A stretch of DNA of 48,554 bases from Acidobacteriaceae bacterium (lineage in GTDB: Bacteria > Acidobacteriota > Terriglobia > Terriglobales > Acidobacteriaceae): positions 1 through 48,554 of the forward strand of contig PLOG01000085.1 of NCBI GenBank assembly GCA_003142935.1, written 5' to 3'. Both the position numbers and the translations under genes were made by a program. Position 1 is the first letter of the stretch; every line of letters starts with the position of its first letter. Under the pieces are notes generated by a model. That model was given only the letters and a program-made list of their open reading frames with translations. It was not told the DNA's origin and ran no database searches. Positions 1-48,554 of this stretch are shown here, one piece after another.

Positions 1-1133
1 ATGGGCAGCAGGCGCTGGGCGTGAATGAGCTTAAGCAGACCCAACTCGAGATGGAAGCGCTGCTCCTGGCGGTAGTTGAGATCGTCAAAGGTACGCAGCA
101 CGATTTGCAGGTTGCGGGTGATCTCTTCTTCGGTGAAGAGAAGGGCGGTGCGAGCGGCGCGGGCGCGTTCGTCGCCGGAGATCTGGAGGAGCTCGGTTTG
201 TTCGCCGCCGAGTTTGGCCATGAGCGTATTGCGGAGATAGCGAACCAATTGGCGGGCGAGGGATGAAGGGCTATGGCCGGCGTTTACCAGGATGTTCAAC
301 TGCTGCATAAGTTCGGCGCTTTGGCCGGCGGCGACAGCTTCAAGCAGGCGCTCGAATACTGCGTTGGGCACCGCGCCCATGAGCTCGCGAATTTGCGCGG
401 AGGAGAGGACAGGGCGGCCATCTTCCAGAGGCGCGGAGGCGATGGCCTGGTCCATGATGGAGAGCGCGTCACGCATGGAGCCGTCGCCGGCTTCGGCCAG
501 CAGGGCCAGGGCTGTATCTTCGGCGGTGACCTGCTCCTGGCCGGCGATCATCTTCAACTGAGCGAGGATGTCGTCGAATTTGACGGCGTGAAAGCTGAAG
601 TGCTGGCAGCGGGAGCGGATGGTCTGGGGAATGTCTTCCGGCTGCGTGGTGGCCATCATGAAGATGACGTGAGAAGGAGGTTCCTCGAGGGTTTTGAGCA
701 GGGCGTTGAAGGCCGCGTCGGTAATCTGGTGGGCTTCGTCGAGGATGTAGATCTTGTAGCGGTCGCGCGAGGGTGCGTAGCGGGCGGCGTCGCGGAGCTC
801 GCGAATCTCGTCGATGCCGCGGTTGGTGGCGGCGTCGATCTCGATAACGTCGACCGCGTTGCCCTGGCGGACCTCGATGCAGGAATCGCAGACGCCGCAG
901 GGCTCGGGGGTGGGGCGCTCAGGCGAGCCGACGGCGTTGCGGCAGTTAAGGGCCATGGCGACGATGCGGGCGATGGTGGTTTTGCCGATGCCGCGGTGGC
1001 CGGAAAAGATGTAGCCGTGCGCGATGCGGTTCTGGCTGAGGGCATTCATCAGGGTACGCGTGACATGGTCCTGACCGGCGACGTCGGCAAAGCGCTGCGG
1101 ACGGTATTTTCTGGCCAGAACTTGATAACCCAT
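1..1133 (-). CDS. dnaX: DNA polymerase III subunit gamma/tau (3' part outside the window)
   Basis: This is the clamp-loader ATPase subunit of the replicative DNA polymerase. Read on the minus strand from the ATG at 1133 it begins MGYQVLARKYRPQRF, the usual opening of DnaX. A Walker A motif (GHRGIGKTT) follows, then a zinc-binding cysteine cluster ending CGVCDSC, a Walker B box ILDEAHQIT and a sensor-like stretch around TLEEPPSHVIFMMATT. An AAGGAG ribosome site lies about 11 bases before the ATG. The visible 377 codons cover the AAA+ domains and the start of the collar domain; the C-terminal part runs off the window edge. The family is certain. Whether a tau/gamma frameshift site exists cannot be judged from this part. 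Confidence 0.95.
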   Translation of the reverse strand, partial: MGYQVLARKYRPQRFADVAGQDHVTRTLMNALSQNRIAHGYIFSGHRGIGKTTIARIVAMALNCRNAVGSPERPTPEPCGVCDSCIEVRQGNAVDVIEIDAATNRGIDEIRELRDAARYAPSRDRYKIYILDEAHQITDAAFNALLKTLEEPPSHVIFMMATTQPEDIPQTIRSRCQHFSFHAVKFDDILAQLKMIAGQEQVTAEDTALALLAEAGDGSMRDALSIMDQAIASAPLEDGRPVLSSAQIRELMGAVPNAVFERLLEAVAAGQSAELMQQLNILVNAGHSPSSLARQLVRYLRNTLMAKLGGEQTELLQISGDERARAARTALLFTEEEITRNLQIVLRTFDDLNYRQEQRFHLELGLLKLIHAQRLLP

Positions 1134-1221
1134 GGATGAATGCGCTCCTTGAGGCCAGCCTGTGAATTCCAGGTTGCCCTAGAGGGGATTGTATCGTTCC
1201 GGGGTGGAGTGGGAAGTGGAG

Positions 1222-2175
1222 TTAGTTGCGCGTGGAACTGAAGGGGTCCACGTGCATGAAGTGCATCAGTGAGTTGTCGTAGAAGGGTGTGGGGGTGAAG
1301 GTGAGCAGGAAAATGGCGATGCCGATGACACCGAGCAGAAGACGGCCTCGGCTCAGGGAGGTTTGCCGGGAGACGCTGGGATGACGCATGGCTGGAATCA
1401 TGAGAAAGATGCCCCAGAGAATCCAGCCCATCCAGAAGACGGCTCCGGCGAGGAAGAGCGCGAAAGGAAGAAAGTCAGTGGAGATCTTGTGCACGCGGGG
1501 AGAGATGGCGTAGAGGATGTGGCCGCCATCGAGTTGGCCCGCGGGGATCAGATTCAGGGAAGTGATGAAGAGGCCGATCCATCCGGCGATGAGCACCGGG
1601 TGCGGGGTGATCCGGTCGAAGGGAGGAATCTGGGGGTCCCAGCGCAAGAGCAGCGCGTGGAGCAAGCGGATGGTGAGTGGTTCGCCGCCAAAACGCACGA
1701 TAGCCGGCGGCGCGTTGGGCGCGGCCTGTGTGCTGAGGGCAAAGCCGGCTGCAATCGCCAGCATGGACGCGATGTAGCCGGAGAGAGGACCGTAAATGCC
1801 CACATCCATAAGCGCATTGAGGTTGGTGATGCGGGAACGGATGCGAATGACGGCTCCCGCCGTGCCGCTAAGGGTGGGGGCGGGAAGTAACCAGGGAAGC
1901 GTGGCATCGATGCGGTGCGCGCGGCAGGCGAAGTAGTGGCCGAACTCGTGGATGAGCAGAATTCCCAGCAGGGAGAATGAAAAAGCCCAGCCCGTGATGT
2001 AGAGATCGGGATGATCGGAGAGCCAAGCCCAGGGCCAGAGGTCGGCATCGCGCACCACCGGAGGCATGCCTGCGAGGAAGTTCTGCATGAAGCGTGCGCC
2101 GTTGGCCGTGGTGGTGACCACGCTGGCGGCGAGCAGCAGCGCGGGCAGGCCATACTCCCGAAAGGTTGAGCGCAC
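1222..2175 (-). CDS. Site-2-protease-like M50 zinc metallopeptidase, integral membrane
   Basis: A polytopic membrane protease of the M50 family, which cuts substrates within or near the membrane. The zinc motif HEFGHY is present, with the second metal-ligand motif NLIPAGQLDGGH about 160 residues later, and several hydrophobic segments before, between and after them. The reading frame stays open upstream to about 2493, overlapping the HU gene, but that part is Cys/His/Pro-rich and reads like noncoding sequence. I prefer the GTG at 2175, which has GAGGAG four bases upstream and lies just before the first membrane helix (317 aa). An ATG at 2316 without a clear ribosome site is the alternative. 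The substrate is unknown. Confidence 0.85.
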   Translation of the reverse strand: MRSTFREYGLPALLLAASVVTTTANGARFMQNFLAGMPPVVRDADLWPWAWLSDHPDLYITGWAFSFSLLGILLIHEFGHYFACRAHRIDATLPWLLPAPTLSGTAGAVIRIRSRITNLNALMDVGIYGPLSGYIASMLAIAAGFALSTQAAPNAPPAIVRFGGEPLTIRLLHALLLRWDPQIPPFDRITPHPVLIAGWIGLFITSLNLIPAGQLDGGHILYAISPRVHKISTDFLPFALFLAGAVFWMGWILWGIFLMIPAMRHPSVSRQTSLSRGRLLLGVIGIAIFLLTFTPTPFYDNSLMHFMHVDPFSSTRN

Positions 2176-2341
2176 CAGACTCCTCGTGGATTTCAAGTGA
2201 GGCTGAGGAAAGATACACCGTCCCTTGGGGTGGGAACGTAGGGAGCCCGCATGGCCAGGCAACCCGCCGCAAAAGAGTCGAAACAGGCGGACCGGAACAA
2301 GTTGCCCAGGGCACATGCGAACTGCTATTGGCGGCGCGGCT

Positions 2342-2632
2342 TCAGGAGTGGGGCGCAGCGCCATTCTCGAGCACGTGCAATTCTTTGCCGGGCTTGAAGC
2401 GCACGGCCTTGCCGGGAGCGATGCTGACCTCGGTGCCGGTTCGTGGATTGCGGCCGATGCCGGTTTTGCGGGCGCGGACGCTGAAAACGCCAAACCCGCG
2501 CAGTTCGATGCGCTCGCCGGCTGTCAGAGCTTGCTTAAGGCCCTCGAAGACCGTATCCACCGCAGCTTCCGCCTTGGTGCGCGGCAGGCCCGTGCGCTCG
2601 ATAACGTGATGGACGATGTCCTGTTTAATCAA
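2342..2632 (-). CDS. HU/IHF-family nucleoid DNA-binding protein
   Basis: A 96-residue histone-like protein. It has the HU/IHF fold signature: an N-terminal helical dimerisation part (MIKQDIVHHVIERTG), the central GERIELRGFGVFSVRARK strand-turn, and the DNA-wrapping arm GRNPRTGTEV ending PGKAVRFKPGKEL. The start codon is TTG at 2632 with AGGA eight bases upstream. These proteins bend and compact DNA as dimers. It is transcribed divergently from dcd. Whether it acts as HU or IHF cannot be told from the sequence alone. Confidence 0.93.
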   Translation of the reverse strand: MIKQDIVHHVIERTGLPRTKAEAAVDTVFEGLKQALTAGERIELRGFGVFSVRARKTGIGRNPRTGTEVSIAPGKAVRFKPGKELHVLENGAAPHS

Positions 2633-2845
2633 AGGGGTATCCTCGCTGGCGCGACTGGTATTGACTTTACTACGACTTACAGTGGAGATGCTACAGATTT
2701 TGCTTCGAATATGGAACAGCAGAATGATAACGCATTGGATTTTGAGCTGAGGAAAAGCAGGTTGTATCGTCGAGGACCGATTGCCGGGCTCGCAAAAGGG
2801 CTGGGTAGATTTGCACAGCAGGAGCGATTCCTGGGGATAATTCGA

Positions 2846-2875
2846 TTGTCAATGTGGCTACAGTTTTCGTAAGAT
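2846..2875 (+). promoter_or_regulatory. Possible promoter for dcd
   Basis: TTGTCA (2846-2851) and TAAGAT (2870-2875) are separated by 18 bases and lie about 70 bases before the dcd start. Both hexamers are imperfect. This is the only signal I see in the roughly 310-base divergent gap between the HU gene and dcd; the rest shows no convincing gene. Confidence 0.3.
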
Positions 2876-2942
2876 GAAATTACAAATCAGAACTCGGGCC
2901 ATTTTTCCCCTTGAGAGAGTTAGACGCCGGGACGGGAGAGGC

Positions 2943-3497
2943 ATGTCGATTCAGAGCGATCGTTGGATCAGGGAACAGGCCATCAACCATCGCATGATTG
3001 AGCCATTCAGCGAAAAGCAGGTGGCCACGGGCGTAATCTCCTACGGACTTTCCTCCTATGGATACGATTTGCGGGTTTCCGATGAGTTCAAGATATTTAC
3101 GAATGTAAATAGCGCCATCATCGATCCGAAGTCGTTCGACGAGCGTTCGTTTGTTTCGGTGCAGGCAGAATCGGTGATTATTCCGCCCAACTCGTTTGCG
3201 TTGGCGCGGTCAGTCGAGTATTTTCGAATTCCCCGCGATGTATTGACGATCTGCGTTGGCAAGTCGACCTACGCGCGTTGCGGAATCATAGTGAACGTAA
3301 CGCCGTTCGAGCCGGAATGGGAGGGATTTGTGACCCTCGAGATTTCAAATACAACTCCACTGCCGGCCAAGGTTTACGCCAACGAAGGGCTGTGCCAGAT
3401 TTTGTTTTTCCGCTCCGATGAGGCCTGCGAGGTCAGCTATGCGGATCGCAAAGGCAAATATCAAAATCAACAAGGGATTGTGCTTCCCAAGCTTTAG
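2943..3497 (+). CDS. dcd: dCTP deaminase
   Basis: Deaminates dCTP to dUTP in thymidylate synthesis. The 184-residue protein matches the family length. It carries the conserved [13 protein letters not shown] stretch, a trimer-core region around [33 protein letters not shown] and [22 protein letters not shown], which contains the catalytic glutamate region, followed by the C-terminal Q-rich lid GKYQNQQG. The ATG at 2943 has GGGAGAGG directly upstream; the frame extends to 2874 but that start has no ribosome site. Whether it is mono- or bifunctional (deaminase plus dUTPase) was not resolved. Confidence 0.95.
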
Positions 3498-3624
3498 GTT
3501 GGCGCACGCCTTGCGATCGGGGTGGTTGAAAAAAGAACACCGGCGGCATGAGAAAGGGGACAAACGCTTTCCATCGCCGCAGCAGGTTCGGCTCTCTTGC
3601 ATTTTTTTTGCCTTGGGGAAGAAG

Positions 3625-4446
3625 ATGTCTTCGATTCGTAAGCCGGGGAATCGCGATACTGCTAATCGCGATACTGGGAATCGCAATTCCGGGAATCGGA
3701 ATACCAGCCCAATCCGTATCGGGTTAGTTGCCGACGAGCCAATACGTCTTGCGGGGCTGACCAGCGTCTTTGAGCAAGCTGTCCAGGTTGTCCATGGCCA
3801 ACTGCTCCCGATCATCGGGAGCATGACGGAATTGCTGGAGGCCGAGTCACTCCAATACCTGGTTGTGGATCTGCATATTTCCACTTTCGGACTCGAGACT
3901 CTGGACACCATTCGCCGCGCGCGCCCCGACATCAAGTTGATCGTGATTGGACCGGGCGGAAACGACGACCTGGCCCTGAACGCAATCGCCGCCGGGGCCC
4001 GGGCGTACCTGGACCATGAGGCAGGGCCGGAGGCGGTGCTCACTGCGATTGAGCAGGTGACGGAAGGTTCGATATGGGCGCCGCGGCGGCTGCTGTCGAA
4101 ACTGATTGACCGTTTGCTGGAGAGCCCCGACGCCAGGGAGGCCGCTATAGGTCCTGCACAGATCAGGCCTGCAGAGATACCGCCACCACCGATGGCGCCT
4201 CTAGAGACGACGCCTCTACAGACGGAGCCCTTAGAGAGAGCGCCTCAACTCACGGCTCGCGAAAGGCAGGTTCTTGAGCTGATTCTGAAGGCGCACTCCA
4301 ACCGCGAGATCGCGTCGGAACTGGGCATCGAAGAGCGCACAGTCCGCGCCCATTTGGCTCGATTAATGCGCAAAACAGGCGCAGATAACCGCATTAAATT
4401 GTCGATTTCGGCGCGGAGTCTTTTTTCAGTTGCCGTAGAGGAATGA
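3625..4446 (+). CDS. LuxR/NarL-type regulator with a degenerate receiver domain
   Basis: A 273-residue two-domain transcription regulator. Residues 8-27 are four five-residue repeats (GNRDT, ANRDT, GNRNS, GNRNT). A receiver-like domain follows (about 29-150), with an acidic pair in VADEPIR and an aspartate in LVVDLH where the phospho-acceptor would lie. The usual proline after the acceptor is missing and the conserved lysine near GARAYLDHE is replaced. A Pro/Thr/Glu linker leads to a C-terminal LuxR helix-turn-helix (LTARERQVLELI, SNREIASELGIEERTVRAHL). The ATG at 3625 follows GGGGAAGAAG. No histidine kinase gene is adjacent. It may work without phosphorylation; that is inference. Confidence 0.82.
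   Translation: MSSIRKPGNRDTANRDTGNRNSGNRNTSPIRIGLVADEPIRLAGLTSVFEQAVQVVHGQLLPIIGSMTELLEAESLQYLVVDLHISTFGLETLDTIRRARPDIKLIVIGPGGNDDLALNAIAAGARAYLDHEAGPEAVLTAIEQVTEGSIWAPRRLLSKLIDRLLESPDAREAAIGPAQIRPAEIPPPPMAPLETTPLQTEPLERAPQLTARERQVLELILKAHSNREIASELGIEERTVRAHLARLMRKTGADNRIKLSISARSLFSVAVEE
3646..3705 (+). repeat. Four 15-bp imperfect tandem repeats inside the regulator gene
   Basis: Units start at 3646, 3661, 3676 and 3691. The first two differ only in their first four bases; units three and four drift further. Each can be read as 7+7+1 or 7+8 bases (for example GGGAATC, GCGATAC, T), so it resembles the seven-base arrays elsewhere in the window but keeps the reading frame. They encode the N-terminal GNRDT-like repeats. 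Confidence 0.85.
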
Positions 4447-4517
4447 ATGCCAGATGGAGGGCGAGCGGGGTCGCAGTCTATTAACTGATTAAGCAATATC
4501 AACGGTTACTTAACGCC

Positions 4518-4556
4518 AAGGTCTTCAAGTACTCTTGTGCAAAAAAGACCTTTTCT
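4518..4556 (+). terminator. Intrinsic terminator-like hairpin downstream of the LuxR-type gene
   Basis: AAGGTCTT (4518-4525) pairs with AAGACCTT (4545-4552) around a 19-base loop, followed by TTCT. The stem is AT-rich and the T-run short, so it is a weak terminator for the gene ending at 4446. Confidence 0.45.
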
Positions 4557-4592
4557 ACAAGATGTGTATAGAAACAACGCAGATCTGGGGAA

Positions 4593-4651
4593 AGGAGTTC
4601 CAAGGCAGCATGTTTCCATGAGGCCTTGGAACTCCTCTTTTTTTCTTTCTT
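4593..4651 (+). terminator. Strong intrinsic terminator
   Basis: A perfect 14-bp stem (AGGAGTTCCAAGGC at 4593-4606 with its complement at 4623-4636) closes a 16-base loop and is followed by CTTTTTTTCTTTCTT. A second small palindrome (CTTGTGGA, TT, TCCACAAG) lies at 4649-4666. It reads as a plus-strand rho-independent terminator, ending either the LuxR-type transcript or a short independent RNA. Confidence 0.8.
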
Positions 4652-4710
4652 GTGGATTTCCACAAGGGAACATATCTGTGGTGTCTTCTTCAGCCCTCCC
4701 CCAACATCCA

Positions 4711-4907
4711 TCCCGGCAGGCCATTTCTGCATCTGATCAAGAGCAACAAGGCTATTCGAGGTTGCTCCCGAGGAGCGGCCTGCCGCACTTGGCCTGCGCG
4801 CGCGTTGCCCAAGCGCGCGCATTTCAATGAGTAGTGCTGAAGTCCAGACTTCAAGATGAAGCCCGGGTTTCAAGATTGAGTCTGCCCGTGGCGGGCGCGG
4901 TTTTTTT
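4711..4907 (+). ncRNA. Candidate structured small RNA, unrecognised family
   Basis: The roughly 640-base interval between the LuxR-type gene and the SYLF gene has no convincing coding frame but is rich in complementary segments. CGGCAGGCC (4714-4722) pairs with 4777-4785 and encloses GAGCAAC (4741-4747) pairing with 4761-4767. A 9-bp GC stem follows (4795-4803 with 4813-4821), and the segment ends in GCCCG-TGG-CGGGC with seven Ts at 4901-4907. It lies between two terminator-like signals. I did not recognise RNase P, tmRNA, SRP or 6S motifs. It could instead be a 5' leader or unrelated hairpins. Confidence 0.32.
4884..4907 (+). terminator. Terminator-like hairpin with seven-T run
   Basis: GCCCG (4884-4888) and CGGGC (4892-4896) pair over a three-base loop. 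GCGG follows, then seven Ts (4901-4907). The short stem is offset from the T-run, so efficiency is uncertain. Confidence 0.45.
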
Positions 4908-5085
4908 GTCATGGGCAGTTGCGATAGGCTGATTCAGGATGTTCCGATGCTGTGCGCGAGAGGAGTACGGCGCGTTCGAAGCGGGCATGCAGGGTGACAG
5001 CCCCATCGGAATGTGATGTTTCAAGGAATGCAGAACTCAGGCTTCCACGCTCCCCAGAGGCCGTGGATTGGAAAGGAAACGGGAA

Positions 5086-5778
5086 ATGAAGAAGATTATT
5101 TCGTCGATTTGCGCCGGGTTGTTGCTGAGCGGCACAGCGTTTGCAGCATCCTCGCGAGTGGATCTGCAGGACCGCATCGATGCCGCCAAGGTGGTTTTGG
5201 ACCAGATTATGGGCGCCAAGGACAGCAGCATTCCCATGAACATCCTGCAACAGGCGACCTGCGTCGCGGTGGTTCCCGGGATGATCAAGGGGGCATTCGT
5301 GTTCGGCGGGCAATACGGCCAAGGCGTGGTGACGTGCCGCACCGGACAGGGATGGAGCGCGCCGGTGTTTATTCGCATGGCGGGCGGCTCGTTCGGGTTC
5401 CAGATCGGGGGACAGTCGACCGACCTGGTGCTGGTTGCGGTGAACGATCGCGGTTTCCAGGACTTGCTGAAGAACAAGTTCAAGATTGGCGGCGATGCAT
5501 CGGCGGCAGCCGGTCCGGTAGGGCGCAGCAGCCAGGCGGCCACGGACTGGAAGATGAATGCGGAGCTGCTCAGCTATTCGCGCAACAAGGGGATTTTCGC
5601 GGGCATCGACCTCGACGGCACCAGCGTGAGCCAAAACGTTGACGATACCGATACCTATTACGGCGCGCCGCATCACTTCGAAAGCGTTTTGAAAGGGGAC
5701 GTGGCGGTGCCGGAGGGAGCTGTGCCGTTTGTGCGTGCGGTGGCCCACTATTTCGTTGAAGCCAAGAATCGCAAGTAG
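5086..5778 (+). CDS. Secreted SYLF-domain (Ysc84-type) lipid-binding-like protein
   Basis: A 230-residue exported protein. The N-terminus MKKIISSICAGLLLSGTAFA is a clear signal peptide. The body matches the SYLF/Ysc84 family: the helical start RIDAAKVVLDQIM, then CVAVVPGMIKGAFVFGGQYGQGVV, SFGFQIGGQSTDLVLVAVNDRG and a C-terminal YSRNKGIFAGIDLDGTSVS. Known members bind lipids; the role of bacterial members is poorly defined. I chose the ATG at 5086 because GGAAAGGA lies just upstream and the signal peptide starts there; a TTG at 5068 is in frame. A hairpin follows the stop codon. Confidence 0.85.
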   Translation: MKKIISSICAGLLLSGTAFAASSRVDLQDRIDAAKVVLDQIMGAKDSSIPMNILQQATCVAVVPGMIKGAFVFGGQYGQGVVTCRTGQGWSAPVFIRMAGGSFGFQIGGQSTDLVLVAVNDRGFQDLLKNKFKIGGDASAAAGPVGRSSQAATDWKMNAELLSYSRNKGIFAGIDLDGTSVSQNVDDTDTYYGAPHHFESVLKGDVAVPEGAVPFVRAVAHYFVEAKNRK

Positions 5779-5806
5779 CGGCGGAGCAAACCGGACAGGA
5801 TTCACG

Positions 5807-5834
5807 GGGCGGTCAGGCTGGAGCCTGACCGCCC
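5807..5834 (+). terminator. Perfect GC-rich hairpin after the SYLF gene
   Basis: GGGCGGTCAGGCT (5807-5819) pairs perfectly with 5822-5834 over a two-base loop. There is no clear T-run, so it may stop transcription only partly or protect the 3' end of the SYLF mRNA. Confidence 0.5.
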
Positions 5835-5897
5835 GATTCGTTTGCGCCGGGCCGCGGAAGGCGCCGGGGAAGGCTAAACTGGTGTTTGTCTTCAAAG

Positions 5898-6797
5898 ATG
5901 CGGGACAGAATCGAGTATTGGCTGGTGGTGGCCGTGGCGCGCACCCTGGGGCGCATGCCGCGCGGGGTGGCGCGTCTGTGGGCGTGGGTTCTTGCCTTCA
6001 AGGTTTACTGGCTATTTGGGCGGCTGCGCAGGGTGGGCGCGCACAACCTGGAGATGGCTCTGCCTGAGCTTTCGCCGAAGACAAGAAAGGCGATTCTGCG
6101 GCGGGTTTACATTCACCTGGGATGGCAACTGGTGGAGTTTTGCCGCATGACGCGGTACACCGCGGAAAACACGCGTGACTGGATGCGCACCGAGGGGCTG
6201 GAGCACTACCTGGCGGCAGAGGCGCGCGGCAAAGGTGTGCTGGTGATTACGGGGCATCTGGGCGCGTGGGAACTGTCGAGCTTTTACCACTCGCTGATGG
6301 GTCACCCGATGGGGATGGTGATTCGCAGGCTGGATAACCGGAGGCTGGATGGGTTCGTGAATGGGATCCGGTGCATGCATGGAAACTACGTGCTGCATAA
6401 GGACGACTTCGGGCGCGGGTTGCTGATGGCGATGCGCGAGGGCGGGACGGTCGGTATCCTGATGGACACGAACATGACTCCGCCGCAGGGCGCGTTTGTG
6501 AAGTTCTTCGGGATGGAGGCTTGCACGGCAACGGGGCTGGCTCACGTGGCACGCAAGACGGGCGCGGCAGTCTTGCCGGGTTTCATGCTGTGGGATGCAA
6601 CAGAGAAGAAATATGTCCTGCATTTTGGGCCGGAGGTTGCGATTCCGAAGACGAGCGATGCGAGCGCGGATATTCTGGCGGGGACGCAGTTGTGCACCAG
6701 CGCAATTGAGGAGTGGATTCGGCGCTATCCAGACCAGTGGCTGTGGATTCATCGGCGCTGGAAGACGCGGCCGGCGGGGGAGCCGGGGCTCTACTGA
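5898..6797 (+). CDS. Lipid A biosynthesis late acyltransferase (LpxL/HtrB family)
   Basis: Membrane-associated acyltransferase expected to add a secondary acyl chain to the lipid A precursor. The 299-residue protein has an N-terminal hydrophobic segment ([13 protein letters not shown]) and the family HX4(D/E) catalytic box as HLGAWE (about residues 120-125). The substrate-side block [16 protein letters not shown], the [12 protein letters not shown] region and the C-terminal [15 protein letters not shown] signature follow. The start is the ATG at 5898; a TTG at 5886 is possible, and neither has a strong ribosome site. lpxD follows 22 bases downstream, consistent with co-transcription. Confidence 0.88.
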
Positions 6798-6819
6798 TGC
6801 AGGCTTTGGGGAGAGACGC

Positions 6820-7848
6820 ATGACGCTGGGCGAACTGGTTGAAAAGCTGGGCGGCAGGTTGACGCAGGGAAGCCCTGCGGTTGCGCTCAGCGGCGTCGAA
6901 AGCTCGGGCGCGGCAAAAGAACAGGATCTGGTGTTTGCCGAGGACGCTGCCTCCGCTACGAAGGCGCTTGCCGGGGCTGCGGGGGCGCTGGTGCTCAAGT
7001 TGGGGTGTCTTGAAGGGTATGGCTCCAACTTGGCGATGGCGGTTGTGGAGGCCGATCAGCCGCGGCTTTGGTTTGCGCGGGCCGCGAAGCTGCTGAAGCC
7101 GGGAGTCGCAGCGGCGAGCGTGCATTCGACGGCGGCGGTTGGCTTGGAGGTCGAGATCGGCGAGGCAGTGACGATTGGCGCTTGTGCAGCGATTGGCGAT
7201 GGCGCCGTGCTTGGCTCGGGAACACGTGTCGAGGCTGGTGCGGTGATTGGCGAGGGGGTTCGGGTTGGCGAGAATTGCCGGATTTATCCGAATGTGACGA
7301 TCTATAGCGGAACGACGCTGGGCAATCGCGTGGTGGTTCATGCCGGCGCGGTGCTGGGAGCGGATGGCTTTGGCTATGTTCGCGATGCGAAGACCGGCAC
7401 ATACACGCAATTCCCGCAGCAAGGGACCCTCCTCATCGAGGATGACGTGGAGATCGGCGCCAACTCGACCATCGACCGGGGGGCGTTGAAGCAGACGCGG
7501 ATCGGACGCGGAACGAAGATCGATAACCTGGTCCATGTGGGCCACAACTGCGACATTGGCGAGGACGTGATTCTGGTCGCGCTGACGGGGATCTCCGGCT
7601 CGTCGACGGTGGGCAATGGGGCGGTGATTGCCGGGCAGGTGGGCATTGGCGACCACGTCAAGATTGGCCCCGGCGTGATTCTGGGGGGACAGGCGGGCGT
7701 CTTCAGCGGGTCGAAGGTCACCAACGAAGGCCTGAAGCCGGGAACCGTGCTCTACGGCACGCCGGCTCGGCCGCTGCGGCAGGTTCTGCGCGAACAGGCG
7801 GTGCTGGCGCGGATGGCGAAAAGGCAAAAGACAGGGAAAAGCGAATAG
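6820..7848 (+). CDS. lpxD: UDP-3-O-acylglucosamine N-acyltransferase
   Basis: Adds the N-linked hydroxyacyl chain to UDP-3-O-acylglucosamine, the third step of lipid A synthesis. The 342-residue protein has the LpxD N-terminal uridine-binding domain ([19 protein letters not shown]) and a long left-handed beta-helix of hexapeptide repeats ([19 protein letters not shown] onward). GADGFGYV and [10 protein letters not shown], holding the likely catalytic histidine, are present. The ATG at 6820 has GGGGAGAG upstream. The last codons (KTGKSE) run into a seven-base repeat array. Other lpx genes are not in the window. Confidence 0.95.
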
Positions 7849-7919
7849 GGAACCGGGAATAGAAGGTTTGGGCGGTGATTTGCTAGTTCCCTTTTTCCCG
7901 TGATTTCTGTTCCCTGCTG
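7833..7919. repeat. Facing 7/8-base-period repeat arrays between lpxD and cheR
   Basis: AGGGAAA, AGCGAAT, AGGGAAC, CGGGAAT follow one another with a seven-base period from 7833 to 7860, starting inside the end of lpxD. A looser array with the same GGGAA core in the opposite orientation occupies 7883-7919. AGGGAAC (7847-7853) can pair with GTTCCCT (7886-7892), which is followed by Ts, so the pair may act as a two-sided terminator between the convergent genes. Confidence 0.6.
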
Positions 7920-8762
7920 TTAGCTTGGCTGTCTTGGTTTGAAGTAGCACGTGCCGCCGGCGAGGTTGGAGGTCCAGAGGGAGGGATCGGCGGGCTGCTC
8001 GCTTGAGCCGAGGAAGAGGAGGCCGTCGGGGGCGAGGAGGCGGTGGATTCCGGCGAGCAGGGTTTTGCGCGTCTCCTGGGAGAAGTAGAGCATGACGTTA
8101 CGCAGGAAGACGATGTCGAAGCGGTCGCTGGCGCGGTTGAAGGGCAACTGGGGCGCGCAGAGGTTGGCCTGGCGGAAGTTGCAGAGATTGCGGACTTCGG
8201 GCTTGATGGTCCAGTCTTCGCCAACCTGGTCGAAGTAGCGGACTACGAAACGGGCGGGAAGGCCACGATTGATTTCGATGCGATGGAATCGGCCAGCGTG
8301 GGCACGCTCGACGACTTCGTTGCAGAGATCGGTGCCTTCAATGCGGATGTCCCAGCCGACGAGCATGGGAAAATGCGCGCGCATTAACATGGCGAGGCTA
8401 TATCCCTCCTGGCCGGTAGAGCAGGCGGCGCTCCAGTAGCGCAGGGAGCGCGCGGTTCGGCGGGCTTCAATTAATTTAGGCAGCAGCTCGGTGCGCAGCA
8501 GTTCGAAGGGACGGGCATCGCGAAAGAAGCTGGTTTCGTTGATGGTCATGGCCTCGGCGATGGCGCGCTCGAGGGCAGTGTCTTTCTTGACGCGCAGATG
8601 GCGCACGAGTTCGTCCAGGCGGCTCATGCCCTGGTTGCGCAAAAGCTTGGTGAGGCGGGTCTCGAAGAGGTAGTCGCGCGAGGGGTCAAGCACGTTTCGC
8701 GAGAGGCCGAAGACGAGTTCGCGAAGATAGCCGTAGTCGACGGTGGTGGCCTGTTCCATCAT
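7920..8762 (-). CDS. cheR: Chemotaxis protein methyltransferase
   Basis: Uses S-adenosylmethionine to methylate glutamates on chemoreceptors. The 280-residue protein has the CheR N-terminal helical domain (YLFETRLTKLLRNQGMSRLDELV), NETSFFRDARPFELL, the SAM-binding WSAACSTGQEGYSLAML block and the FDIVFLRNVMLYFSQETR loop. It is the last gene of the chemosensory operon; its ATG overlaps the cheB stop codon by four bases (ATGA), implying translational coupling. No methyl-accepting receptor gene is in the window, so its target lies elsewhere. Confidence 0.95.
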   Translation of the reverse strand: MMEQATTVDYGYLRELVFGLSRNVLDPSRDYLFETRLTKLLRNQGMSRLDELVRHLRVKKDTALERAIAEAMTINETSFFRDARPFELLRTELLPKLIEARRTARSLRYWSAACSTGQEGYSLAMLMRAHFPMLVGWDIRIEGTDLCNEVVERAHAGRFHRIEINRGLPARFVVRYFDQVGEDWTIKPEVRNLCNFRQANLCAPQLPFNRASDRFDIVFLRNVMLYFSQETRKTLLAGIHRLLAPDGLLFLGSSEQPADPSLWTSNLAGGTCYFKPRQPS

Positions 8763-9955
8763 GACACCGCCTTTCGATCGAGGTCGCGGGAAGGCTGGCG
8801 GAGCTCGTTCTGGGCTCGGCCGGCGATGCGCAGGATTTCAGGAGCGATGGCGTCGAGAGGGAGCATCCGGTGAGCCAGGCCCGCGGCGACGACCGCGCCG
8901 GGCATTCCCCACACGGTGCTTGAGGCTTCGTCCTGGGCCAGCACGCTGCCTCCCTGCTCGCGAATGAGGCGGCATCCGCTGGCTCCGTCGGAGCCCATGC
9001 CGGTGAGCACGACGGCGAGGACGCCTGAACCGTAGACCTTGGCCACGGAGCGAAAGAGCACGTCGACGGCGGGGCGGCAGTGATTCTCAAGCGGGCCCTG
9101 GTTGAGGTGCAAGGTGGGTGGGTTGCTGGGGATGGAAGCAGGCAGGACCTCTAGGTGCCAGTTGCCGCGCGCGATGTAGATGGTTCCGGGATGGACCTGA
9201 ACGGACTCGGAGGCCTCGCGGACGCAGAGGTTGCAGCGGCCGTTGAGACGCTCGGCGAAGAGGCGCGTGAAGAGCTCCGGCATGTGCTGCACGATGAGGA
9301 CAGGCAAAGCGAAGTTGGCAGGCAGCTTGGGGAGCAGGATATCGAGGGCCGCGGGGCCGCCGGTGGAGACGCCGATGACAACCACCGCCGGAACCGCGGT
9401 GATAGGCTGCTGCCTGAAAGCCGGACTGAGGGACTGTGCGAGAGACGGAGCGAGAGGTGAACGCGGTAGGCCGGGAAAGACCGGGCGCGGTTGAACGGGC
9501 AACGGACCGAAAGAGCGATTGAGCGAGTTATTGCGCGAAAGATCGGTGAGGGCGTGGATTTTTGGAAGCAAGTCCTGGGCCAGGGTGCGAAGCGCGGCCT
9601 CACGGCCGGATTGTCCGGCGGGCTTGGTGACGTAGTCGGAGGCGCCGCCGGCCAGGGCTTCAATGGTGACGCTGGCGCCGCGTTGCGTGAGCGAACTGAC
9701 CATGATGACCGGCATTTTGTGTCCCAGCCTCCGCAACTCACTGAGCGTGACCAATCCGCCCATCACCGGCATCTCCACGTCAAGCAAAATCAGGTCGGGG
9801 CGATTGAGCGCGAGGCTACCCAAGGCCGAAGCGCCATCGGTGGCAGTACCGGCGACTTCAAGAGTGGCATCCGTGCAAATGACGGAGCGCAACAAGCTGC
9901 GCATCACAGCCGAGTCGTCCACGATCAGGATGCGAGTCCGGGAAGCGGGCTGCAT
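8759..9955 (-). CDS. cheB: Chemotaxis response regulator / protein-glutamate methylesterase
   Basis: Removes methyl groups from chemoreceptors when phosphorylated. The 398-residue protein starts with a receiver domain (ILIVDDSAVMRSLL, acceptor Asp in LILLDVEMPVMGG, Lys in YVTKPAG). A linker leads to the methylesterase domain with the catalytic triad: Ser in VIGVSTGGP, His in LIVQHMPELF, Asp in GMGSDGASG. It lies 15 bases downstream of cheY and overlaps cheR by four bases. The linker (about residues 135-190) is longer and richer in Ser/Pro/Arg than the catalytic parts. Confidence 0.96.
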   Translation of the reverse strand: MQPASRTRILIVDDSAVMRSLLRSVICTDATLEVAGTATDGASALGSLALNRPDLILLDVEMPVMGGLVTLSELRRLGHKMPVIMVSSLTQRGASVTIEALAGGASDYVTKPAGQSGREAALRTLAQDLLPKIHALTDLSRNNSLNRSFGPLPVQPRPVFPGLPRSPLAPSLAQSLSPAFRQQPITAVPAVVVIGVSTGGPAALDILLPKLPANFALPVLIVQHMPELFTRLFAERLNGRCNLCVREASESVQVHPGTIYIARGNWHLEVLPASIPSNPPTLHLNQGPLENHCRPAVDVLFRSVAKVYGSGVLAVVLTGMGSDGASGCRLIREQGGSVLAQDEASSTVWGMPGAVVAAGLAHRMLPLDAIAPEILRIAGRAQNELRQPSRDLDRKAVS

Positions 9956-9970
9956 TGGTCGAACCTCGAT

Positions 9971-10339
9971 TCAGGCCTCGACCAGGCCGAGCATGGCGAG
10001 TTTTTCGTTGAGCGCCTGGTCGTCGAAGGGTTTCATCAGATATTCGTCGGCGCCGGCGTCGAGGGCGCGGAGGATGAATTCGTTCTCAGCCTCGGTGGTG
10101 ACCATGAGCACCTTCGTGCCGGTGTAGCCCTGCGCGCGCATGGCCTGGAGCATTTCAAAGCCGTTCATCACGGGCATGTTCCAGTCGAGGAGAGCGAGGT
10201 CGAAGGCGAGTTCGCCGTGCAGCCGATCGAGGCCGGCTTTTCCGTCGCCGGCTTCGACACACTCGATGCCCTTTTCTTCGAGCAGGGTGCGCAGAAACCC
10301 CCTGACGAAGCGGGAATCGTCGACGATGAGTGCTCGCAT
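9971..10339 (-). CDS. cheY: CheY-type single-domain response regulator
   Basis: A 122-residue stand-alone receiver, phosphorylated by CheA. The key residues are visible: the acidic pair in LIVDDSRF, the acceptor Asp in LALLDWNMPVMNGFEML, the Thr in VLMVTTEAE and the Lys in YLMKPFDD. It sits between cheW and cheB, separated from cheW by 226 bases that carry a nine-unit repeat array. Its output (flagellar switch, type IV pilus or other) is not shown by this window. Confidence 0.92.
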   Translation of the reverse strand: MRALIVDDSRFVRGFLRTLLEEKGIECVEAGDGKAGLDRLHGELAFDLALLDWNMPVMNGFEMLQAMRAQGYTGTKVLMVTTEAENEFILRALDAGADEYLMKPFDDQALNEKLAMLGLVEA

Positions 10340-10356
10340 GGTTGCCTCCGTTAATG

Positions 10357-10419
10357 TCAGCTATCAGCTTTCAGCTTTCAGCTCTCAGTTCTTAGTTCTC
10401 AGTTCTCAGTTCTCAGATT
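10357..10419. repeat. Nine-unit heptanucleotide tandem array upstream of cheY
   Basis: Nine consecutive seven-base units run without interruption: TCAGCTA, TCAGCTT, TCAGCTT, TCAGCTC, TCAGTTC, TTAGTTC, TCAGTTC, TCAGTTC, TCAGATT. The first half is TCAGCTN and the second TCAGTTC, a drift typical of unit-by-unit duplication. It ends 17 bases before the cheY start, inside the chemosensory operon. The rest of the cheW-cheY gap shows no gene. Confidence 0.92.
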
Positions 10420-10565
10420 CTCGTCGCGGGATTTAGAGTTTACCCCGGTCGTGCTCTTTCAAAACTCGATTCTTTCAACTCGTTCCGGAAGTTGACTGCC
10501 AATCCACTGCTGTCTCCCGATGCGCTTACGTCTTGAACTACCCTGCAAATGCTGAGCTCAAAAGC

Positions 10566-11045
10566 CTAATCCGGGTGAGCCTGACTGAGTTGAAGCGGAT
10601 CGAGGCGTTCGGGATCGAGCATGACCAGGAGCCTGTCCTTGAGCTTGTATGCGCCGGCGAACAGGGCCTTGCGGCGCCGATCGAGAATCGACGGGTTGGG
10701 TTCGTGGTCGGTGGAGGAGACGGTGAGCACCTCGCCGACCGCATCAACCAGAAGGCCGAAGCATCCGCCCGTGGACTCGAGCACCAGAATGGCCTGAGCA
10801 CCTTCATTGGGTGGCAAGTCGAGCAACTGGCGCAGGCTCACGGTTGTGAGCACGTCGCCGCGATAGTGGACCAGCCCGCCGACATAAGCGGGGGCGAGTG
10901 GGACCGGCTGAGGCCTCACTGCGCCCACAATCTCAAGAATGTGGGTGATGGGCACGCCGAACCACGTTTCGGCGAGGCGCACCGAGCAGACTTCCACCAG
11001 GACCGAGGCCTTAACCTTCTTATGCGACACGGTTGCTGTGCTCAT
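10566..11045 (-). CDS. cheW: Chemotaxis coupling protein CheW
   Basis: Adaptor that links chemoreceptors to CheA. The 159-residue protein is a CheW-like beta-barrel: VEVCSVRLAETWFGVPITHILEIVG, YVGGLVHYRGDVLTTVSLRQLLDLP, CFGLLVDAVGEVLTV and a C-terminal LKDRLLVMLDPERL. The ATG at 11045 overlaps the cheA stop by four bases (ATGA); an in-frame start at 11072 lies deep inside cheA and is less likely. Position directly after cheA supports one transcript. Confidence 0.93.
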   Translation of the reverse strand: MSTATVSHKKVKASVLVEVCSVRLAETWFGVPITHILEIVGAVRPQPVPLAPAYVGGLVHYRGDVLTTVSLRQLLDLPPNEGAQAILVLESTGGCFGLLVDAVGEVLTVSSTDHEPNPSILDRRRKALFAGAYKLKDRLLVMLDPERLDPLQLSQAHPD

Positions 11046-13354
11046 GCTACTGTCTCCGCAATCTGGTTCCAATCTTCAGAAACGTTTTCGCAGACCGGCA
11101 GGGGCTGCACGCCGGCCAGATCGACCACGCCGGTCACGCGATCCTTCAGGAGCGTGACGCCGCCGGTGCGCTGGCTGGTTCCAGCTTCAAACAGGTCGCC
11201 GCCCGCGGCCACGTCAAGCACGTGCGAAACCGCGATGCCTACGTGACGGTTGCCTTCGCGGCAGACGACTACGATGATCTGGGGTTCGCGATCGGTCTGG
11301 GAGGCAGAATTGGCCTCGGCCGCGGCCAGCACTCCGCCGGAATCCTCGACCGGCATCAACTGACCTTCGAAGTTGAGGACAGGCCGGTCGCCGATAAATT
11401 CAATGCGCGAAAGCGGAATCTGCTCGATGCGGAGTACGTCGGCCAGCGGCACGGCTGCGCGCCGGCCGGCGGCCTCGACCAACAGATACTCCATACCTTT
11501 GGCGGCGTTGGTGTCTTCTTCTTCACTGTCTGCGCCCTCAGCATCGCGGTCGGCGCTCATGGTGACTCCGGCTTTCACGGCGATGGCGCCGGGATCGAGG
11601 ATCAAGGCCAGGTCGGCGTTGCCCAGCACCGTTGCGCCGGAGTAGAGGCCGATAACTTTGAGCACGGCGGAGAGAGGCTTGACGACGATCTCTTCCGGGT
11701 CGGCGAGCCCGTCGACGACGAGGCCATAACGGCGGCCATCGACATCGAGCACGGCGATGAAACTGTCACGCTCCGAAGCGGATTTGTGTTCCCCGGCGGG
11801 CATCAGCAGCCGGTCTAGAAACACCAGCGGGAGGAGCTTTCCGCGCAACCGATAGAGGGGCGCGCCTTCGATCCATTCAATGGTTTTGGCGGCCTGCTCG
11901 GGGGGAACGTGGACCAGTTCGGAGAGCGAACCCTGAGGCAGCGCGAAACTCTGATTCACGCTACGCACGATGAGGGCTGGAATAATGGCCAGAGTGAGCG
12001 GAATGCGCAGGCGGAGCGTGGTCCCCTTGCCGGTGCGGGAGTCGATCTCGACCTTGCCGCCGATTTTTTCCACGTTGGTGCGGACCACATCCATGCCAAC
12101 GCCCCGCCCGCTGACGTTGGTGACGGCGGCGGCGGTGGAGAAGCCGGGGAGAAAGACAAGCTGCAGGAGCTCGTGCTCGCCCAACTGCGAAGCGCGTTCG
12201 GGCGCAATGATGCCGCGTTCGATGGCTTTGTCGCGCACTTTCTCAACAGCAATGCCGGCGCCGTCGTCGGAAACTTCGATGATGACGTGGCTGCCCTCGT
12301 GGCTGGCGCGCAGCTTGAGGGTTCCCTCCGGATCTTTACCCGCGGCCACGCGCACTTCCGGCGGCTCGATACCGTGATCGAGAGAATTTCTGACCGCATG
12401 GGTGAGGGGGTCCTTGATGGCTTCCAGAAGGCTCTTGTCGAGTTCGGTGTCCTGGCCCTCGACCACGAGGCGGACGCGGCGGCCGAGCGACTGGGAGAGA
12501 TCGCGCACAATGCGCGGCATTTTGGAGAAGATGTTGGAGACCGGCTGCATGCGCGCCTTCATGACGTTTTCGCGCAGGTCGGCGGTGACCATGTCGAGGC
12601 GCCGCGACAACAGGGTCATGTTGGGATCGGACGCGGTGGCTTGAAGGACCTGGTTGCGGGTGAGCACCAACTCGCCGACCAGGTTCATCATGCGATTGAG
12701 CAGAACCACGTCGACGCGGAGCGTGCTTTCGGCGGCGCTGCCGGCCGCGGCTATCTGGGCGCGCGGGCGCGACGCATCGGTCTCGCTGCCGGCCGCCGCC
12801 GATTGGACAACGGGCGCTGGAATTGCATTCGCCGGCTGCTGCGCGGGCGCGGCTGGAGCTTGAGCGGCGGACACTGGCGCCTGGGCTTGAGGCGCTGACG
12901 GGGCCTGCGGAGCGGCAGCCGCGGGCGCGGCCGAAAATGTCGCGCCGACTTTCGCGTGAACCGGCTGTTTTACGTTCGCCGGAGCCTGCAACGCCACCAA
13001 TTGCTCGATCAGCGCGGAATCTTCTCCCTCGCCTTCGCTGGCCATGGTCTCAATGGACTTGAGGATGGCGCGCAGACCGTCGAGCAAGTGAAGCAGGCCG
13101 GTGATAAGGGGCCGGTTGGCGGCCAGTTTCCCGTCGCGGAGCAGGCCGAGCAGGTTCTCGCCCGCGTGGGCCAGCGTTTCCAGCCGTTTAAAACCGAGAA
13201 ATCCAGTGGTTCCCTTGATGGTATGCACGGAGCGGAATATCTCGCCGAGAAGGGCGGCATCCTGTGGGCGGGTCTCAAGATCCGTGAGGCACTGCTCCAT
13301 ACGGTCCAGGCCTTCCTGGCTCTCGATCAGAAACTCCCTTGTCAGTTCATCCAT
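11042..13354 (-). CDS. cheA: Chemotaxis histidine kinase with two C-terminal CheW-like domains
   Basis: The 770-residue kinase of the chemosensory operon. It starts with an Hpt domain (MDELTREFLIESQEGLD; phospho-His at about residue 44 in SVHTIKGT). An Ala/Pro/Gln-rich linker follows, then a dimerisation domain (VVLLNRMMNLVGELVLTRNQ), an ATPase domain (DPLTHAVRNSLDHGIE, DDGAGI, GRGVGMDVVRTNV) and the regulatory CheW-like domain. After an acidic linker a second CheW-like domain appears (EYLLVEAAGRRAAVPLADVLRIE to the C-terminus), which is not usual for CheA. The start is taken at 13354 because the Hpt begins there; the open frame reaches 13531 through repeat sequence. Confidence 0.94.
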   Translation of the reverse strand: MDELTREFLIESQEGLDRMEQCLTDLETRPQDAALLGEIFRSVHTIKGTTGFLGFKRLETLAHAGENLLGLLRDGKLAANRPLITGLLHLLDGLRAILKSIETMASEGEGEDSALIEQLVALQAPANVKQPVHAKVGATFSAAPAAAAPQAPSAPQAQAPVSAAQAPAAPAQQPANAIPAPVVQSAAAGSETDASRPRAQIAAAGSAAESTLRVDVVLLNRMMNLVGELVLTRNQVLQATASDPNMTLLSRRLDMVTADLRENVMKARMQPVSNIFSKMPRIVRDLSQSLGRRVRLVVEGQDTELDKSLLEAIKDPLTHAVRNSLDHGIEPPEVRVAAGKDPEGTLKLRASHEGSHVIIEVSDDGAGIAVEKVRDKAIERGIIAPERASQLGEHELLQLVFLPGFSTAAAVTNVSGRGVGMDVVRTNVEKIGGKVEIDSRTGKGTTLRLRIPLTLAIIPALIVRSVNQSFALPQGSLSELVHVPPEQAAKTIEWIEGAPLYRLRGKLLPLVFLDRLLMPAGEHKSASERDSFIAVLDVDGRRYGLVVDGLADPEEIVVKPLSAVLKVIGLYSGATVLGNADLALILDPGAIAVKAGVTMSADRDAEGADSEEEDTNAAKGMEYLLVEAAGRRAAVPLADVLRIEQIPLSRIEFIGDRPVLNFEGQLMPVEDSGGVLAAAEANSASQTDREPQIIVVVCREGNRHVGIAVSHVLDVAAGGDLFEAGTSQRTGGVTLLKDRVTGVVDLAGVQPLPVCENVSEDWNQIAETVA

Positions 13355-13449
13355 CGCTTTGAACCATCCAGCCAGCCGGGATTTTGCGGCCCCGGCGCGG
13401 CGAGCACTTAAGGCCTTTATCGGATGGAAGAGGATGAACTTGAGAAAAC

Positions 13450-13477
13450 AGGGGTCAGGGGTCAGAGGGCAGTTGCA
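13450..13477. repeat. Four-unit heptanucleotide array between cheA and cdd
   Basis: AGGGGTC, AGGGGTC, AGAGGGC, AGTTGCA run head to tail with a seven-base period. The series closely resembles the array at 36072-36099, which ends AGGGGTC, AGTTGCC. It lies in the roughly 220-base divergent gap between cheA and cdd. Confidence 0.75.
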
Positions 13478-13576
13478 GCGTTTGCCGGGCATTGGCGATA
13501 TACAGAGACGGCGGAGATGCTTTAGCCTCAAGTCTCAGGCCGGCAAATCTCAGGCTGGAAGGACAAGGAATACACG

Positions 13577-13993
13577 ATGGATGCACTGAACTCTTTGGAA
13601 GTTGAAGAACTGATGGAGCAGGCGCGGGTGAGTGCGCAGCAATCTTATTCGCCGTACTCGGGATTCCGCGTGGGGGCGGCGCTACGGCTGACCAGCGGCG
13701 AAGTTGTGACCGGGACCAATGTTGAGAACGTGAGCTATGGACTGACGATTTGCGCGGAGCGGTCGGCACTGGTGCGCGCTGTTTCCCAATTCGGGCCTGG
13801 GATTCGCATCGATGCGGTGGCGGTGGCTAACCTGAACGATGCGGCAAGCCCCCCTTGCGGCGCCTGCAGGCAGATGCTTGCCGAGTTCGTGTTGGCGGAT
13901 GCGGTGGTGTTGTTTCCGGCGAATGACGGTGTACGGACGATGGCGTTCCTGGAGCTGCTACCGCTGGCCTTCGAGATGAAGCTGCTTCCGTAA
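13577..13993 (+). CDS. cdd: Cytidine deaminase
   Basis: Converts cytidine and deoxycytidine to uridine and deoxyuridine in pyrimidine salvage. The 138-residue length fits the small homotetrameric class. Motifs seen: SYSPYSGFRVGAAL, NVENVSYGLTICAERSAL (zinc Cys and catalytic Glu in CAE) and SPPCGACRQMLAEF (two further zinc cysteines). AAGGA lies seven bases before the ATG. A pyrimidine-nucleoside phosphorylase and a nucleoside transporter follow on the same strand, making a salvage cluster. Confidence 0.95.
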   Translation: MDALNSLEVEELMEQARVSAQQSYSPYSGFRVGAALRLTSGEVVTGTNVENVSYGLTICAERSALVRAVSQFGPGIRIDAVAVANLNDAASPPCGACRQMLAEFVLADAVVLFPANDGVRTMAFLELLPLAFEMKLLP

Positions 13994-14153
13994 AGCAGAT
14001 GGCTTCGCCAGGGCAGGCGTATTGGGCACAGCAAGGGTTCCCGCGACGGCATGACGCCTTGAAGACGACGAGCTAACCTTAATGAAAGAGCGATGCTTGC
14101 GATAATCGCTATTGTCAATACTCTGAGGCTTGGACACTGAGGCTTTGATTGCT

Positions 14154-15530
14154 ATGCCTGATTCAGCTCACTCTCCGCTGCACACTGTAGATCTGATCCG
14201 GAAGAAGCGGGACGGCGGCACGCTCGATGCGCGCGAGATTGGTTTTCTGGTTGCGGGCGCGGCGTCCGGATCGATTCCGCTGGAACAGCTTGCGGCGTGG
14301 CTGATGGCGGCTTGGCTGCAGGGGCTTTCGCTGGAGGAGACGCGCGCGCTGACGCTGGCGATGCGCGACTCGGGAGAGAAGTTTTCGCCGACGGGGCTGG
14401 GCAAGAAGGCAGTGGACAAACACTCGACCGGCGGGGTGGGCGACAAGACGAGCTTTCTGATTGCGCCGATCGCGGCAGCCTGCGGCGTGGCTGTGCCCAT
14501 GATCAGCGGACGCGCGCTGGGGCACACGGGCGGGACGCTGGATAAGCTGGAATCGATTCCTGGGTTCAGGACCGCATTGAGTCTGAAGGAATTCGAGGCG
14601 GTGCTGCTGGAGTGCGGGGCGTCGATCGTGAGCCAGACGCCGCGGCTGGTGCCGGCCGACCGCATACTTTACGAGTTGCGCGACCGCACGGCGACGGTGG
14701 AAAGTCCGGGGCTGATTTGCGCTTCGATTTTGAGCAAGAAGCTGGCGGCGGGGCTGGACGCGCTGGTGCTGGATGTGAAGACGGGGTCGGGAGCTTTCTT
14801 GCGCGATCGCAAAGACTCGGAATTTCTAGCGGCGCTGATGGTAGCGACCGCGGAGGGCGCGGGAACGCGCACGGTGGCGCTGCTGACGGACATGAGCCAG
14901 CCTCTCGGTGCGGCAGCCGGAAACTGGATTGAGCTGATTGAGGCGCTGGAGTTGCTGCGCGGCAAGCGGTCGCCGGAGAGTGAGGACCTGCTGGAGCTTT
15001 CGCTGATCCTGGCCGGATGGATGATCCACCTGGGAAACCAGGCGGGCACGCCGAAGGAGGGCTATACGCGCGCACAAGCTGCGTTGGCGGATGGTTCGGC
15101 GCTGAAACACTTTTTCGATATGGTCAAGGCACAGGGCGGCGACATTTCTGCGTTCGACGATCCGCTCGGGTTTCACAATCCGGGCGCGGTCGAGGTGGTG
15201 CCGGCGTGGGAGCGCGGCTTTGTGGCGACTATGGATACGACGGCACTGGGCTGGGCGGTGCAGAGGACGGGAGCAGGCCGCGAGAAGGCCGGCGCGCCCG
15301 TCGATCCGGACGCGGGCATTGTGTTTCACGCGCGGCGCGGCGCTTTTGTCGAGAAGGGGCAGCCGGTGGCAACCGTCTACGCCACCGAGGAAGCGATGTT
15401 GCCGGAGCCGGTGGATATTCTGAAGCAGGCGATCCGGTTCACGAAGACCCCTCCCGAGCCGGTCGATCTGGTGAGCCGCGTCTTTACGCGCGAGTCGGCG
15501 CAAGAATACCTGCGCGATGCTGTAAGGTAG
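14154..15530 (+). CDS. Thymidine / pyrimidine-nucleoside phosphorylase
   Basis: Phosphorolyses pyrimidine nucleosides to base plus (deoxy)ribose-1-phosphate. The 458-residue protein has the family marks: VDLIRKKRDGG, VDKHSTGGVGDKTSF (phosphate binding), the signature SGRALGHTGGTLDKLESIPG, DVKTGSGAF and the C-terminal biotinyl-like domain with GKEAGAP-type sequence (here AGREKAGAPVDPDAGI). The ATG at 14154 is preferred over the in-frame TTG at 14130. The uridine versus thymidine preference (Pdp or DeoA) was not resolved, so no symbol is given. Confidence 0.93.
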   Translation: MPDSAHSPLHTVDLIRKKRDGGTLDAREIGFLVAGAASGSIPLEQLAAWLMAAWLQGLSLEETRALTLAMRDSGEKFSPTGLGKKAVDKHSTGGVGDKTSFLIAPIAAACGVAVPMISGRALGHTGGTLDKLESIPGFRTALSLKEFEAVLLECGASIVSQTPRLVPADRILYELRDRTATVESPGLICASILSKKLAAGLDALVLDVKTGSGAFLRDRKDSEFLAALMVATAEGAGTRTVALLTDMSQPLGAAAGNWIELIEALELLRGKRSPESEDLLELSLILAGWMIHLGNQAGTPKEGYTRAQAALADGSALKHFFDMVKAQGGDISAFDDPLGFHNPGAVEVVPAWERGFVATMDTTALGWAVQRTGAGREKAGAPVDPDAGIVFHARRGAFVEKGQPVATVYATEEAMLPEPVDILKQAIRFTKTPPEPVDLVSRVFTRESAQEYLRDAVR

Positions 15531-15538
15531 TCGAAGTA

Positions 15539-15658
15539 CAGCTTCTAGCTCTTAGCTTCTAGCTTTTAGCGTTGCTTTTCCGGCCCACTACGAGCATCGG
15601 AAAGTCGCAACCAAGTCTCATGCGCAAACACCAGCTAGAAGCTAGCAGCTAGAAGCTG
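15539..15658. repeat. Two facing heptad arrays forming a 26-bp inverted repeat before the transporter gene
   Basis: Arm 1 (15539-15564) consists of AGCTTCT, AGCTCTT, AGCTTCT, AGCTTTT-type units. Arm 2 (15633-15658) consists of AGCTAGA, AGCTAGC, AGCTAGA, AGCTG. Arm 2 is the reverse complement of arm 1 at 24 of 26 positions, with 68 bases between. The second arm ends only a few bases before the AGGAGG ribosome site of the transporter gene, so in a read-through transcript the hairpin would abut translation initiation. Confidence 0.88.
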
Positions 15659-15676
15659 CTTTTAGGAGGCGCCGCA

Positions 15677-16930
15677 TTGGCTCGATTCACGGGAGTGCTG
15701 GGAATTCTGGCTGTGTTGCTGGCTGCGTGGCTGGGCTCGACCGACCGCAAGCATATCCGCTGGCGGACCATCGCCTGGGGCCTCGGCCTGCAGTTCACCT
15801 TCGCATTCATTGTGCTGCGCTTCAACTACGGGCAGATGTTCATGGGTTGGGCCGGCGGCGTGGTCACCAACATGCTCGCGGCCACCTTCGCCGGAACGCG
15901 GGTGCTGTTTGGTCAGCTCGGGCTTCCGAATTCGGGGGCGTTTGGAAACCTGCTTCCGCCGAACTCCGGGGCGATCTTCGCGTTCCAGGTGTTGCCGACG
16001 ATCATCTTCATCTCCGCATTCTTCGCGGTGCTGTATCACATTGGGGTGATGCAGATCGTGATTCGCGGGATGGCGTGGGTGATGCTGAAGACGATGCGCA
16101 TCTCCGGCGCGGAGAGCATGAACGTGGCGGCCAGCATCTTCATGGGGCAGACCGAAGCGCCGCTCACCATCCGGCCGTTTCTGTCGAAGGCGACGCGCAG
16201 CGAGCTGATGGTGATTATGACCAGCGGCATGGCGCATGTGTCGGGCGGCATCATGGCCATGTATATTTCGCAGGGCGTGGAGGCGCGGCATCTGCTGTCG
16301 GCGGTGATCATGACTTCGCCGGGTACGATTCTGGTGGCCAAGATGCTAGTGCCTGAAACTGAAGTTCCAGCGACCGAAGGCAAGGTTGTGATTCCCAAGG
16401 ATGAACTGCATCAGGATGAGAATTTTATTGGAGCGATTGCGCGCGGCACGATCGACGGCGGCAAGCTGGCGATGAATGTGGCGATCATGCTAATCAGCTT
16501 TCTGGCGCTGGTGGCGCTGCTGGATAGCGTGCTGAGCTGGGCGCACGGAGGAGTGCCGTGGATTCCCGGCTCGCTGGGGCAGATTCTTGGCTACCTGTTT
16601 GCGCCGGTGGCGTGGCTGATCGGCGTGCCGTGGCACGACTGCATGGCGATCGGCAACCTGCTGGGCACGCGCATGGCGCTGAACGAAGTGATCGCGTACA
16701 TTGCGCTGGGAGCGGAGAAGGCCACGCTGGCGCCGCGCTCGTTTACGATTGCAACGTTTGCGCTGTGCGGGTTTGCGAACCTGGGATCGATCGGCATGCA
16801 GATCGGCGGAATCGGCGCGCTGGTTCCGGAGCGGCGCAATGACCTGGCAAGGCTGGGCGTGCGGGCGATGCTTGCGGGGACGATGGCGAATTTGATCTCC
16901 GCGTCGATTGCCGGAATGTTTCTGGGGTGA
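15677..16930 (+). CDS. Concentrative nucleoside transporter (CNT/NupC family)
   Basis: A cation-coupled nucleoside importer with about 417 residues and many hydrophobic segments. The CNT family marks are present: LPPNSGAIFAFQVLPTIIFISAF, the substrate-binding GQTEAPLTIRP, HVSGGIMAMYISQG and, near the C-terminus, NEVIAYIAL and FALCGFANLGSIGMQIGG. Translation starts at TTG 15677 with AGGAGG at 15663-15668. It follows cdd and the pyrimidine phosphorylase, so it likely supplies pyrimidine nucleosides to that pathway. The paired repeat arrays just upstream may affect its expression. Confidence 0.93.
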   Translation: MARFTGVLGILAVLLAAWLGSTDRKHIRWRTIAWGLGLQFTFAFIVLRFNYGQMFMGWAGGVVTNMLAATFAGTRVLFGQLGLPNSGAFGNLLPPNSGAIFAFQVLPTIIFISAFFAVLYHIGVMQIVIRGMAWVMLKTMRISGAESMNVAASIFMGQTEAPLTIRPFLSKATRSELMVIMTSGMAHVSGGIMAMYISQGVEARHLLSAVIMTSPGTILVAKMLVPETEVPATEGKVVIPKDELHQDENFIGAIARGTIDGGKLAMNVAIMLISFLALVALLDSVLSWAHGGVPWIPGSLGQILGYLFAPVAWLIGVPWHDCMAIGNLLGTRMALNEVIAYIALGAEKATLAPRSFTIATFALCGFANLGSIGMQIGGIGALVPERRNDLARLGVRAMLAGTMANLISASIAGMFLG

Positions 16931-17049
16931 GTGCGGGCGATGATGCGGAGTTGGGCTGGGTGGCTGGCGGCGCTGTTGCCGATTGACGCGGGTGCGTCAT
17001 TCAGAGGTTCTTGCAGAAGACCCGTTGCGCCGCACCCCAAACCGAGCGT

Positions 17050-17325
17050 TCATGCACGCAAACGCCTCATGCGATAGAAGAGGGTGAGCGCGGTGACGGT
17101 GCCGCAGGTGAGCAGGCTGGCGGCCATGCCGAGGATGAGCGAGAGGTCCCGCTGGTAGAGGCCGTGGACGATGCCGATGGCCTGCAGGATGCTGAAGCCG
17201 CCGAAGGTGATAAGCGAAATGCCTTCGTCGGTTTTCTTGCGCCAGACGGCGATAATCTGGGGGACGAAGAGCAGCGCATTGCAGCCGAGGCCCAATCCGA
17301 AGACGATGGCGACAATCTGCTTCAT
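17050..17325 (-). CDS. SemiSWEET-type (PQ-loop) sugar transporter
   Basis: A 91-residue membrane protein with three predicted helices, the half-size bacterial form of SWEET sugar transporters that works as a dimer. Visible marks are the PQ motif in CNALLFVPQIIAVWRKK, the following GISLITFGGFSILQAIGIVHGL and the third helix LILGMAASLLTCGTVTALTLFY. The ATG at 17325 overlaps the stop codon of the upstream DUF2277 gene by four bases (ATGA). The substrate cannot be told from sequence. Confidence 0.82.
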   Translation of the reverse strand: MKQIVAIVFGLGLGCNALLFVPQIIAVWRKKTDEGISLITFGGFSILQAIGIVHGLYQRDLSLILGMAASLLTCGTVTALTLFYRMRRLRA

Positions 17326-17606
17326 GCGGTGAGGCCTTCCTTGCCGAATCTCGCGGCGTTGCGCGCCTTTGCCCCTGCAGCTTCTTCTTCGCGGCTGCGC
17401 GGGGGCGCGGTGGTTCCGAGCGATGCGAGCAGGCGGCCCGATGCCGCGGCGATCTCGTCCACGGCGCGATTGAATGCGGCTTCGTTGGCTCTTGACGGCT
17501 TGCTGAAGCCGCTGACTTTGCGCACGAATTGGAGCGAGGCGGCGCGAATCTCTTCGCTGGCTACGGGAGGGTCGAAGTTGAAAAGCATTTTGATGTTGCG
17601 GCACAT
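17322..17606 (-). CDS. DUF2277 family protein
   Basis: A 94-residue soluble protein starting MCRNIKMLFNFDPP, the hallmark opening of DUF2277 proteins. The middle (ASEEIRAASLQFVRKVSGFSKPSRANEAAFNRAVDEIA) is helical and the C-terminus charged. Its function is unknown. It overlaps the SemiSWEET gene by four bases, so the two are probably translated together. Confidence 0.85.
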   Translation of the reverse strand: MCRNIKMLFNFDPPVASEEIRAASLQFVRKVSGFSKPSRANEAAFNRAVDEIAAASGRLLASLGTTAPPRSREEEAAGAKARNAARFGKEGLTA

Positions 17607-17726
17607 CGCGAGAGTCCTCCGCTTCTATTTTCGCGCATCGCTGGCCCGAGGGCGAACGGTAAAGCCGGGGCGGTTACCGCGCCGGCCATCACAATCAGGA
17701 AGATTGGAGGTTTGTTATCCTGTTCG

Positions 17727-18452
17727 GTGCGATACGAACGTTTAACTTATCCTGCGTACGATGCGCCTTTGATGGAGGCGTATGGCGGAGTGTTTGAATC
17801 CGTTTATGTGGTCCTGCACCCGTTCGTGAGTGTGCCGGAGGAACTCGCGTGGACGGCGACGAAACAGTATCCGAGCGACGAGCAGATTTTGAGCGTGGGC
17901 TCGAAATACACCTGGGCATACGTGGCCAGCAAAACGGGATTGGGCACTTGCGCGAAGTTGAACCAGGCGCTGCTGACATCGATTGGATCGATCGACGAGG
18001 ATTTGCGCGACCACGCGTCAAGTGGCGCGTTGAAGAGCTTTCTGGAATTGGAATCTGTTTGGATGCCGGGCGAGGGACGATTCGAGCCGCTGTTGCAGAT
18101 GGATTTCCTGTCTGCTTTCGAAGCGGCGGGACGGGGCGAACTAATCCATGTGCCGGAGTTTCCGGGTGTCGATCCTGTGCAATGGCTTGGTGTGCAGAGG
18201 CTCAGAAAGCGCGAAGAGGCCTTTCCAAATCGTGGGACGCTGTCGGCGCTCGATGAGTCGTTTTTGCTGACCGTGGACTGGGACAGTTTCTTCACGCTCT
18301 TCTATGGGCCGCGTGAGTTCGTGGCTGAGGTGGTTCGCCGCAAAAATCTGGAAGGCTTTTTCGCGACTCCGACAACCGAACATTCGTGGTTCAATTATTC
18401 GCTGGGGTGTTCAGCGGTGACGATCTATCCGGATAGCTGGGTGGTGGGCTGA
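17727..18452 (+). CDS. DUF2711-like protein of unknown function
   Basis: A 241-residue soluble protein. Segments such as YVVLHPFVSVPEELAW, YPSDEQILSVG, LNQALLTSIGSIDED, EGRFEPLLQMDFLSAFE, DSFFTLFYGPREFV and LEGFFATPTTEHSWF resemble what I remember of the DUF2711 family, known mainly from Bacillus. I could not check this. The start is uncertain: GTG 17727 is proposed, with GGAGG at 17706-17710 somewhat far upstream. No signal peptide or membrane segment is visible. Its neighbours give no functional clue; the HigBA promoter starts 13 bases after its stop. Confidence 0.6.
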   Translation: MRYERLTYPAYDAPLMEAYGGVFESVYVVLHPFVSVPEELAWTATKQYPSDEQILSVGSKYTWAYVASKTGLGTCAKLNQALLTSIGSIDEDLRDHASSGALKSFLELESVWMPGEGRFEPLLQMDFLSAFEAAGRGELIHVPEFPGVDPVQWLGVQRLRKREEAFPNRGTLSALDESFLLTVDWDSFFTLFYGPREFVAEVVRRKNLEGFFATPTTEHSWFNYSLGCSAVTIYPDSWVVG

Positions 18453-18465
18453 AACTCCTTCTCTC

Positions 18466-18494
18466 TTGACACTTCGCAAATTGCGAAGTAGACT
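18466..18494 (+). promoter_or_regulatory. Promoter with an embedded operator palindrome for higBA
   Basis: TTGACA (18466-18471) and TAGACT (18489-18494) are exactly 17 bases apart. ACTTCGCAA-A-TTGCGAAGT (18471-18489), a perfect 9-bp inverted repeat with a one-base centre, fills the spacer. HigA-type antitoxins commonly repress their own promoter, so this is a good candidate HigBA operator. The GTG of higB is at 18501, six bases after the -10, suggesting a leaderless transcript. Confidence 0.8.
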
Positions 18495-18500
18495 TCGATA

Positions 18501-18842
18501 GTGCACATCATCACGATCAAGCGCCTTCAGCAGGCATCTCGGGATCATCGAGAGGCTGCTCAGGAGATCGGCGCCTGGATCGTGGTTGTGAAATCGGCGC
18601 GATGGCGAAATTTCGAGGAGTTGCGCGCCAGCTTTCCGGATGCCGACGACGTAGATGGTTTTGTTGTCTTCAACATCCGCCACAACCGGTACAGGCTGAT
18701 TGTGGCCGTTCATTATGCCAAGCGGATTGACCGGCGCTTGACTCTGGGGCATGTGTACATTGGCTCGTTCATGGCACACAAGGAGTATGACCGCTGGTGC
18801 GCGGCGACCGCAAAGAAGAGGGCGAAATGGCTACAGTTCTAG
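18501..18842 (+). CDS. higB: HigB-type mRNA interferase toxin
   Basis: A 113-residue RelE-superfamily toxin of the HigB family, expected to cleave mRNA on the ribosome. Features seen: RDHREAAQEIGAWIVVVKSARWRNFEELRASFPDADDV, VVFNIRHNRYRLIVAVHY and the C-terminal HVYIGSFMAHKEYDRW, with basic and His/Tyr residues as in the family. It starts at GTG 18501 with no ribosome site in the six bases after the proposed -10. It overlaps the antitoxin gene by 16 bases. Toxin-first order is normal for HigBA. Confidence 0.88.
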   Translation: MHIITIKRLQQASRDHREAAQEIGAWIVVVKSARWRNFEELRASFPDADDVDGFVVFNIRHNRYRLIVAVHYAKRIDRRLTLGHVYIGSFMAHKEYDRWCAATAKKRAKWLQF

Positions 18843-19228
18843 CAAACCCGGCAAAGATGATCGAGCGCGGAGCTCCTCACCTGATTCGTAGCGAAGAGCA
18901 GCTCGCGGCCTACACTAAAGCACTCTACCTACTGACTGCCGAGCCGCATCCGACGCTCGCGCAGGTGGAAGCGATCGAGTTGTTGACGCTGCTGATTGAG
19001 CGCTACGAAGAGGAGAACTACACAGTTCCAAAGGCGGCGCCGGCGGCCGTGCTCCGGTTTCTGCTTGCGCACCACGGCTTGAGGCAGCGCGATCTGGCCG
19101 AAGACCTGGGCGGTGAGAGCGTGGTATCCGAAGTGCTGTCAGGTAAGCGCAGGCTGAATGCCGCGCATATCGAACAGCTCAGCAAGCGATTCCATGTGTC
19201 GCCGGCGGTCTTCTTCCCTTCCCTGTGA
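18827..19228 (+). CDS. higA: HigA-type helix-turn-helix antitoxin
   Basis: A 133-residue antitoxin partner of the upstream HigB. The N-terminal half (SEEQLAAYTKALYLLTAEPHPTLAQVEAIELLTLLIERYE) is the helical segment typical of these antitoxins. The C-terminal half is an XRE-type helix-turn-helix (LRFLLAHHGLRQRDLAEDLGGESVVSEVLSGKRRLNAAHIEQLSKRF). The ATG at 18827 follows GAAGAGGGCGAA and lies inside the toxin gene. It probably binds the palindrome in the promoter spacer. Confidence 0.88.
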   Translation: MATVLANPAKMIERGAPHLIRSEEQLAAYTKALYLLTAEPHPTLAQVEAIELLTLLIERYEEENYTVPKAAPAAVLRFLLAHHGLRQRDLAEDLGGESVVSEVLSGKRRLNAAHIEQLSKRFHVSPAVFFPSL

Positions 19229-19274
19229 CAGCAGCGCCTGTAGAATGCAAGAAAATGCATCGTCGGGAATGGAT

Positions 19275-20138
19275 ATGACTTACTACGATCAAGTGGCGGA
19301 AGCGGCGGAATTGCTACGCGGAAGGCTGGGCGGGCTCAGGCCGCGGGTCGGCATCGTTCTGGGCTCAGGGCTGGGCGCGGTGGCCGACGCGGTGACCGAG
19401 GCCGTCTTTGTGCCCTATGGAGAGATTCCGCACTTTCCGCAATCGACGGTCGAGGGGCACTCGGGACGGATTGTTGCCGGGTTGCTGGGCGGCGTACCGG
19501 TTGTGGTGATGCAGGGGCGGGTGCACTCATACGAGGGGTATACGCCGCAGCAGGTGACTTTTCCCATGCGGGTGCTGGGCATGTTAGGGGTGCGCGCGGT
19601 GGTGCTGACCAATGCAGCGGGGGGCATCCAGCAGGGCTACCACGTGGGACAGTTGGTGGCACTGGCAGATCACATCAACCACATGGGCTGGAATCCGCTG
19701 ACGGGGCCGAATGAGGCGCGCTTCGCCATCCGCAAAGGGGCGGGGCTGCGCTTCTTCGACATGACGGAGGCGTATTCGATACGGCTGCGGACGCTAGCGA
19801 AGGAGACCGCGAAGGAAGAGGGGTTTGCGCTCGACGAGGGAGTCTACCTGGCGACGCCGGGGCCGAGCTTCGAGACGCCGGCGGAGATTCGCGCCTTTCG
19901 CGCGTTGGGCGCAACGCTGGTGGGCATGTCCACGGTGCCGGAGACGATTGTGGCACGGCACATGGGGATCGAGGTACTGGGCATTTCATGCGTGACCAAC
20001 CTTGCGGCCGGACTGGGTGTGACACACCTGAGTCACGAAGAAGTTTCAGACACAGGCAAACAGGTGGAACGGCGATTGGCCGGGCTGCTGGAGCGGTTGG
20101 CGCCGAAGATCGCCGCGGCAGTGGAAGCGGCGCAATGA
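19275..20138 (+). CDS. Purine-nucleoside phosphorylase (trimeric type)
   Basis: Phosphorolyses inosine and guanosine type nucleosides. The protein of about 287 residues has the family marks VGIVLGSGLGAVADAV, VEGHSGRIV, GRVHSYEGYTPQQVTFPMRVL, VVLTNAAGGIQQGYHVGQLV and PGPSFETPAEIRAFRALGATLVGMSTVPETIVARHMGIEVLGISCVTN. The start is uncertain among ATGs at 19245, 19269 and 19275; GGGA six bases before 19275 favours the last. The stop overlaps the start of the uridine-kinase-like gene by four bases (ATGA). Confidence 0.93.
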   Translation: MTYYDQVAEAAELLRGRLGGLRPRVGIVLGSGLGAVADAVTEAVFVPYGEIPHFPQSTVEGHSGRIVAGLLGGVPVVVMQGRVHSYEGYTPQQVTFPMRVLGMLGVRAVVLTNAAGGIQQGYHVGQLVALADHINHMGWNPLTGPNEARFAIRKGAGLRFFDMTEAYSIRLRTLAKETAKEEGFALDEGVYLATPGPSFETPAEIRAFRALGATLVGMSTVPETIVARHMGIEVLGISCVTNLAAGLGVTHLSHEEVSDTGKQVERRLAGLLERLAPKIAAAVEAAQ

Positions 20139-20812
20139 GCAAGACTGAGAGCGAAGCCGAGCAGGTTGCGGATACCCCGCGCCTGCCCTTTCCGCCGGTG
20201 GTGCTGGGCATCGCTGGTTGCTCGGGTTCGGGCAAGACGACTCTGGCCTCCGAGTTGGCGTATGCGCTGGGCGGAATTCATTTCCATCTCGACAACTACT
20301 ACCGCGACCTCGGCCACATGCCCTACAGCGAGCGTATCCAGCAGAACTTCGACGATCCGGCGATGATCGAAAGCCCGCTGCTGGCGGCGCACGTAGCGGC
20401 TCTGGCGCGGGGCGAGACCATCGAACGGCCGCTCTACGACTTCTCGACGTACACGCGGGCGCTGGGCCGCACCGAGCAGGTGACGGCAGGTGCGTTTCTG
20501 GTTGTGGAGGGACTGTTCGCTCTTTTTTATCCGGAGCTGCTGCCGCTCTACAATTTGCGGGTCTATATCGACACGCCTGACGAGCTCTGCTACGAGCGGC
20601 GGCTCAAGCGCGATATCGAGCAACGCGGACGTACGCCGGAGTCTGTGCGGCGGCAGTACGAAGCCACCGTGCGGCCGGCGAGCGAAAAGTTCGTGCGCCC
20701 GTCCGCAGTGAATGCCGATCTGCAGGTAGACGGAACCGGGGCGCTGGATTGGAAAGTGGAGCGGGTGCTCACGGAGTTGCGCTCGCGCGGGTTGCAGGTG
20801 GGGGTAGAGTAA
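20135..20812 (+). CDS. Uridine kinase-like P-loop kinase
   Basis: A 225-residue P-loop kinase resembling uridine kinase / phosphoribulokinase-type proteins. It has Walker A GIAGCSGSGKTTLASELA, the substrate-site HLDNYYRDLGHMPYSERIQQNFDDPAMIE, LYDFSTYTR and VVEGLFALFYPELLPLYNLRVYIDTPDELCYERRLKRDIEQRGRT. In the pathway it would phosphorylate uridine or cytidine. It is translationally coupled to the upstream purine-nucleoside phosphorylase. Close relatives include proteins of untested substrate, so the exact activity is inference. Confidence 0.85.
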   Translation: MSKTESEAEQVADTPRLPFPPVVLGIAGCSGSGKTTLASELAYALGGIHFHLDNYYRDLGHMPYSERIQQNFDDPAMIESPLLAAHVAALARGETIERPLYDFSTYTRALGRTEQVTAGAFLVVEGLFALFYPELLPLYNLRVYIDTPDELCYERRLKRDIEQRGRTPESVRRQYEATVRPASEKFVRPSAVNADLQVDGTGALDWKVERVLTELRSRGLQVGVE

Positions 20813-20831
20813 AGTGCCGAGTAGAAATCAT

Positions 20832-21098
20832 ATGCAAAAAGAGATTGATACAGTGAAGCCGCCAACAGCCGATGAGTTCGCGGAACTTGCCGACTCAGGT
20901 GAGAACATCTCGCACTTTTTCACCGAAAAGGGCAAGATAATGCCGCTGATTCAGCGCGTGAACGTGGACTTTGCACTCCCTATGCTTCAGGAACTCGATG
21001 AGCATGTCAGACAGTTAAATATCAGCCGTCAGGCGGTCGTCAAAACGCTGCTTCGGCTGGCGCTTGACCAGCAGCATTTGGCGCGGAGAGTGCAGTAG
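20832..21098 (+). CDS. Small ribbon-helix-helix protein (CopG/BrnA-like), no toxin partner seen
   Basis: An 88-residue protein whose C-terminal half (RVNVDFALPMLQELDEHVRQLNISRQAVVKTLLRLAL) looks like a ribbon-helix-helix DNA-binding unit of the CopG/BrnA antitoxin type. The N-terminal half (PPTADEFAELADSGENISHFF) resembles the leader of BrnA-like antitoxins. No toxin gene lies beside it: upstream is the kinase, downstream the convergent nuoI. It may be an orphan antitoxin or a regulator. ATG 20832 is preferred; GTG 20814 is also possible. Confidence 0.65.
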   Translation: MQKEIDTVKPPTADEFAELADSGENISHFFTEKGKIMPLIQRVNVDFALPMLQELDEHVRQLNISRQAVVKTLLRLALDQQHLARRVQ

Positions 21099-21104
21099 GC
21101 GATT

Positions 21105-21575
21105 CTATTTCGCCGGTGTGAGCGCCGCGACCGGCAGCAGCATGTCTTCCTTGCGCATGACGAGGTTGGTGGCGTTGAGAGTGGCAAGCTCGAAGCCGTG
21201 GCCGTGGGTGATGGCGTCGGTGGGGCAGGCTTCAACGCAGTAGCCGCAGAAGATGCAGCGGTTGTAATCGATGTTGTAGACCTTGGCGTAGCGCTCGGAG
21301 GAGGAGATGCGGACTTCCTCGGTGTTCTCGGCGGCCTCGATGTAAATGCAGTTCGAAGGGCAGGCGGCGGCGCAGAGGAAGCAGGCCACACACTTTTCCA
21401 GGCCGTTTTCGTCGCGCTGCAGGACGTGGGCGCCTCGGTAGCGCTGCTCGAGAACCGCTCCGCGCAAGGGTCCCTTGCCGTCGGGGTAGTTCTCTACCAG
21501 GGTGGGCTCCAGCATCTCCCCAAAGGTGATGCTCATGCCTTTGACGATGCCGGCGACGTTGCGCACGATGGACAT
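21105..21575 (-). CDS. nuoI: NADH-quinone oxidoreductase subunit I (two 4Fe-4S clusters)
   Basis: A 156-residue ferredoxin-like subunit of respiratory complex I that carries electrons toward quinone. Two 4Fe-4S motifs are visible: CVACFLCAAACP and CIFCGYCVEACP, within the typical context ENYPDGKGPLRGAV, HVLQRDENGLEKC and YNIDYNRC, ending HGHGFELATLNATNLVMRKEDML. The ATG at 21575 has no ribosome site, but TATACT lies six bases upstream. No other complex I subunit gene is in the window, so this copy stands alone. Confidence 0.93.
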   Translation of the reverse strand: MSIVRNVAGIVKGMSITFGEMLEPTLVENYPDGKGPLRGAVLEQRYRGAHVLQRDENGLEKCVACFLCAAACPSNCIYIEAAENTEEVRISSSERYAKVYNIDYNRCIFCGYCVEACPTDAITHGHGFELATLNATNLVMRKEDMLLPVAALTPAK

Positions 21576-21581
21576 GAGGCT

Positions 21582-21587
21582 AGTATA
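21582..21587 (-). promoter_or_regulatory. -10-like hexamer directly before nuoI
   Basis: TATACT on the minus strand (21587 to 21582) is followed by six bases and then the nuoI ATG. No convincing -35 hexamer is seen 16-18 bases further upstream. The spacing would place transcription start at or next to the ATG, as proposed for higB. Confidence 0.4.
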
Positions 21588-21612
21588 CGATGAAGGCCGG
21601 AAGAGAGCGACG

Positions 21613-22161
21613 ATGCGCTTGCGAACCTGGGCGGTTTTGTCGATGGGATTGGGCTTGGGTATGGCGGGCGCGTTGGCGCAGCAGCAGCCGGCGCCGCAGG
21701 GCCAGATGGCCGGCATGGACATGCGCGCGGACCACACCGGGAGCGAGCTGGGACCGCTAAGGATCGCTTTGGGTGACGAGACGGCCGAGTGGACACCGGA
21801 GATGCTGGCAGCTCTGCCGCATTAGACCGTAGCTGTCCACAATGCACATACCAAGGCCGATGAGACTTACTCCGGGGCGCCGTTGATCGAACTGCTGGTC
21901 CGGCTCGATGTTCCGGGCAAGCCTCACGGAAAGTACCTGGCGCTCAACCTGGTGGCGGCCTGCTCCCATGGTTACAAGGCGGTTTACTCGGTGGCAGAGG
22001 TCAATCCAGACGTGCACGATGCAATGGTGATTGTGGCGGACAGCAAAGACGGGAAACCACTCGCTGAAGACGGCCCGCTGAAGCTGGTTGCTACGGGGGA
22101 GACGCGACCGGCGCGCTGGGTGCGCAACCTGGTGACGGTGCGCGCTTTGAAGGCCCGGTAA
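21613..22161 (+). pseudogene. Exported small oxidoreductase-like protein (molybdopterin-binding-domain-like) split by an in-frame stop
   Basis: One continuous frame of 183 codons is interrupted by a single TAG at 21823-21825. The first part starts with a signal peptide (MRLRTWAVLSMGLGLGMAGALAQ) and ends EWTPEMLAALPH. The second continues TVAVHNAHTKADETYSGAPLIELLV and ends GETRPARWVRNLVTVRAL. Together these resemble a small secreted protein with a sulfite-oxidase-like molybdopterin-binding fold. One base change from CAG or AAG would give the stop, so this is most simply a recent nonsense mutation. Start codon and signal peptide look intact. Read-through or a sequencing error cannot be excluded. 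Confidence 0.75.
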
Positions 22162-22179
22162 AGGGCCGCACCCATTGCA

Positions 22180-22215
22180 GCAGTGCATCCGCACCGTCCA
22201 ATGCGGATGCACTGC
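22180..22215. terminator. Perfect 14-bp hairpin between convergent genes
   Basis: GCAGTGCATCCGCA (22180-22193) pairs with its exact complement at 22202-22215 over an eight-base loop. There is no T-run on either strand. Its place between the pseudogene and the convergent lipoprotein gene suggests a shared transcription end or mRNA-stabilising stem. Confidence 0.5.
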
Positions 22216-22221
22216 CGAGTG

Positions 22222-23421
22222 CTACTTCTTTGGATGCTCCTCCTTTTGCGGAGCCTGCTGGCGCTGTGGTTGAGGAGCGGCTTTACGCTGTTGCTGCGGC
22301 GGAGCCTGCTGGCGCTGTGGTTGCGGAGCCTGGCGCTGCTGCTGTTGCGGATTTACCTGACGCTGTTGCTCCTGCTGAGTTGTCTGGCGCTGTTGCTGTT
22401 GAGGATTTACCTGGCGCTGTTGAGGATTCCCTTGACGCTGTTGGAGTTGCTGAGCGCCTTGATTTCGTACCGGAGCCGCCGCTGGGACTCTCACGTTGCG
22501 ATCGGCTGCAAGCGGCCGGTTGACGGCCACGCTGGCCGGATGGCCATGATTGACATTGGCAAACTGTGCCCTATTGGTGCTGGCAGAACGCTCGTTCTGC
22601 ACCTGCGCTGCCATGGGCGCAGCATGCTGCTCATGTATTGCATTCAGTTCAGCGGGTCTGGCTCGCACCTGGATCCCGCCCGAACCGCCGTTGAAACTCA
22701 CACGGGCGCTTCCCCTGTTATCTCCGCCAACAGGATGGTCATACATATGGTGCACGACGGAGGTATTGATGTTATTGACTGAGCGGTTGTAATTGAAGTG
22801 GCCGCCACCCCAGTATCCGCCTTCGTACCCTAATCCGCCGTAGCCAAAACCGTAGTTGATGCCGCCGTAGTAGCCGATGTGCCTGCCCCAGTATCCGCGG
22901 TAGAAGCCATAGCGGTTATGCCAAAAACCCCAATAGCCGGGAGTCCAGAGTGCGCCCTCATAGGGAGCCTCAACCCAGGCGCCGGGCACCCAGTAGTAGC
23001 CGGCCGACGCCCAGCCCCAGTAGCCGGGCGTCCAAAGATAGCCGTCGCCGGGGTCGGGGGGCTGGTCGTAGTTGGGCAAGGGGGGAGGCGGCTGGGAAGC
23101 GTAGGTTACCGGCTGCTCACCGTATCCTGGATCGCTCGAAGACTGGCCGGAGGACTGGTCAGAGGACTGGTAAGAGGCGTTTCCCTGGTCCGGCGGAGGC
23201 GGGCTCTGCTGGTAGCTTGAAGGAGTCGCGGATGCGTATTGTGGATCACCTGGGTTGTTTGAACCGGAGGCCAAGTTAGCTGCCGCCGGGTCCGCGTTCT
23301 GCGCACCGGCTGCGTTAGTATTGGCGGTGGCCTCGTTTTGGCTCTGAGGGCAACCGGTGGTAAAAAGCACGACCGACATGGCCAGCAGCGGCATTAGTGT
23401 AAGTCTTGAAATGTATCTCAA
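22222..23421 (-). CDS. YXWGXW-type surface lipoprotein with Gln-rich tail
   Basis: A 399-residue putative lipoprotein. The N-terminus (TLMPLLAMSVVLFTTGC) has a lipobox with Cys at about residue 24. A Ser/Gln/Pro-rich stretch leads to repeats of the W-x-PG-x-W type (YLWTPGYWGW, YYWVPGAW, ALWTPGYWGF). A Gly/Tyr-rich core follows, and a long C-terminal tail (from about residue 320) is made of Gln/Arg/Pro repeats such as QRQVNPQQQQRQ and PQPQRQQAP. Start is TTG 23421 with GGAG upstream. Such proteins are common but functionally undefined in Acidobacteria; a cell-surface location is likely. Confidence 0.82.
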   Translation of the reverse strand: MRYISRLTLMPLLAMSVVLFTTGCPQSQNEATANTNAAGAQNADPAAANLASGSNNPGDPQYASATPSSYQQSPPPPDQGNASYQSSDQSSGQSSSDPGYGEQPVTYASQPPPPLPNYDQPPDPGDGYLWTPGYWGWASAGYYWVPGAWVEAPYEGALWTPGYWGFWHNRYGFYRGYWGRHIGYYGGINYGFGYGGLGYEGGYWGGGHFNYNRSVNNINTSVVHHMYDHPVGGDNRGSARVSFNGGSGGIQVRARPAELNAIHEQHAAPMAAQVQNERSASTNRAQFANVNHGHPASVAVNRPLAADRNVRVPAAAPVRNQGAQQLQQRQGNPQQRQVNPQQQQRQTTQQEQQRQVNPQQQQRQAPQPQRQQAPPQQQRKAAPQPQRQQAPQKEEHPKK

Positions 23422-23494
23422 TTCACGCTCCGTTCGACTTAAATATTATGCATGAGGAGCGGAACATTACAGGCCAATATTGACCAGTGCGGGA

Positions 23495-24352
23495 TTAATT
23501 GTGGGCGCGGGGCGGGGCGGACTGGCCATGGTTGTTTGCCGGTGGAGTGGTGACAGGCTTGTGCTCAGGGATGGGCTTGATCAACTGGCGGCAGAGTTCC
23601 GATTCCTGGCCACGTTGAAGATCGGGAACGGCATCCAGGGCGCGGCAGAGGCGCACCTCCATGGCGTCTGCATCGTTGCCGGTCAGTTGAAGGGTGCGCT
23701 CGAGGCGGCTGAAGGGGTCAACGTCGTAGCGGAAGACGACATCGTTGGACGGTTTCTTGTTGTCGTAGTCGAAGTGGCTCCAGGTGGCGATGAATTCGCG
23801 TCCGTTGGGCTCGGCGATGCCGGCATAGACCTGCGTCCACTGGATGCCGGGCGGCTTGTTGGCGCTCCACATGGGCGCTCCCTGGCCGCCGCGAATCCAG
23901 CGGGCGGTCCAGCGATGCTGGGTGACGTCGTAATAGAAGGCGGTGAAGTAAGTATTGGCGGCGCAGTCGCGGCAGTTGTCGTAGAGGACGGCCAGTTCCT
24001 GGGGAGCGCCGTCGGAAAAGCGCATCCAGTCGAGCCAGCGCAGGTTGACTCCGCCGATGAGCGGATCGACGATGTGATTGCTGAGCGAAACGCTCCACAC
24101 GTTGAAGGTTTCAGCGTTGGCGGCCGACTGGGGCGTGGCGCGATTGGTGGTGACGACCAGGGCCGCATCGTACTCGACGGCGATCTCGCGGATGGCGGTC
24201 CAGTCCTGGACGGCAAGGGAACGCGTGACCCAGGTGACCACATCCTGATCCTTCTGGGAGTGGAAGTCGATCCAGCGGAAGGTGTCGGGGGCCTGCTGGG
24301 CGTGGGATGCCCAGCAGCAAGAAAGAACAATGATCCAAGAATATCGACGCAA
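23495..24352 (-). CDS. Secreted protein of unknown function
   Basis: Not recognised. The 285-residue product has a signal peptide (RRYSWIIVLSCCWASHAQ) and a Trp/Asp-rich body: FRWIDFHSQKDQDVVTWVTRSL, ETFNVWSVSLSNHIVDPLIGGVNLRWLDWMRFSDG, YDNCRDCAANTYFTAFYYD with a close Cys pair, and WSHFDYDNKKPSNDVVFRYDV. The C-terminus is Pro/His-rich. The start is TTG 24352, two bases after the stop of the upstream gene, so it may be translated by reinitiation. It probably acts outside the cytoplasm. Confidence 0.7.
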   Translation of the reverse strand: MRRYSWIIVLSCCWASHAQQAPDTFRWIDFHSQKDQDVVTWVTRSLAVQDWTAIREIAVEYDAALVVTTNRATPQSAANAETFNVWSVSLSNHIVDPLIGGVNLRWLDWMRFSDGAPQELAVLYDNCRDCAANTYFTAFYYDVTQHRWTARWIRGGQGAPMWSANKPPGIQWTQVYAGIAEPNGREFIATWSHFDYDNKKPSNDVVFRYDVDPFSRLERTLQLTGNDADAMEVRLCRALDAVPDLQRGQESELCRQLIKPIPEHKPVTTPPANNHGQSAPPRAHN

Positions 24353-24354
24353 GA

Positions 24355-24783
24355 TTAAGCCAGCCGCTCCAGAAGTTGCTCGAACTTTTCGACCTTCTGC
24401 CGTGTTCCTTTTGCGTTTTCGCGTGCAGCCAAATACAAATCCTTCAACGAACGGAGCAATTTCAGTTTTTCATTGGTTGGTTCGGAAGGATAGCCCTCGG
24501 CAAAGACCTCAAAGAATTCGCTGGAACGGTCTTGTACATTCACTTCGAAAACCTGCGGCTTTCCCTCAGCAACTCCAAAATAATACGAAGTGATCAATGA
24601 ATTCAGAACAGGCACCTCTGCGATCTGAGCAAATGTCCCGCCCTCCACGGATGCCTTGAAAACTTGACCCGGCCACGTGCCCCACGGACCAAGCCGCCCG
24701 GCGTCAATCCATGTCAACTTTCCCGCGGCGGTCAAATGCGACAATCTCTCAGCAAGCCGGATTGCTGTTGCTTCCCTGTTCAT
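24355..24783 (-). CDS. Small soluble protein of unknown function
   Basis: Not recognised. The 142-residue product begins MNREATAIRLAERLSHLTAAGKLTW, continues with a beta-rich part (GQVFKASVEGGTFAQIAEVPVLNSLITSYYFGVAEGKPQVFEVNV) and ends in a charged helix (LKLLRSLKDLYLAARENAKGTRQKVEKFEQLLERL). Its ATG overlaps the stop of the membrane-anchored gene upstream by four bases and has GGAGGAGAG close by. By eye, base composition is less GC-rich than neighbouring core genes, hinting at acquisition with its partner. Confidence 0.7.
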   Translation of the reverse strand: MNREATAIRLAERLSHLTAAGKLTWIDAGRLGPWGTWPGQVFKASVEGGTFAQIAEVPVLNSLITSYYFGVAEGKPQVFEVNVQDRSSEFFEVFAEGYPSEPTNEKLKLLRSLKDLYLAARENAKGTRQKVEKFEQLLERLA

Positions 24784-25241
24784 GGTTGCTCTCCTCCGCT
24801 TTCCCGATCCAGGACACCTTTCACGCTACTGACGAGTCGCACAACCCTTTGAGCATCCGCGATCAGAAGTATGCGATCAACCCCAAGTTGCATTCTGTGA
24901 AACGAAGTTTCGATCAGCTCAATCGACAGTTCCAGCTTAACGCCTTCAACACCTAAAAATCTACGATGTTGTTCCCGCGCGCTGCTACAAGCCGATAAAA
25001 ATCGCCCTGCAATGTGAAGGGCCAGTCCGAATTGGTCCGCTTGAAGCGCGCTCAGATAATCGAGGGCCAGATCGCGAATTCTGCCAATATCTTCGGCTGT
25101 ATTCCGACGATATACAGCTTCACGTGCCTCTTGAGCCGCATCCTTTGCTCCCGTGGCCTGATGGCTTGCCCACCAAGCATATCCGAGCCCTGCAATCGAC
25201 GCTCCCCCGGCAATCCAATCAAACCACAATGGGACGGGCAT
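24780..25241 (-). CDS. Membrane-anchored helical protein of unknown function
   Basis: Not recognised. About 153 residues: one N-terminal membrane segment (LWFDWIAGGASIAGLGYAWWA) followed by a long, mostly helical cytoplasmic part (ATGAKDAAQEAREAVYRRNTAEDIGRIRDL onward). Two in-frame ATGs exist; AGGAGG lies one base before 25247 but seven before 25241, so 25241 is preferred. The gene is coupled to the next by an ATGA overlap. The short helix-plus-soluble-domain design resembles many accessory membrane proteins, but no function can be named. Confidence 0.68.
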   Translation of the reverse strand: MPVPLWFDWIAGGASIAGLGYAWWASHQATGAKDAAQEAREAVYRRNTAEDIGRIRDLALDYLSALQADQFGLALHIAGRFLSACSSAREQHRRFLGVEGVKLELSIELIETSFHRMQLGVDRILLIADAQRVVRLVSSVKGVLDRESGGEQP

Positions 25242-25432
25242 GACCATTCCTCCTTCGGTGGCGCCACAAGGGTTGCGCTATATGCGGACACGTTAGCGCA
25301 TCGGCTTAAAGGAGGGAAGGTCTGAACCCCTCTGGAGGCCGAATTTGTCCAATCATTTGGGCGGGAAGGTTTACCTTCTTGGTTCGTCCCACTTGTGAAA
25401 ACCTCTTCCAGCAGTCTTACCTGGCCCCCTTT

Positions 25433-27061
25433 TCAAATTCCCAGTTGCTCCCACATCGAATCGACTTTGGCTTTGGTGGCGCGGTCCATTTCGATCATGG
25501 CAGGCCACTGGCGGTCAAAGCCTTCTGCCTTCCATTTGCGGGTAGCGTCGATGCCCATTTTGGAGCCGTAGTTGGGCAGGCGCGAGGAGTGGTCGAGGGT
25601 GTCGACCGGGCCGAGCGTGAATTGAATGTCGCGCTCGGGGTCGATGTTGTTGGCGACGCGAAGAACCACTTCGGCGACGTTCTGCACGTCGCAGTCTTCA
25701 TCGACCACGACGATGCACTTGGTGAACATGGCCTGGCCGAGGGACCAGATGGCATTCATGACCTTGCGGGCGTGGCCGGGATAGCTCTTCCTGATGGACA
25801 CCAGCATGAGGTTGTGAAAGACGGCTTCGACGGGGAGATGGATGTCGACGATTTCGGGGATGGTCATCTTCATCGCCGGCAAAAAGATGCGTTCGACGGC
25901 TTTGCCCATCCATGCGTCTTCCATTGGGGGCTTGCCGACGATGGTGGCGGCGTAGATGGGGTCTTTGCGATGAGTGATGCAGGTGAGGTGGAAGACGGGG
26001 TAGTCGTCGGTGAGGGTGTAGAAACCGGTGTGGTCGCCGAAGGGGCCTTCGCTGCGCAGCTCGCCGAGCTCGACGTAGCCCTCGAGAATGATTTCGGCAT
26101 TGGCGGGGACTTCAAGATCGACGGTTTCGCATTTGACGATTTCGACCGGCTTGCCGCGAAGGAACCCGGCGATGAGAAACTCTTCCACTTCAGGCGGCGC
26201 GGGGACGATGGCGGAGAAAGTGGTGGCGGGATCGGTTCCGATGGCGACGGCGACTTCGAGGCGCGAACCTTTGAGATTGCCGAGCGCCACCTGGGGCAGG
26301 CCGCCTATGGGGCCGTCGGGAATGGCGACTGCGCCGCCGGCGGACTCGGCCATGGCGGCGACGCGGGCGGTGCTGGAATCGGCGTCGGCGGAGGCAGTGG
26401 CGGCGGCACGCAACGCATTGCGGTAGTGCTCCGCCGCCACCTTCTGCCGCTGCCAGTGCATCCCCGTGGTTTGACCGTCGAAGACCTGCATCCGGTACAT
26501 GCCGATATTGCGCTTGCCTGTGCGCGGGTCGCGGGTGTGGACGCAGGGGAGGGTGATGAAACGGCCTCCATCGTGAGGCCAGCACTTGAGAATGGGGAAC
26601 GCGTTCAGGTCGAAATTCTCGCGGAGAATGACTTCCTTGCAGGGAGCGTCTTTCGCGCTGACGGTTTTGGGGAAGGCGCTGGTGAGCGCACCGAGTTGCG
26701 GGAGCATTTTTAGCTTGTCGAGGAAGCCTTCCGGGGCCTTTACGTTCATCAGGCCGGTGATGCGTTCGGCGATCTGTTCGAGATTGTCGACGCCGAGGGC
26801 CAGAGCCATGCGGCGCTCGCTGCCGAACTGATTGATGAAGACCTTGTGGCCGGGGTGGCCCTTCACATTCTCAAACAGCAGCGCCGGGCCACCGGGGGCA
26901 TAGTTCCCTTCCCGATTGTTGATGCCACGAGCGCCAATCTTGCTAACGCGATCGGTGATCTCGGTGATCTCGAGCTCGGGCGAGACTTCTTCGCGGATGC
27001 GCTTGAGCTCGCCGTGCTTTTCGAGGGTTTTGATCCAGTCGCGCAGATCGTCGTAGGCCAA
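25433..27061 (-). CDS. ubiD: UbiD-family decarboxylase
   Basis: A prenylated-FMN-dependent decarboxylase of the UbiD family; in quinone synthesis it removes the carboxyl group of the aromatic ring. The 542-residue protein starts AYDDLRDWIKTLEKHGELKRI, includes NIGMYRMQVFDGQTTGMHWQRQK, VAVAIGTDPATTFSA and the active-site ELRSEGPFGDHTGFYT, and ends SMWEQLGI. The TTG at 27061 with AGGAGC seven bases upstream fits the family N-terminus better than the GTG at 27091. Residues about 216-263 form an Ala/Gly-rich insertion. The real substrate is not certain; no other quinone genes are adjacent. Confidence 0.88.
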   Translation of the reverse strand: MAYDDLRDWIKTLEKHGELKRIREEVSPELEITEITDRVSKIGARGINNREGNYAPGGPALLFENVKGHPGHKVFINQFGSERRMALALGVDNLEQIAERITGLMNVKAPEGFLDKLKMLPQLGALTSAFPKTVSAKDAPCKEVILRENFDLNAFPILKCWPHDGGRFITLPCVHTRDPRTGKRNIGMYRMQVFDGQTTGMHWQRQKVAAEHYRNALRAAATASADADSSTARVAAMAESAGGAVAIPDGPIGGLPQVALGNLKGSRLEVAVAIGTDPATTFSAIVPAPPEVEEFLIAGFLRGKPVEIVKCETVDLEVPANAEIILEGYVELGELRSEGPFGDHTGFYTLTDDYPVFHLTCITHRKDPIYAATIVGKPPMEDAWMGKAVERIFLPAMKMTIPEIVDIHLPVEAVFHNLMLVSIRKSYPGHARKVMNAIWSLGQAMFTKCIVVVDEDCDVQNVAEVVLRVANNIDPERDIQFTLGPVDTLDHSSRLPNYGSKMGIDATRKWKAEGFDRQWPAMIEMDRATKAKVDSMWEQLGI

Positions 27062-27222
27062 GGGGTTGCTCCTGTGCGGTGAAGGCAGCACTCAACTTTC
27101 TAGCTTATCGCTTTGGGGCGTGACGTGAGTTGGGCGGAAGTTTGTGGAATCCCACCCTAGCCACAAAGACAACGGCGTGACGAGGATGGGGGCACCCAAT
27201 CCTTGTTTATGCTGACTCCTGC

Positions 27223-28194
27223 TTAAACCGAGGCTTGGGCGGGGCGGACGAAGCCGGGGTCGGTGACCGCATCGAGGGGAAAGCCCAGACGCCTCCACTC
27301 GTCGAAGCCGCCTCGGAGGGGGCGAACGCGCTCGATGCCCAGCTTGTGCAGGGCCATCGCGGTTTTGGCGGCGGTAGCCTCGCTGGGGCAGGTGCAGAAA
27401 AGCACGATATCGCGGTCGCGGGGGATCTCGACATGGCGCTGGGCCAGCGCTTCAGGCGAAAAGTGAAGCGCGCCGGGCAAAGTGAAAGGGTCGGGCAGGA
27501 TTTCAAGCGGATGGCGCAGGTCGACGATAAAGACCGGCTCGCCGGCATCGAGCTGCCGCTTCAGCTCCACCGGCTCCAGGCGCGCCGCCGCAAGTTCCTT
27601 GAGGATCATGCGACGGCGGATGACGCGGCCCGCAAAGAAGATGAGGATGCCAAGGAGGAGCAGCGCGCCGGAGAAGCGGCCGGTCCAGTCGAGCAGACTG
27701 GAGTCGCGCTTGAGCAGGTCGCCGAAGAAGCGCCCGGCGGCCAGGGTGGCGCCGACCCAGAGCGCGGCGCCAATGCCGTCGAAGAAAAGAAAACGCAGAA
27801 AGTCCATGCCATTTTCGCCGGCGACGGGGGGAGCGAGCGTGGCCAGGCCGGGGACGAACTTGGCGATCATGAGGGTGACGCCCCGGCGGCGGCCAAAGGA
27901 GTCCTGTGTCTTGCGGACGCAGGTGGTGGGCTCAAGCGACAGCTTGCAGAGGATGCGCAGCACATGGTGGCCATAACGGCGGCCGATGAAGAACCAGGTG
28001 CTGTCGGCAGCCAGGGACGCCGCGACGCCGACCAGCAGGGCCGCGGGAAAGCTGAGTTGGCCCTGGGCCGATAGCGCTCCGGCAGCCAGCAGGATAGGGG
28101 TGGCCGGCAGAGGGATGCCGAACTGCTCCACCAGAACCCAGGCGAAAAGCAGCAGATAGCCGTACATAAGCAGAACGTGAGTCGGTAGTGCCAT
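27223..28194 (-). CDS. DedA-family membrane protein fused to a rhodanese domain
   Basis: A 323-residue fusion. Residues 1-200 form a DedA/SNARE-associated membrane domain: VEQFGIPLPATPILLAAGAL, DSTWFFIGRRYG and FVPGLATLAPPVAGENGM. Residues about 205-310 form a rhodanese domain: VELKRQLDAGEPVFIVDLRHPLEI, HFSPEAL, active-site Cys in VLFCTCPSEATAA, and GGFDEWRRLGFPL. DedA proteins are linked to membrane lipid and ion homeostasis; the rhodanese would lie in the cytoplasm and handle sulfur or simply bind. The ATG at 28194 has AGGAG seven bases upstream. The partner process is unknown. Confidence 0.87.
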   Translation of the reverse strand: MALPTHVLLMYGYLLLFAWVLVEQFGIPLPATPILLAAGALSAQGQLSFPAALLVGVAASLAADSTWFFIGRRYGHHVLRILCKLSLEPTTCVRKTQDSFGRRRGVTLMIAKFVPGLATLAPPVAGENGMDFLRFLFFDGIGAALWVGATLAAGRFFGDLLKRDSSLLDWTGRFSGALLLLGILIFFAGRVIRRRMILKELAAARLEPVELKRQLDAGEPVFIVDLRHPLEILPDPFTLPGALHFSPEALAQRHVEIPRDRDIVLFCTCPSEATAAKTAMALHKLGIERVRPLRGGFDEWRRLGFPLDAVTDPGFVRPAQASV

Positions 28195-28342
28195 AAGAGG
28201 GCTCCTGTCTACGCTTGCTGGGGATTAGACCGTCTTTGCCCGCCGACCGCAAATGGCCGGTGGGAGATTGGGGAGGGTCTTATCTTATCCGATGATTCAA
28301 CTGCAAATTCGCTTCAAGCAACGATAGGTATACAGTGGCGCC

Positions 28343-28870
28343 TCAAAGAGCCATTTCAACCGTCTTCATCGGATAGAAAAGCCGTTCGGCGTGAGTTTCG
28401 AGCGGGATGAAGCCGTGTGTGAGATAGAATTCTCGCGCCCCCGCTTTGGTATCGACAACAACGGCCCAGGAAGCAACCTGCCGCGAAGCACGCGACGCTC
28501 GAGCTAGTGCGTCCAAAAGAAGAAACTCTCCAAGCCCCTGTCCATGCAGTGATTGAGCGACGGCCATGCGCCCCAGCAGCGTAACCGGCAGCGGAAACCG
28601 CGGCATCCTCTTTCCGAATTCAACCGGCAAATCCGCGGCCAGGATCGACTCGGCCGAGAGGGTATAGAATCCGGACACCGATTTGCCTTCCGCGGTGGCA
28701 ATGAAAACGGCTGCAAGTTTGCGCTTCTGATCCTGGCCTGCCTGCCGCTGAAGATAAGCATCCAACTCTGGAACTCCACAGCAGAAGGCCGATCGATCAT
28801 GATTCGGGCCGAGCGGCTCGATTCTGTATTCGCTTGCTTTTGATGCGCTAACGATCGAGAGGTTTGCCAT
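28343..28870 (-). CDS. GNAT acetyltransferase, probable toxin of a type II toxin-antitoxin pair
   Basis: A 175-residue GNAT-fold protein of the type found with DUF1778 antitoxins (TacT/AtaT-like), which acetylate charged tRNAs. Marks: AFCCGVPELDAYLQRQAGQDQKRKLAAVFIA, the acetyl-CoA binding region LLGRMAVAQSLHGQGLGEFLLLDAL and REFYLTHGFIPL with the usual Tyr. The ATG at 28870 has AAGGAG eight bases upstream; the open frame continues further but is intergenic. The DUF1778 gene ends about 200 bases upstream, a larger gap than normal for such pairs. Confidence 0.85.
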   Translation of the reverse strand: MANLSIVSASKASEYRIEPLGPNHDRSAFCCGVPELDAYLQRQAGQDQKRKLAAVFIATAEGKSVSGFYTLSAESILAADLPVEFGKRMPRFPLPVTLLGRMAVAQSLHGQGLGEFLLLDALARASRASRQVASWAVVVDTKAGAREFYLTHGFIPLETHAERLFYPMKTVEMAL

Positions 28871-28896
28871 CCCGCTTCTCCTTGGGTACCAAATGA

Positions 28897-28914
28897 AAAC
28901 GGCCCAAGCCGTTT
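28897..28914. repeat. Small hairpin in the toxin leader
   Basis: AAACGGC (28897-28903) and GCCGTTT (28908-28914) pair over a four-base loop, 27 bases upstream of the GNAT gene start. It could reduce toxin translation or end part of the antitoxin transcript. No T-run follows. Confidence 0.4.
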
Positions 28915-28976
28915 CCGGACCTGAGCCATTGCTGGTTCCCAAAAGGGAGGGCATGTTGCTCGACGAATCGTCTCGA

Positions 28977-29005
28977 ACCATAGGCCAAATCGTTTTCTAT
29001 GTCAA
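28977..29005 (-). promoter_or_regulatory. Possible separate promoter for the GNAT toxin gene
   Basis: On the minus strand TTGACA (29005-29000) and TATGGT (28982-28977) are 17 bases apart, about 110 bases upstream of the toxin ATG and downstream of the antitoxin stop. A consensus -35 in this gap suggests that the toxin can be transcribed on its own. Confidence 0.45.
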
Positions 29006-29072
29006 GTCCTATTGCCAAAACTCACGGCGATTGTCACTTCGACTAAGTATATTGCGACGGTCTTCCTGGCCA

Positions 29073-29351
29073 CTATTTCCCGACTCGTTCCTTGTAGCGC
29101 TTGGCAGCCGCTTTCATACGTGCATTCGGCTCAGGCGGGTTGAGCAGAGCCTGAACAAAAATGTCGCGGTCCCGATCATCCAGGGTCCAACTTGTATGCT
29201 GCTGTATGGTCCTGATGGCAGCTTCATCCGCGTGTTGCACGATGAAATCGGAAAGCGAGAGCCCCTTGAGACTGGCTGCCTGTTCAATGCGTTTTTTCTG
29301 TTCCGGGAGCAGGCGGGCCTCCGTCCTTTCCGTGCGTAAGGCCAGCGCCAT
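29073..29351 (-). CDS. DUF1778 (TacA-like) ribbon-helix-helix antitoxin
   Basis: A 92-residue protein of the DUF1778 family, the usual antitoxin partner of GNAT toxins. It opens MALALRTERTEARLLPEQKKRIEQAASLKGLSLSDFIVQHADEAA, a ribbon-helix-helix DNA-binding unit. A C-terminal part follows (TLDDRDRDIFVQALLNPPEPNARMKAAAKRYKE) that in this family wraps the toxin. The ATG at 29351 has AAGGAGG eight bases upstream. It is encoded upstream of the toxin on the same strand. Confidence 0.88.
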   Translation of the reverse strand: MALALRTERTEARLLPEQKKRIEQAASLKGLSLSDFIVQHADEAAIRTIQQHTSWTLDDRDRDIFVQALLNPPEPNARMKAAAKRYKERVGK

Positions 29352-29879
29352 AAAGTTTGCCTCCTTCTCGGTGTACGGAAGACCGCCGTACACACTGAGA
29401 TACTCTGCGCTTTTCGGATTGGAATGTCAAGTATGAATCGCACGTGATGTGAACTGTCTTGGCACAGGCTCAAATGGTCCGTGACCGCAGCGGATCGGTG
29501 TTCAGATTCCCGACGAAACTACCCGAAACGAAAGCCGGGACGACATGACTGGCCGTCGCGAGGGTAAGGACCTTAAAGAACGCGATCCACCAGCTACACA
29601 TCGTCAGTTGACCCCGTCTGGACTGAGACCAAATTTCCCACGCAAATACCCTAGAAAGAAACTGCTCTCCAACGAGGTTGCAAATGGTTGATTTCATTGA
29701 AGAATTGTATCTTGGGCTGAATTCGCGCCGTCGCTACGGGACTGGGACTATTTTTTGATGCTGACCCAGGACTGCGCAGCGCTTGTCCTGGGCTATTGTC
29801 CGATCTCCCTACGGGAGAAGGACCGCTTCCGGTTTCATCTATCGCGGGTCGGCGAAGACGGTGGACGACTAGAAAGCGG
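29352..29879. other. Gene-free interval upstream of the DUF1778 gene
   Basis: About 530 bases between the antitoxin start and the end of the transpeptidase gene. Frames here are short and lack ribosome sites or recognisable motifs. Minus-strand TTGACA near 29430 may belong to an antitoxin promoter, but no good -10 is seen. I find no clear mobile-element ends. Confidence 0.5.
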
Positions 29880-31211
29880 CTACTGGGAGGCGGACTGTCC
29901 GGCTTCAGGGGACCGTGTGGCAGCGGCCGGCGGGGCGGCGTTGGCGATGGTATCCTTCTGCGCAAAGTAGTCCTTGTCCCAGAGATTCTTGTAGAACTCG
30001 CCGGTTAGCTCGGCGGCGCGGGGGCCAAAGGTGGGGCGTCCGCCCTCGAGGAAGAAGACGGTGACCAGGCTGCCCTGGGGCGTGTCGGAATAGGAGGCGA
30101 ACCAGCCGAAACGGGTTCCGTTGTCGGAACAGGTGCCGGTTTTGCCGAAGACGGGCAGTTGGTTGAAGTTGGCGCGGAGGCGGCGGGCGGTTCCATACTC
30201 GACTGCGCCGGCCATGCCGTCTTGCAGATCGGGAACGTACTTGGCAATGTCGAGGGTGCGCTTGATCTTTGGCGTCATGTAGGCGGCTTCGTCGGGGGTG
30301 GTGGGATGCTGCAAATAGTAGAGCGTTCCGCCGTTGGCGATGGCGGCCACAAAAGCTCCCAGTTGCAGCGGGGTGAGCGAGACGCCCTGCCCAAAGCTGC
30401 ACATGCGGGCTACGCCGCCCTCCGACGCGGGAATCGGCTGGCCGGGATACTCGCCCAACTTTTCGCCCTCAATGTGGTAGCCGGCCAGCTCGCCGAGGCC
30501 GAATTGGGTGGCGTAGTGGCGGACGCGGTCGAAGCCAAGCTCGCGGCCTAGCTCCTCGAAGTAGAGGTTGTTGCTCTTGGCCAATGCCTGGGTCATATTC
30601 ATGCGGAAACCGCCGAGCTCGACCGGGGTATCGCGGGTGACCAGGCCCTCGGAGAGGGCGGCCAGGGCGACGGTGAGCTTGATGGTGGAGCATGGCTCGG
30701 CGCCCGGCGAGAGCGCCAGCTTCTGGTTGACCATGGCCAGGATGCGCCCGTTGGAGGGGTCGATGACGACTGCTGTTCCGTTCATGTCGCCCAGTGCTTC
30801 GATAGCCGCCTGGCGGACGACCGGGTCTTCGCCGGCCGTGATGTCGCCTGCAAACTCATCGGAGCCGGCAAAGGAACTGGCGGTGAAGCGCTCGTAATAG
30901 TGATGGCGGCGGGAGTGGAGAGCGGCCTGGCGCGCGTTGGCTCTTGCCTGGCCTCTTGCGGTCAGCCTGGCTGGCCCGGTCTTCGCCGGGGAATGAGTTA
31001 CCGCCGCGTGAGCGGCATTCGAAGTGGCTGCTGGGCGAACAGCATGAGCCGTTGCGCGACGGCTGCCGGAGCGGTGGGTCTCCGTCAGATGGGACGGGGC
31101 GGACTTGGCGCGATGCAGCGTGTGCGGGGCATTCAAGGCCGCTGCAGTGGGCAAAAGAGCGATCGATCCAACCAGGGCCAATCCGATCGTGCAAACGAAA
31201 GACAGCTTCAT
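29880..31211 (-). CDS. Penicillin-binding transpeptidase domain protein
   Basis: A 443-residue exported protein with a signal peptide (MKLSFVCTIGLALVGSIALLPTAAA) and an unusual basic His/Ala/Arg-rich segment (about 28-110). The transpeptidase domain carries the three penicillin-binding motifs: STIK in GAEPCSTIKLTVA, SNN in ALAKSNNLYFEELG and KTG in PVFGKTGTCSDNG. It lacks the usual N-terminal dimerisation domain of class B PBPs, so it may be a small transpeptidase or beta-lactam-binding protein. It follows ftsZ on the same strand after about 535 bases, suggesting a cell-wall role tied to division. Confidence 0.87.
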   Translation of the reverse strand: MKLSFVCTIGLALVGSIALLPTAAALNAPHTLHRAKSAPSHLTETHRSGSRRATAHAVRPAATSNAAHAAVTHSPAKTGPARLTARGQARANARQAALHSRRHHYYERFTASSFAGSDEFAGDITAGEDPVVRQAAIEALGDMNGTAVVIDPSNGRILAMVNQKLALSPGAEPCSTIKLTVALAALSEGLVTRDTPVELGGFRMNMTQALAKSNNLYFEELGRELGFDRVRHYATQFGLGELAGYHIEGEKLGEYPGQPIPASEGGVARMCSFGQGVSLTPLQLGAFVAAIANGGTLYYLQHPTTPDEAAYMTPKIKRTLDIAKYVPDLQDGMAGAVEYGTARRLRANFNQLPVFGKTGTCSDNGTRFGWFASYSDTPQGSLVTVFFLEGGRPTFGPRAAELTGEFYKNLWDKDYFAQKDTIANAAPPAAATRSPEAGQSASQ

Positions 31212-31747
31212 CCGGTAAACTTCCCCTCAAAAAATGGATTTCGTGCTGTACGTCTGCCCATGGGCGGCGCACTTCTAGCTTGACTTAACCGTTGCCTATC
31301 GGCCAATCCGCGCACAGGAATCAGCGCGTCGCGACCAATCTGGGTTACTATGCCATACGCTTTGGCCAGCACATGTGATCAGAAACACCAGAAACTCAAA
31401 TTGTTGAAACTATGCGTACTTGAGGGAGGACCGGCTATCCCTTTGACGGACTGCAACAGCTTTCGGTTCGATGGACTGTATCAAACTATACAGTTCTTAG
31501 GACCGAATTGAAATGACCCAAAAGCGGAACATGCTGGTCTAGTCTGAATCTGCCTTCCCTCCACAGCTGAAGCCCTCGTTGATTCTGTGGGCTTTATGCA
31601 GGGGTTGAAACTCCCTCCTCCCTCCGTTTTGAGTTTTCCCGCAGCCTGTAAAGCCCGTACCCTTCAAAGTGAACCGCAACCGCATAGCCAGAATTGAACA
31701 ATAACCGATTAGCCGAAATTAAACTGTAACCATATGACCGGAAACGG
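31212..31747. other. AT-richer gene-free interval between ftsZ and the transpeptidase gene
   Basis: About 535 bases without a convincing gene. Composition is visibly less GC-rich than the flanking genes. The part next to ftsZ holds three 25-bp imperfect repeats (31663-31737). Promoter elements for the transpeptidase gene probably lie here, but I cannot name them with confidence. Confidence 0.55.
31663..31737. repeat. Three 25-bp imperfect tandem repeats just downstream of ftsZ
   Basis: Units at 31663-31687, 31688-31712 and 31713-31737 share a core like TTGAAC-N3-AACCG. Neighbouring units match at 15 of 25 positions, with the conserved blocks GAAC/AAAC, AACC and the trailing TA. The array starts 10 bases beyond the ftsZ stop. 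Spaced conserved blocks are more typical of protein-binding sites than of simple slippage. Confidence 0.6.
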
Positions 31748-33331
31748 CTAGAACTGCAGGCGGCGCAGAAATGCGGGAACGTCCAGATCCCGGTGCTGCT
31801 CCTCGTTGCCCTCCTGAAACAACGACGAAACAGGCTGGGCGCTCTGCAATTCCTGCCTTGTTTCGAACTGCCTTGTCTCGGCGCTCGGGGCTTCTCTGAA
31901 ATCCGCGGCGTAGTCTCTGGGCTGGCGCTCCGATTCGGACTCCGCGGCCAACTCTTCAAACTTCGGCCGAGCGGGCGCCTCGGCCTCTTCCTCGTCTCGT
32001 GCAGACTCGGCGATATCTTCAACGGCAGTCACGGAGGACGAGGCGGCGACGGTAACAGTGGTGGCTACGGCCGGCCTTGACGACGAAAAGAAGAAAGCCT
32101 GGCCCGATTCCGCCGACTGCGCGTCTTCGTCTTCCTCCTCGCTCATGAAGCGGGGGGAAGCGGGCGACGGCTCGGGTTCCGCGGCGGCCTTCTCATCGTC
32201 GAACCAGTTGCTGGGCGATTCGACCGGGACAGAGGCGACGGGGATGGGAGCGACGGGAACGGAGGCAATGGGCGGGGCCGCGAGGGGCACGGAAACCACG
32301 GGCGCCTCCTCCACGCTCAACATGCGGGCGCGGCGTTCCGGCATCTGGTCGCGGAAGCCGGTGGCGATGACGGTGATCTTGACCTCTTCGCCCATTTTCT
32401 CGTCGAGCACGGCGCCGAAGATGATGTTGGCGTCTTCGTGGGCGGAGGACTGGATGAGGGACGAAGCCTCGTTGACCTCGGAGAGCTTGAGCGAGCTGGA
32501 GCCGGTGATGTTGATGAGGATGCCGCGGGCGCCATCGATGGCGCCGGCTTCGAGCAGCGGAGAGGCCATGGCCGCCTGCGCTGCTTCCACGGCGCGATTC
32601 GTGCCCGAACGAATAGCCGTACCCATGACGGCGTGCCCCATGCCGGCCATGGTGGTTTTTACGTCGGCAAAGTCGCGGTTGATGATGCCGGGGATGGCGA
32701 TGATGTCGGAGATTCCCTGCACACCCTGGCGGAGCACATCGTCGGCGATGCGGAAACTCTCAAAGAAGCCGGCGTCTTTGGCCACGGCGAGCAGCTTCTC
32801 ATTGGGGATGACGATCATGGTGTCGACGCTCTCGATCAGCTCCTTGAGGCCGCGCTCGGCTTGCTGCAGGCGGCGCTTGCCTTCGAAAGCGAAGGGGCGG
32901 GTGATGACGGCGACGGTGAGGATGCCCATCTCGCTGGCCAGCGAGGCAATGACCGGGGCTGCGCCGGTGCCGGTGCCTCCGCCGAGGCCGGCGGTGACGA
33001 AGACCATGTCCGCGCCTTCCAGGGCTTCGATAATCTTCTCGGAGTCTTCAAGGGCGGCGCGGCGGCCGATGTCGGGATTGGAGCCGGCGCCAAGGCCGAG
33101 CGTGAGGCGAACACCGAGCTGGAGCTTGACGGGAGCCTGCGAAAGCTTAAGGGCCTGCACATCGGTGTTGGCGGCGATAAACTCGACGCCTTCCATGCGC
33201 GCCTGGATCATGCGGTTGACGGCGTTGCCGCCGCCGCCGCCCACGCCGATTACCTTGATGCGTGCGCCCCGCGTGGGTTCATCGTGATATTGAATGCGCA
33301 TCTCTCCGGCCTCGTTGCTTTGCGGTTCCAT
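31748..33331 (-). CDS. ftsZ: Cell division GTPase FtsZ
   Basis: The tubulin-like GTPase that forms the division ring. The 527-residue protein has [18 protein letters not shown], the GTP-binding signature [24 protein letters not shown] and the T7-loop region [16 protein letters not shown] long acidic, Ala/Pro-rich linker (about 330-510) precedes the C-terminal peptide [13 protein letters not shown], which binds FtsA and other partners. It is longer than typical FtsZ because of the linker. AGGAGGG lies about 10 bases before the ATG. It follows ftsA by 43 bases. Confidence 0.97.
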
Positions 33332-33374
33332 CTCGGCTTGGCCCTCCTGTTTCCTGGGTTATATCTCTTAACGG

Positions 33375-34592
33375 CTAATAGCTGGCTGCAAATATGGCGC
33401 GTAATTTAGATCGAAAAGTGTTGCTTTCTGCCGCGCGCGCGGCGCGGGTTCGATGAGCGTACAGGAGCATGCCGATGGCGACGGCAAAGCCGGGGTGAAC
33501 CAGCTCACCGGGCATTTGGGATAGACGCACCGGCAACCCGGTTCGTGCGGGGACGCGCAACTGGCTCTCCGTAACATCCAGCATACCGGGTAACATGGCT
33601 CCGCCGCCGGTGAGGACGCATCCGGCTCCCAGGGCATCGACGACACCACCATGGCGGAGGCTTTCTTTCACGTAGTACATGAGTTCGCGGGCGCGGGGCT
33701 CGAGGATCTCCGCGATCGAGCGCAGGCGCAGCATCTGGGGCTGGGGGTTGGCGATCTCGATCTCCGCCAACTGGGGCACGGCGGTGACCACGGCGTTGCC
33801 ATACTGGCGCTTGAGTTCCTCGGCCTGGGCCACGGGCATTTGCAGGCCGATGGCGAGGTCGTTGGTAAAGTGCGCGCCGCCGATGGGGACCGAAGCCGTG
33901 TGCGCGACCGCGCCCTCGAAGAAAACCACCATATCGCTGGAGTGGGCGCCGATGTCGAGCAGGCAGATGCCGAGTTCCCGCTCGTCGGCCGAGAGCGTGG
34001 CTTCGGCGGCGGCGATGGACTCCAGAATCGCTTCAGAGACCTGGAGGCCGGCGCGGTTAGCGCAGGTGACCGAGCTTTGCAGAGCGCTACCGGAACAGGT
34101 GGCGATGTGGAGATCGACTTCAAGCCGCGCACCGACCATGCCCACCGGATCGAAGATGCCCGGCTGCTCATCGAGGATGAACTGGCGGGGCAACAGATGG
34201 AGAATTTCGCGGTCGGGAGGGAGCGGAACCGCGCGGGCACGCTCGACGGCGGTGCGCACGTCATCGCGAGTAATTTCGCGCATGCGATTGCCGAGCTCGA
34301 ATCCGCCGTTGGTGTTGAGGCCGCGAATATGCGGGCCGCCCACGCCCACCACGCACTCGTCGATGTTGATACGCGCCACGCGCTCGGTCTGCTCGTTGGC
34401 GGAGCGCACTGCTCTTGCGGCGGGGGACAGCTCGGCGATGAGGCCCTTGCGCATGCCGGCCGACTCGACTGCGCCATGGCCGCGATAGCGCGGGACTCCT
34501 TCAATGACGTCGGCAGCCAGCACGCGGGTCCAGGCGCTTCCGATATCCAGCACGACGATCAGGTTGTCCTGCTTCTGGGTCATCGCGCTCAC
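33375..34592 (-). CDS. ftsA: Cell division protein FtsA
   Basis: Actin-like ATPase that tethers FtsZ to the membrane. The 405-residue protein has LIVVLDIGSAWTRVLAADV, the 1C-type region VVGVGGPHIRGLNTNGG, GICLLDIGAHSSDMVVFFEGAV, PIGGAHFTNDLAIGL, GCVLTGGGAMLPGM and a C-terminal amphipathic end (FRSKLRAIFAASY) that fits the membrane-targeting helix. Its ATG overlaps the ftsQ stop by four bases, so ftsQ and ftsA are translationally coupled. Confidence 0.96.
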   Translation of the reverse strand: MSAMTQKQDNLIVVLDIGSAWTRVLAADVIEGVPRYRGHGAVESAGMRKGLIAELSPAARAVRSANEQTERVARINIDECVVGVGGPHIRGLNTNGGFELGNRMREITRDDVRTAVERARAVPLPPDREILHLLPRQFILDEQPGIFDPVGMVGARLEVDLHIATCSGSALQSSVTCANRAGLQVSEAILESIAAAEATLSADERELGICLLDIGAHSSDMVVFFEGAVAHTASVPIGGAHFTNDLAIGLQMPVAQAEELKRQYGNAVVTAVPQLAEIEIANPQPQMLRLRSIAEILEPRARELMYYVKESLRHGGVVDALGAGCVLTGGGAMLPGMLDVTESQLRVPARTGLPVRLSQMPGELVHPGFAVAIGMLLYAHRTRAARAAESNTFRSKLRAIFAASY

Positions 34593-35968
34593 TGGCCTTC
34601 CGGCGCTGGCGCGCGCTTTGTGGGGGAGGGCTTTTTGTTGTTCAGGTTGACGGCAACGGGTTTGGCTTGCGCGGGCTTTTTCTGCTGGGCCGCTTTGGTC
34701 TGGGTTGCTTTGGTTTTGGCGGAGGACTTTGCCTTCGCCTTCGCGGAGCTGCCGGCGGAGGACTTTGTGCCGAGCTTGCCCTTGGCTGCTTTAGTCGTAG
34801 CTGCCTTGCTCGGGACGTTCTTGGCTGCAACGGTCTTGGCGGACGGTTTGCCGGATGCGGTCTTCACGGCGCTCGGCGCGGGCACTGCCGGTACTTCGGG
34901 AGTGGGCTTGGCGACGGCGGGCGAGTCCACAGCAGATGAGTCCGCGGCAGGCGAACGGTTGCCGGCAGAGTCGGGGGGCGGTTGCGTTGCGTTCACTCCG
35001 GAAGCCATCTCCAGAACGACTTGATGGTCATAACGCAGATCGACCGTGGCCAGCCTGGGGTACTGCTGCCGCCATTCCGCGATGTGCGTTTTGTAGCGCT
35101 GGTAGCGCTCGAGAAAATGGTCTTCGCCGAAGTGCGCCAGGATGTCGGCGCCTTGCGCGGGCATCAACACGCGGGCGTCCTCGGGATCGGTGAGGTCTAT
35201 CTCGGAGATCTGCTGGGAGAGATGCTGGTTGTTGGCGTCGAGCTCCGCCATCAGGCGCCCATAGAGCGCCATCCGCCCCTTGCGCGATGCGGGCGAGTCG
35301 CCGGGATCGAGGCCGGTGACGACGGGGAAGGAGTAGTGATGGACCGCCATGGTGGCGGCCGGCATATCGAGCAGAACTCCGTTGGCGTCGACCAAGCCAA
35401 TCTGCTGTCCGTGACGGGTGAAGGCGACCGGCTGCCGTTCGATCACGCTGACACGAATCCGATCGGGGAGCAGGCGCATGACCGTGGCGTGCTCGACCCA
35501 GGGAAGGGCTTCCAGATCTTTGCGGCGTTGGCCGATAGGGACAAAGAAAATGTTGCGCCCGATGTCTTCGCCGAAGACAGGCAGCATCTGGGACCGGCTC
35601 ACTTCGGTAAGCCCGGTAGCCTGGATGTTGCTTGCCCCGTCGATGCGGAAGCGCGCGTCGCGTTCGAGATAAGTTTTGAGCAGAACACAGGCTGTCGTGA
35701 GCCCGGCAAGAACGGCGAGGGCGCCGAGCGCAAGAAACACGCGTCCTACGGTGCTGGCCGGACGCCACCAAGGGGCGGGCGCGGCACCGAAGACGCCTCG
35801 ATGGGAGCGTGGGGGATCGTCGCCGTCGGGGTCCTGCATCTCGAGCGGCATGCCGGGCAGCGCGCGCCCGGTTCGGGGCACACCCTGCTGCATGCGCCGG
35901 AAGCGAGACTCCGCGGGCGCTTCATCCTCCCAAATCAGGGGCCGGGATGTGGTACTGCTTTGATTCAT
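34589..35968 (-). CDS. ftsQ: Cell division protein FtsQ with a long basic C-terminal tail
   Basis: Bitopic divisome protein. The 459-residue product has a cytoplasmic N-terminus, a membrane segment (VFLALGALAVLAGLTTACVLL), a POTRA domain (ARFRIDGASNIQATGLTEVSRSQMLPVFGEDIGRN) and the FtsQ domain (VIERQPVAFTRHGQQIGLVDANGVLLD, AGVDLRYDHQVVLEM-like end). From about residue 325 it continues as a 130-residue Lys/Ala/Pro/Ser tail similar in make-up to histone H1, unusual for FtsQ and expected to lie outside the inner membrane. ATG 35968 is preferred over the adjacent GTG 35971. Confidence 0.93.
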   Translation of the reverse strand: MNQSSTTSRPLIWEDEAPAESRFRRMQQGVPRTGRALPGMPLEMQDPDGDDPPRSHRGVFGAAPAPWWRPASTVGRVFLALGALAVLAGLTTACVLLKTYLERDARFRIDGASNIQATGLTEVSRSQMLPVFGEDIGRNIFFVPIGQRRKDLEALPWVEHATVMRLLPDRIRVSVIERQPVAFTRHGQQIGLVDANGVLLDMPAATMAVHHYSFPVVTGLDPGDSPASRKGRMALYGRLMAELDANNQHLSQQISEIDLTDPEDARVLMPAQGADILAHFGEDHFLERYQRYKTHIAEWRQQYPRLATVDLRYDHQVVLEMASGVNATQPPPDSAGNRSPAADSSAVDSPAVAKPTPEVPAVPAPSAVKTASGKPSAKTVAAKNVPSKAATTKAAKGKLGTKSSAGSSAKAKAKSSAKTKATQTKAAQQKKPAQAKPVAVNLNNKKPSPTKRAPAPEGQ

Positions 35969-36071
35969 CACGCCTGAGCAAGGTCGTGAGAGTCGCCAGA
36001 TTTCACTATAGCGCCGGGGTAGATGGGGCTAATCCCATGGAAAGACGGGGGGAACCCGTGGGGTTACGGGG

Positions 36072-36099
36072 AGAGGACAGAGAGCAGGGGTCAGTTGCC
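36072..36099. repeat. Four-unit heptanucleotide array upstream of the orphan higA
   Basis: AGAGGAC, AGAGAGC, AGGGGTC, AGTTGCC follow with a seven-base period. The last two units nearly repeat the series at 13450-13477. It lies in the divergent gap between ftsQ and the HigA-like gene, about 55 bases before the latter's start. Confidence 0.7.
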
Positions 36100-36155
36100 C
36101 GTTGTCCACCGAGCAGTAGAATCTACAAAGAGCCGTGAGATAAGGAAAAGCCGGT

Positions 36156-36482
36156 ATGACAGTCAAGAAACCAACATCCGGATGGAATCTTCGGAGAGTG
36201 AGTACGCATCCCGGCGAGATGTTGCGCGAAGAGTTTCTAATTCCTCTCGGGATTACGCAGAATGCATTGGCGCTGAAGATTCGTGTGCCTGCAACGCGCA
36301 TCGGCGACATTGTTCACGGCAGGCGTGCGATTACGCCGGATACCGCACTGCGCCTGGCCCGCTTTTTCGGCAACAGCCCGGAGTTCTGGCTGAACCTTCA
36401 GCAGATGCATGACCTTTCAAAGGCCCGGCTTGAGTTGAACAAGACGATTGAGCGCGATGTTGAGGCTTACGCTGGAGTTTGA
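36156..36482 (+). CDS. HigA/VapI-family antitoxin-like protein without an adjacent toxin
   Basis: A 108-residue helix-turn-helix protein: THPGEMLREEFLIPLGITQNALALKIRVPATRIGDIVHGRRAITPDTALRLARFFGNSPEFWLNLQ, the standard HigA pattern (quoted as key segments HPGEMLREEF, NALALKIRVP, DIVHGRRAITPDTALRLARF). The ATG follows AAGGAAAAG. A HigB toxin normally lies directly upstream, but the gap to ftsQ holds only repeats. Downstream is a convergent PIN-domain gene. It may be an orphan that regulates other promoters or a leftover of a lost pair. Confidence 0.85.
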   Translation: MTVKKPTSGWNLRRVSTHPGEMLREEFLIPLGITQNALALKIRVPATRIGDIVHGRRAITPDTALRLARFFGNSPEFWLNLQQMHDLSKARLELNKTIERDVEAYAGV

Positions 36483-36531
36483 TAAGGGAAAAGAAGAGCA
36501 GATCCGCCGATCGAATCAGTCCAGATAATAG

Positions 36532-36987
36532 TCATAACGCCGGTTCTGTGCCGCAGGTTCTCTGCCGGTACGCGTTGGGTGTCTCGATCAGAAAAGATGT
36601 TTGACCGGTTAATGCGAGAAGGTCCTGGTCGCCTGTGACCAGCAGATCGGCGTTGCCGCTCCGAGCAAGATCGAGAAACGGTTGATCGTTTGTGTCCCGG
36701 CACACAATTAGGCATTTCTCCAAAAGCTTGATCGTCTCGCAATAGGGAAGATAGTCGCCTAACAACTCGATGCGGTCTGCGGGCGATAGCCGGAATTTGG
36801 GATAGCTGAGAACCCGCGTGAGTTCCGCGGCGGTGGCGCGAGAGACGAGAGGGATTGAGCCGCCTTCGCGCCAATGCTGCCGCAACCAAGCCAAACCGCC
36901 GCTCGCAAACAAAAGGGCGGAGACAATTGTGTTGGTATCGAATACGACGTGCAGGACGAGGCGCCGATCTTCGGGGAGCGAGCTCAC
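36532..36987 (-). CDS. PIN-domain ribonuclease, toxin of a PIN/AbrB pair
   Basis: A 151-residue PIN-domain protein of the putative-toxin PIN family. The acidic active-site residues are visible: Asp in VVFDTNTIVSALLF, Glu in ATAAELTRVLSYPKF, and Asp residues in CRDTNDQPFLDLA and LLVTGDQDLLAL. Such proteins cleave RNA when freed from the antitoxin. The proposed start is GTG 36987, one base after the antitoxin stop; an open frame reaches 37035 but would overlap the antitoxin. It is inserted between murC and ftsQ. Confidence 0.85.
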   Translation of the reverse strand: MSSLPEDRRLVLHVVFDTNTIVSALLFASGGLAWLRQHWREGGSIPLVSRATAAELTRVLSYPKFRLSPADRIELLGDYLPYCETIKLLEKCLIVCRDTNDQPFLDLARSGNADLLVTGDQDLLALTGQTSFLIETPNAYRQRTCGTEPAL

Positions 36988-36988
36988 G

Positions 36989-37219
36989 TCACGGTCTCGG
37001 AGTTTCGCGTGCCCACTTGACCGCGGCGGCGACATCCTGCTCTCCGATGTCCATCTGGGCGAGCCGCTCGCGTACCTCGTCCGCGCGGCTGCGCTGCAAT
37101 GGACGCAGGACGATTGAAGCCCCGTCCGTGCTGACGTCGAAGTACTCGACGCCGCTAAAGCGGGTTGCGACCGCTTTGGGGAGGGTGAGCTGGTTTTTGA
37201 CCGTCATTTTTGCGAGCAT
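36989..37219 (-). CDS. AbrB/MazE-like antitoxin of the PIN pair
   Basis: A 76-residue protein with an N-terminal AbrB-like swapped-hairpin strand pattern (MTVKNQLTLPKAVATRFSGVEYFDVSTDGASIVLRPL). A charged C-terminal tail follows (RADEVRERLAQMDIGEQDVAAAVKWARETP) of the kind that binds the toxin. ATG 37219 is preceded by GAGGGA; the ATG at 37207 is an alternative. It lies just downstream of murC, separated by three eight-base repeats. Confidence 0.8.
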   Translation of the reverse strand: MLAKMTVKNQLTLPKAVATRFSGVEYFDVSTDGASIVLRPLQRSRADEVRERLAQMDIGEQDVAAAVKWARETPRP

Positions 37220-37231
37220 GATTCCCTCATT

Positions 37232-37255
37232 CAAGGAAACAAGGAAACAAGGAAA
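37232..37255. repeat. Three perfect 8-bp tandem repeats upstream of the AbrB gene
   Basis: CAAGGAAA is repeated three times without change. It lies between the murC stop region and the antitoxin start and so occupies the antitoxin's leader on the minus strand. The copy number could vary by slippage. Confidence 0.85.
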
Positions 37256-37271
37256 TCTTACCATATTTAGC

Positions 37272-38675
37272 CTAGACTTCAGAATGGATGGTTTCAAGGG
37301 CTGCCAGAATTTGCGGGGCTAACTGGCTGACGCTGCCGGCGCCTAGGGTCAGGATGAGATCGCCTTCGCGGACTTCGGTCGAAACCAACTGAACTGCGGC
37401 GCCAAACTCCGGAACAAAATGAACGACCGGCCCCTGGATGCGGCTGGCCAGGCTCTCGGCAGTCACGCCGGGAATGGGCTCCTCGCTGGCGGCGTAGATG
37501 GGTAGGACGATGACCGAGTCGGCGTCAGCAAATGCGCCGCTGAACTGGTCCAAAAGATCGAGGGTACGGGTATAACGGTGGGGCTGGAAGATGACGTGGA
37601 TCTTGCGGTGACCACACTCGCGGGCGGCGGCCAGGGTGGCGCGAATCTCTGTGGGGTGGTGACCGTAGTCGTCGACCACAGTGACGCCGTGTGCCGTGCC
37701 GCGAAGCTGAAAACGCCGGTCCACGCCTCGGAAGTGACCCAAGCCCTCGGCAATCTTCTCCGCAGGAACTTCGAGCTGGCGGGCAATGGCGACAGCGGCG
37801 GTGGCGTTGAGAACGTTGTGGCGTCCGGGAACATGGAGTTCGAAGGGGCCAAGCGTTCCGACAGCGGTGTGGATAAGGAATCGGGCGAAGCGAATGTCTA
37901 CTGGCGAATTGGGAGATGCATTGGCTGACGCAACAAATTCGAGCTGGAAATCGGCTTCCGGGTCTACGCCGTAGGTGAAGACTCGGCGGCGAACACGAGG
38001 CAGGATGGCTTTGAGCAGCGGGTTGTCGATGCAGGCGGTGACGGCTCCGTAAAACGGCACGCGGTCCATAAAGTCGAGGAAGGCGCGCTCGACGTCGGCC
38101 ATGTCGCGGTAGCAGTCCATGTGCTCGCGGTCGAGGTTGGTGACCACGGCCAGGATGGGCGAGAGCTTGAGGAAGGAGCGGTCGCTCTCATCGGCTTCGG
38201 CGACCAGGTACTGCGTGGTTCCGAGACGGGCGTTCGAGCCCAGCGCGTCCACGCGGCCGCCGACGACTACGGTGGGGTCGAGCCCACCGGCGGCGAGCAC
38301 GCTGGCCACCATCGAAGTCGTCGTCGTTTTGCCGTGCATGCCGGCGATGGCGATCCCGTATTTGAGCCGCATCAGCTCGGCCAGCATTTCGGCGCGCTGG
38401 ATGACGGGAATCTTGCGGGCGTGGGCCTCGACGACTTCAGGGTTTGCGACGCCGACAGCCGAGCTGGTGACGACGACGGTGGCTCCGGCAACGTGGCCGG
38501 CCTCATGACCTTGATAGATGGTTGCGCCGAGCTGGGCCAGACGATCGGTGACCGGACCGCGGCGCAGATCGGAGCCCGAGACCTTCATGCCGAGGTTGAG
38601 CAGAATCTCGGCAATGCCGCTCATGCCGATGCCGCCGATACCAATAAAGTGCGCGTGCTGGGAGGTGGCAAACAT
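37272..38675 (-). CDS. murC: UDP-N-acetylmuramate--L-alanine ligase
   Basis: Adds the first amino acid to UDP-MurNAc in peptidoglycan synthesis. The 467-residue protein has the dinucleotide-like HFIGIGGIGMSGIAEIL, ATP-binding IAGMHGKTTTTSM, EADESDRSFLKL, TNLDREHMDCY, HVPGRHNVLNATAAVA and DDYGHHPTEIRATL, all typical of MurC. The ATG at 38675 is used because the glycine motif follows at once; upstream lies a repeat array and no ribosome site is evident. murB and ddl, often next in the cluster, are absent here. Confidence 0.96.
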   Translation of the reverse strand: MFATSQHAHFIGIGGIGMSGIAEILLNLGMKVSGSDLRRGPVTDRLAQLGATIYQGHEAGHVAGATVVVTSSAVGVANPEVVEAHARKIPVIQRAEMLAELMRLKYGIAIAGMHGKTTTTSMVASVLAAGGLDPTVVVGGRVDALGSNARLGTTQYLVAEADESDRSFLKLSPILAVVTNLDREHMDCYRDMADVERAFLDFMDRVPFYGAVTACIDNPLLKAILPRVRRRVFTYGVDPEADFQLEFVASANASPNSPVDIRFARFLIHTAVGTLGPFELHVPGRHNVLNATAAVAIARQLEVPAEKIAEGLGHFRGVDRRFQLRGTAHGVTVVDDYGHHPTEIRATLAAARECGHRKIHVIFQPHRYTRTLDLLDQFSGAFADADSVIVLPIYAASEEPIPGVTAESLASRIQGPVVHFVPEFGAAVQLVSTEVREGDLILTLGAGSVSQLAPQILAALETIHSEV

Positions 38676-38697
38676 TGGGAGGTGAAACTCCAATGTA

Positions 38698-38739
38698 GCA
38701 GTGGACAGGGGGCAGTGCACAGTGGGCAGGGGGCGGTGA
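38698..38739. repeat. Six-unit heptanucleotide array upstream of murC
   Basis: GCAGTGG, ACAGGGG, GCAGTGC, ACAGTGG, GCAGGGG, GCGGTGA: six units with a seven-base period and alternating GCAG/ACAG starts. It begins 22 bases upstream of the murC start codon and so covers its likely leader. Confidence 0.85.
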
Positions 38740-39128
38740 TCGGAAATAGGCGGTTTATGCTTCGCTTCCGCAGGTAGGCGGCGGCTGGATGAAGAGTTGC
38801 CTTGGAAATGCGGCCGCTCCCTGGTGGAGGGGTCGCTTTCTTGTTGGAATTAAAGGGACTTTTGGAGGGTCGTCTCGCTCTCCAAACCGTGGCTGGTGCA
38901 TCTAATCCGCAGCAGATTGGGATTTGCCGGAAAAAAGGCTTGCTTTTGGGAGTTTGCGAGGACGATTCTTTACTGGGGACCGCAACTAAAATGCAGGGAC
39001 GTTGTTTGAATGTACATAAGCCGGTTGGGCAGAAGAACCCAAAGGCCGGCAGGTGCTGAGAAAGAAGCTCGCCTCCCCGGAGTCCCAGATCCATAACGAG
39101 CGGGGCGATGCAGCACAAGGAGGAAGTC
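38740..39128. other. Divergent intergenic region between murC and the glycine-rich gene
   Basis: About 390 bases holding the promoters of both genes. I see no convincing coding frame; an 85-codon plus-strand frame at 38802-39059 lacks a ribosome site and family features. Short hairpin-prone segments occur, but no promoter was convincing. Confidence 0.5.
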
Positions 39129-39713
39129 ATGCGGAGTAACCGCTTGGTTCTGTTGGCGATGCTTCTGGCTTTACCGTTCGCGGTCACGGCCAAAGCACAG
39201 GTGGGAGTTGGCGTTGGCGTCGGCCCCGCAGTAGTTGATGGTCAGAACGATTACGCTGGTGGCTACGATTACGGTCCGCCGGTATGCAGCTGGGGCTACT
39301 ACTCTTACTATCCCTATGCCTGTGCGCCTTATGGGTATTACGGGCCGCAGTGGTTTTACGGTGGCATGTTCATCGGCGCCGGGCCGTGGTACGGATGGGG
39401 CCGGGGCGGATACGGCTATCGCGGCGGATATGGATACGGCCGGGGTGGTTATGCTTATGGCGGGCGCGGCGGCTATGGGTACGGCAACCGTGGCGGATAC
39501 GGCGGGCGCACTCCTTATGCAGGGGGCGGAGCGCGCGGCTATAGCGGCGGAGCGCGCGGCTATGCCGGTGGCGGAGCACGCGGCTATAGCGGTGGGGCGC
39601 ATGCCTCTAGCGGCGGCGGACATGCCGGCGGCAGCTTCCATGGTGGCGGCGGTGGAGGTGGTGGTTTCCACGGCGGCGGCGGCGGACATGGCGGCGGTGG
39701 CGGACACCGGTAA
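39129..39713 (+). CDS. Secreted glycine/tyrosine-rich repeat protein
   Basis: A 194-residue exported protein. A signal peptide (MRSNRLVLLAMLLALPFAVTAKA) is followed by a Tyr/Pro/Cys part (CSWGYYSYYPYACAPYGYYG). The rest is made almost entirely of Gly-rich repeats: first GGYGYRGGYGYGRGG types, then ARGYSGG/ARGYAGG, then GGGHAGG and poly-Gly. AGGAGG lies six bases before the ATG. It lies on the strand opposite to murC and murG, breaking the cell-wall cluster into two transcripts. A surface or matrix role is plausible, not shown. Confidence 0.82.
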   Translation: MRSNRLVLLAMLLALPFAVTAKAQVGVGVGVGPAVVDGQNDYAGGYDYGPPVCSWGYYSYYPYACAPYGYYGPQWFYGGMFIGAGPWYGWGRGGYGYRGGYGYGRGGYAYGGRGGYGYGNRGGYGGRTPYAGGGARGYSGGARGYAGGGARGYSGGAHASSGGGHAGGSFHGGGGGGGGFHGGGGGHGGGGGHR

Positions 39714-39735
39714 TTCCAACAACTTCAAAGAAAAG

Positions 39736-39765
39736 GCCCGTCTGCTTCGGCAGACGGGCTTTTTT
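39736..39765. terminator. Bidirectional intrinsic terminator
   Basis: GCCCGTCTGC (39736-39745), loop TTCG, and the perfect complement (39750-39759), followed by six Ts; an A-rich tract precedes the stem. It can end the glycine-rich transcript on the plus strand and the murG transcript on the minus strand. Confidence 0.92.
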
Positions 39766-39792
39766 GCGTTCGGCTCCGGACGCTCTTCGCGG

Positions 39793-40884
39793 CTAGGCGA
39801 GTTTGTTTCCTGCGAGGGCGGCGAGGCGGTTGGCGATGCGCTCTGCTGCGGCGGGATGGGCCTGGGTTCTTGCTGCCGCGGACATGGCTGCGAGGCGGAT
39901 TGGATCCAAGAGCAGGCCAGTGAGCGCGGCCAGCAAGCTGCCGGGTTGGTCGAGTTCGTGCTCCTGAAGCATGACCGCGGCTCCCGCGGCGACCATGGCT
40001 TCGGCGTTGCGGCGCTGATGGTGATCGGCGGCGGCGGCAAAGGGGACCAGCAGCGCCGGCTTGCCGGACGCAGCCAGCTCAGCCACGGTGGATGCGCCGC
40101 TGCGCGACAGAACCAGGTGCGCCGCGGCAAAGCGCGCGGGCATGTCGTCAAAGAAGGGACATACCTGCCAGCGCGCGGGATCGGCGCCGCTGTCGAGATA
40201 GGCCTGTCCGGTCGATACGGCGTGGCGCACGCCGCACTGGTGCAGGACCGTAAGCCCTGGAACCGCATCGAGCAGCGCGGGCATGATTGCGGGCACATTG
40301 ACGTTGAAGATGCGCGCTCCCAACGAACCGCCGAAGACCAGCAGGTGAGGCGCGGATTCAGCGGGCGGCTCGATCGAGAAGAATCCTGGGCGAACGGGAA
40401 TGCCTGTCACTTCGCAGTTGTTGAACCACGCGGCGGCTGATGGAAAGTTGACCGCGGCGGCCTGCACCCGCCTGCCGACCAGCCGGTTGGCGAGCCCCGG
40501 CATGGCATTCGGCTCGAAGACCATGGTGGGCACCTTGAGCAGCAGAGCCGCCGCCATAGCGGGACCCGATGCATAACCGCCCACGCCAAAGACAACGTTT
40601 GGCTGAAATTCGCGAATCAGGCGTCTGCACTCGCCGATGCTGCGCGGCAATTGGAGCATGGTCCGAATGCGCGTGGCCAGCGATACGTTTTTGAGCGGTC
40701 CCACATCGATGAGGCGCAGGCGAAATCCGGCCTCGGGAATGAGACGAATTTCCAGGCCTCGCGCCGTGCCGACAAAAAGGACTTCGGCTTTGTGGAGCTC
40801 AACCAGCTCGTGGGCTACGGCGAGGGCGGGAATGATGTGGCCGCCAGTACCGCCTCCGGCAATGAGAATTCGCAGTTCCGGCAA
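39793..40884 (-). CDS. murG: UDP-N-acetylglucosamine--lipid I N-acetylglucosaminyltransferase
   Basis: Makes lipid II from lipid I at the inner face of the membrane. The 363-residue GT-B enzyme has the glycine loop LIAGGGTGGHIIPALAVAHEL, a second loop FGVGGYASGPAMAAA, FEPNAMPGLANRLV, LLVFGGSLGARIFN and the donor site VLSRSGASTVAELAASGKPALLVPFAAAADHHQ (given as key parts). It ends just before the bidirectional terminator, so it is the last gene of the mraY-to-murG stretch. About 270 bases with a repeat element separate it from ftsW. Confidence 0.96.
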   Translation of the reverse strand: MPELRILIAGGGTGGHIIPALAVAHELVELHKAEVLFVGTARGLEIRLIPEAGFRLRLIDVGPLKNVSLATRIRTMLQLPRSIGECRRLIREFQPNVVFGVGGYASGPAMAAALLLKVPTMVFEPNAMPGLANRLVGRRVQAAAVNFPSAAAWFNNCEVTGIPVRPGFFSIEPPAESAPHLLVFGGSLGARIFNVNVPAIMPALLDAVPGLTVLHQCGVRHAVSTGQAYLDSGADPARWQVCPFFDDMPARFAAAHLVLSRSGASTVAELAASGKPALLVPFAAAADHHQRRNAEAMVAAGAAVMLQEHELDQPGSLLAALTGLLLDPIRLAAMSAAARTQAHPAAAERIANRLAALAGNKLA

Positions 40885-40936
40885 CCTCTTGCCTCTCTCT
40901 AAGAAAACAAGTGAATCAAGTGGAACCCATTCGTAC

Positions 40937-41072
40937 TAGAGCATGTTTCAAAATTGGTTTGGCAGCTTGTGGACGCAATCCCTCAGGGGCTAAAGCCCCA
41001 TGTTATACGACCATTTTCGGCACGACTTAAGTCGTGCCCTGACACAATGCGGCATTTTTGAAAGATGCTCTA
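40937..41072. mobile_element. MITE/REP-like element with terminal inverted repeats
   Basis: The ends are an 18-bp imperfect inverted repeat: TAGAGCATGTTTCAAAAT at 40937-40954 and, reversed, TAGAGCATCTTTCAAAAA at 41055-41072 (16 of 18 match). Inside are two palindromes: GGGGCT-AA-AGCCCC (40986-40999) and GGCACGACTT with its complement (41019-41038). It has no coding capacity. No clear target-site duplication is seen and no second copy is in the window. It lies in the murG-ftsW gap. Confidence 0.6.
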
Positions 41073-41157
41073 CTGGTCTTTCCATCTGTAAAGAACCGGG
41101 GGTAGATTACCATATTTGCGCTGCCGCGCTTGGTTACGCTCACTGCGCGGTTGCGCG

Positions 41158-42264
41158 TCAATCGACTTTCTTTGAGATGTTGAGCAGGATGCCGATGCTG
41201 GCCAGGGTAAAGAACAGCGAGGACCCGCCGGAGGAGATCAAGGGCAGCGGAATGCCTTTTGTGGGAACCAGGGAGAGCACCACGCTGATGTTGAAGAAGG
41301 CCTGCAAAAGGATGCTGGTAGTGATGCCAAAGGCGACCAGCCGCGCAAAGGGATCCTGGGAGCGAAACGCGGTGCGCAGGCCGCGCACGCCGAAAAGGAC
41401 AAAGAGTGAAACGATGGCGATGGCGCCGATGAAACCAAGCTCCTCGGCGATGTTGGCGAAGATGAAGTCGGTGGGAGCTTCGGGAAGGTAGAAGAGCTTC
41501 TGCATGCCTTCCATGAAGCCGCGGCCCGTGAAGCCGCCGCTGCCTACGGCGATGAGCGATTGGCAGACGTGATAGCTGGCGGCCGCGGAGGCATCCTTGG
41601 CATCGCAGTTGGGGTGCAGGAAGACCAACATGCGCTGCCGGCGCCACGCAACCATGAACAGCAGAGCGATGAGTCCGGGCAGCATTGCGGCCATCCCGGC
41701 GAACAGATACTTCCACTCCATGCCGGCCAGCACCAACACCATGGCGGTTACGCCGGCCACAACCAGGGCTGTGCCCAGGTCGGGCTGCTTGACGATGAGG
41801 AGAATAAAGACCACGGGCACGATGACCGCGCGCAGCAAGGTGTTCTTCAGATCGCGCATTTTGTCCAGCCGAGAATGGAGAAACCAGGCGAGAAACAGCA
41901 CCAGCACGGGTTTCGCGATCTCAGAAGGCTGAAAGGTGAAGTGCCCTCCAAAGCGAATCCAGCGATGAGTGTTGTGAGAGCCGGGAATGAAGAACACCAG
42001 CACGAGCAGCAACGTGGTGACGCACAGGGCCGGGTAGATGAAGCGGGGCGAGTTATAGAGGCTGTAATCGATGTGCATCAGGGCCAGCATGAGCAGCACA
42101 CCGGCCAGAGCCCAGCCAGCCTGCCTGCCGAGATCGGCGAACTCGGAGTTATAGCGCGCCTGGGCCACAACGGCCGAAGCGGAAAAGACCATCGCCAGCC
42201 CCACAACCACAAGCACCAGGGTGGTGAAGAACATCCATCTGTCCACCCCTACGCGCGCCGACAT
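41158..42264 (-). CDS. ftsW: Division-specific peptidoglycan glycosyltransferase FtsW
   Basis: SEDS-family membrane enzyme that polymerises septal glycan from lipid II. The 368-residue protein has about ten hydrophobic segments and the family blocks MVFSASAVVAQARY, HRWIRFGGHFTFQPSEIAKPVLVLFLAWFL, VKQPDLGTALVV, ARSQDPFARLVA-like sequence and GIPLPLISSGGSSLFFTL. The ATG at 42264 shares its A with the murD stop (TAATG) and has AGGAG about eight bases upstream, within murD. It is coupled to murD. Confidence 0.95.
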   Translation of the reverse strand: MSARVGVDRWMFFTTLVLVVVGLAMVFSASAVVAQARYNSEFADLGRQAGWALAGVLLMLALMHIDYSLYNSPRFIYPALCVTTLLLVLVFFIPGSHNTHRWIRFGGHFTFQPSEIAKPVLVLFLAWFLHSRLDKMRDLKNTLLRAVIVPVVFILLIVKQPDLGTALVVAGVTAMVLVLAGMEWKYLFAGMAAMLPGLIALLFMVAWRRQRMLVFLHPNCDAKDASAAASYHVCQSLIAVGSGGFTGRGFMEGMQKLFYLPEAPTDFIFANIAEELGFIGAIAIVSLFVLFGVRGLRTAFRSQDPFARLVAFGITTSILLQAFFNISVVLSLVPTKGIPLPLISSGGSSLFFTLASIGILLNISKKVD

Positions 42265-43646
42265 TACTTCCACTCCTGCCGTTGGCTGACGAGTTGCTTG
42301 AAGGCACGGCCGCGCTGCTCGTAGTTTTCAAACTGGTCAAAGCTGGAACAGGCCGGCGCCAGCAGCACCACTTCGCCGGGGCGCGCTGCGCTGGCGGCGG
42401 CATTGACTGCCTTCTCCAGAGTCTCGCAGGAGTTGAGTGAAACCAGGCCGCGCAGGTGCGACTCGATTTTTTGAGCCGCCGAACCGATGGTGTAGACCGC
42501 ACTCACTCGGTCCCGCAGCAGTTGCGAAAGCAGCCTGTAGTCGGAGTTTTTGTCCTTGCCGCCCAGGATGAGATGAATGCCGGAAGAGAATGCGGCAATG
42601 GCCTTGGCCGTGGCGTCAACGTTGGTGGCTTTGGAGTCGTTGTAGTACTCGACGCCGTTGATTGTGGCCACGTATTCCAATCGGTGCTCGACGGCCTGGA
42701 ACTTCTCTACGGCGCGGCGAATTGTCTCCCCAGGTACGCCGGCCAGACGGGCCGCAACGACAGCGGCCAGCACATTCTCGACGTTGTGCGCGCCCTTGAG
42801 CGGGATTCCTTTGAGGGGCATTACCTGCTCAATCTCCGCGCCCCTGGCGGCAGAATCTCCGACCGCCCGGTAGACCACGTATCCACTCTCGAGCCAGGCG
42901 CCCTGCTCAACCTCATGCTCGATTGAAAACCAGTAGACACTGGCCTTGGTTCGAGCAGCGGCTTCGGCGGCACGGGTGTTATCGGCGTTCAGTACTGTAA
43001 AGTCGTTCGCATCCTGGGCGGCGAAGATGCGCTCCTTGGCCAGCGCATAGTTCTCGAAGCTGCCGTGGCGGTCAAGATGGTCCGGCGTGATGTTCAGGAT
43101 GACGGCGATGTTGGGGTGGAATTCAACGGTGCTTTCAAGCTGGAAGCTGGAAACCTCGAGCACCGACCAGGTGTCGGGGGTGCTCTCATCAATGAGCCCG
43201 ATGACCGGCACGCCGATGTTGCCACATACGAGGGTGCGCAGGCCGGAGTCCGAGAGGATTTCGCCGAGCAGGGTCGTGGTGGTGGTTTTTCCGTTGGAGC
43301 CAGTAATGGCCACAGACTTGCCCTTGAGAAAGCGCGCGGCCAGTTCGAGTTCGCCGATTACCGGCAGGCCAAGGTTCCTGACCTGGACCAGTTCCTGCGT
43401 ATCCAGCGGCACGCCAGGGCTGACGACGATCAGATCCTGACGCCGGAAGGTGAGCAGGCCATGGCCGCCAGCCTCAACCATGATGCCCTCTTCAAGGAGA
43501 GCGGGGATGTCGTTGGCCAACGATTCGGCGCTGCGCACGTCGGAGACAGTAACCAGCGCGCCCTTGCGGCGCAAAAACAGGGCCGCCGCCAGACCGGATT
43601 TTCCCAGTCCCACAACCAGAACTTTCTTGCCTTTGAGTTCCATCAT
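42264..43646 (-). CDS. murD: UDP-N-acetylmuramoylalanine--D-glutamate ligase
   Basis: Adds D-glutamate to UDP-MurNAc-alanine. The 460-residue Mur ligase has VLVVGLGKSGLAAALFL, VSPGVPLDTQELVQ, ATP-binding ITGSNGKTTTTTLLGEIL, EVSSFQLESTVEFHPNIAVILNITPDHLDRHGSF (given as family parts), KGAHNVENVLAA and YYNDSKATNVDATAKAI, LILGGKDKNSDY, LLAPACSSFDQFENYEQRGRAF. It lies between the FkbM-like gene and ftsW, overlapping the latter by one base. Confidence 0.96.
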   Translation of the reverse strand: MMELKGKKVLVVGLGKSGLAAALFLRRKGALVTVSDVRSAESLANDIPALLEEGIMVEAGGHGLLTFRRQDLIVVSPGVPLDTQELVQVRNLGLPVIGELELAARFLKGKSVAITGSNGKTTTTTLLGEILSDSGLRTLVCGNIGVPVIGLIDESTPDTWSVLEVSSFQLESTVEFHPNIAVILNITPDHLDRHGSFENYALAKERIFAAQDANDFTVLNADNTRAAEAAARTKASVYWFSIEHEVEQGAWLESGYVVYRAVGDSAARGAEIEQVMPLKGIPLKGAHNVENVLAAVVAARLAGVPGETIRRAVEKFQAVEHRLEYVATINGVEYYNDSKATNVDATAKAIAAFSSGIHLILGGKDKNSDYRLLSQLLRDRVSAVYTIGSAAQKIESHLRGLVSLNSCETLEKAVNAAASAARPGEVVLLAPACSSFDQFENYEQRGRAFKQLVSQRQEWK

Positions 43647-43724
43647 CTTGCGTCTATCCTACGGCTTCCGTGACTTCTTCACTGTGAAAAAGGAACTGGA
43701 CGTTCATTCGCCGCGCAATCCATT

Positions 43725-44456
43725 TCAACTCCGCTCCAGACTGAGCGGCCCATCGACCTGGCTAAGCGGACGAAACAGGCAGTCGAATTCGACTGCCGAA
43801 ACATTGTCCTTGCCGTGAAAACCGACCGGCTGAATTTGCGCGGGAACAAAGCCTTTCTCGGCCATGAACTTCAGCGCCTCATGGAACGACCATTCTCCCT
43901 CATACACGTGAATGATGGGCAGCTCCAATAAGATTCCCAACGATCGCCGAATTGTCTGCTGTCCGCCTTCGATTACCTGTCTTTCGTAGCCCTGGGTGTC
44001 GATCTTCAAAAGTATTCTGCCGGAAAGTTTAGCCGCAACTTCGTCGAGGGTGCGAATCGGAACCTCTTCGACGTGGTCGACAGCCATTCGACTGTCGTGC
44101 AAGCCCGCGGCGCTGGTGATGTTCAGGATGGAACTGAAGACGGAAAGTTCGGACACATGCAGATTGGCCGTGCCAGCGACAGCACCCAAACCGCAGTGGT
44201 GGACCTCCCACTTTCCCTCCGCTGCCGCCTTGTTGGCAAGGGTCTGAAACGCGGATTTGATCGGTTCGAAGGAAACGATCCTGCCCCGGTATCCGCCGTC
44301 TCGCAGAGATTCACCGAACTGGCCGACGTTTGCTCCCACATCGATGACTACGTCAATCTCGCGGTCTTCAATAAAATCGATCAGATCCCGAACTCTCCTA
44401 CGCCCGAGATGGATAATCCCGAGACGCTTGTATGCGGACCTTATAAGCCGATTCAC
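43725..44456 (-). CDS. FkbM-family methyltransferase inserted in the cell-wall cluster
   Basis: A 243-residue SAM-dependent methyltransferase of the FkbM type. The signature DVVIDVGANVGQFGESLRDGGYRGRIVSFEP is followed by LHVSELSVFSSIL, VPIRTLDEVA, ILLKIDTQGYERQVIEGG and a C-terminal FDCLFRP. Members methylate sugars or other small molecules, often in surface glycan synthesis. It lies between mraY and murD, where no methyltransferase normally sits. GTG 44456 has GGGG about 10 bases upstream. The substrate is unknown; a lipid-linked or glycan target is only suggested by position. Confidence 0.85.
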   Translation of the reverse strand: MNRLIRSAYKRLGIIHLGRRRVRDLIDFIEDREIDVVIDVGANVGQFGESLRDGGYRGRIVSFEPIKSAFQTLANKAAAEGKWEVHHCGLGAVAGTANLHVSELSVFSSILNITSAAGLHDSRMAVDHVEEVPIRTLDEVAAKLSGRILLKIDTQGYERQVIEGGQQTIRRSLGILLELPIIHVYEGEWSFHEALKFMAEKGFVPAQIQPVGFHGKDNVSAVEFDCLFRPLSQVDGPLSLERS

Positions 44457-44521
44457 TTGGTCTCTACCCCTCTACCTATATTTCCGATTGTGCACCTCAA
44501 CGGGCGCGGCGCGTAGATGCG

Positions 44522-45658
<1,137 letters not shown>

Positions 45659-45819
45659 GGGGCCTCCCATGCCGGAATGAGGCGGGTTTCAGGTTGATTC
45701 TACAGGGGCGGGGAGACGCCGGACTGTGGAAGCGGACTTCACATTCTGATAAGAGGCTGACGAGTTTGGTTCTGGGCGCGCACATTGGCGATTGCCCTGT
45801 GCAGCTTTCAGAAGGCGAA

Positions 45820-46143
45820 TCAGGCGAGCCCCAGAAATACCGCGAGTGCGCGGTCGACAGCAGTCAGCGTGCGCGACTCGAGTTGGCCGAATGGCTCGCC
45901 CACCTTATCGCGTGGAATGGTGCGTGCCTTGTCCACCATGATCTGCGAGGGGGCGCGCAGTCCGTTTTTCTCGGTGGGTGCAGCGACGATGCGGAAGGTC
46001 TCGATAGGGCGCAACTCGCTGGTGATGGGCAAGATTGTAATCGAAGGATGCTTTTGAAACAGATCTGACTGAATGACAAGAGCCGGCCGCGGTTTACCGT
46101 AGGCCCCGGAAAGAACCACGGGGATCAGGTCGCCACGCTTCAT
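45820..46143 (-). CDS. mazF: MazF-type mRNA interferase toxin
   Basis: A 107-residue PemK/MazF-fold toxin that cleaves RNA at short sequences. Marks: MKRGDLIPVVLSGAYGKPRPALVIQSDLF, TILPITSEL, RIVAAPTEKNGLRAPSQIMVDKARTI and the C-terminal LESRTLTAVDRALAVFLGL. Its ATG overlaps the stop of the upstream antitoxin gene by four bases. Cleavage specificity cannot be read from sequence. It lies between mraY and the ParDE genes. Confidence 0.92.
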   Translation of the reverse strand: MKRGDLIPVVLSGAYGKPRPALVIQSDLFQKHPSITILPITSELRPIETFRIVAAPTEKNGLRAPSQIMVDKARTIPRDKVGEPFGQLESRTLTAVDRALAVFLGLA

Positions 46144-46352
46144 ACCCATCCGTCCGTATCGGCGACTTCGTCAATCCAGGCGAGGGTGTCGGTTTCCAGT
46201 GGATCGCCGGCTAGCGAGAGCGATTCCTGCTCACACTTGCGGCGAAAGGCATCGGAACGGGTATCGGGAACCCAGATTTGGACCGGCTTCAGCCCCTCCG
46301 CACGCAAATGTTCGCGGTGCTTGCGTACACGTTCTGTGACGGCGGATCCCAT
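46140..46352 (-). CDS. mazE: MazE-family (DUF3018-type) antitoxin
   Basis: A 70-residue antitoxin. The opening ERVRKHREHLRAEGLKPVQIWVPDTRSDAFRRKCEQES is the pattern of DUF3018 antitoxins that accompany MazF. The acidic C-terminus (DPLETDTLAWIDEVADTDGWV) is the likely toxin-binding tail. The ATG at 46352 has GAGGG upstream. It is coupled to mazF by ATGA. A nested palindrome lies directly upstream, a likely operator. Confidence 0.88.
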   Translation of the reverse strand: MGSAVTERVRKHREHLRAEGLKPVQIWVPDTRSDAFRRKCEQESLSLAGDPLETDTLAWIDEVADTDGWV

Positions 46353-46364
46353 GGCGAGTCCCTC

Positions 46365-46406
46365 GTTACATGAAACACTCTACATCAATCATGTATTTCA
46401 TGCAAC
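46365..46406. promoter_or_regulatory. Nested palindromes upstream of mazE, candidate operator
   Basis: GTTACATGAAA (46365-46375) and TTTCATGCAAC (46396-46406) are inverted copies (10 of 11 match) around an inner TACAT-CAATC-ATGTA (46381-46395). On the minus strand TTGCAT and TAGAGT, 17 bases apart, lie within the same stretch and could be the mazEF promoter, placing the operator on it. Confidence 0.65.
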
Positions 46407-46464
46407 GTGACCGTACGGACCTTGAGTGCAAGAGCGATTGCTTCGGCGATTGAGGGGTACAATA

Positions 46465-46755
46465 ATGAACACGGAGACTCACATGGGAACGGCTCAAAAT
46501 ACGGTGAATGTCGATCTTGGGCCGTTTCGAGAGGCGGTCGAAAAGCGAGTGAAAGCCGGCTCCTATTCCTCACAAGATGAGGTAATTCAGGCTGGGCTGC
46601 AAGCTCTCGAGCGCGAGGAATCGGGCTTGAACGAGTGGCTGATCCAGCAGGCAGAAGAGTCACTGGCCGATCCAGAGCCGAGCATTCCCGCCGCCCAGGT
46701 CTTTCGCGAGTTGCGCGCAATTCATCGGGAAGCCACTCGGCAATCGACACCTTGA
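46465..46755 (+). CDS. parD: ParD-type antitoxin
   Basis: A 96-residue ribbon-helix-helix antitoxin: NTVNVDLGPFREAVEKRVKAGSYSSQDEVIQAGLQALEREE matches the ParD pattern (strand, then two helices with YSSQDEVI). The ATG at 46465 has GAGGGG seven bases upstream; the frame stays open further upstream. It is divergent from mazEF with a gap of about 110 bases. Its stop shares an A with the toxin start (TGATG). Confidence 0.85.
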   Translation: MNTETHMGTAQNTVNVDLGPFREAVEKRVKAGSYSSQDEVIQAGLQALEREESGLNEWLIQQAEESLADPEPSIPAAQVFRELRAIHREATRQSTP

Positions 46756-47069
46756 TGAGGTATGAGGTTCTTTTTCGGCCACGAGCCCGGAAGGACCTGA
46801 TCTCGCTTTATCGCTACTTTTCAAAACAGGCCAGCCCAAGGATCGCCGCAAATTACATCGGGCGAATCGAAAAGGCTTGCCTCTCGCTGGCATCTCTTCC
46901 TCAACGAGGAACAGCCGTTCCCACGCATGTCTCTGTGCTCCGCACTATGGGTTTCGAGGGCAGAGCGACCATTCTGTTTGGCGTCGGGCCCGAAAGGGTG
47001 GAGATTCTGCGCGTCTACTATGGCGGACAGGACTTGGGGCCGGAGTTGAAGAGGCTGCTGGGAATTTAG
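46755..47069 (+). CDS. parE: ParE/RelE-superfamily toxin
   Basis: A 104-residue toxin: MRYEVLFRPRARKDLISLYRYFSKQASPRIAANYIGRIEKACLSLASLPQRGTAVP followed by EGRATILFGVGPERVEILRVYYGGQDL, the usual RelE/ParE fold order. ParE toxins poison DNA gyrase. It starts in the stop codon of parD, so the two are coupled. Its 3' end overlaps the convergent HNH gene by four bases. Confidence 0.88.
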   Translation: MRYEVLFRPRARKDLISLYRYFSKQASPRIAANYIGRIEKACLSLASLPQRGTAVPTHVSVLRTMGFEGRATILFGVGPERVEILRVYYGGQDLGPELKRLLGI

Positions 47070-47881
47070 CGATCGGTCAGGAGAGCTTTGAGTTCCTCGA
47101 TGCTCAGCATTGGATCATTGCGGTGTAGCATTGCGTGACAATTTGGGCATACGGGACGCAGGTCTTTCTTCGGGTTGACCTTGTACTGTTTCCCAATTTT
47201 TGCAATCTCGACTATGTGATGCACATGGATGAAACCGTTGCCAAGTCTACCGTACCTCTGTTCGAAGTCCAGGCCGCACACTGAGCACAACGGGCCGAAA
47301 TGTTTTATACAGGCTTCCCTGGCTCGTACATTTCGCTCGTATCCATTAACGATAATTGACTTCCGTCCGCCTTCGGGGAAGTCCCTCGGCTCGATTAGCT
47401 CGTCAGGGAGCAGCAAGGGTTGATGTGTAACTCGGTGGCGCGATTTACTTGCGCGCAAAGCCGCCTTTTCGTGGTCTCGCCTTGCCTTCTCTTCGCGGGC
47501 ATACATCAAGACTCCCAAAGCCTTCAGAACGTCACCTTCAGTTCGAAGATCGACGTGCAAAGGATACAAGCGGGCCATTCCGGAAATCGAGTTTCTCGGC
47601 GTTATGGGCAAGCCGACTTTACCCACAAATTGCTTGAGTTGGTCGACTTGCAAATAGTCGAAGTATGGCCAGATTTGGATTTTTTCGAGTTCTTTGTAGT
47701 GGAAGATATAACAGAGTTTCGGCTGCCCCGGCTCAACGAGAGCGCATCCGCGTTTTAACGGTTCGCGCTCGAGGAGGGGAAGCCTCTTGCGGAGACGACT
47801 GTACAGTGAGTCGCAGAGGACCCTCCCTCCCGGCGTCGAATTCTTGTGGGAGTTTGCCACAGAACTTGAAAACCTGTGCAA
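47066..47881 (-). CDS. HNH endonuclease domain protein
   Basis: A 271-residue protein with a C-terminal HNH nuclease: CSVCGLDFEQRYG (first zinc cysteines), NGFIHVHHIVEIAKIG (HH metal-binding and catalytic), DLRPVCPNCHAMLHR (N and second cysteine pair). The N-terminal 150 residues (GCALVEPGQPKLCYIFHYKELEKIQIWPYFDYLQ) are not recognised and may recognise DNA. The start is uncertain: TTG 47881 or GTG 47860. Base composition is less GC-rich than neighbouring core genes. Beside two toxin pairs, it could be a defence or restriction gene; no methyltransferase is nearby. Confidence 0.8.
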   Translation of the reverse strand: MHRFSSSVANSHKNSTPGGRVLCDSLYSRLRKRLPLLEREPLKRGCALVEPGQPKLCYIFHYKELEKIQIWPYFDYLQVDQLKQFVGKVGLPITPRNSISGMARLYPLHVDLRTEGDVLKALGVLMYAREEKARRDHEKAALRASKSRHRVTHQPLLLPDELIEPRDFPEGGRKSIIVNGYERNVRAREACIKHFGPLCSVCGLDFEQRYGRLGNGFIHVHHIVEIAKIGKQYKVNPKKDLRPVCPNCHAMLHRNDPMLSIEELKALLTDR

Positions 47882-47893
47882 GTCTTTGCGGCG

Positions 47894-47935
47894 AGCCTCC
47901 AGCTAGCAGCTAGCAGCCGATAGCTGGAGGCTGCT
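47894..47935. repeat. Heptad array folded into a hairpin between the HNH gene and ilvC
   Basis: AGCTAGC, AGCTAGC, AGCCGAT, AGCTGGA, GGCTGCT form a seven-base series from 47901. AGCCTCCAGCT (47894-47904) pairs with 47922-47932, and CTGCTTTT follows on the plus strand. The AGCTAGC unit also occurs in the array at 15633-15658. Confidence 0.75.
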
Positions 47936-47939
47936 TTTC

Positions 47940-48554
<615 letters not shown>

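Follow-up and report, generated by a model that had tools for sequence, protein, structure and literature searches.

Heptanucleotide arrays in the analyzed contig

The stretch of DNA analyzed in this study (hereafter the window) comprises 48,554 nucleotides of contig PLOG01000085.1 from an Acidobacteriaceae bacterium and contains several seven-base tandem arrays, most of them close to the ends of genes. A strong single array of nine YAG units was detected by both TRF and a scan for YAG chains at positions 10357-10422 of the forward strand, between a response regulator domain (Pfam Response_reg, 9971-10339) and a CheW domain (10566-11045). Its units drift along its length from CAGCTNN to YAGTTCN, i.e., from AGCT to AGTT. 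Read on the minus strand, which is that of the operon, it is a right-arm (NNNNCTR) array directly upstream of the cheY-like gene; it has no clear left arm and is the longest single arm in the window. In relatives, none of the 21 readable loci among the 23 best-matching ones fetched has a run of two or more YAG units in the cheW-cheY gap, and this gap measures 2-40 nt in 20 of the 21 by our own parse, which did not establish the upstream gene for every relative.

A second site, which the preliminary description of this DNA had presented as one series at 15539-15658, does consist of heptads, but these form two opposite arrays around a spacer. The left arm (CAGCTTCTAGCTCTTAGC...) occupies 15539-15573 on the forward strand and begins 8 nt past the stop codon of the pyrimidine nucleoside phosphorylase gene. 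It is followed by the spacer (15574-15630), for which no similar spacer was found among the compared loci of the same genome, and by a right arm of reverse complement heptads (15631-15658, minus strand) upstream of the nucleoside transporter gene. This is the one full pair of the window. RNA folding of the gap that contains it gave -59.6 kcal/mol (z -2.78), a value as low being reached by 2 of 200 shuffles. In addition, a compact near-palindromic element of the AGCT family lies at 47899-47933, with an HNH gene on one side and ilvC on the other. In the adjoining operon, which we take from its sequence to be ilv-leu, four further heptad pairs separate genes and a fifth lies at the divergent border.

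The other sites are less pronounced. Two moderate arrays on the forward strand coincide with predicted 5' ends of minus-strand genes: a 4-unit CAGGGGT array at 13449-13476 overlaps that of a cheA-like gene (11042-13492), and a 5-unit mixed CAGTG/CAGGG array at 38698-38738 is located at that of a Mur ligase gene (37272-38720). A weak, degenerate AGGGAAN inverted pair was recognized by eye between convergent genes at 7833-7916 (arms 7833-7862 and 7883-7916), and a doubtful CAG-phased series of three to four imperfect units is present at 36072-36099 on the forward strand; TRF at score 30 reported neither 7833-7860 nor 36072-36099. Thus, five of the seven sites listed previously are clear and these two are weak, and the sites are real although in places their phase and ends had to be shifted by a few bases. 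The series of 8 bp and 15 bp that had been regarded as related proved to be of another kind, since no heptad array is present at 37232-37255 and 3646-3704 falls within an ORF called at 3613-4446. Longer imperfect tandem repeats with periods of 18-51 were also observed at 22246-22443 and 39500-39706, in or over predicted ORFs, and are probably protein repeats. The window and four operon loci, 107,366 bases in all, gave no matches when searched against Rfam at the gathering threshold.

Frequency of period-7 repeats

Seven YAG chains of at least four heptads were found in the window, compared to a mean of 0.22 (maximum 2) in 50 shuffles; these seven chains belong to five sites because two sites carry chains on both strands. 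Similarly, six period-7 segments with a score of at least 9 were obtained, whereas 100 dinucleotide shuffles gave 0.58 on average and never more than 3, so that the arrays do exceed composition-matched shuffles, as the preliminary description had implied. We then considered a sample of 388,595 bases (window included), whose stretches were not picked for hits, though the positions of hits were already known. Here, periods 7, 14, and 21 gave 14, 14, and 8 segments versus 0.4, 0.2, and 0.2 after shuffling, periods 8, 10, 11, and 13 gave 0-2 segments, and periods 9, 12, and 15 gave 6 segments each. Ten of the 14 period-7 segments are centred outside predicted genes and four inside. Coding repeats were rejected as the source of period 7, as 12 of the 20 segments of periods 6, 9, 12, and 15 fall within predicted genes but only 4 of the 14 of period 7 do. 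Across the whole genome to which the window belongs, the AGCT pattern CAGCTNNNAGCTNNNAGCT has 95 matches and its reversed control none, and the AGTG pattern CAGTGNNCAGTGNNCAGTG has 353 matches versus none in the control, long arrays being counted several times.

Inverted pairs and the unit rule

Heptad arrays are mostly not simple tandem repeats but halves of inverted pairs. This dominant form, with a matched unit family in both arms and a position just past stop codons inside operons, had been overlooked before. The typical layout consists of a stop codon, usually 2-6 nt, a (YAGNNNN)n array, a spacer of approximately 20-90 nt, an (NNNNCTR)n array, the ribosome-binding region, and the next start codon. 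In a set of 672 intergenic gaps that was partly chosen by hits, strong inverted repeats were present in 143, 124 of which had period 7; by gap type, and in a set likewise partly chosen by hits, pairs were found in 26 of 247 tandem, 3 of 66 divergent, and 1 of 69 convergent gaps. The corresponding numbers in the 388,595-base sample are 4/116 for tandem gaps, 0/34 for divergent gaps, and 0/36 for convergent gaps. Among 187 gaps having chains in both orientations, 181 show them in convergent order, and a further 77 gaps are one-armed, with 39 containing a left array and 38 a right array. The pairs fill the slot that is free in an intergenic gap, for the most part where the neighbouring genes are co-transcribed. 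The operons of the window's genome that bear pairs are, as far as we recognize them from their sequences, ilv-leu, gap-pgk, L13-S9-S2, atp, mreB-mreC, fli, and que. The longest pair among the matches listed for this genome is on contig C55, where approximately 31 consecutive heptads of the CAGTG family (43004-43225) stand opposite a shorter array at 42815-42854.

A common rule for the unit had been suggested from the window, and it is borne out by 402 arms containing 1049 heptads. AG occurs at one phase in 94% of sites (0.945), with the phase picked to maximise AG and the next best of ten dinucleotides reaching 0.65. The preceding base, which was unused in the choice of phase, is a pyrimidine in 957 of 985 cases, and A is nearly missing from the two positions after AG. 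The units fall into the families AGCT, AGTG, AGTT, and AGGG, plus intermediates, and these replace each other while the period remains constant, just as the preliminary description had noted for the window. The commonest unit, YAGCTNN, contains no G-tract; the AGGG family does contain G-tracts. A G-quadruplex was considered as the basis of the arrays and rejected: because units such as CAGCTTT lack G-tracts, it cannot be the common basis.

The two arms of a pair agree in family in 162 of the 187 two-orientation gaps. Many of the 25 pairs with unlike arms combine near variants, and some clear cases were found in locus L085 (e.g., an AGGG left arm with an AGCT right arm). In several gaps of L085, left arms of AGGG or AGTG are combined with right arms of AGCT or AGTG; it looks as though the left arm had been replaced first. 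Over 120 pairs, the match score of an arm with its own partner was 16.7, compared to 4.1 for any swap and 6.0 for a swap within the same genome. In 87 pairs, the arm match was 0.86 in register, 0.80 on average (0.87 at best) when one arm was slid by one or two units, and 0.19 for shifts that are not multiples of the unit. Since sliding by a whole unit costs little, it is the identity of the units and not their order that is kept.

Heptad pairs in the ribosomal S10-spc operon

Contig C88 of the window's genome carries what we take to be the S10-spc operon (the L3 translation was inspected, and the other genes were named from sequence). We compared it with the operons, complete or partial on their contigs, of the 36 genus genomes with the best L3 search matches. 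Among the 504 gaps of at least 40 nt in these 37 genomes, some of them wide and with a small gene inside (S14 in L5-S8; infA-S13), 210 contain a heptad pair, 7 another inverted repeat, and 287 neither. When gaps of at least 60 nt were shuffled, 10 of 2110 reached the inverted-repeat score. In the window's own genome, 11 of 18 gaps of at least 40 nt have a pair of assignable family. L4-L23 and secY-adk have no gap and hence no room for a pair. No pair was detected in loci L060 (0/4 gaps), L063 (0/16), L078 (0/4), L079 (0/17), and L082 (0/4), and L065 has a single pair of unassigned family in 16 gaps.

Some junctions show other features. At L3-L4, loci without heptads (L056, L058, L059, L064, L072, and others) have a short GC-rich hairpin (CCACCTGCGGTGG, GCGCC-TTCG-GGCGC), which is an alternative filling of the same slot. 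At S10-L3, many draft contigs of the genus start just before rpsJ/rplC, as if the upstream sequence broke the assembly. Some compact L2-S19 gaps, which on first reading may be ancestral empty sites, retain what looks like the last unit of a right arm.

Turnover between species and agreement within genomes

Parsimony on the operon tree gave 173 label changes over 19 junctions, although the labels depend on the score threshold and decayed pairs that are scored as absent inflate the count. The changes were not significantly fewer than for shuffled labels at 18 of the 19 junctions, with junctions that have few elements lacking power in this test. The exception is L23-L2 (p 0.017), and three more junctions lean to a signal (p 0.07-0.10). 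The unit family at one junction thus varies between species with little phylogenetic signal; at L3-L4, for example, the sister species represented by L090 and L085 have an AGGG and an AGCT element, respectively. Alignments of close relatives also contain whole-unit differences (L085/L090 at L23-L2; L072/L073 at L6-L18). The position of the slot at each junction is nearly fixed across unit families. It had been proposed that the arrays reflect an active process, and on the between-species scale the process does look active, with high turnover over the 19 junctions.

Within a genome, agreement in family between junctions was 0.485, compared to 0.363 for permuted labels, a level reached in 0 of 2000 permutations. 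Two genomes with AGTG-rich operons, G008 and G002, have 288 AGTG versus 28 AGCT matches and 72 versus 14, respectively, yet the window's genome, where AGTG also prevails (353 versus 95), has an operon of mainly AGCT elements.

Distribution in other genomes

The strict AGCT pattern occurs in 28 of 41 genomes near that of the window, including 23 of 24 others of the genus. A slightly shorter version is patchily present in 52 of 197 Acidobacteriota genomes (own included), a number too high by a few since the reversed control was as frequent or more so in G138, G176, G180, and G252. Absence from other Acidobacteriota, which would have spoken against the preliminary description, was therefore not observed for this one family.

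The S3-L16 junction is short outside family f1 (1-53 nt in 13 of 14 loci), and no heptads were seen by eye in these 14 loci; the six loci of family f1 include one pair, one case of unlike arms, and one remnant. In the 12 stretches of genus g36 that were viewed, heptads are paired or come after stop codons, some as overlapping palindromic arrays. In a distant genus of Acidobacteriota, inverted or nearby heptads flank a terminator-like hairpin, as judged by eye, in L280 and L282 (genomes G199 and G131). AGCT arrays or pairs are also found, among the matches listed for named genomes, in Hymenobacter, Dyadobacter, Pseudoalteromonas, Moorena, Pirellulales, Chloroflexi, and others; 80 of these 117 stretches were viewed, and many are continuous arrays that fit the pattern without a spacer.

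Slippage and template switching as a tentative mechanism

The best explanation that we can offer, though a tentative one that falls short of an even chance, combines slippage within arms and template switching between arms in a local, replication-linked turnover that would be independent of transposases. Within an arm, whole units would be gained or lost through slipped-strand misalignment. Between arms, short-range template switching at the imperfect palindrome would copy sequence and keep the arms alike, whereas ectopic copying might spread new arrays and some cores between junctions. The stem could have mild effects on transcripts, and selection would not be required. Short-range template switching at imperfect palindromes is known for quasipalindromes. 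The homogenization of inverted-repeat arms by template switching has been reported (PMC8604942, PMC7202029, and PMC8794818).

The matched families, the unordered units, the absence of significant strand asymmetry, and the independence from RAYTs fit slippage combined with template switching. The preliminary description had already invoked a slippage- or polymerase-driven process; slippage within arms is a plausible part of it, but on its own explains neither the inverted partner nor the family match. Several observations sit less comfortably with our preferred reading. Template switching predicts ordered copying, and the fact that register barely beats a one-unit shift counts against it. Alignment gaps in arms number 49 at 7 nt, compared to 34 at 6 nt and 21 at 8 nt (elsewhere 32 at 7 nt, 37 at 6 nt, and 20 at 8 nt), and this modest excess of 7-nt gaps counts against slippage. 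The 25 unlike pairs together with the 77 one-armed gaps indicate that homogenization is incomplete or slow. Furthermore, slippage and template switching account for the matched arms and not for period 7, YAG, or the crowding in the ribosomal operon, and the concentration of pairs there (11/18 versus 4/116 in the tandem gaps of the sample) hints at a function. Finally, the cores that are shared across junctions look more like mobile cassettes than like products of slippage and template switching.

Alternative explanations

These cores bear on the possibility that a pair and its core constitute a small mobile cassette of the MITE or REPIN kind, with an enzyme encoded elsewhere and with arms that are fast-evolving ends, a reading that we consider conceivable but doubtful. 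For spacers of the same junction and family, 23% of comparisons exceed the 99.5th percentile of the null; between junctions, the values are 2.4% where the family is shared and 4.4% for comparisons made inside a single genome. A core of approximately 36 nt (TTCGTGC...GCGAGAT) recurs at eight or more S10-spc junctions, as a shared cassette would. With nhmmer, it gave 23 hits at E<=1 in 1.32 Mb, including the 15 sequences used to build the model, and none in shuffled sequence. One copy was detected outside the operon (E=0.011), beside a gene that is presumably queC. The core is linked to the arms of the AGCT family, where 16 of 87 untrained elements are above the null versus 1.7 expected (3 of 88 versus 1.8 for the other families), and the idea that it carries every arm family was rejected, the mixed-arm cases of L085 aside. 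The presence of elements also differs between the gaps of close relatives, in line with mobility. On the other hand, the loci of the window's genome show no clear sharing of spacers (heptads aside, two weak pairs at E 0.03-0.04, with two hits in the shuffled control), and all 13 core hits with E<0.01 in 9 genomes (150 candidates each) are confined to the S10-spc operon. Because the core recurs but is bound to AGCT arms and is not clearly shared among the former loci, its dispersal is real yet limited. Inspection by eye of aligned filled and empty gaps revealed no obvious target duplication.

Two enzyme families were checked as candidate movers, PF01797 and PF00078. The Y1/RAYT transposase family PF01797 is present in 39 of the 40 genus genomes, with 1-10 matches in each; it was rejected since heptads lie within approximately 1.5 kb of 2 of 20 RAYT loci and the family was matched in 0 of 8 heptad-bearing g36 genomes, which also weighs against a cassette moved by such an enzyme. 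Reverse transcriptase (PF00078) was discarded as a requirement, being matched in 2 of these 8 genomes and giving no match in 6.

It is rather unlikely that the pairs are primarily selected intercistronic RNA hairpins, whose stems would process, protect, or insulate cistrons and whose arms would be kept alike by selection on pairing. Such a role agrees with how strongly the pairs are enriched both in the ribosomal operon and between genes of the same direction, with a slot that is kept across unit families, and with the stable stem predicted for the one gap that was folded. Mismatches between arms on the sense strand lean slightly to G-T (192) over A-C (163; 99 versus 91 in a smaller first set), but the excess falls short of significance (p=0.14). 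These counts therefore lean towards selection on an RNA stem without demonstrating it. In addition, pairless operons exist (0/16 gaps in L063 and 0/17 in L079, with one pair in 16 gaps in L065), S3-L16 outside family f1 has little room at 13 of 14 loci, and one-armed and mismatched gaps persist.

A further reading, which we rate as improbable, is that an activity independent of RAYTs and transposases writes YAGNNNN at gene ends, in a family that tends to be typical of the genome, and rewrites both arms. CTG is the start trinucleotide of bacterial primase. The constant CTR on the opposite strand of the units resembles this start, and lagging-strand priming with primer removal could set phase and period. 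Least of all can the mosaic presence be attributed to junction alleles exchanged between species via recombination in flanking genes, which is very improbable: the L2-S19 and L3-L4 elements are similar in distant clades, but flanking 180-nt stretches are no more alike for junctions in the same state (1 of 24 tests with p<=0.05, in a comparison blind to conversion tracts under 180 nt).

Relation to known repeats and significance

Cyanobacteria have heptanucleotide STRR sequences, and the P6b stem of their tRNA-Leu intron is built from degenerate heptads on both sides of a hairpin. The arms described here are alike in having degenerate heptads on both sides of a hairpin. REPINs are short intergenic inverted pairs around a spacer. 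The heptad pairs resemble them in their inverted intergenic arms around a spacer but differ in that neither a conserved REP palindrome nor a link to RAYTs was seen. REPINs are the subject of Bertels and Rainey 2011 (PMC3116915).

The likeness to cyanobacterial heptads drawn in the preliminary description is apt, but a class of repeats from Xanthomonas and Nostoc is closer in architecture, judging from the sections of Rehm et al. 2015 (PMC4692102) that describe it. According to these sections, the GGGAATC and GGGGA(C/T)T heptameric repeats, whose cause is left unexplained there, are intergenic, lie between aligned ORFs, and are under-represented between divergent ORFs. They follow a strand rule, in that a given strand of the repeat lies close to the stop when it is on the coding strand and close to the start when it is on the non-coding one, form 70 and 75 convergent inverted pairs in two Xanthomonas genomes, and keep their gene context in relatives while length and sequence vary. 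Period 7 above chance, intergenic position, co-directional ORFs, fixed strand, and convergent inverted pairs are thus common to both as far as that account goes. In contrast, each of those genomes is described with one G-rich unit type, whereas several interchanging families, crowding in the ribosomal operon, and some shared cores are found here.

Likewise, in the portions considered of MacGregor 2015 (PMC4679880), TAACTGA direct repeats are reported from Beggiatoaceae, Cyanobacteria, and Bacteroidetes as intergenic heptamer arrays that occur in ribosomal operons as well. The reverse complement, TCAGTTA, fits YAGNNNN. Unlike the pairs studied here, those repeats are described there as direct and mostly just before starts, with one inverted case in 170 sets, and related heptamers are seldom repeated at those sites.

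We found no account of heptad pairs in Acidobacteriota in the literature covered, which included few subscription papers. What is new relative to known heptamers is the combination of interchangeable families, matched arms, crowding in the ribosomal operon, and units incapable of forming a G-quadruplex. Earlier reports dealt with heptads in isolation, be it as G-quadruplexes, as translation signals, or as simple repeats, and they appear here as one architecture with several families, for which G-quadruplexes and RAYTs fail as general causes. With one unit rule and an architecture for which 37 genomes can be compared at each junction, the bacterial preference for seven bases becomes testable, and the genomes of the 14 species of genus g36 covered here, with 0 to 69 AGCT matches, provide natural contrasts. 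Should the stems have a role in mRNA, the pairs would represent a fast-changing layer within one of the most conserved bacterial operons. If instead a writing activity of the kind considered above exists, heptads in many phyla would be the mark of a general, as yet undescribed replication activity.
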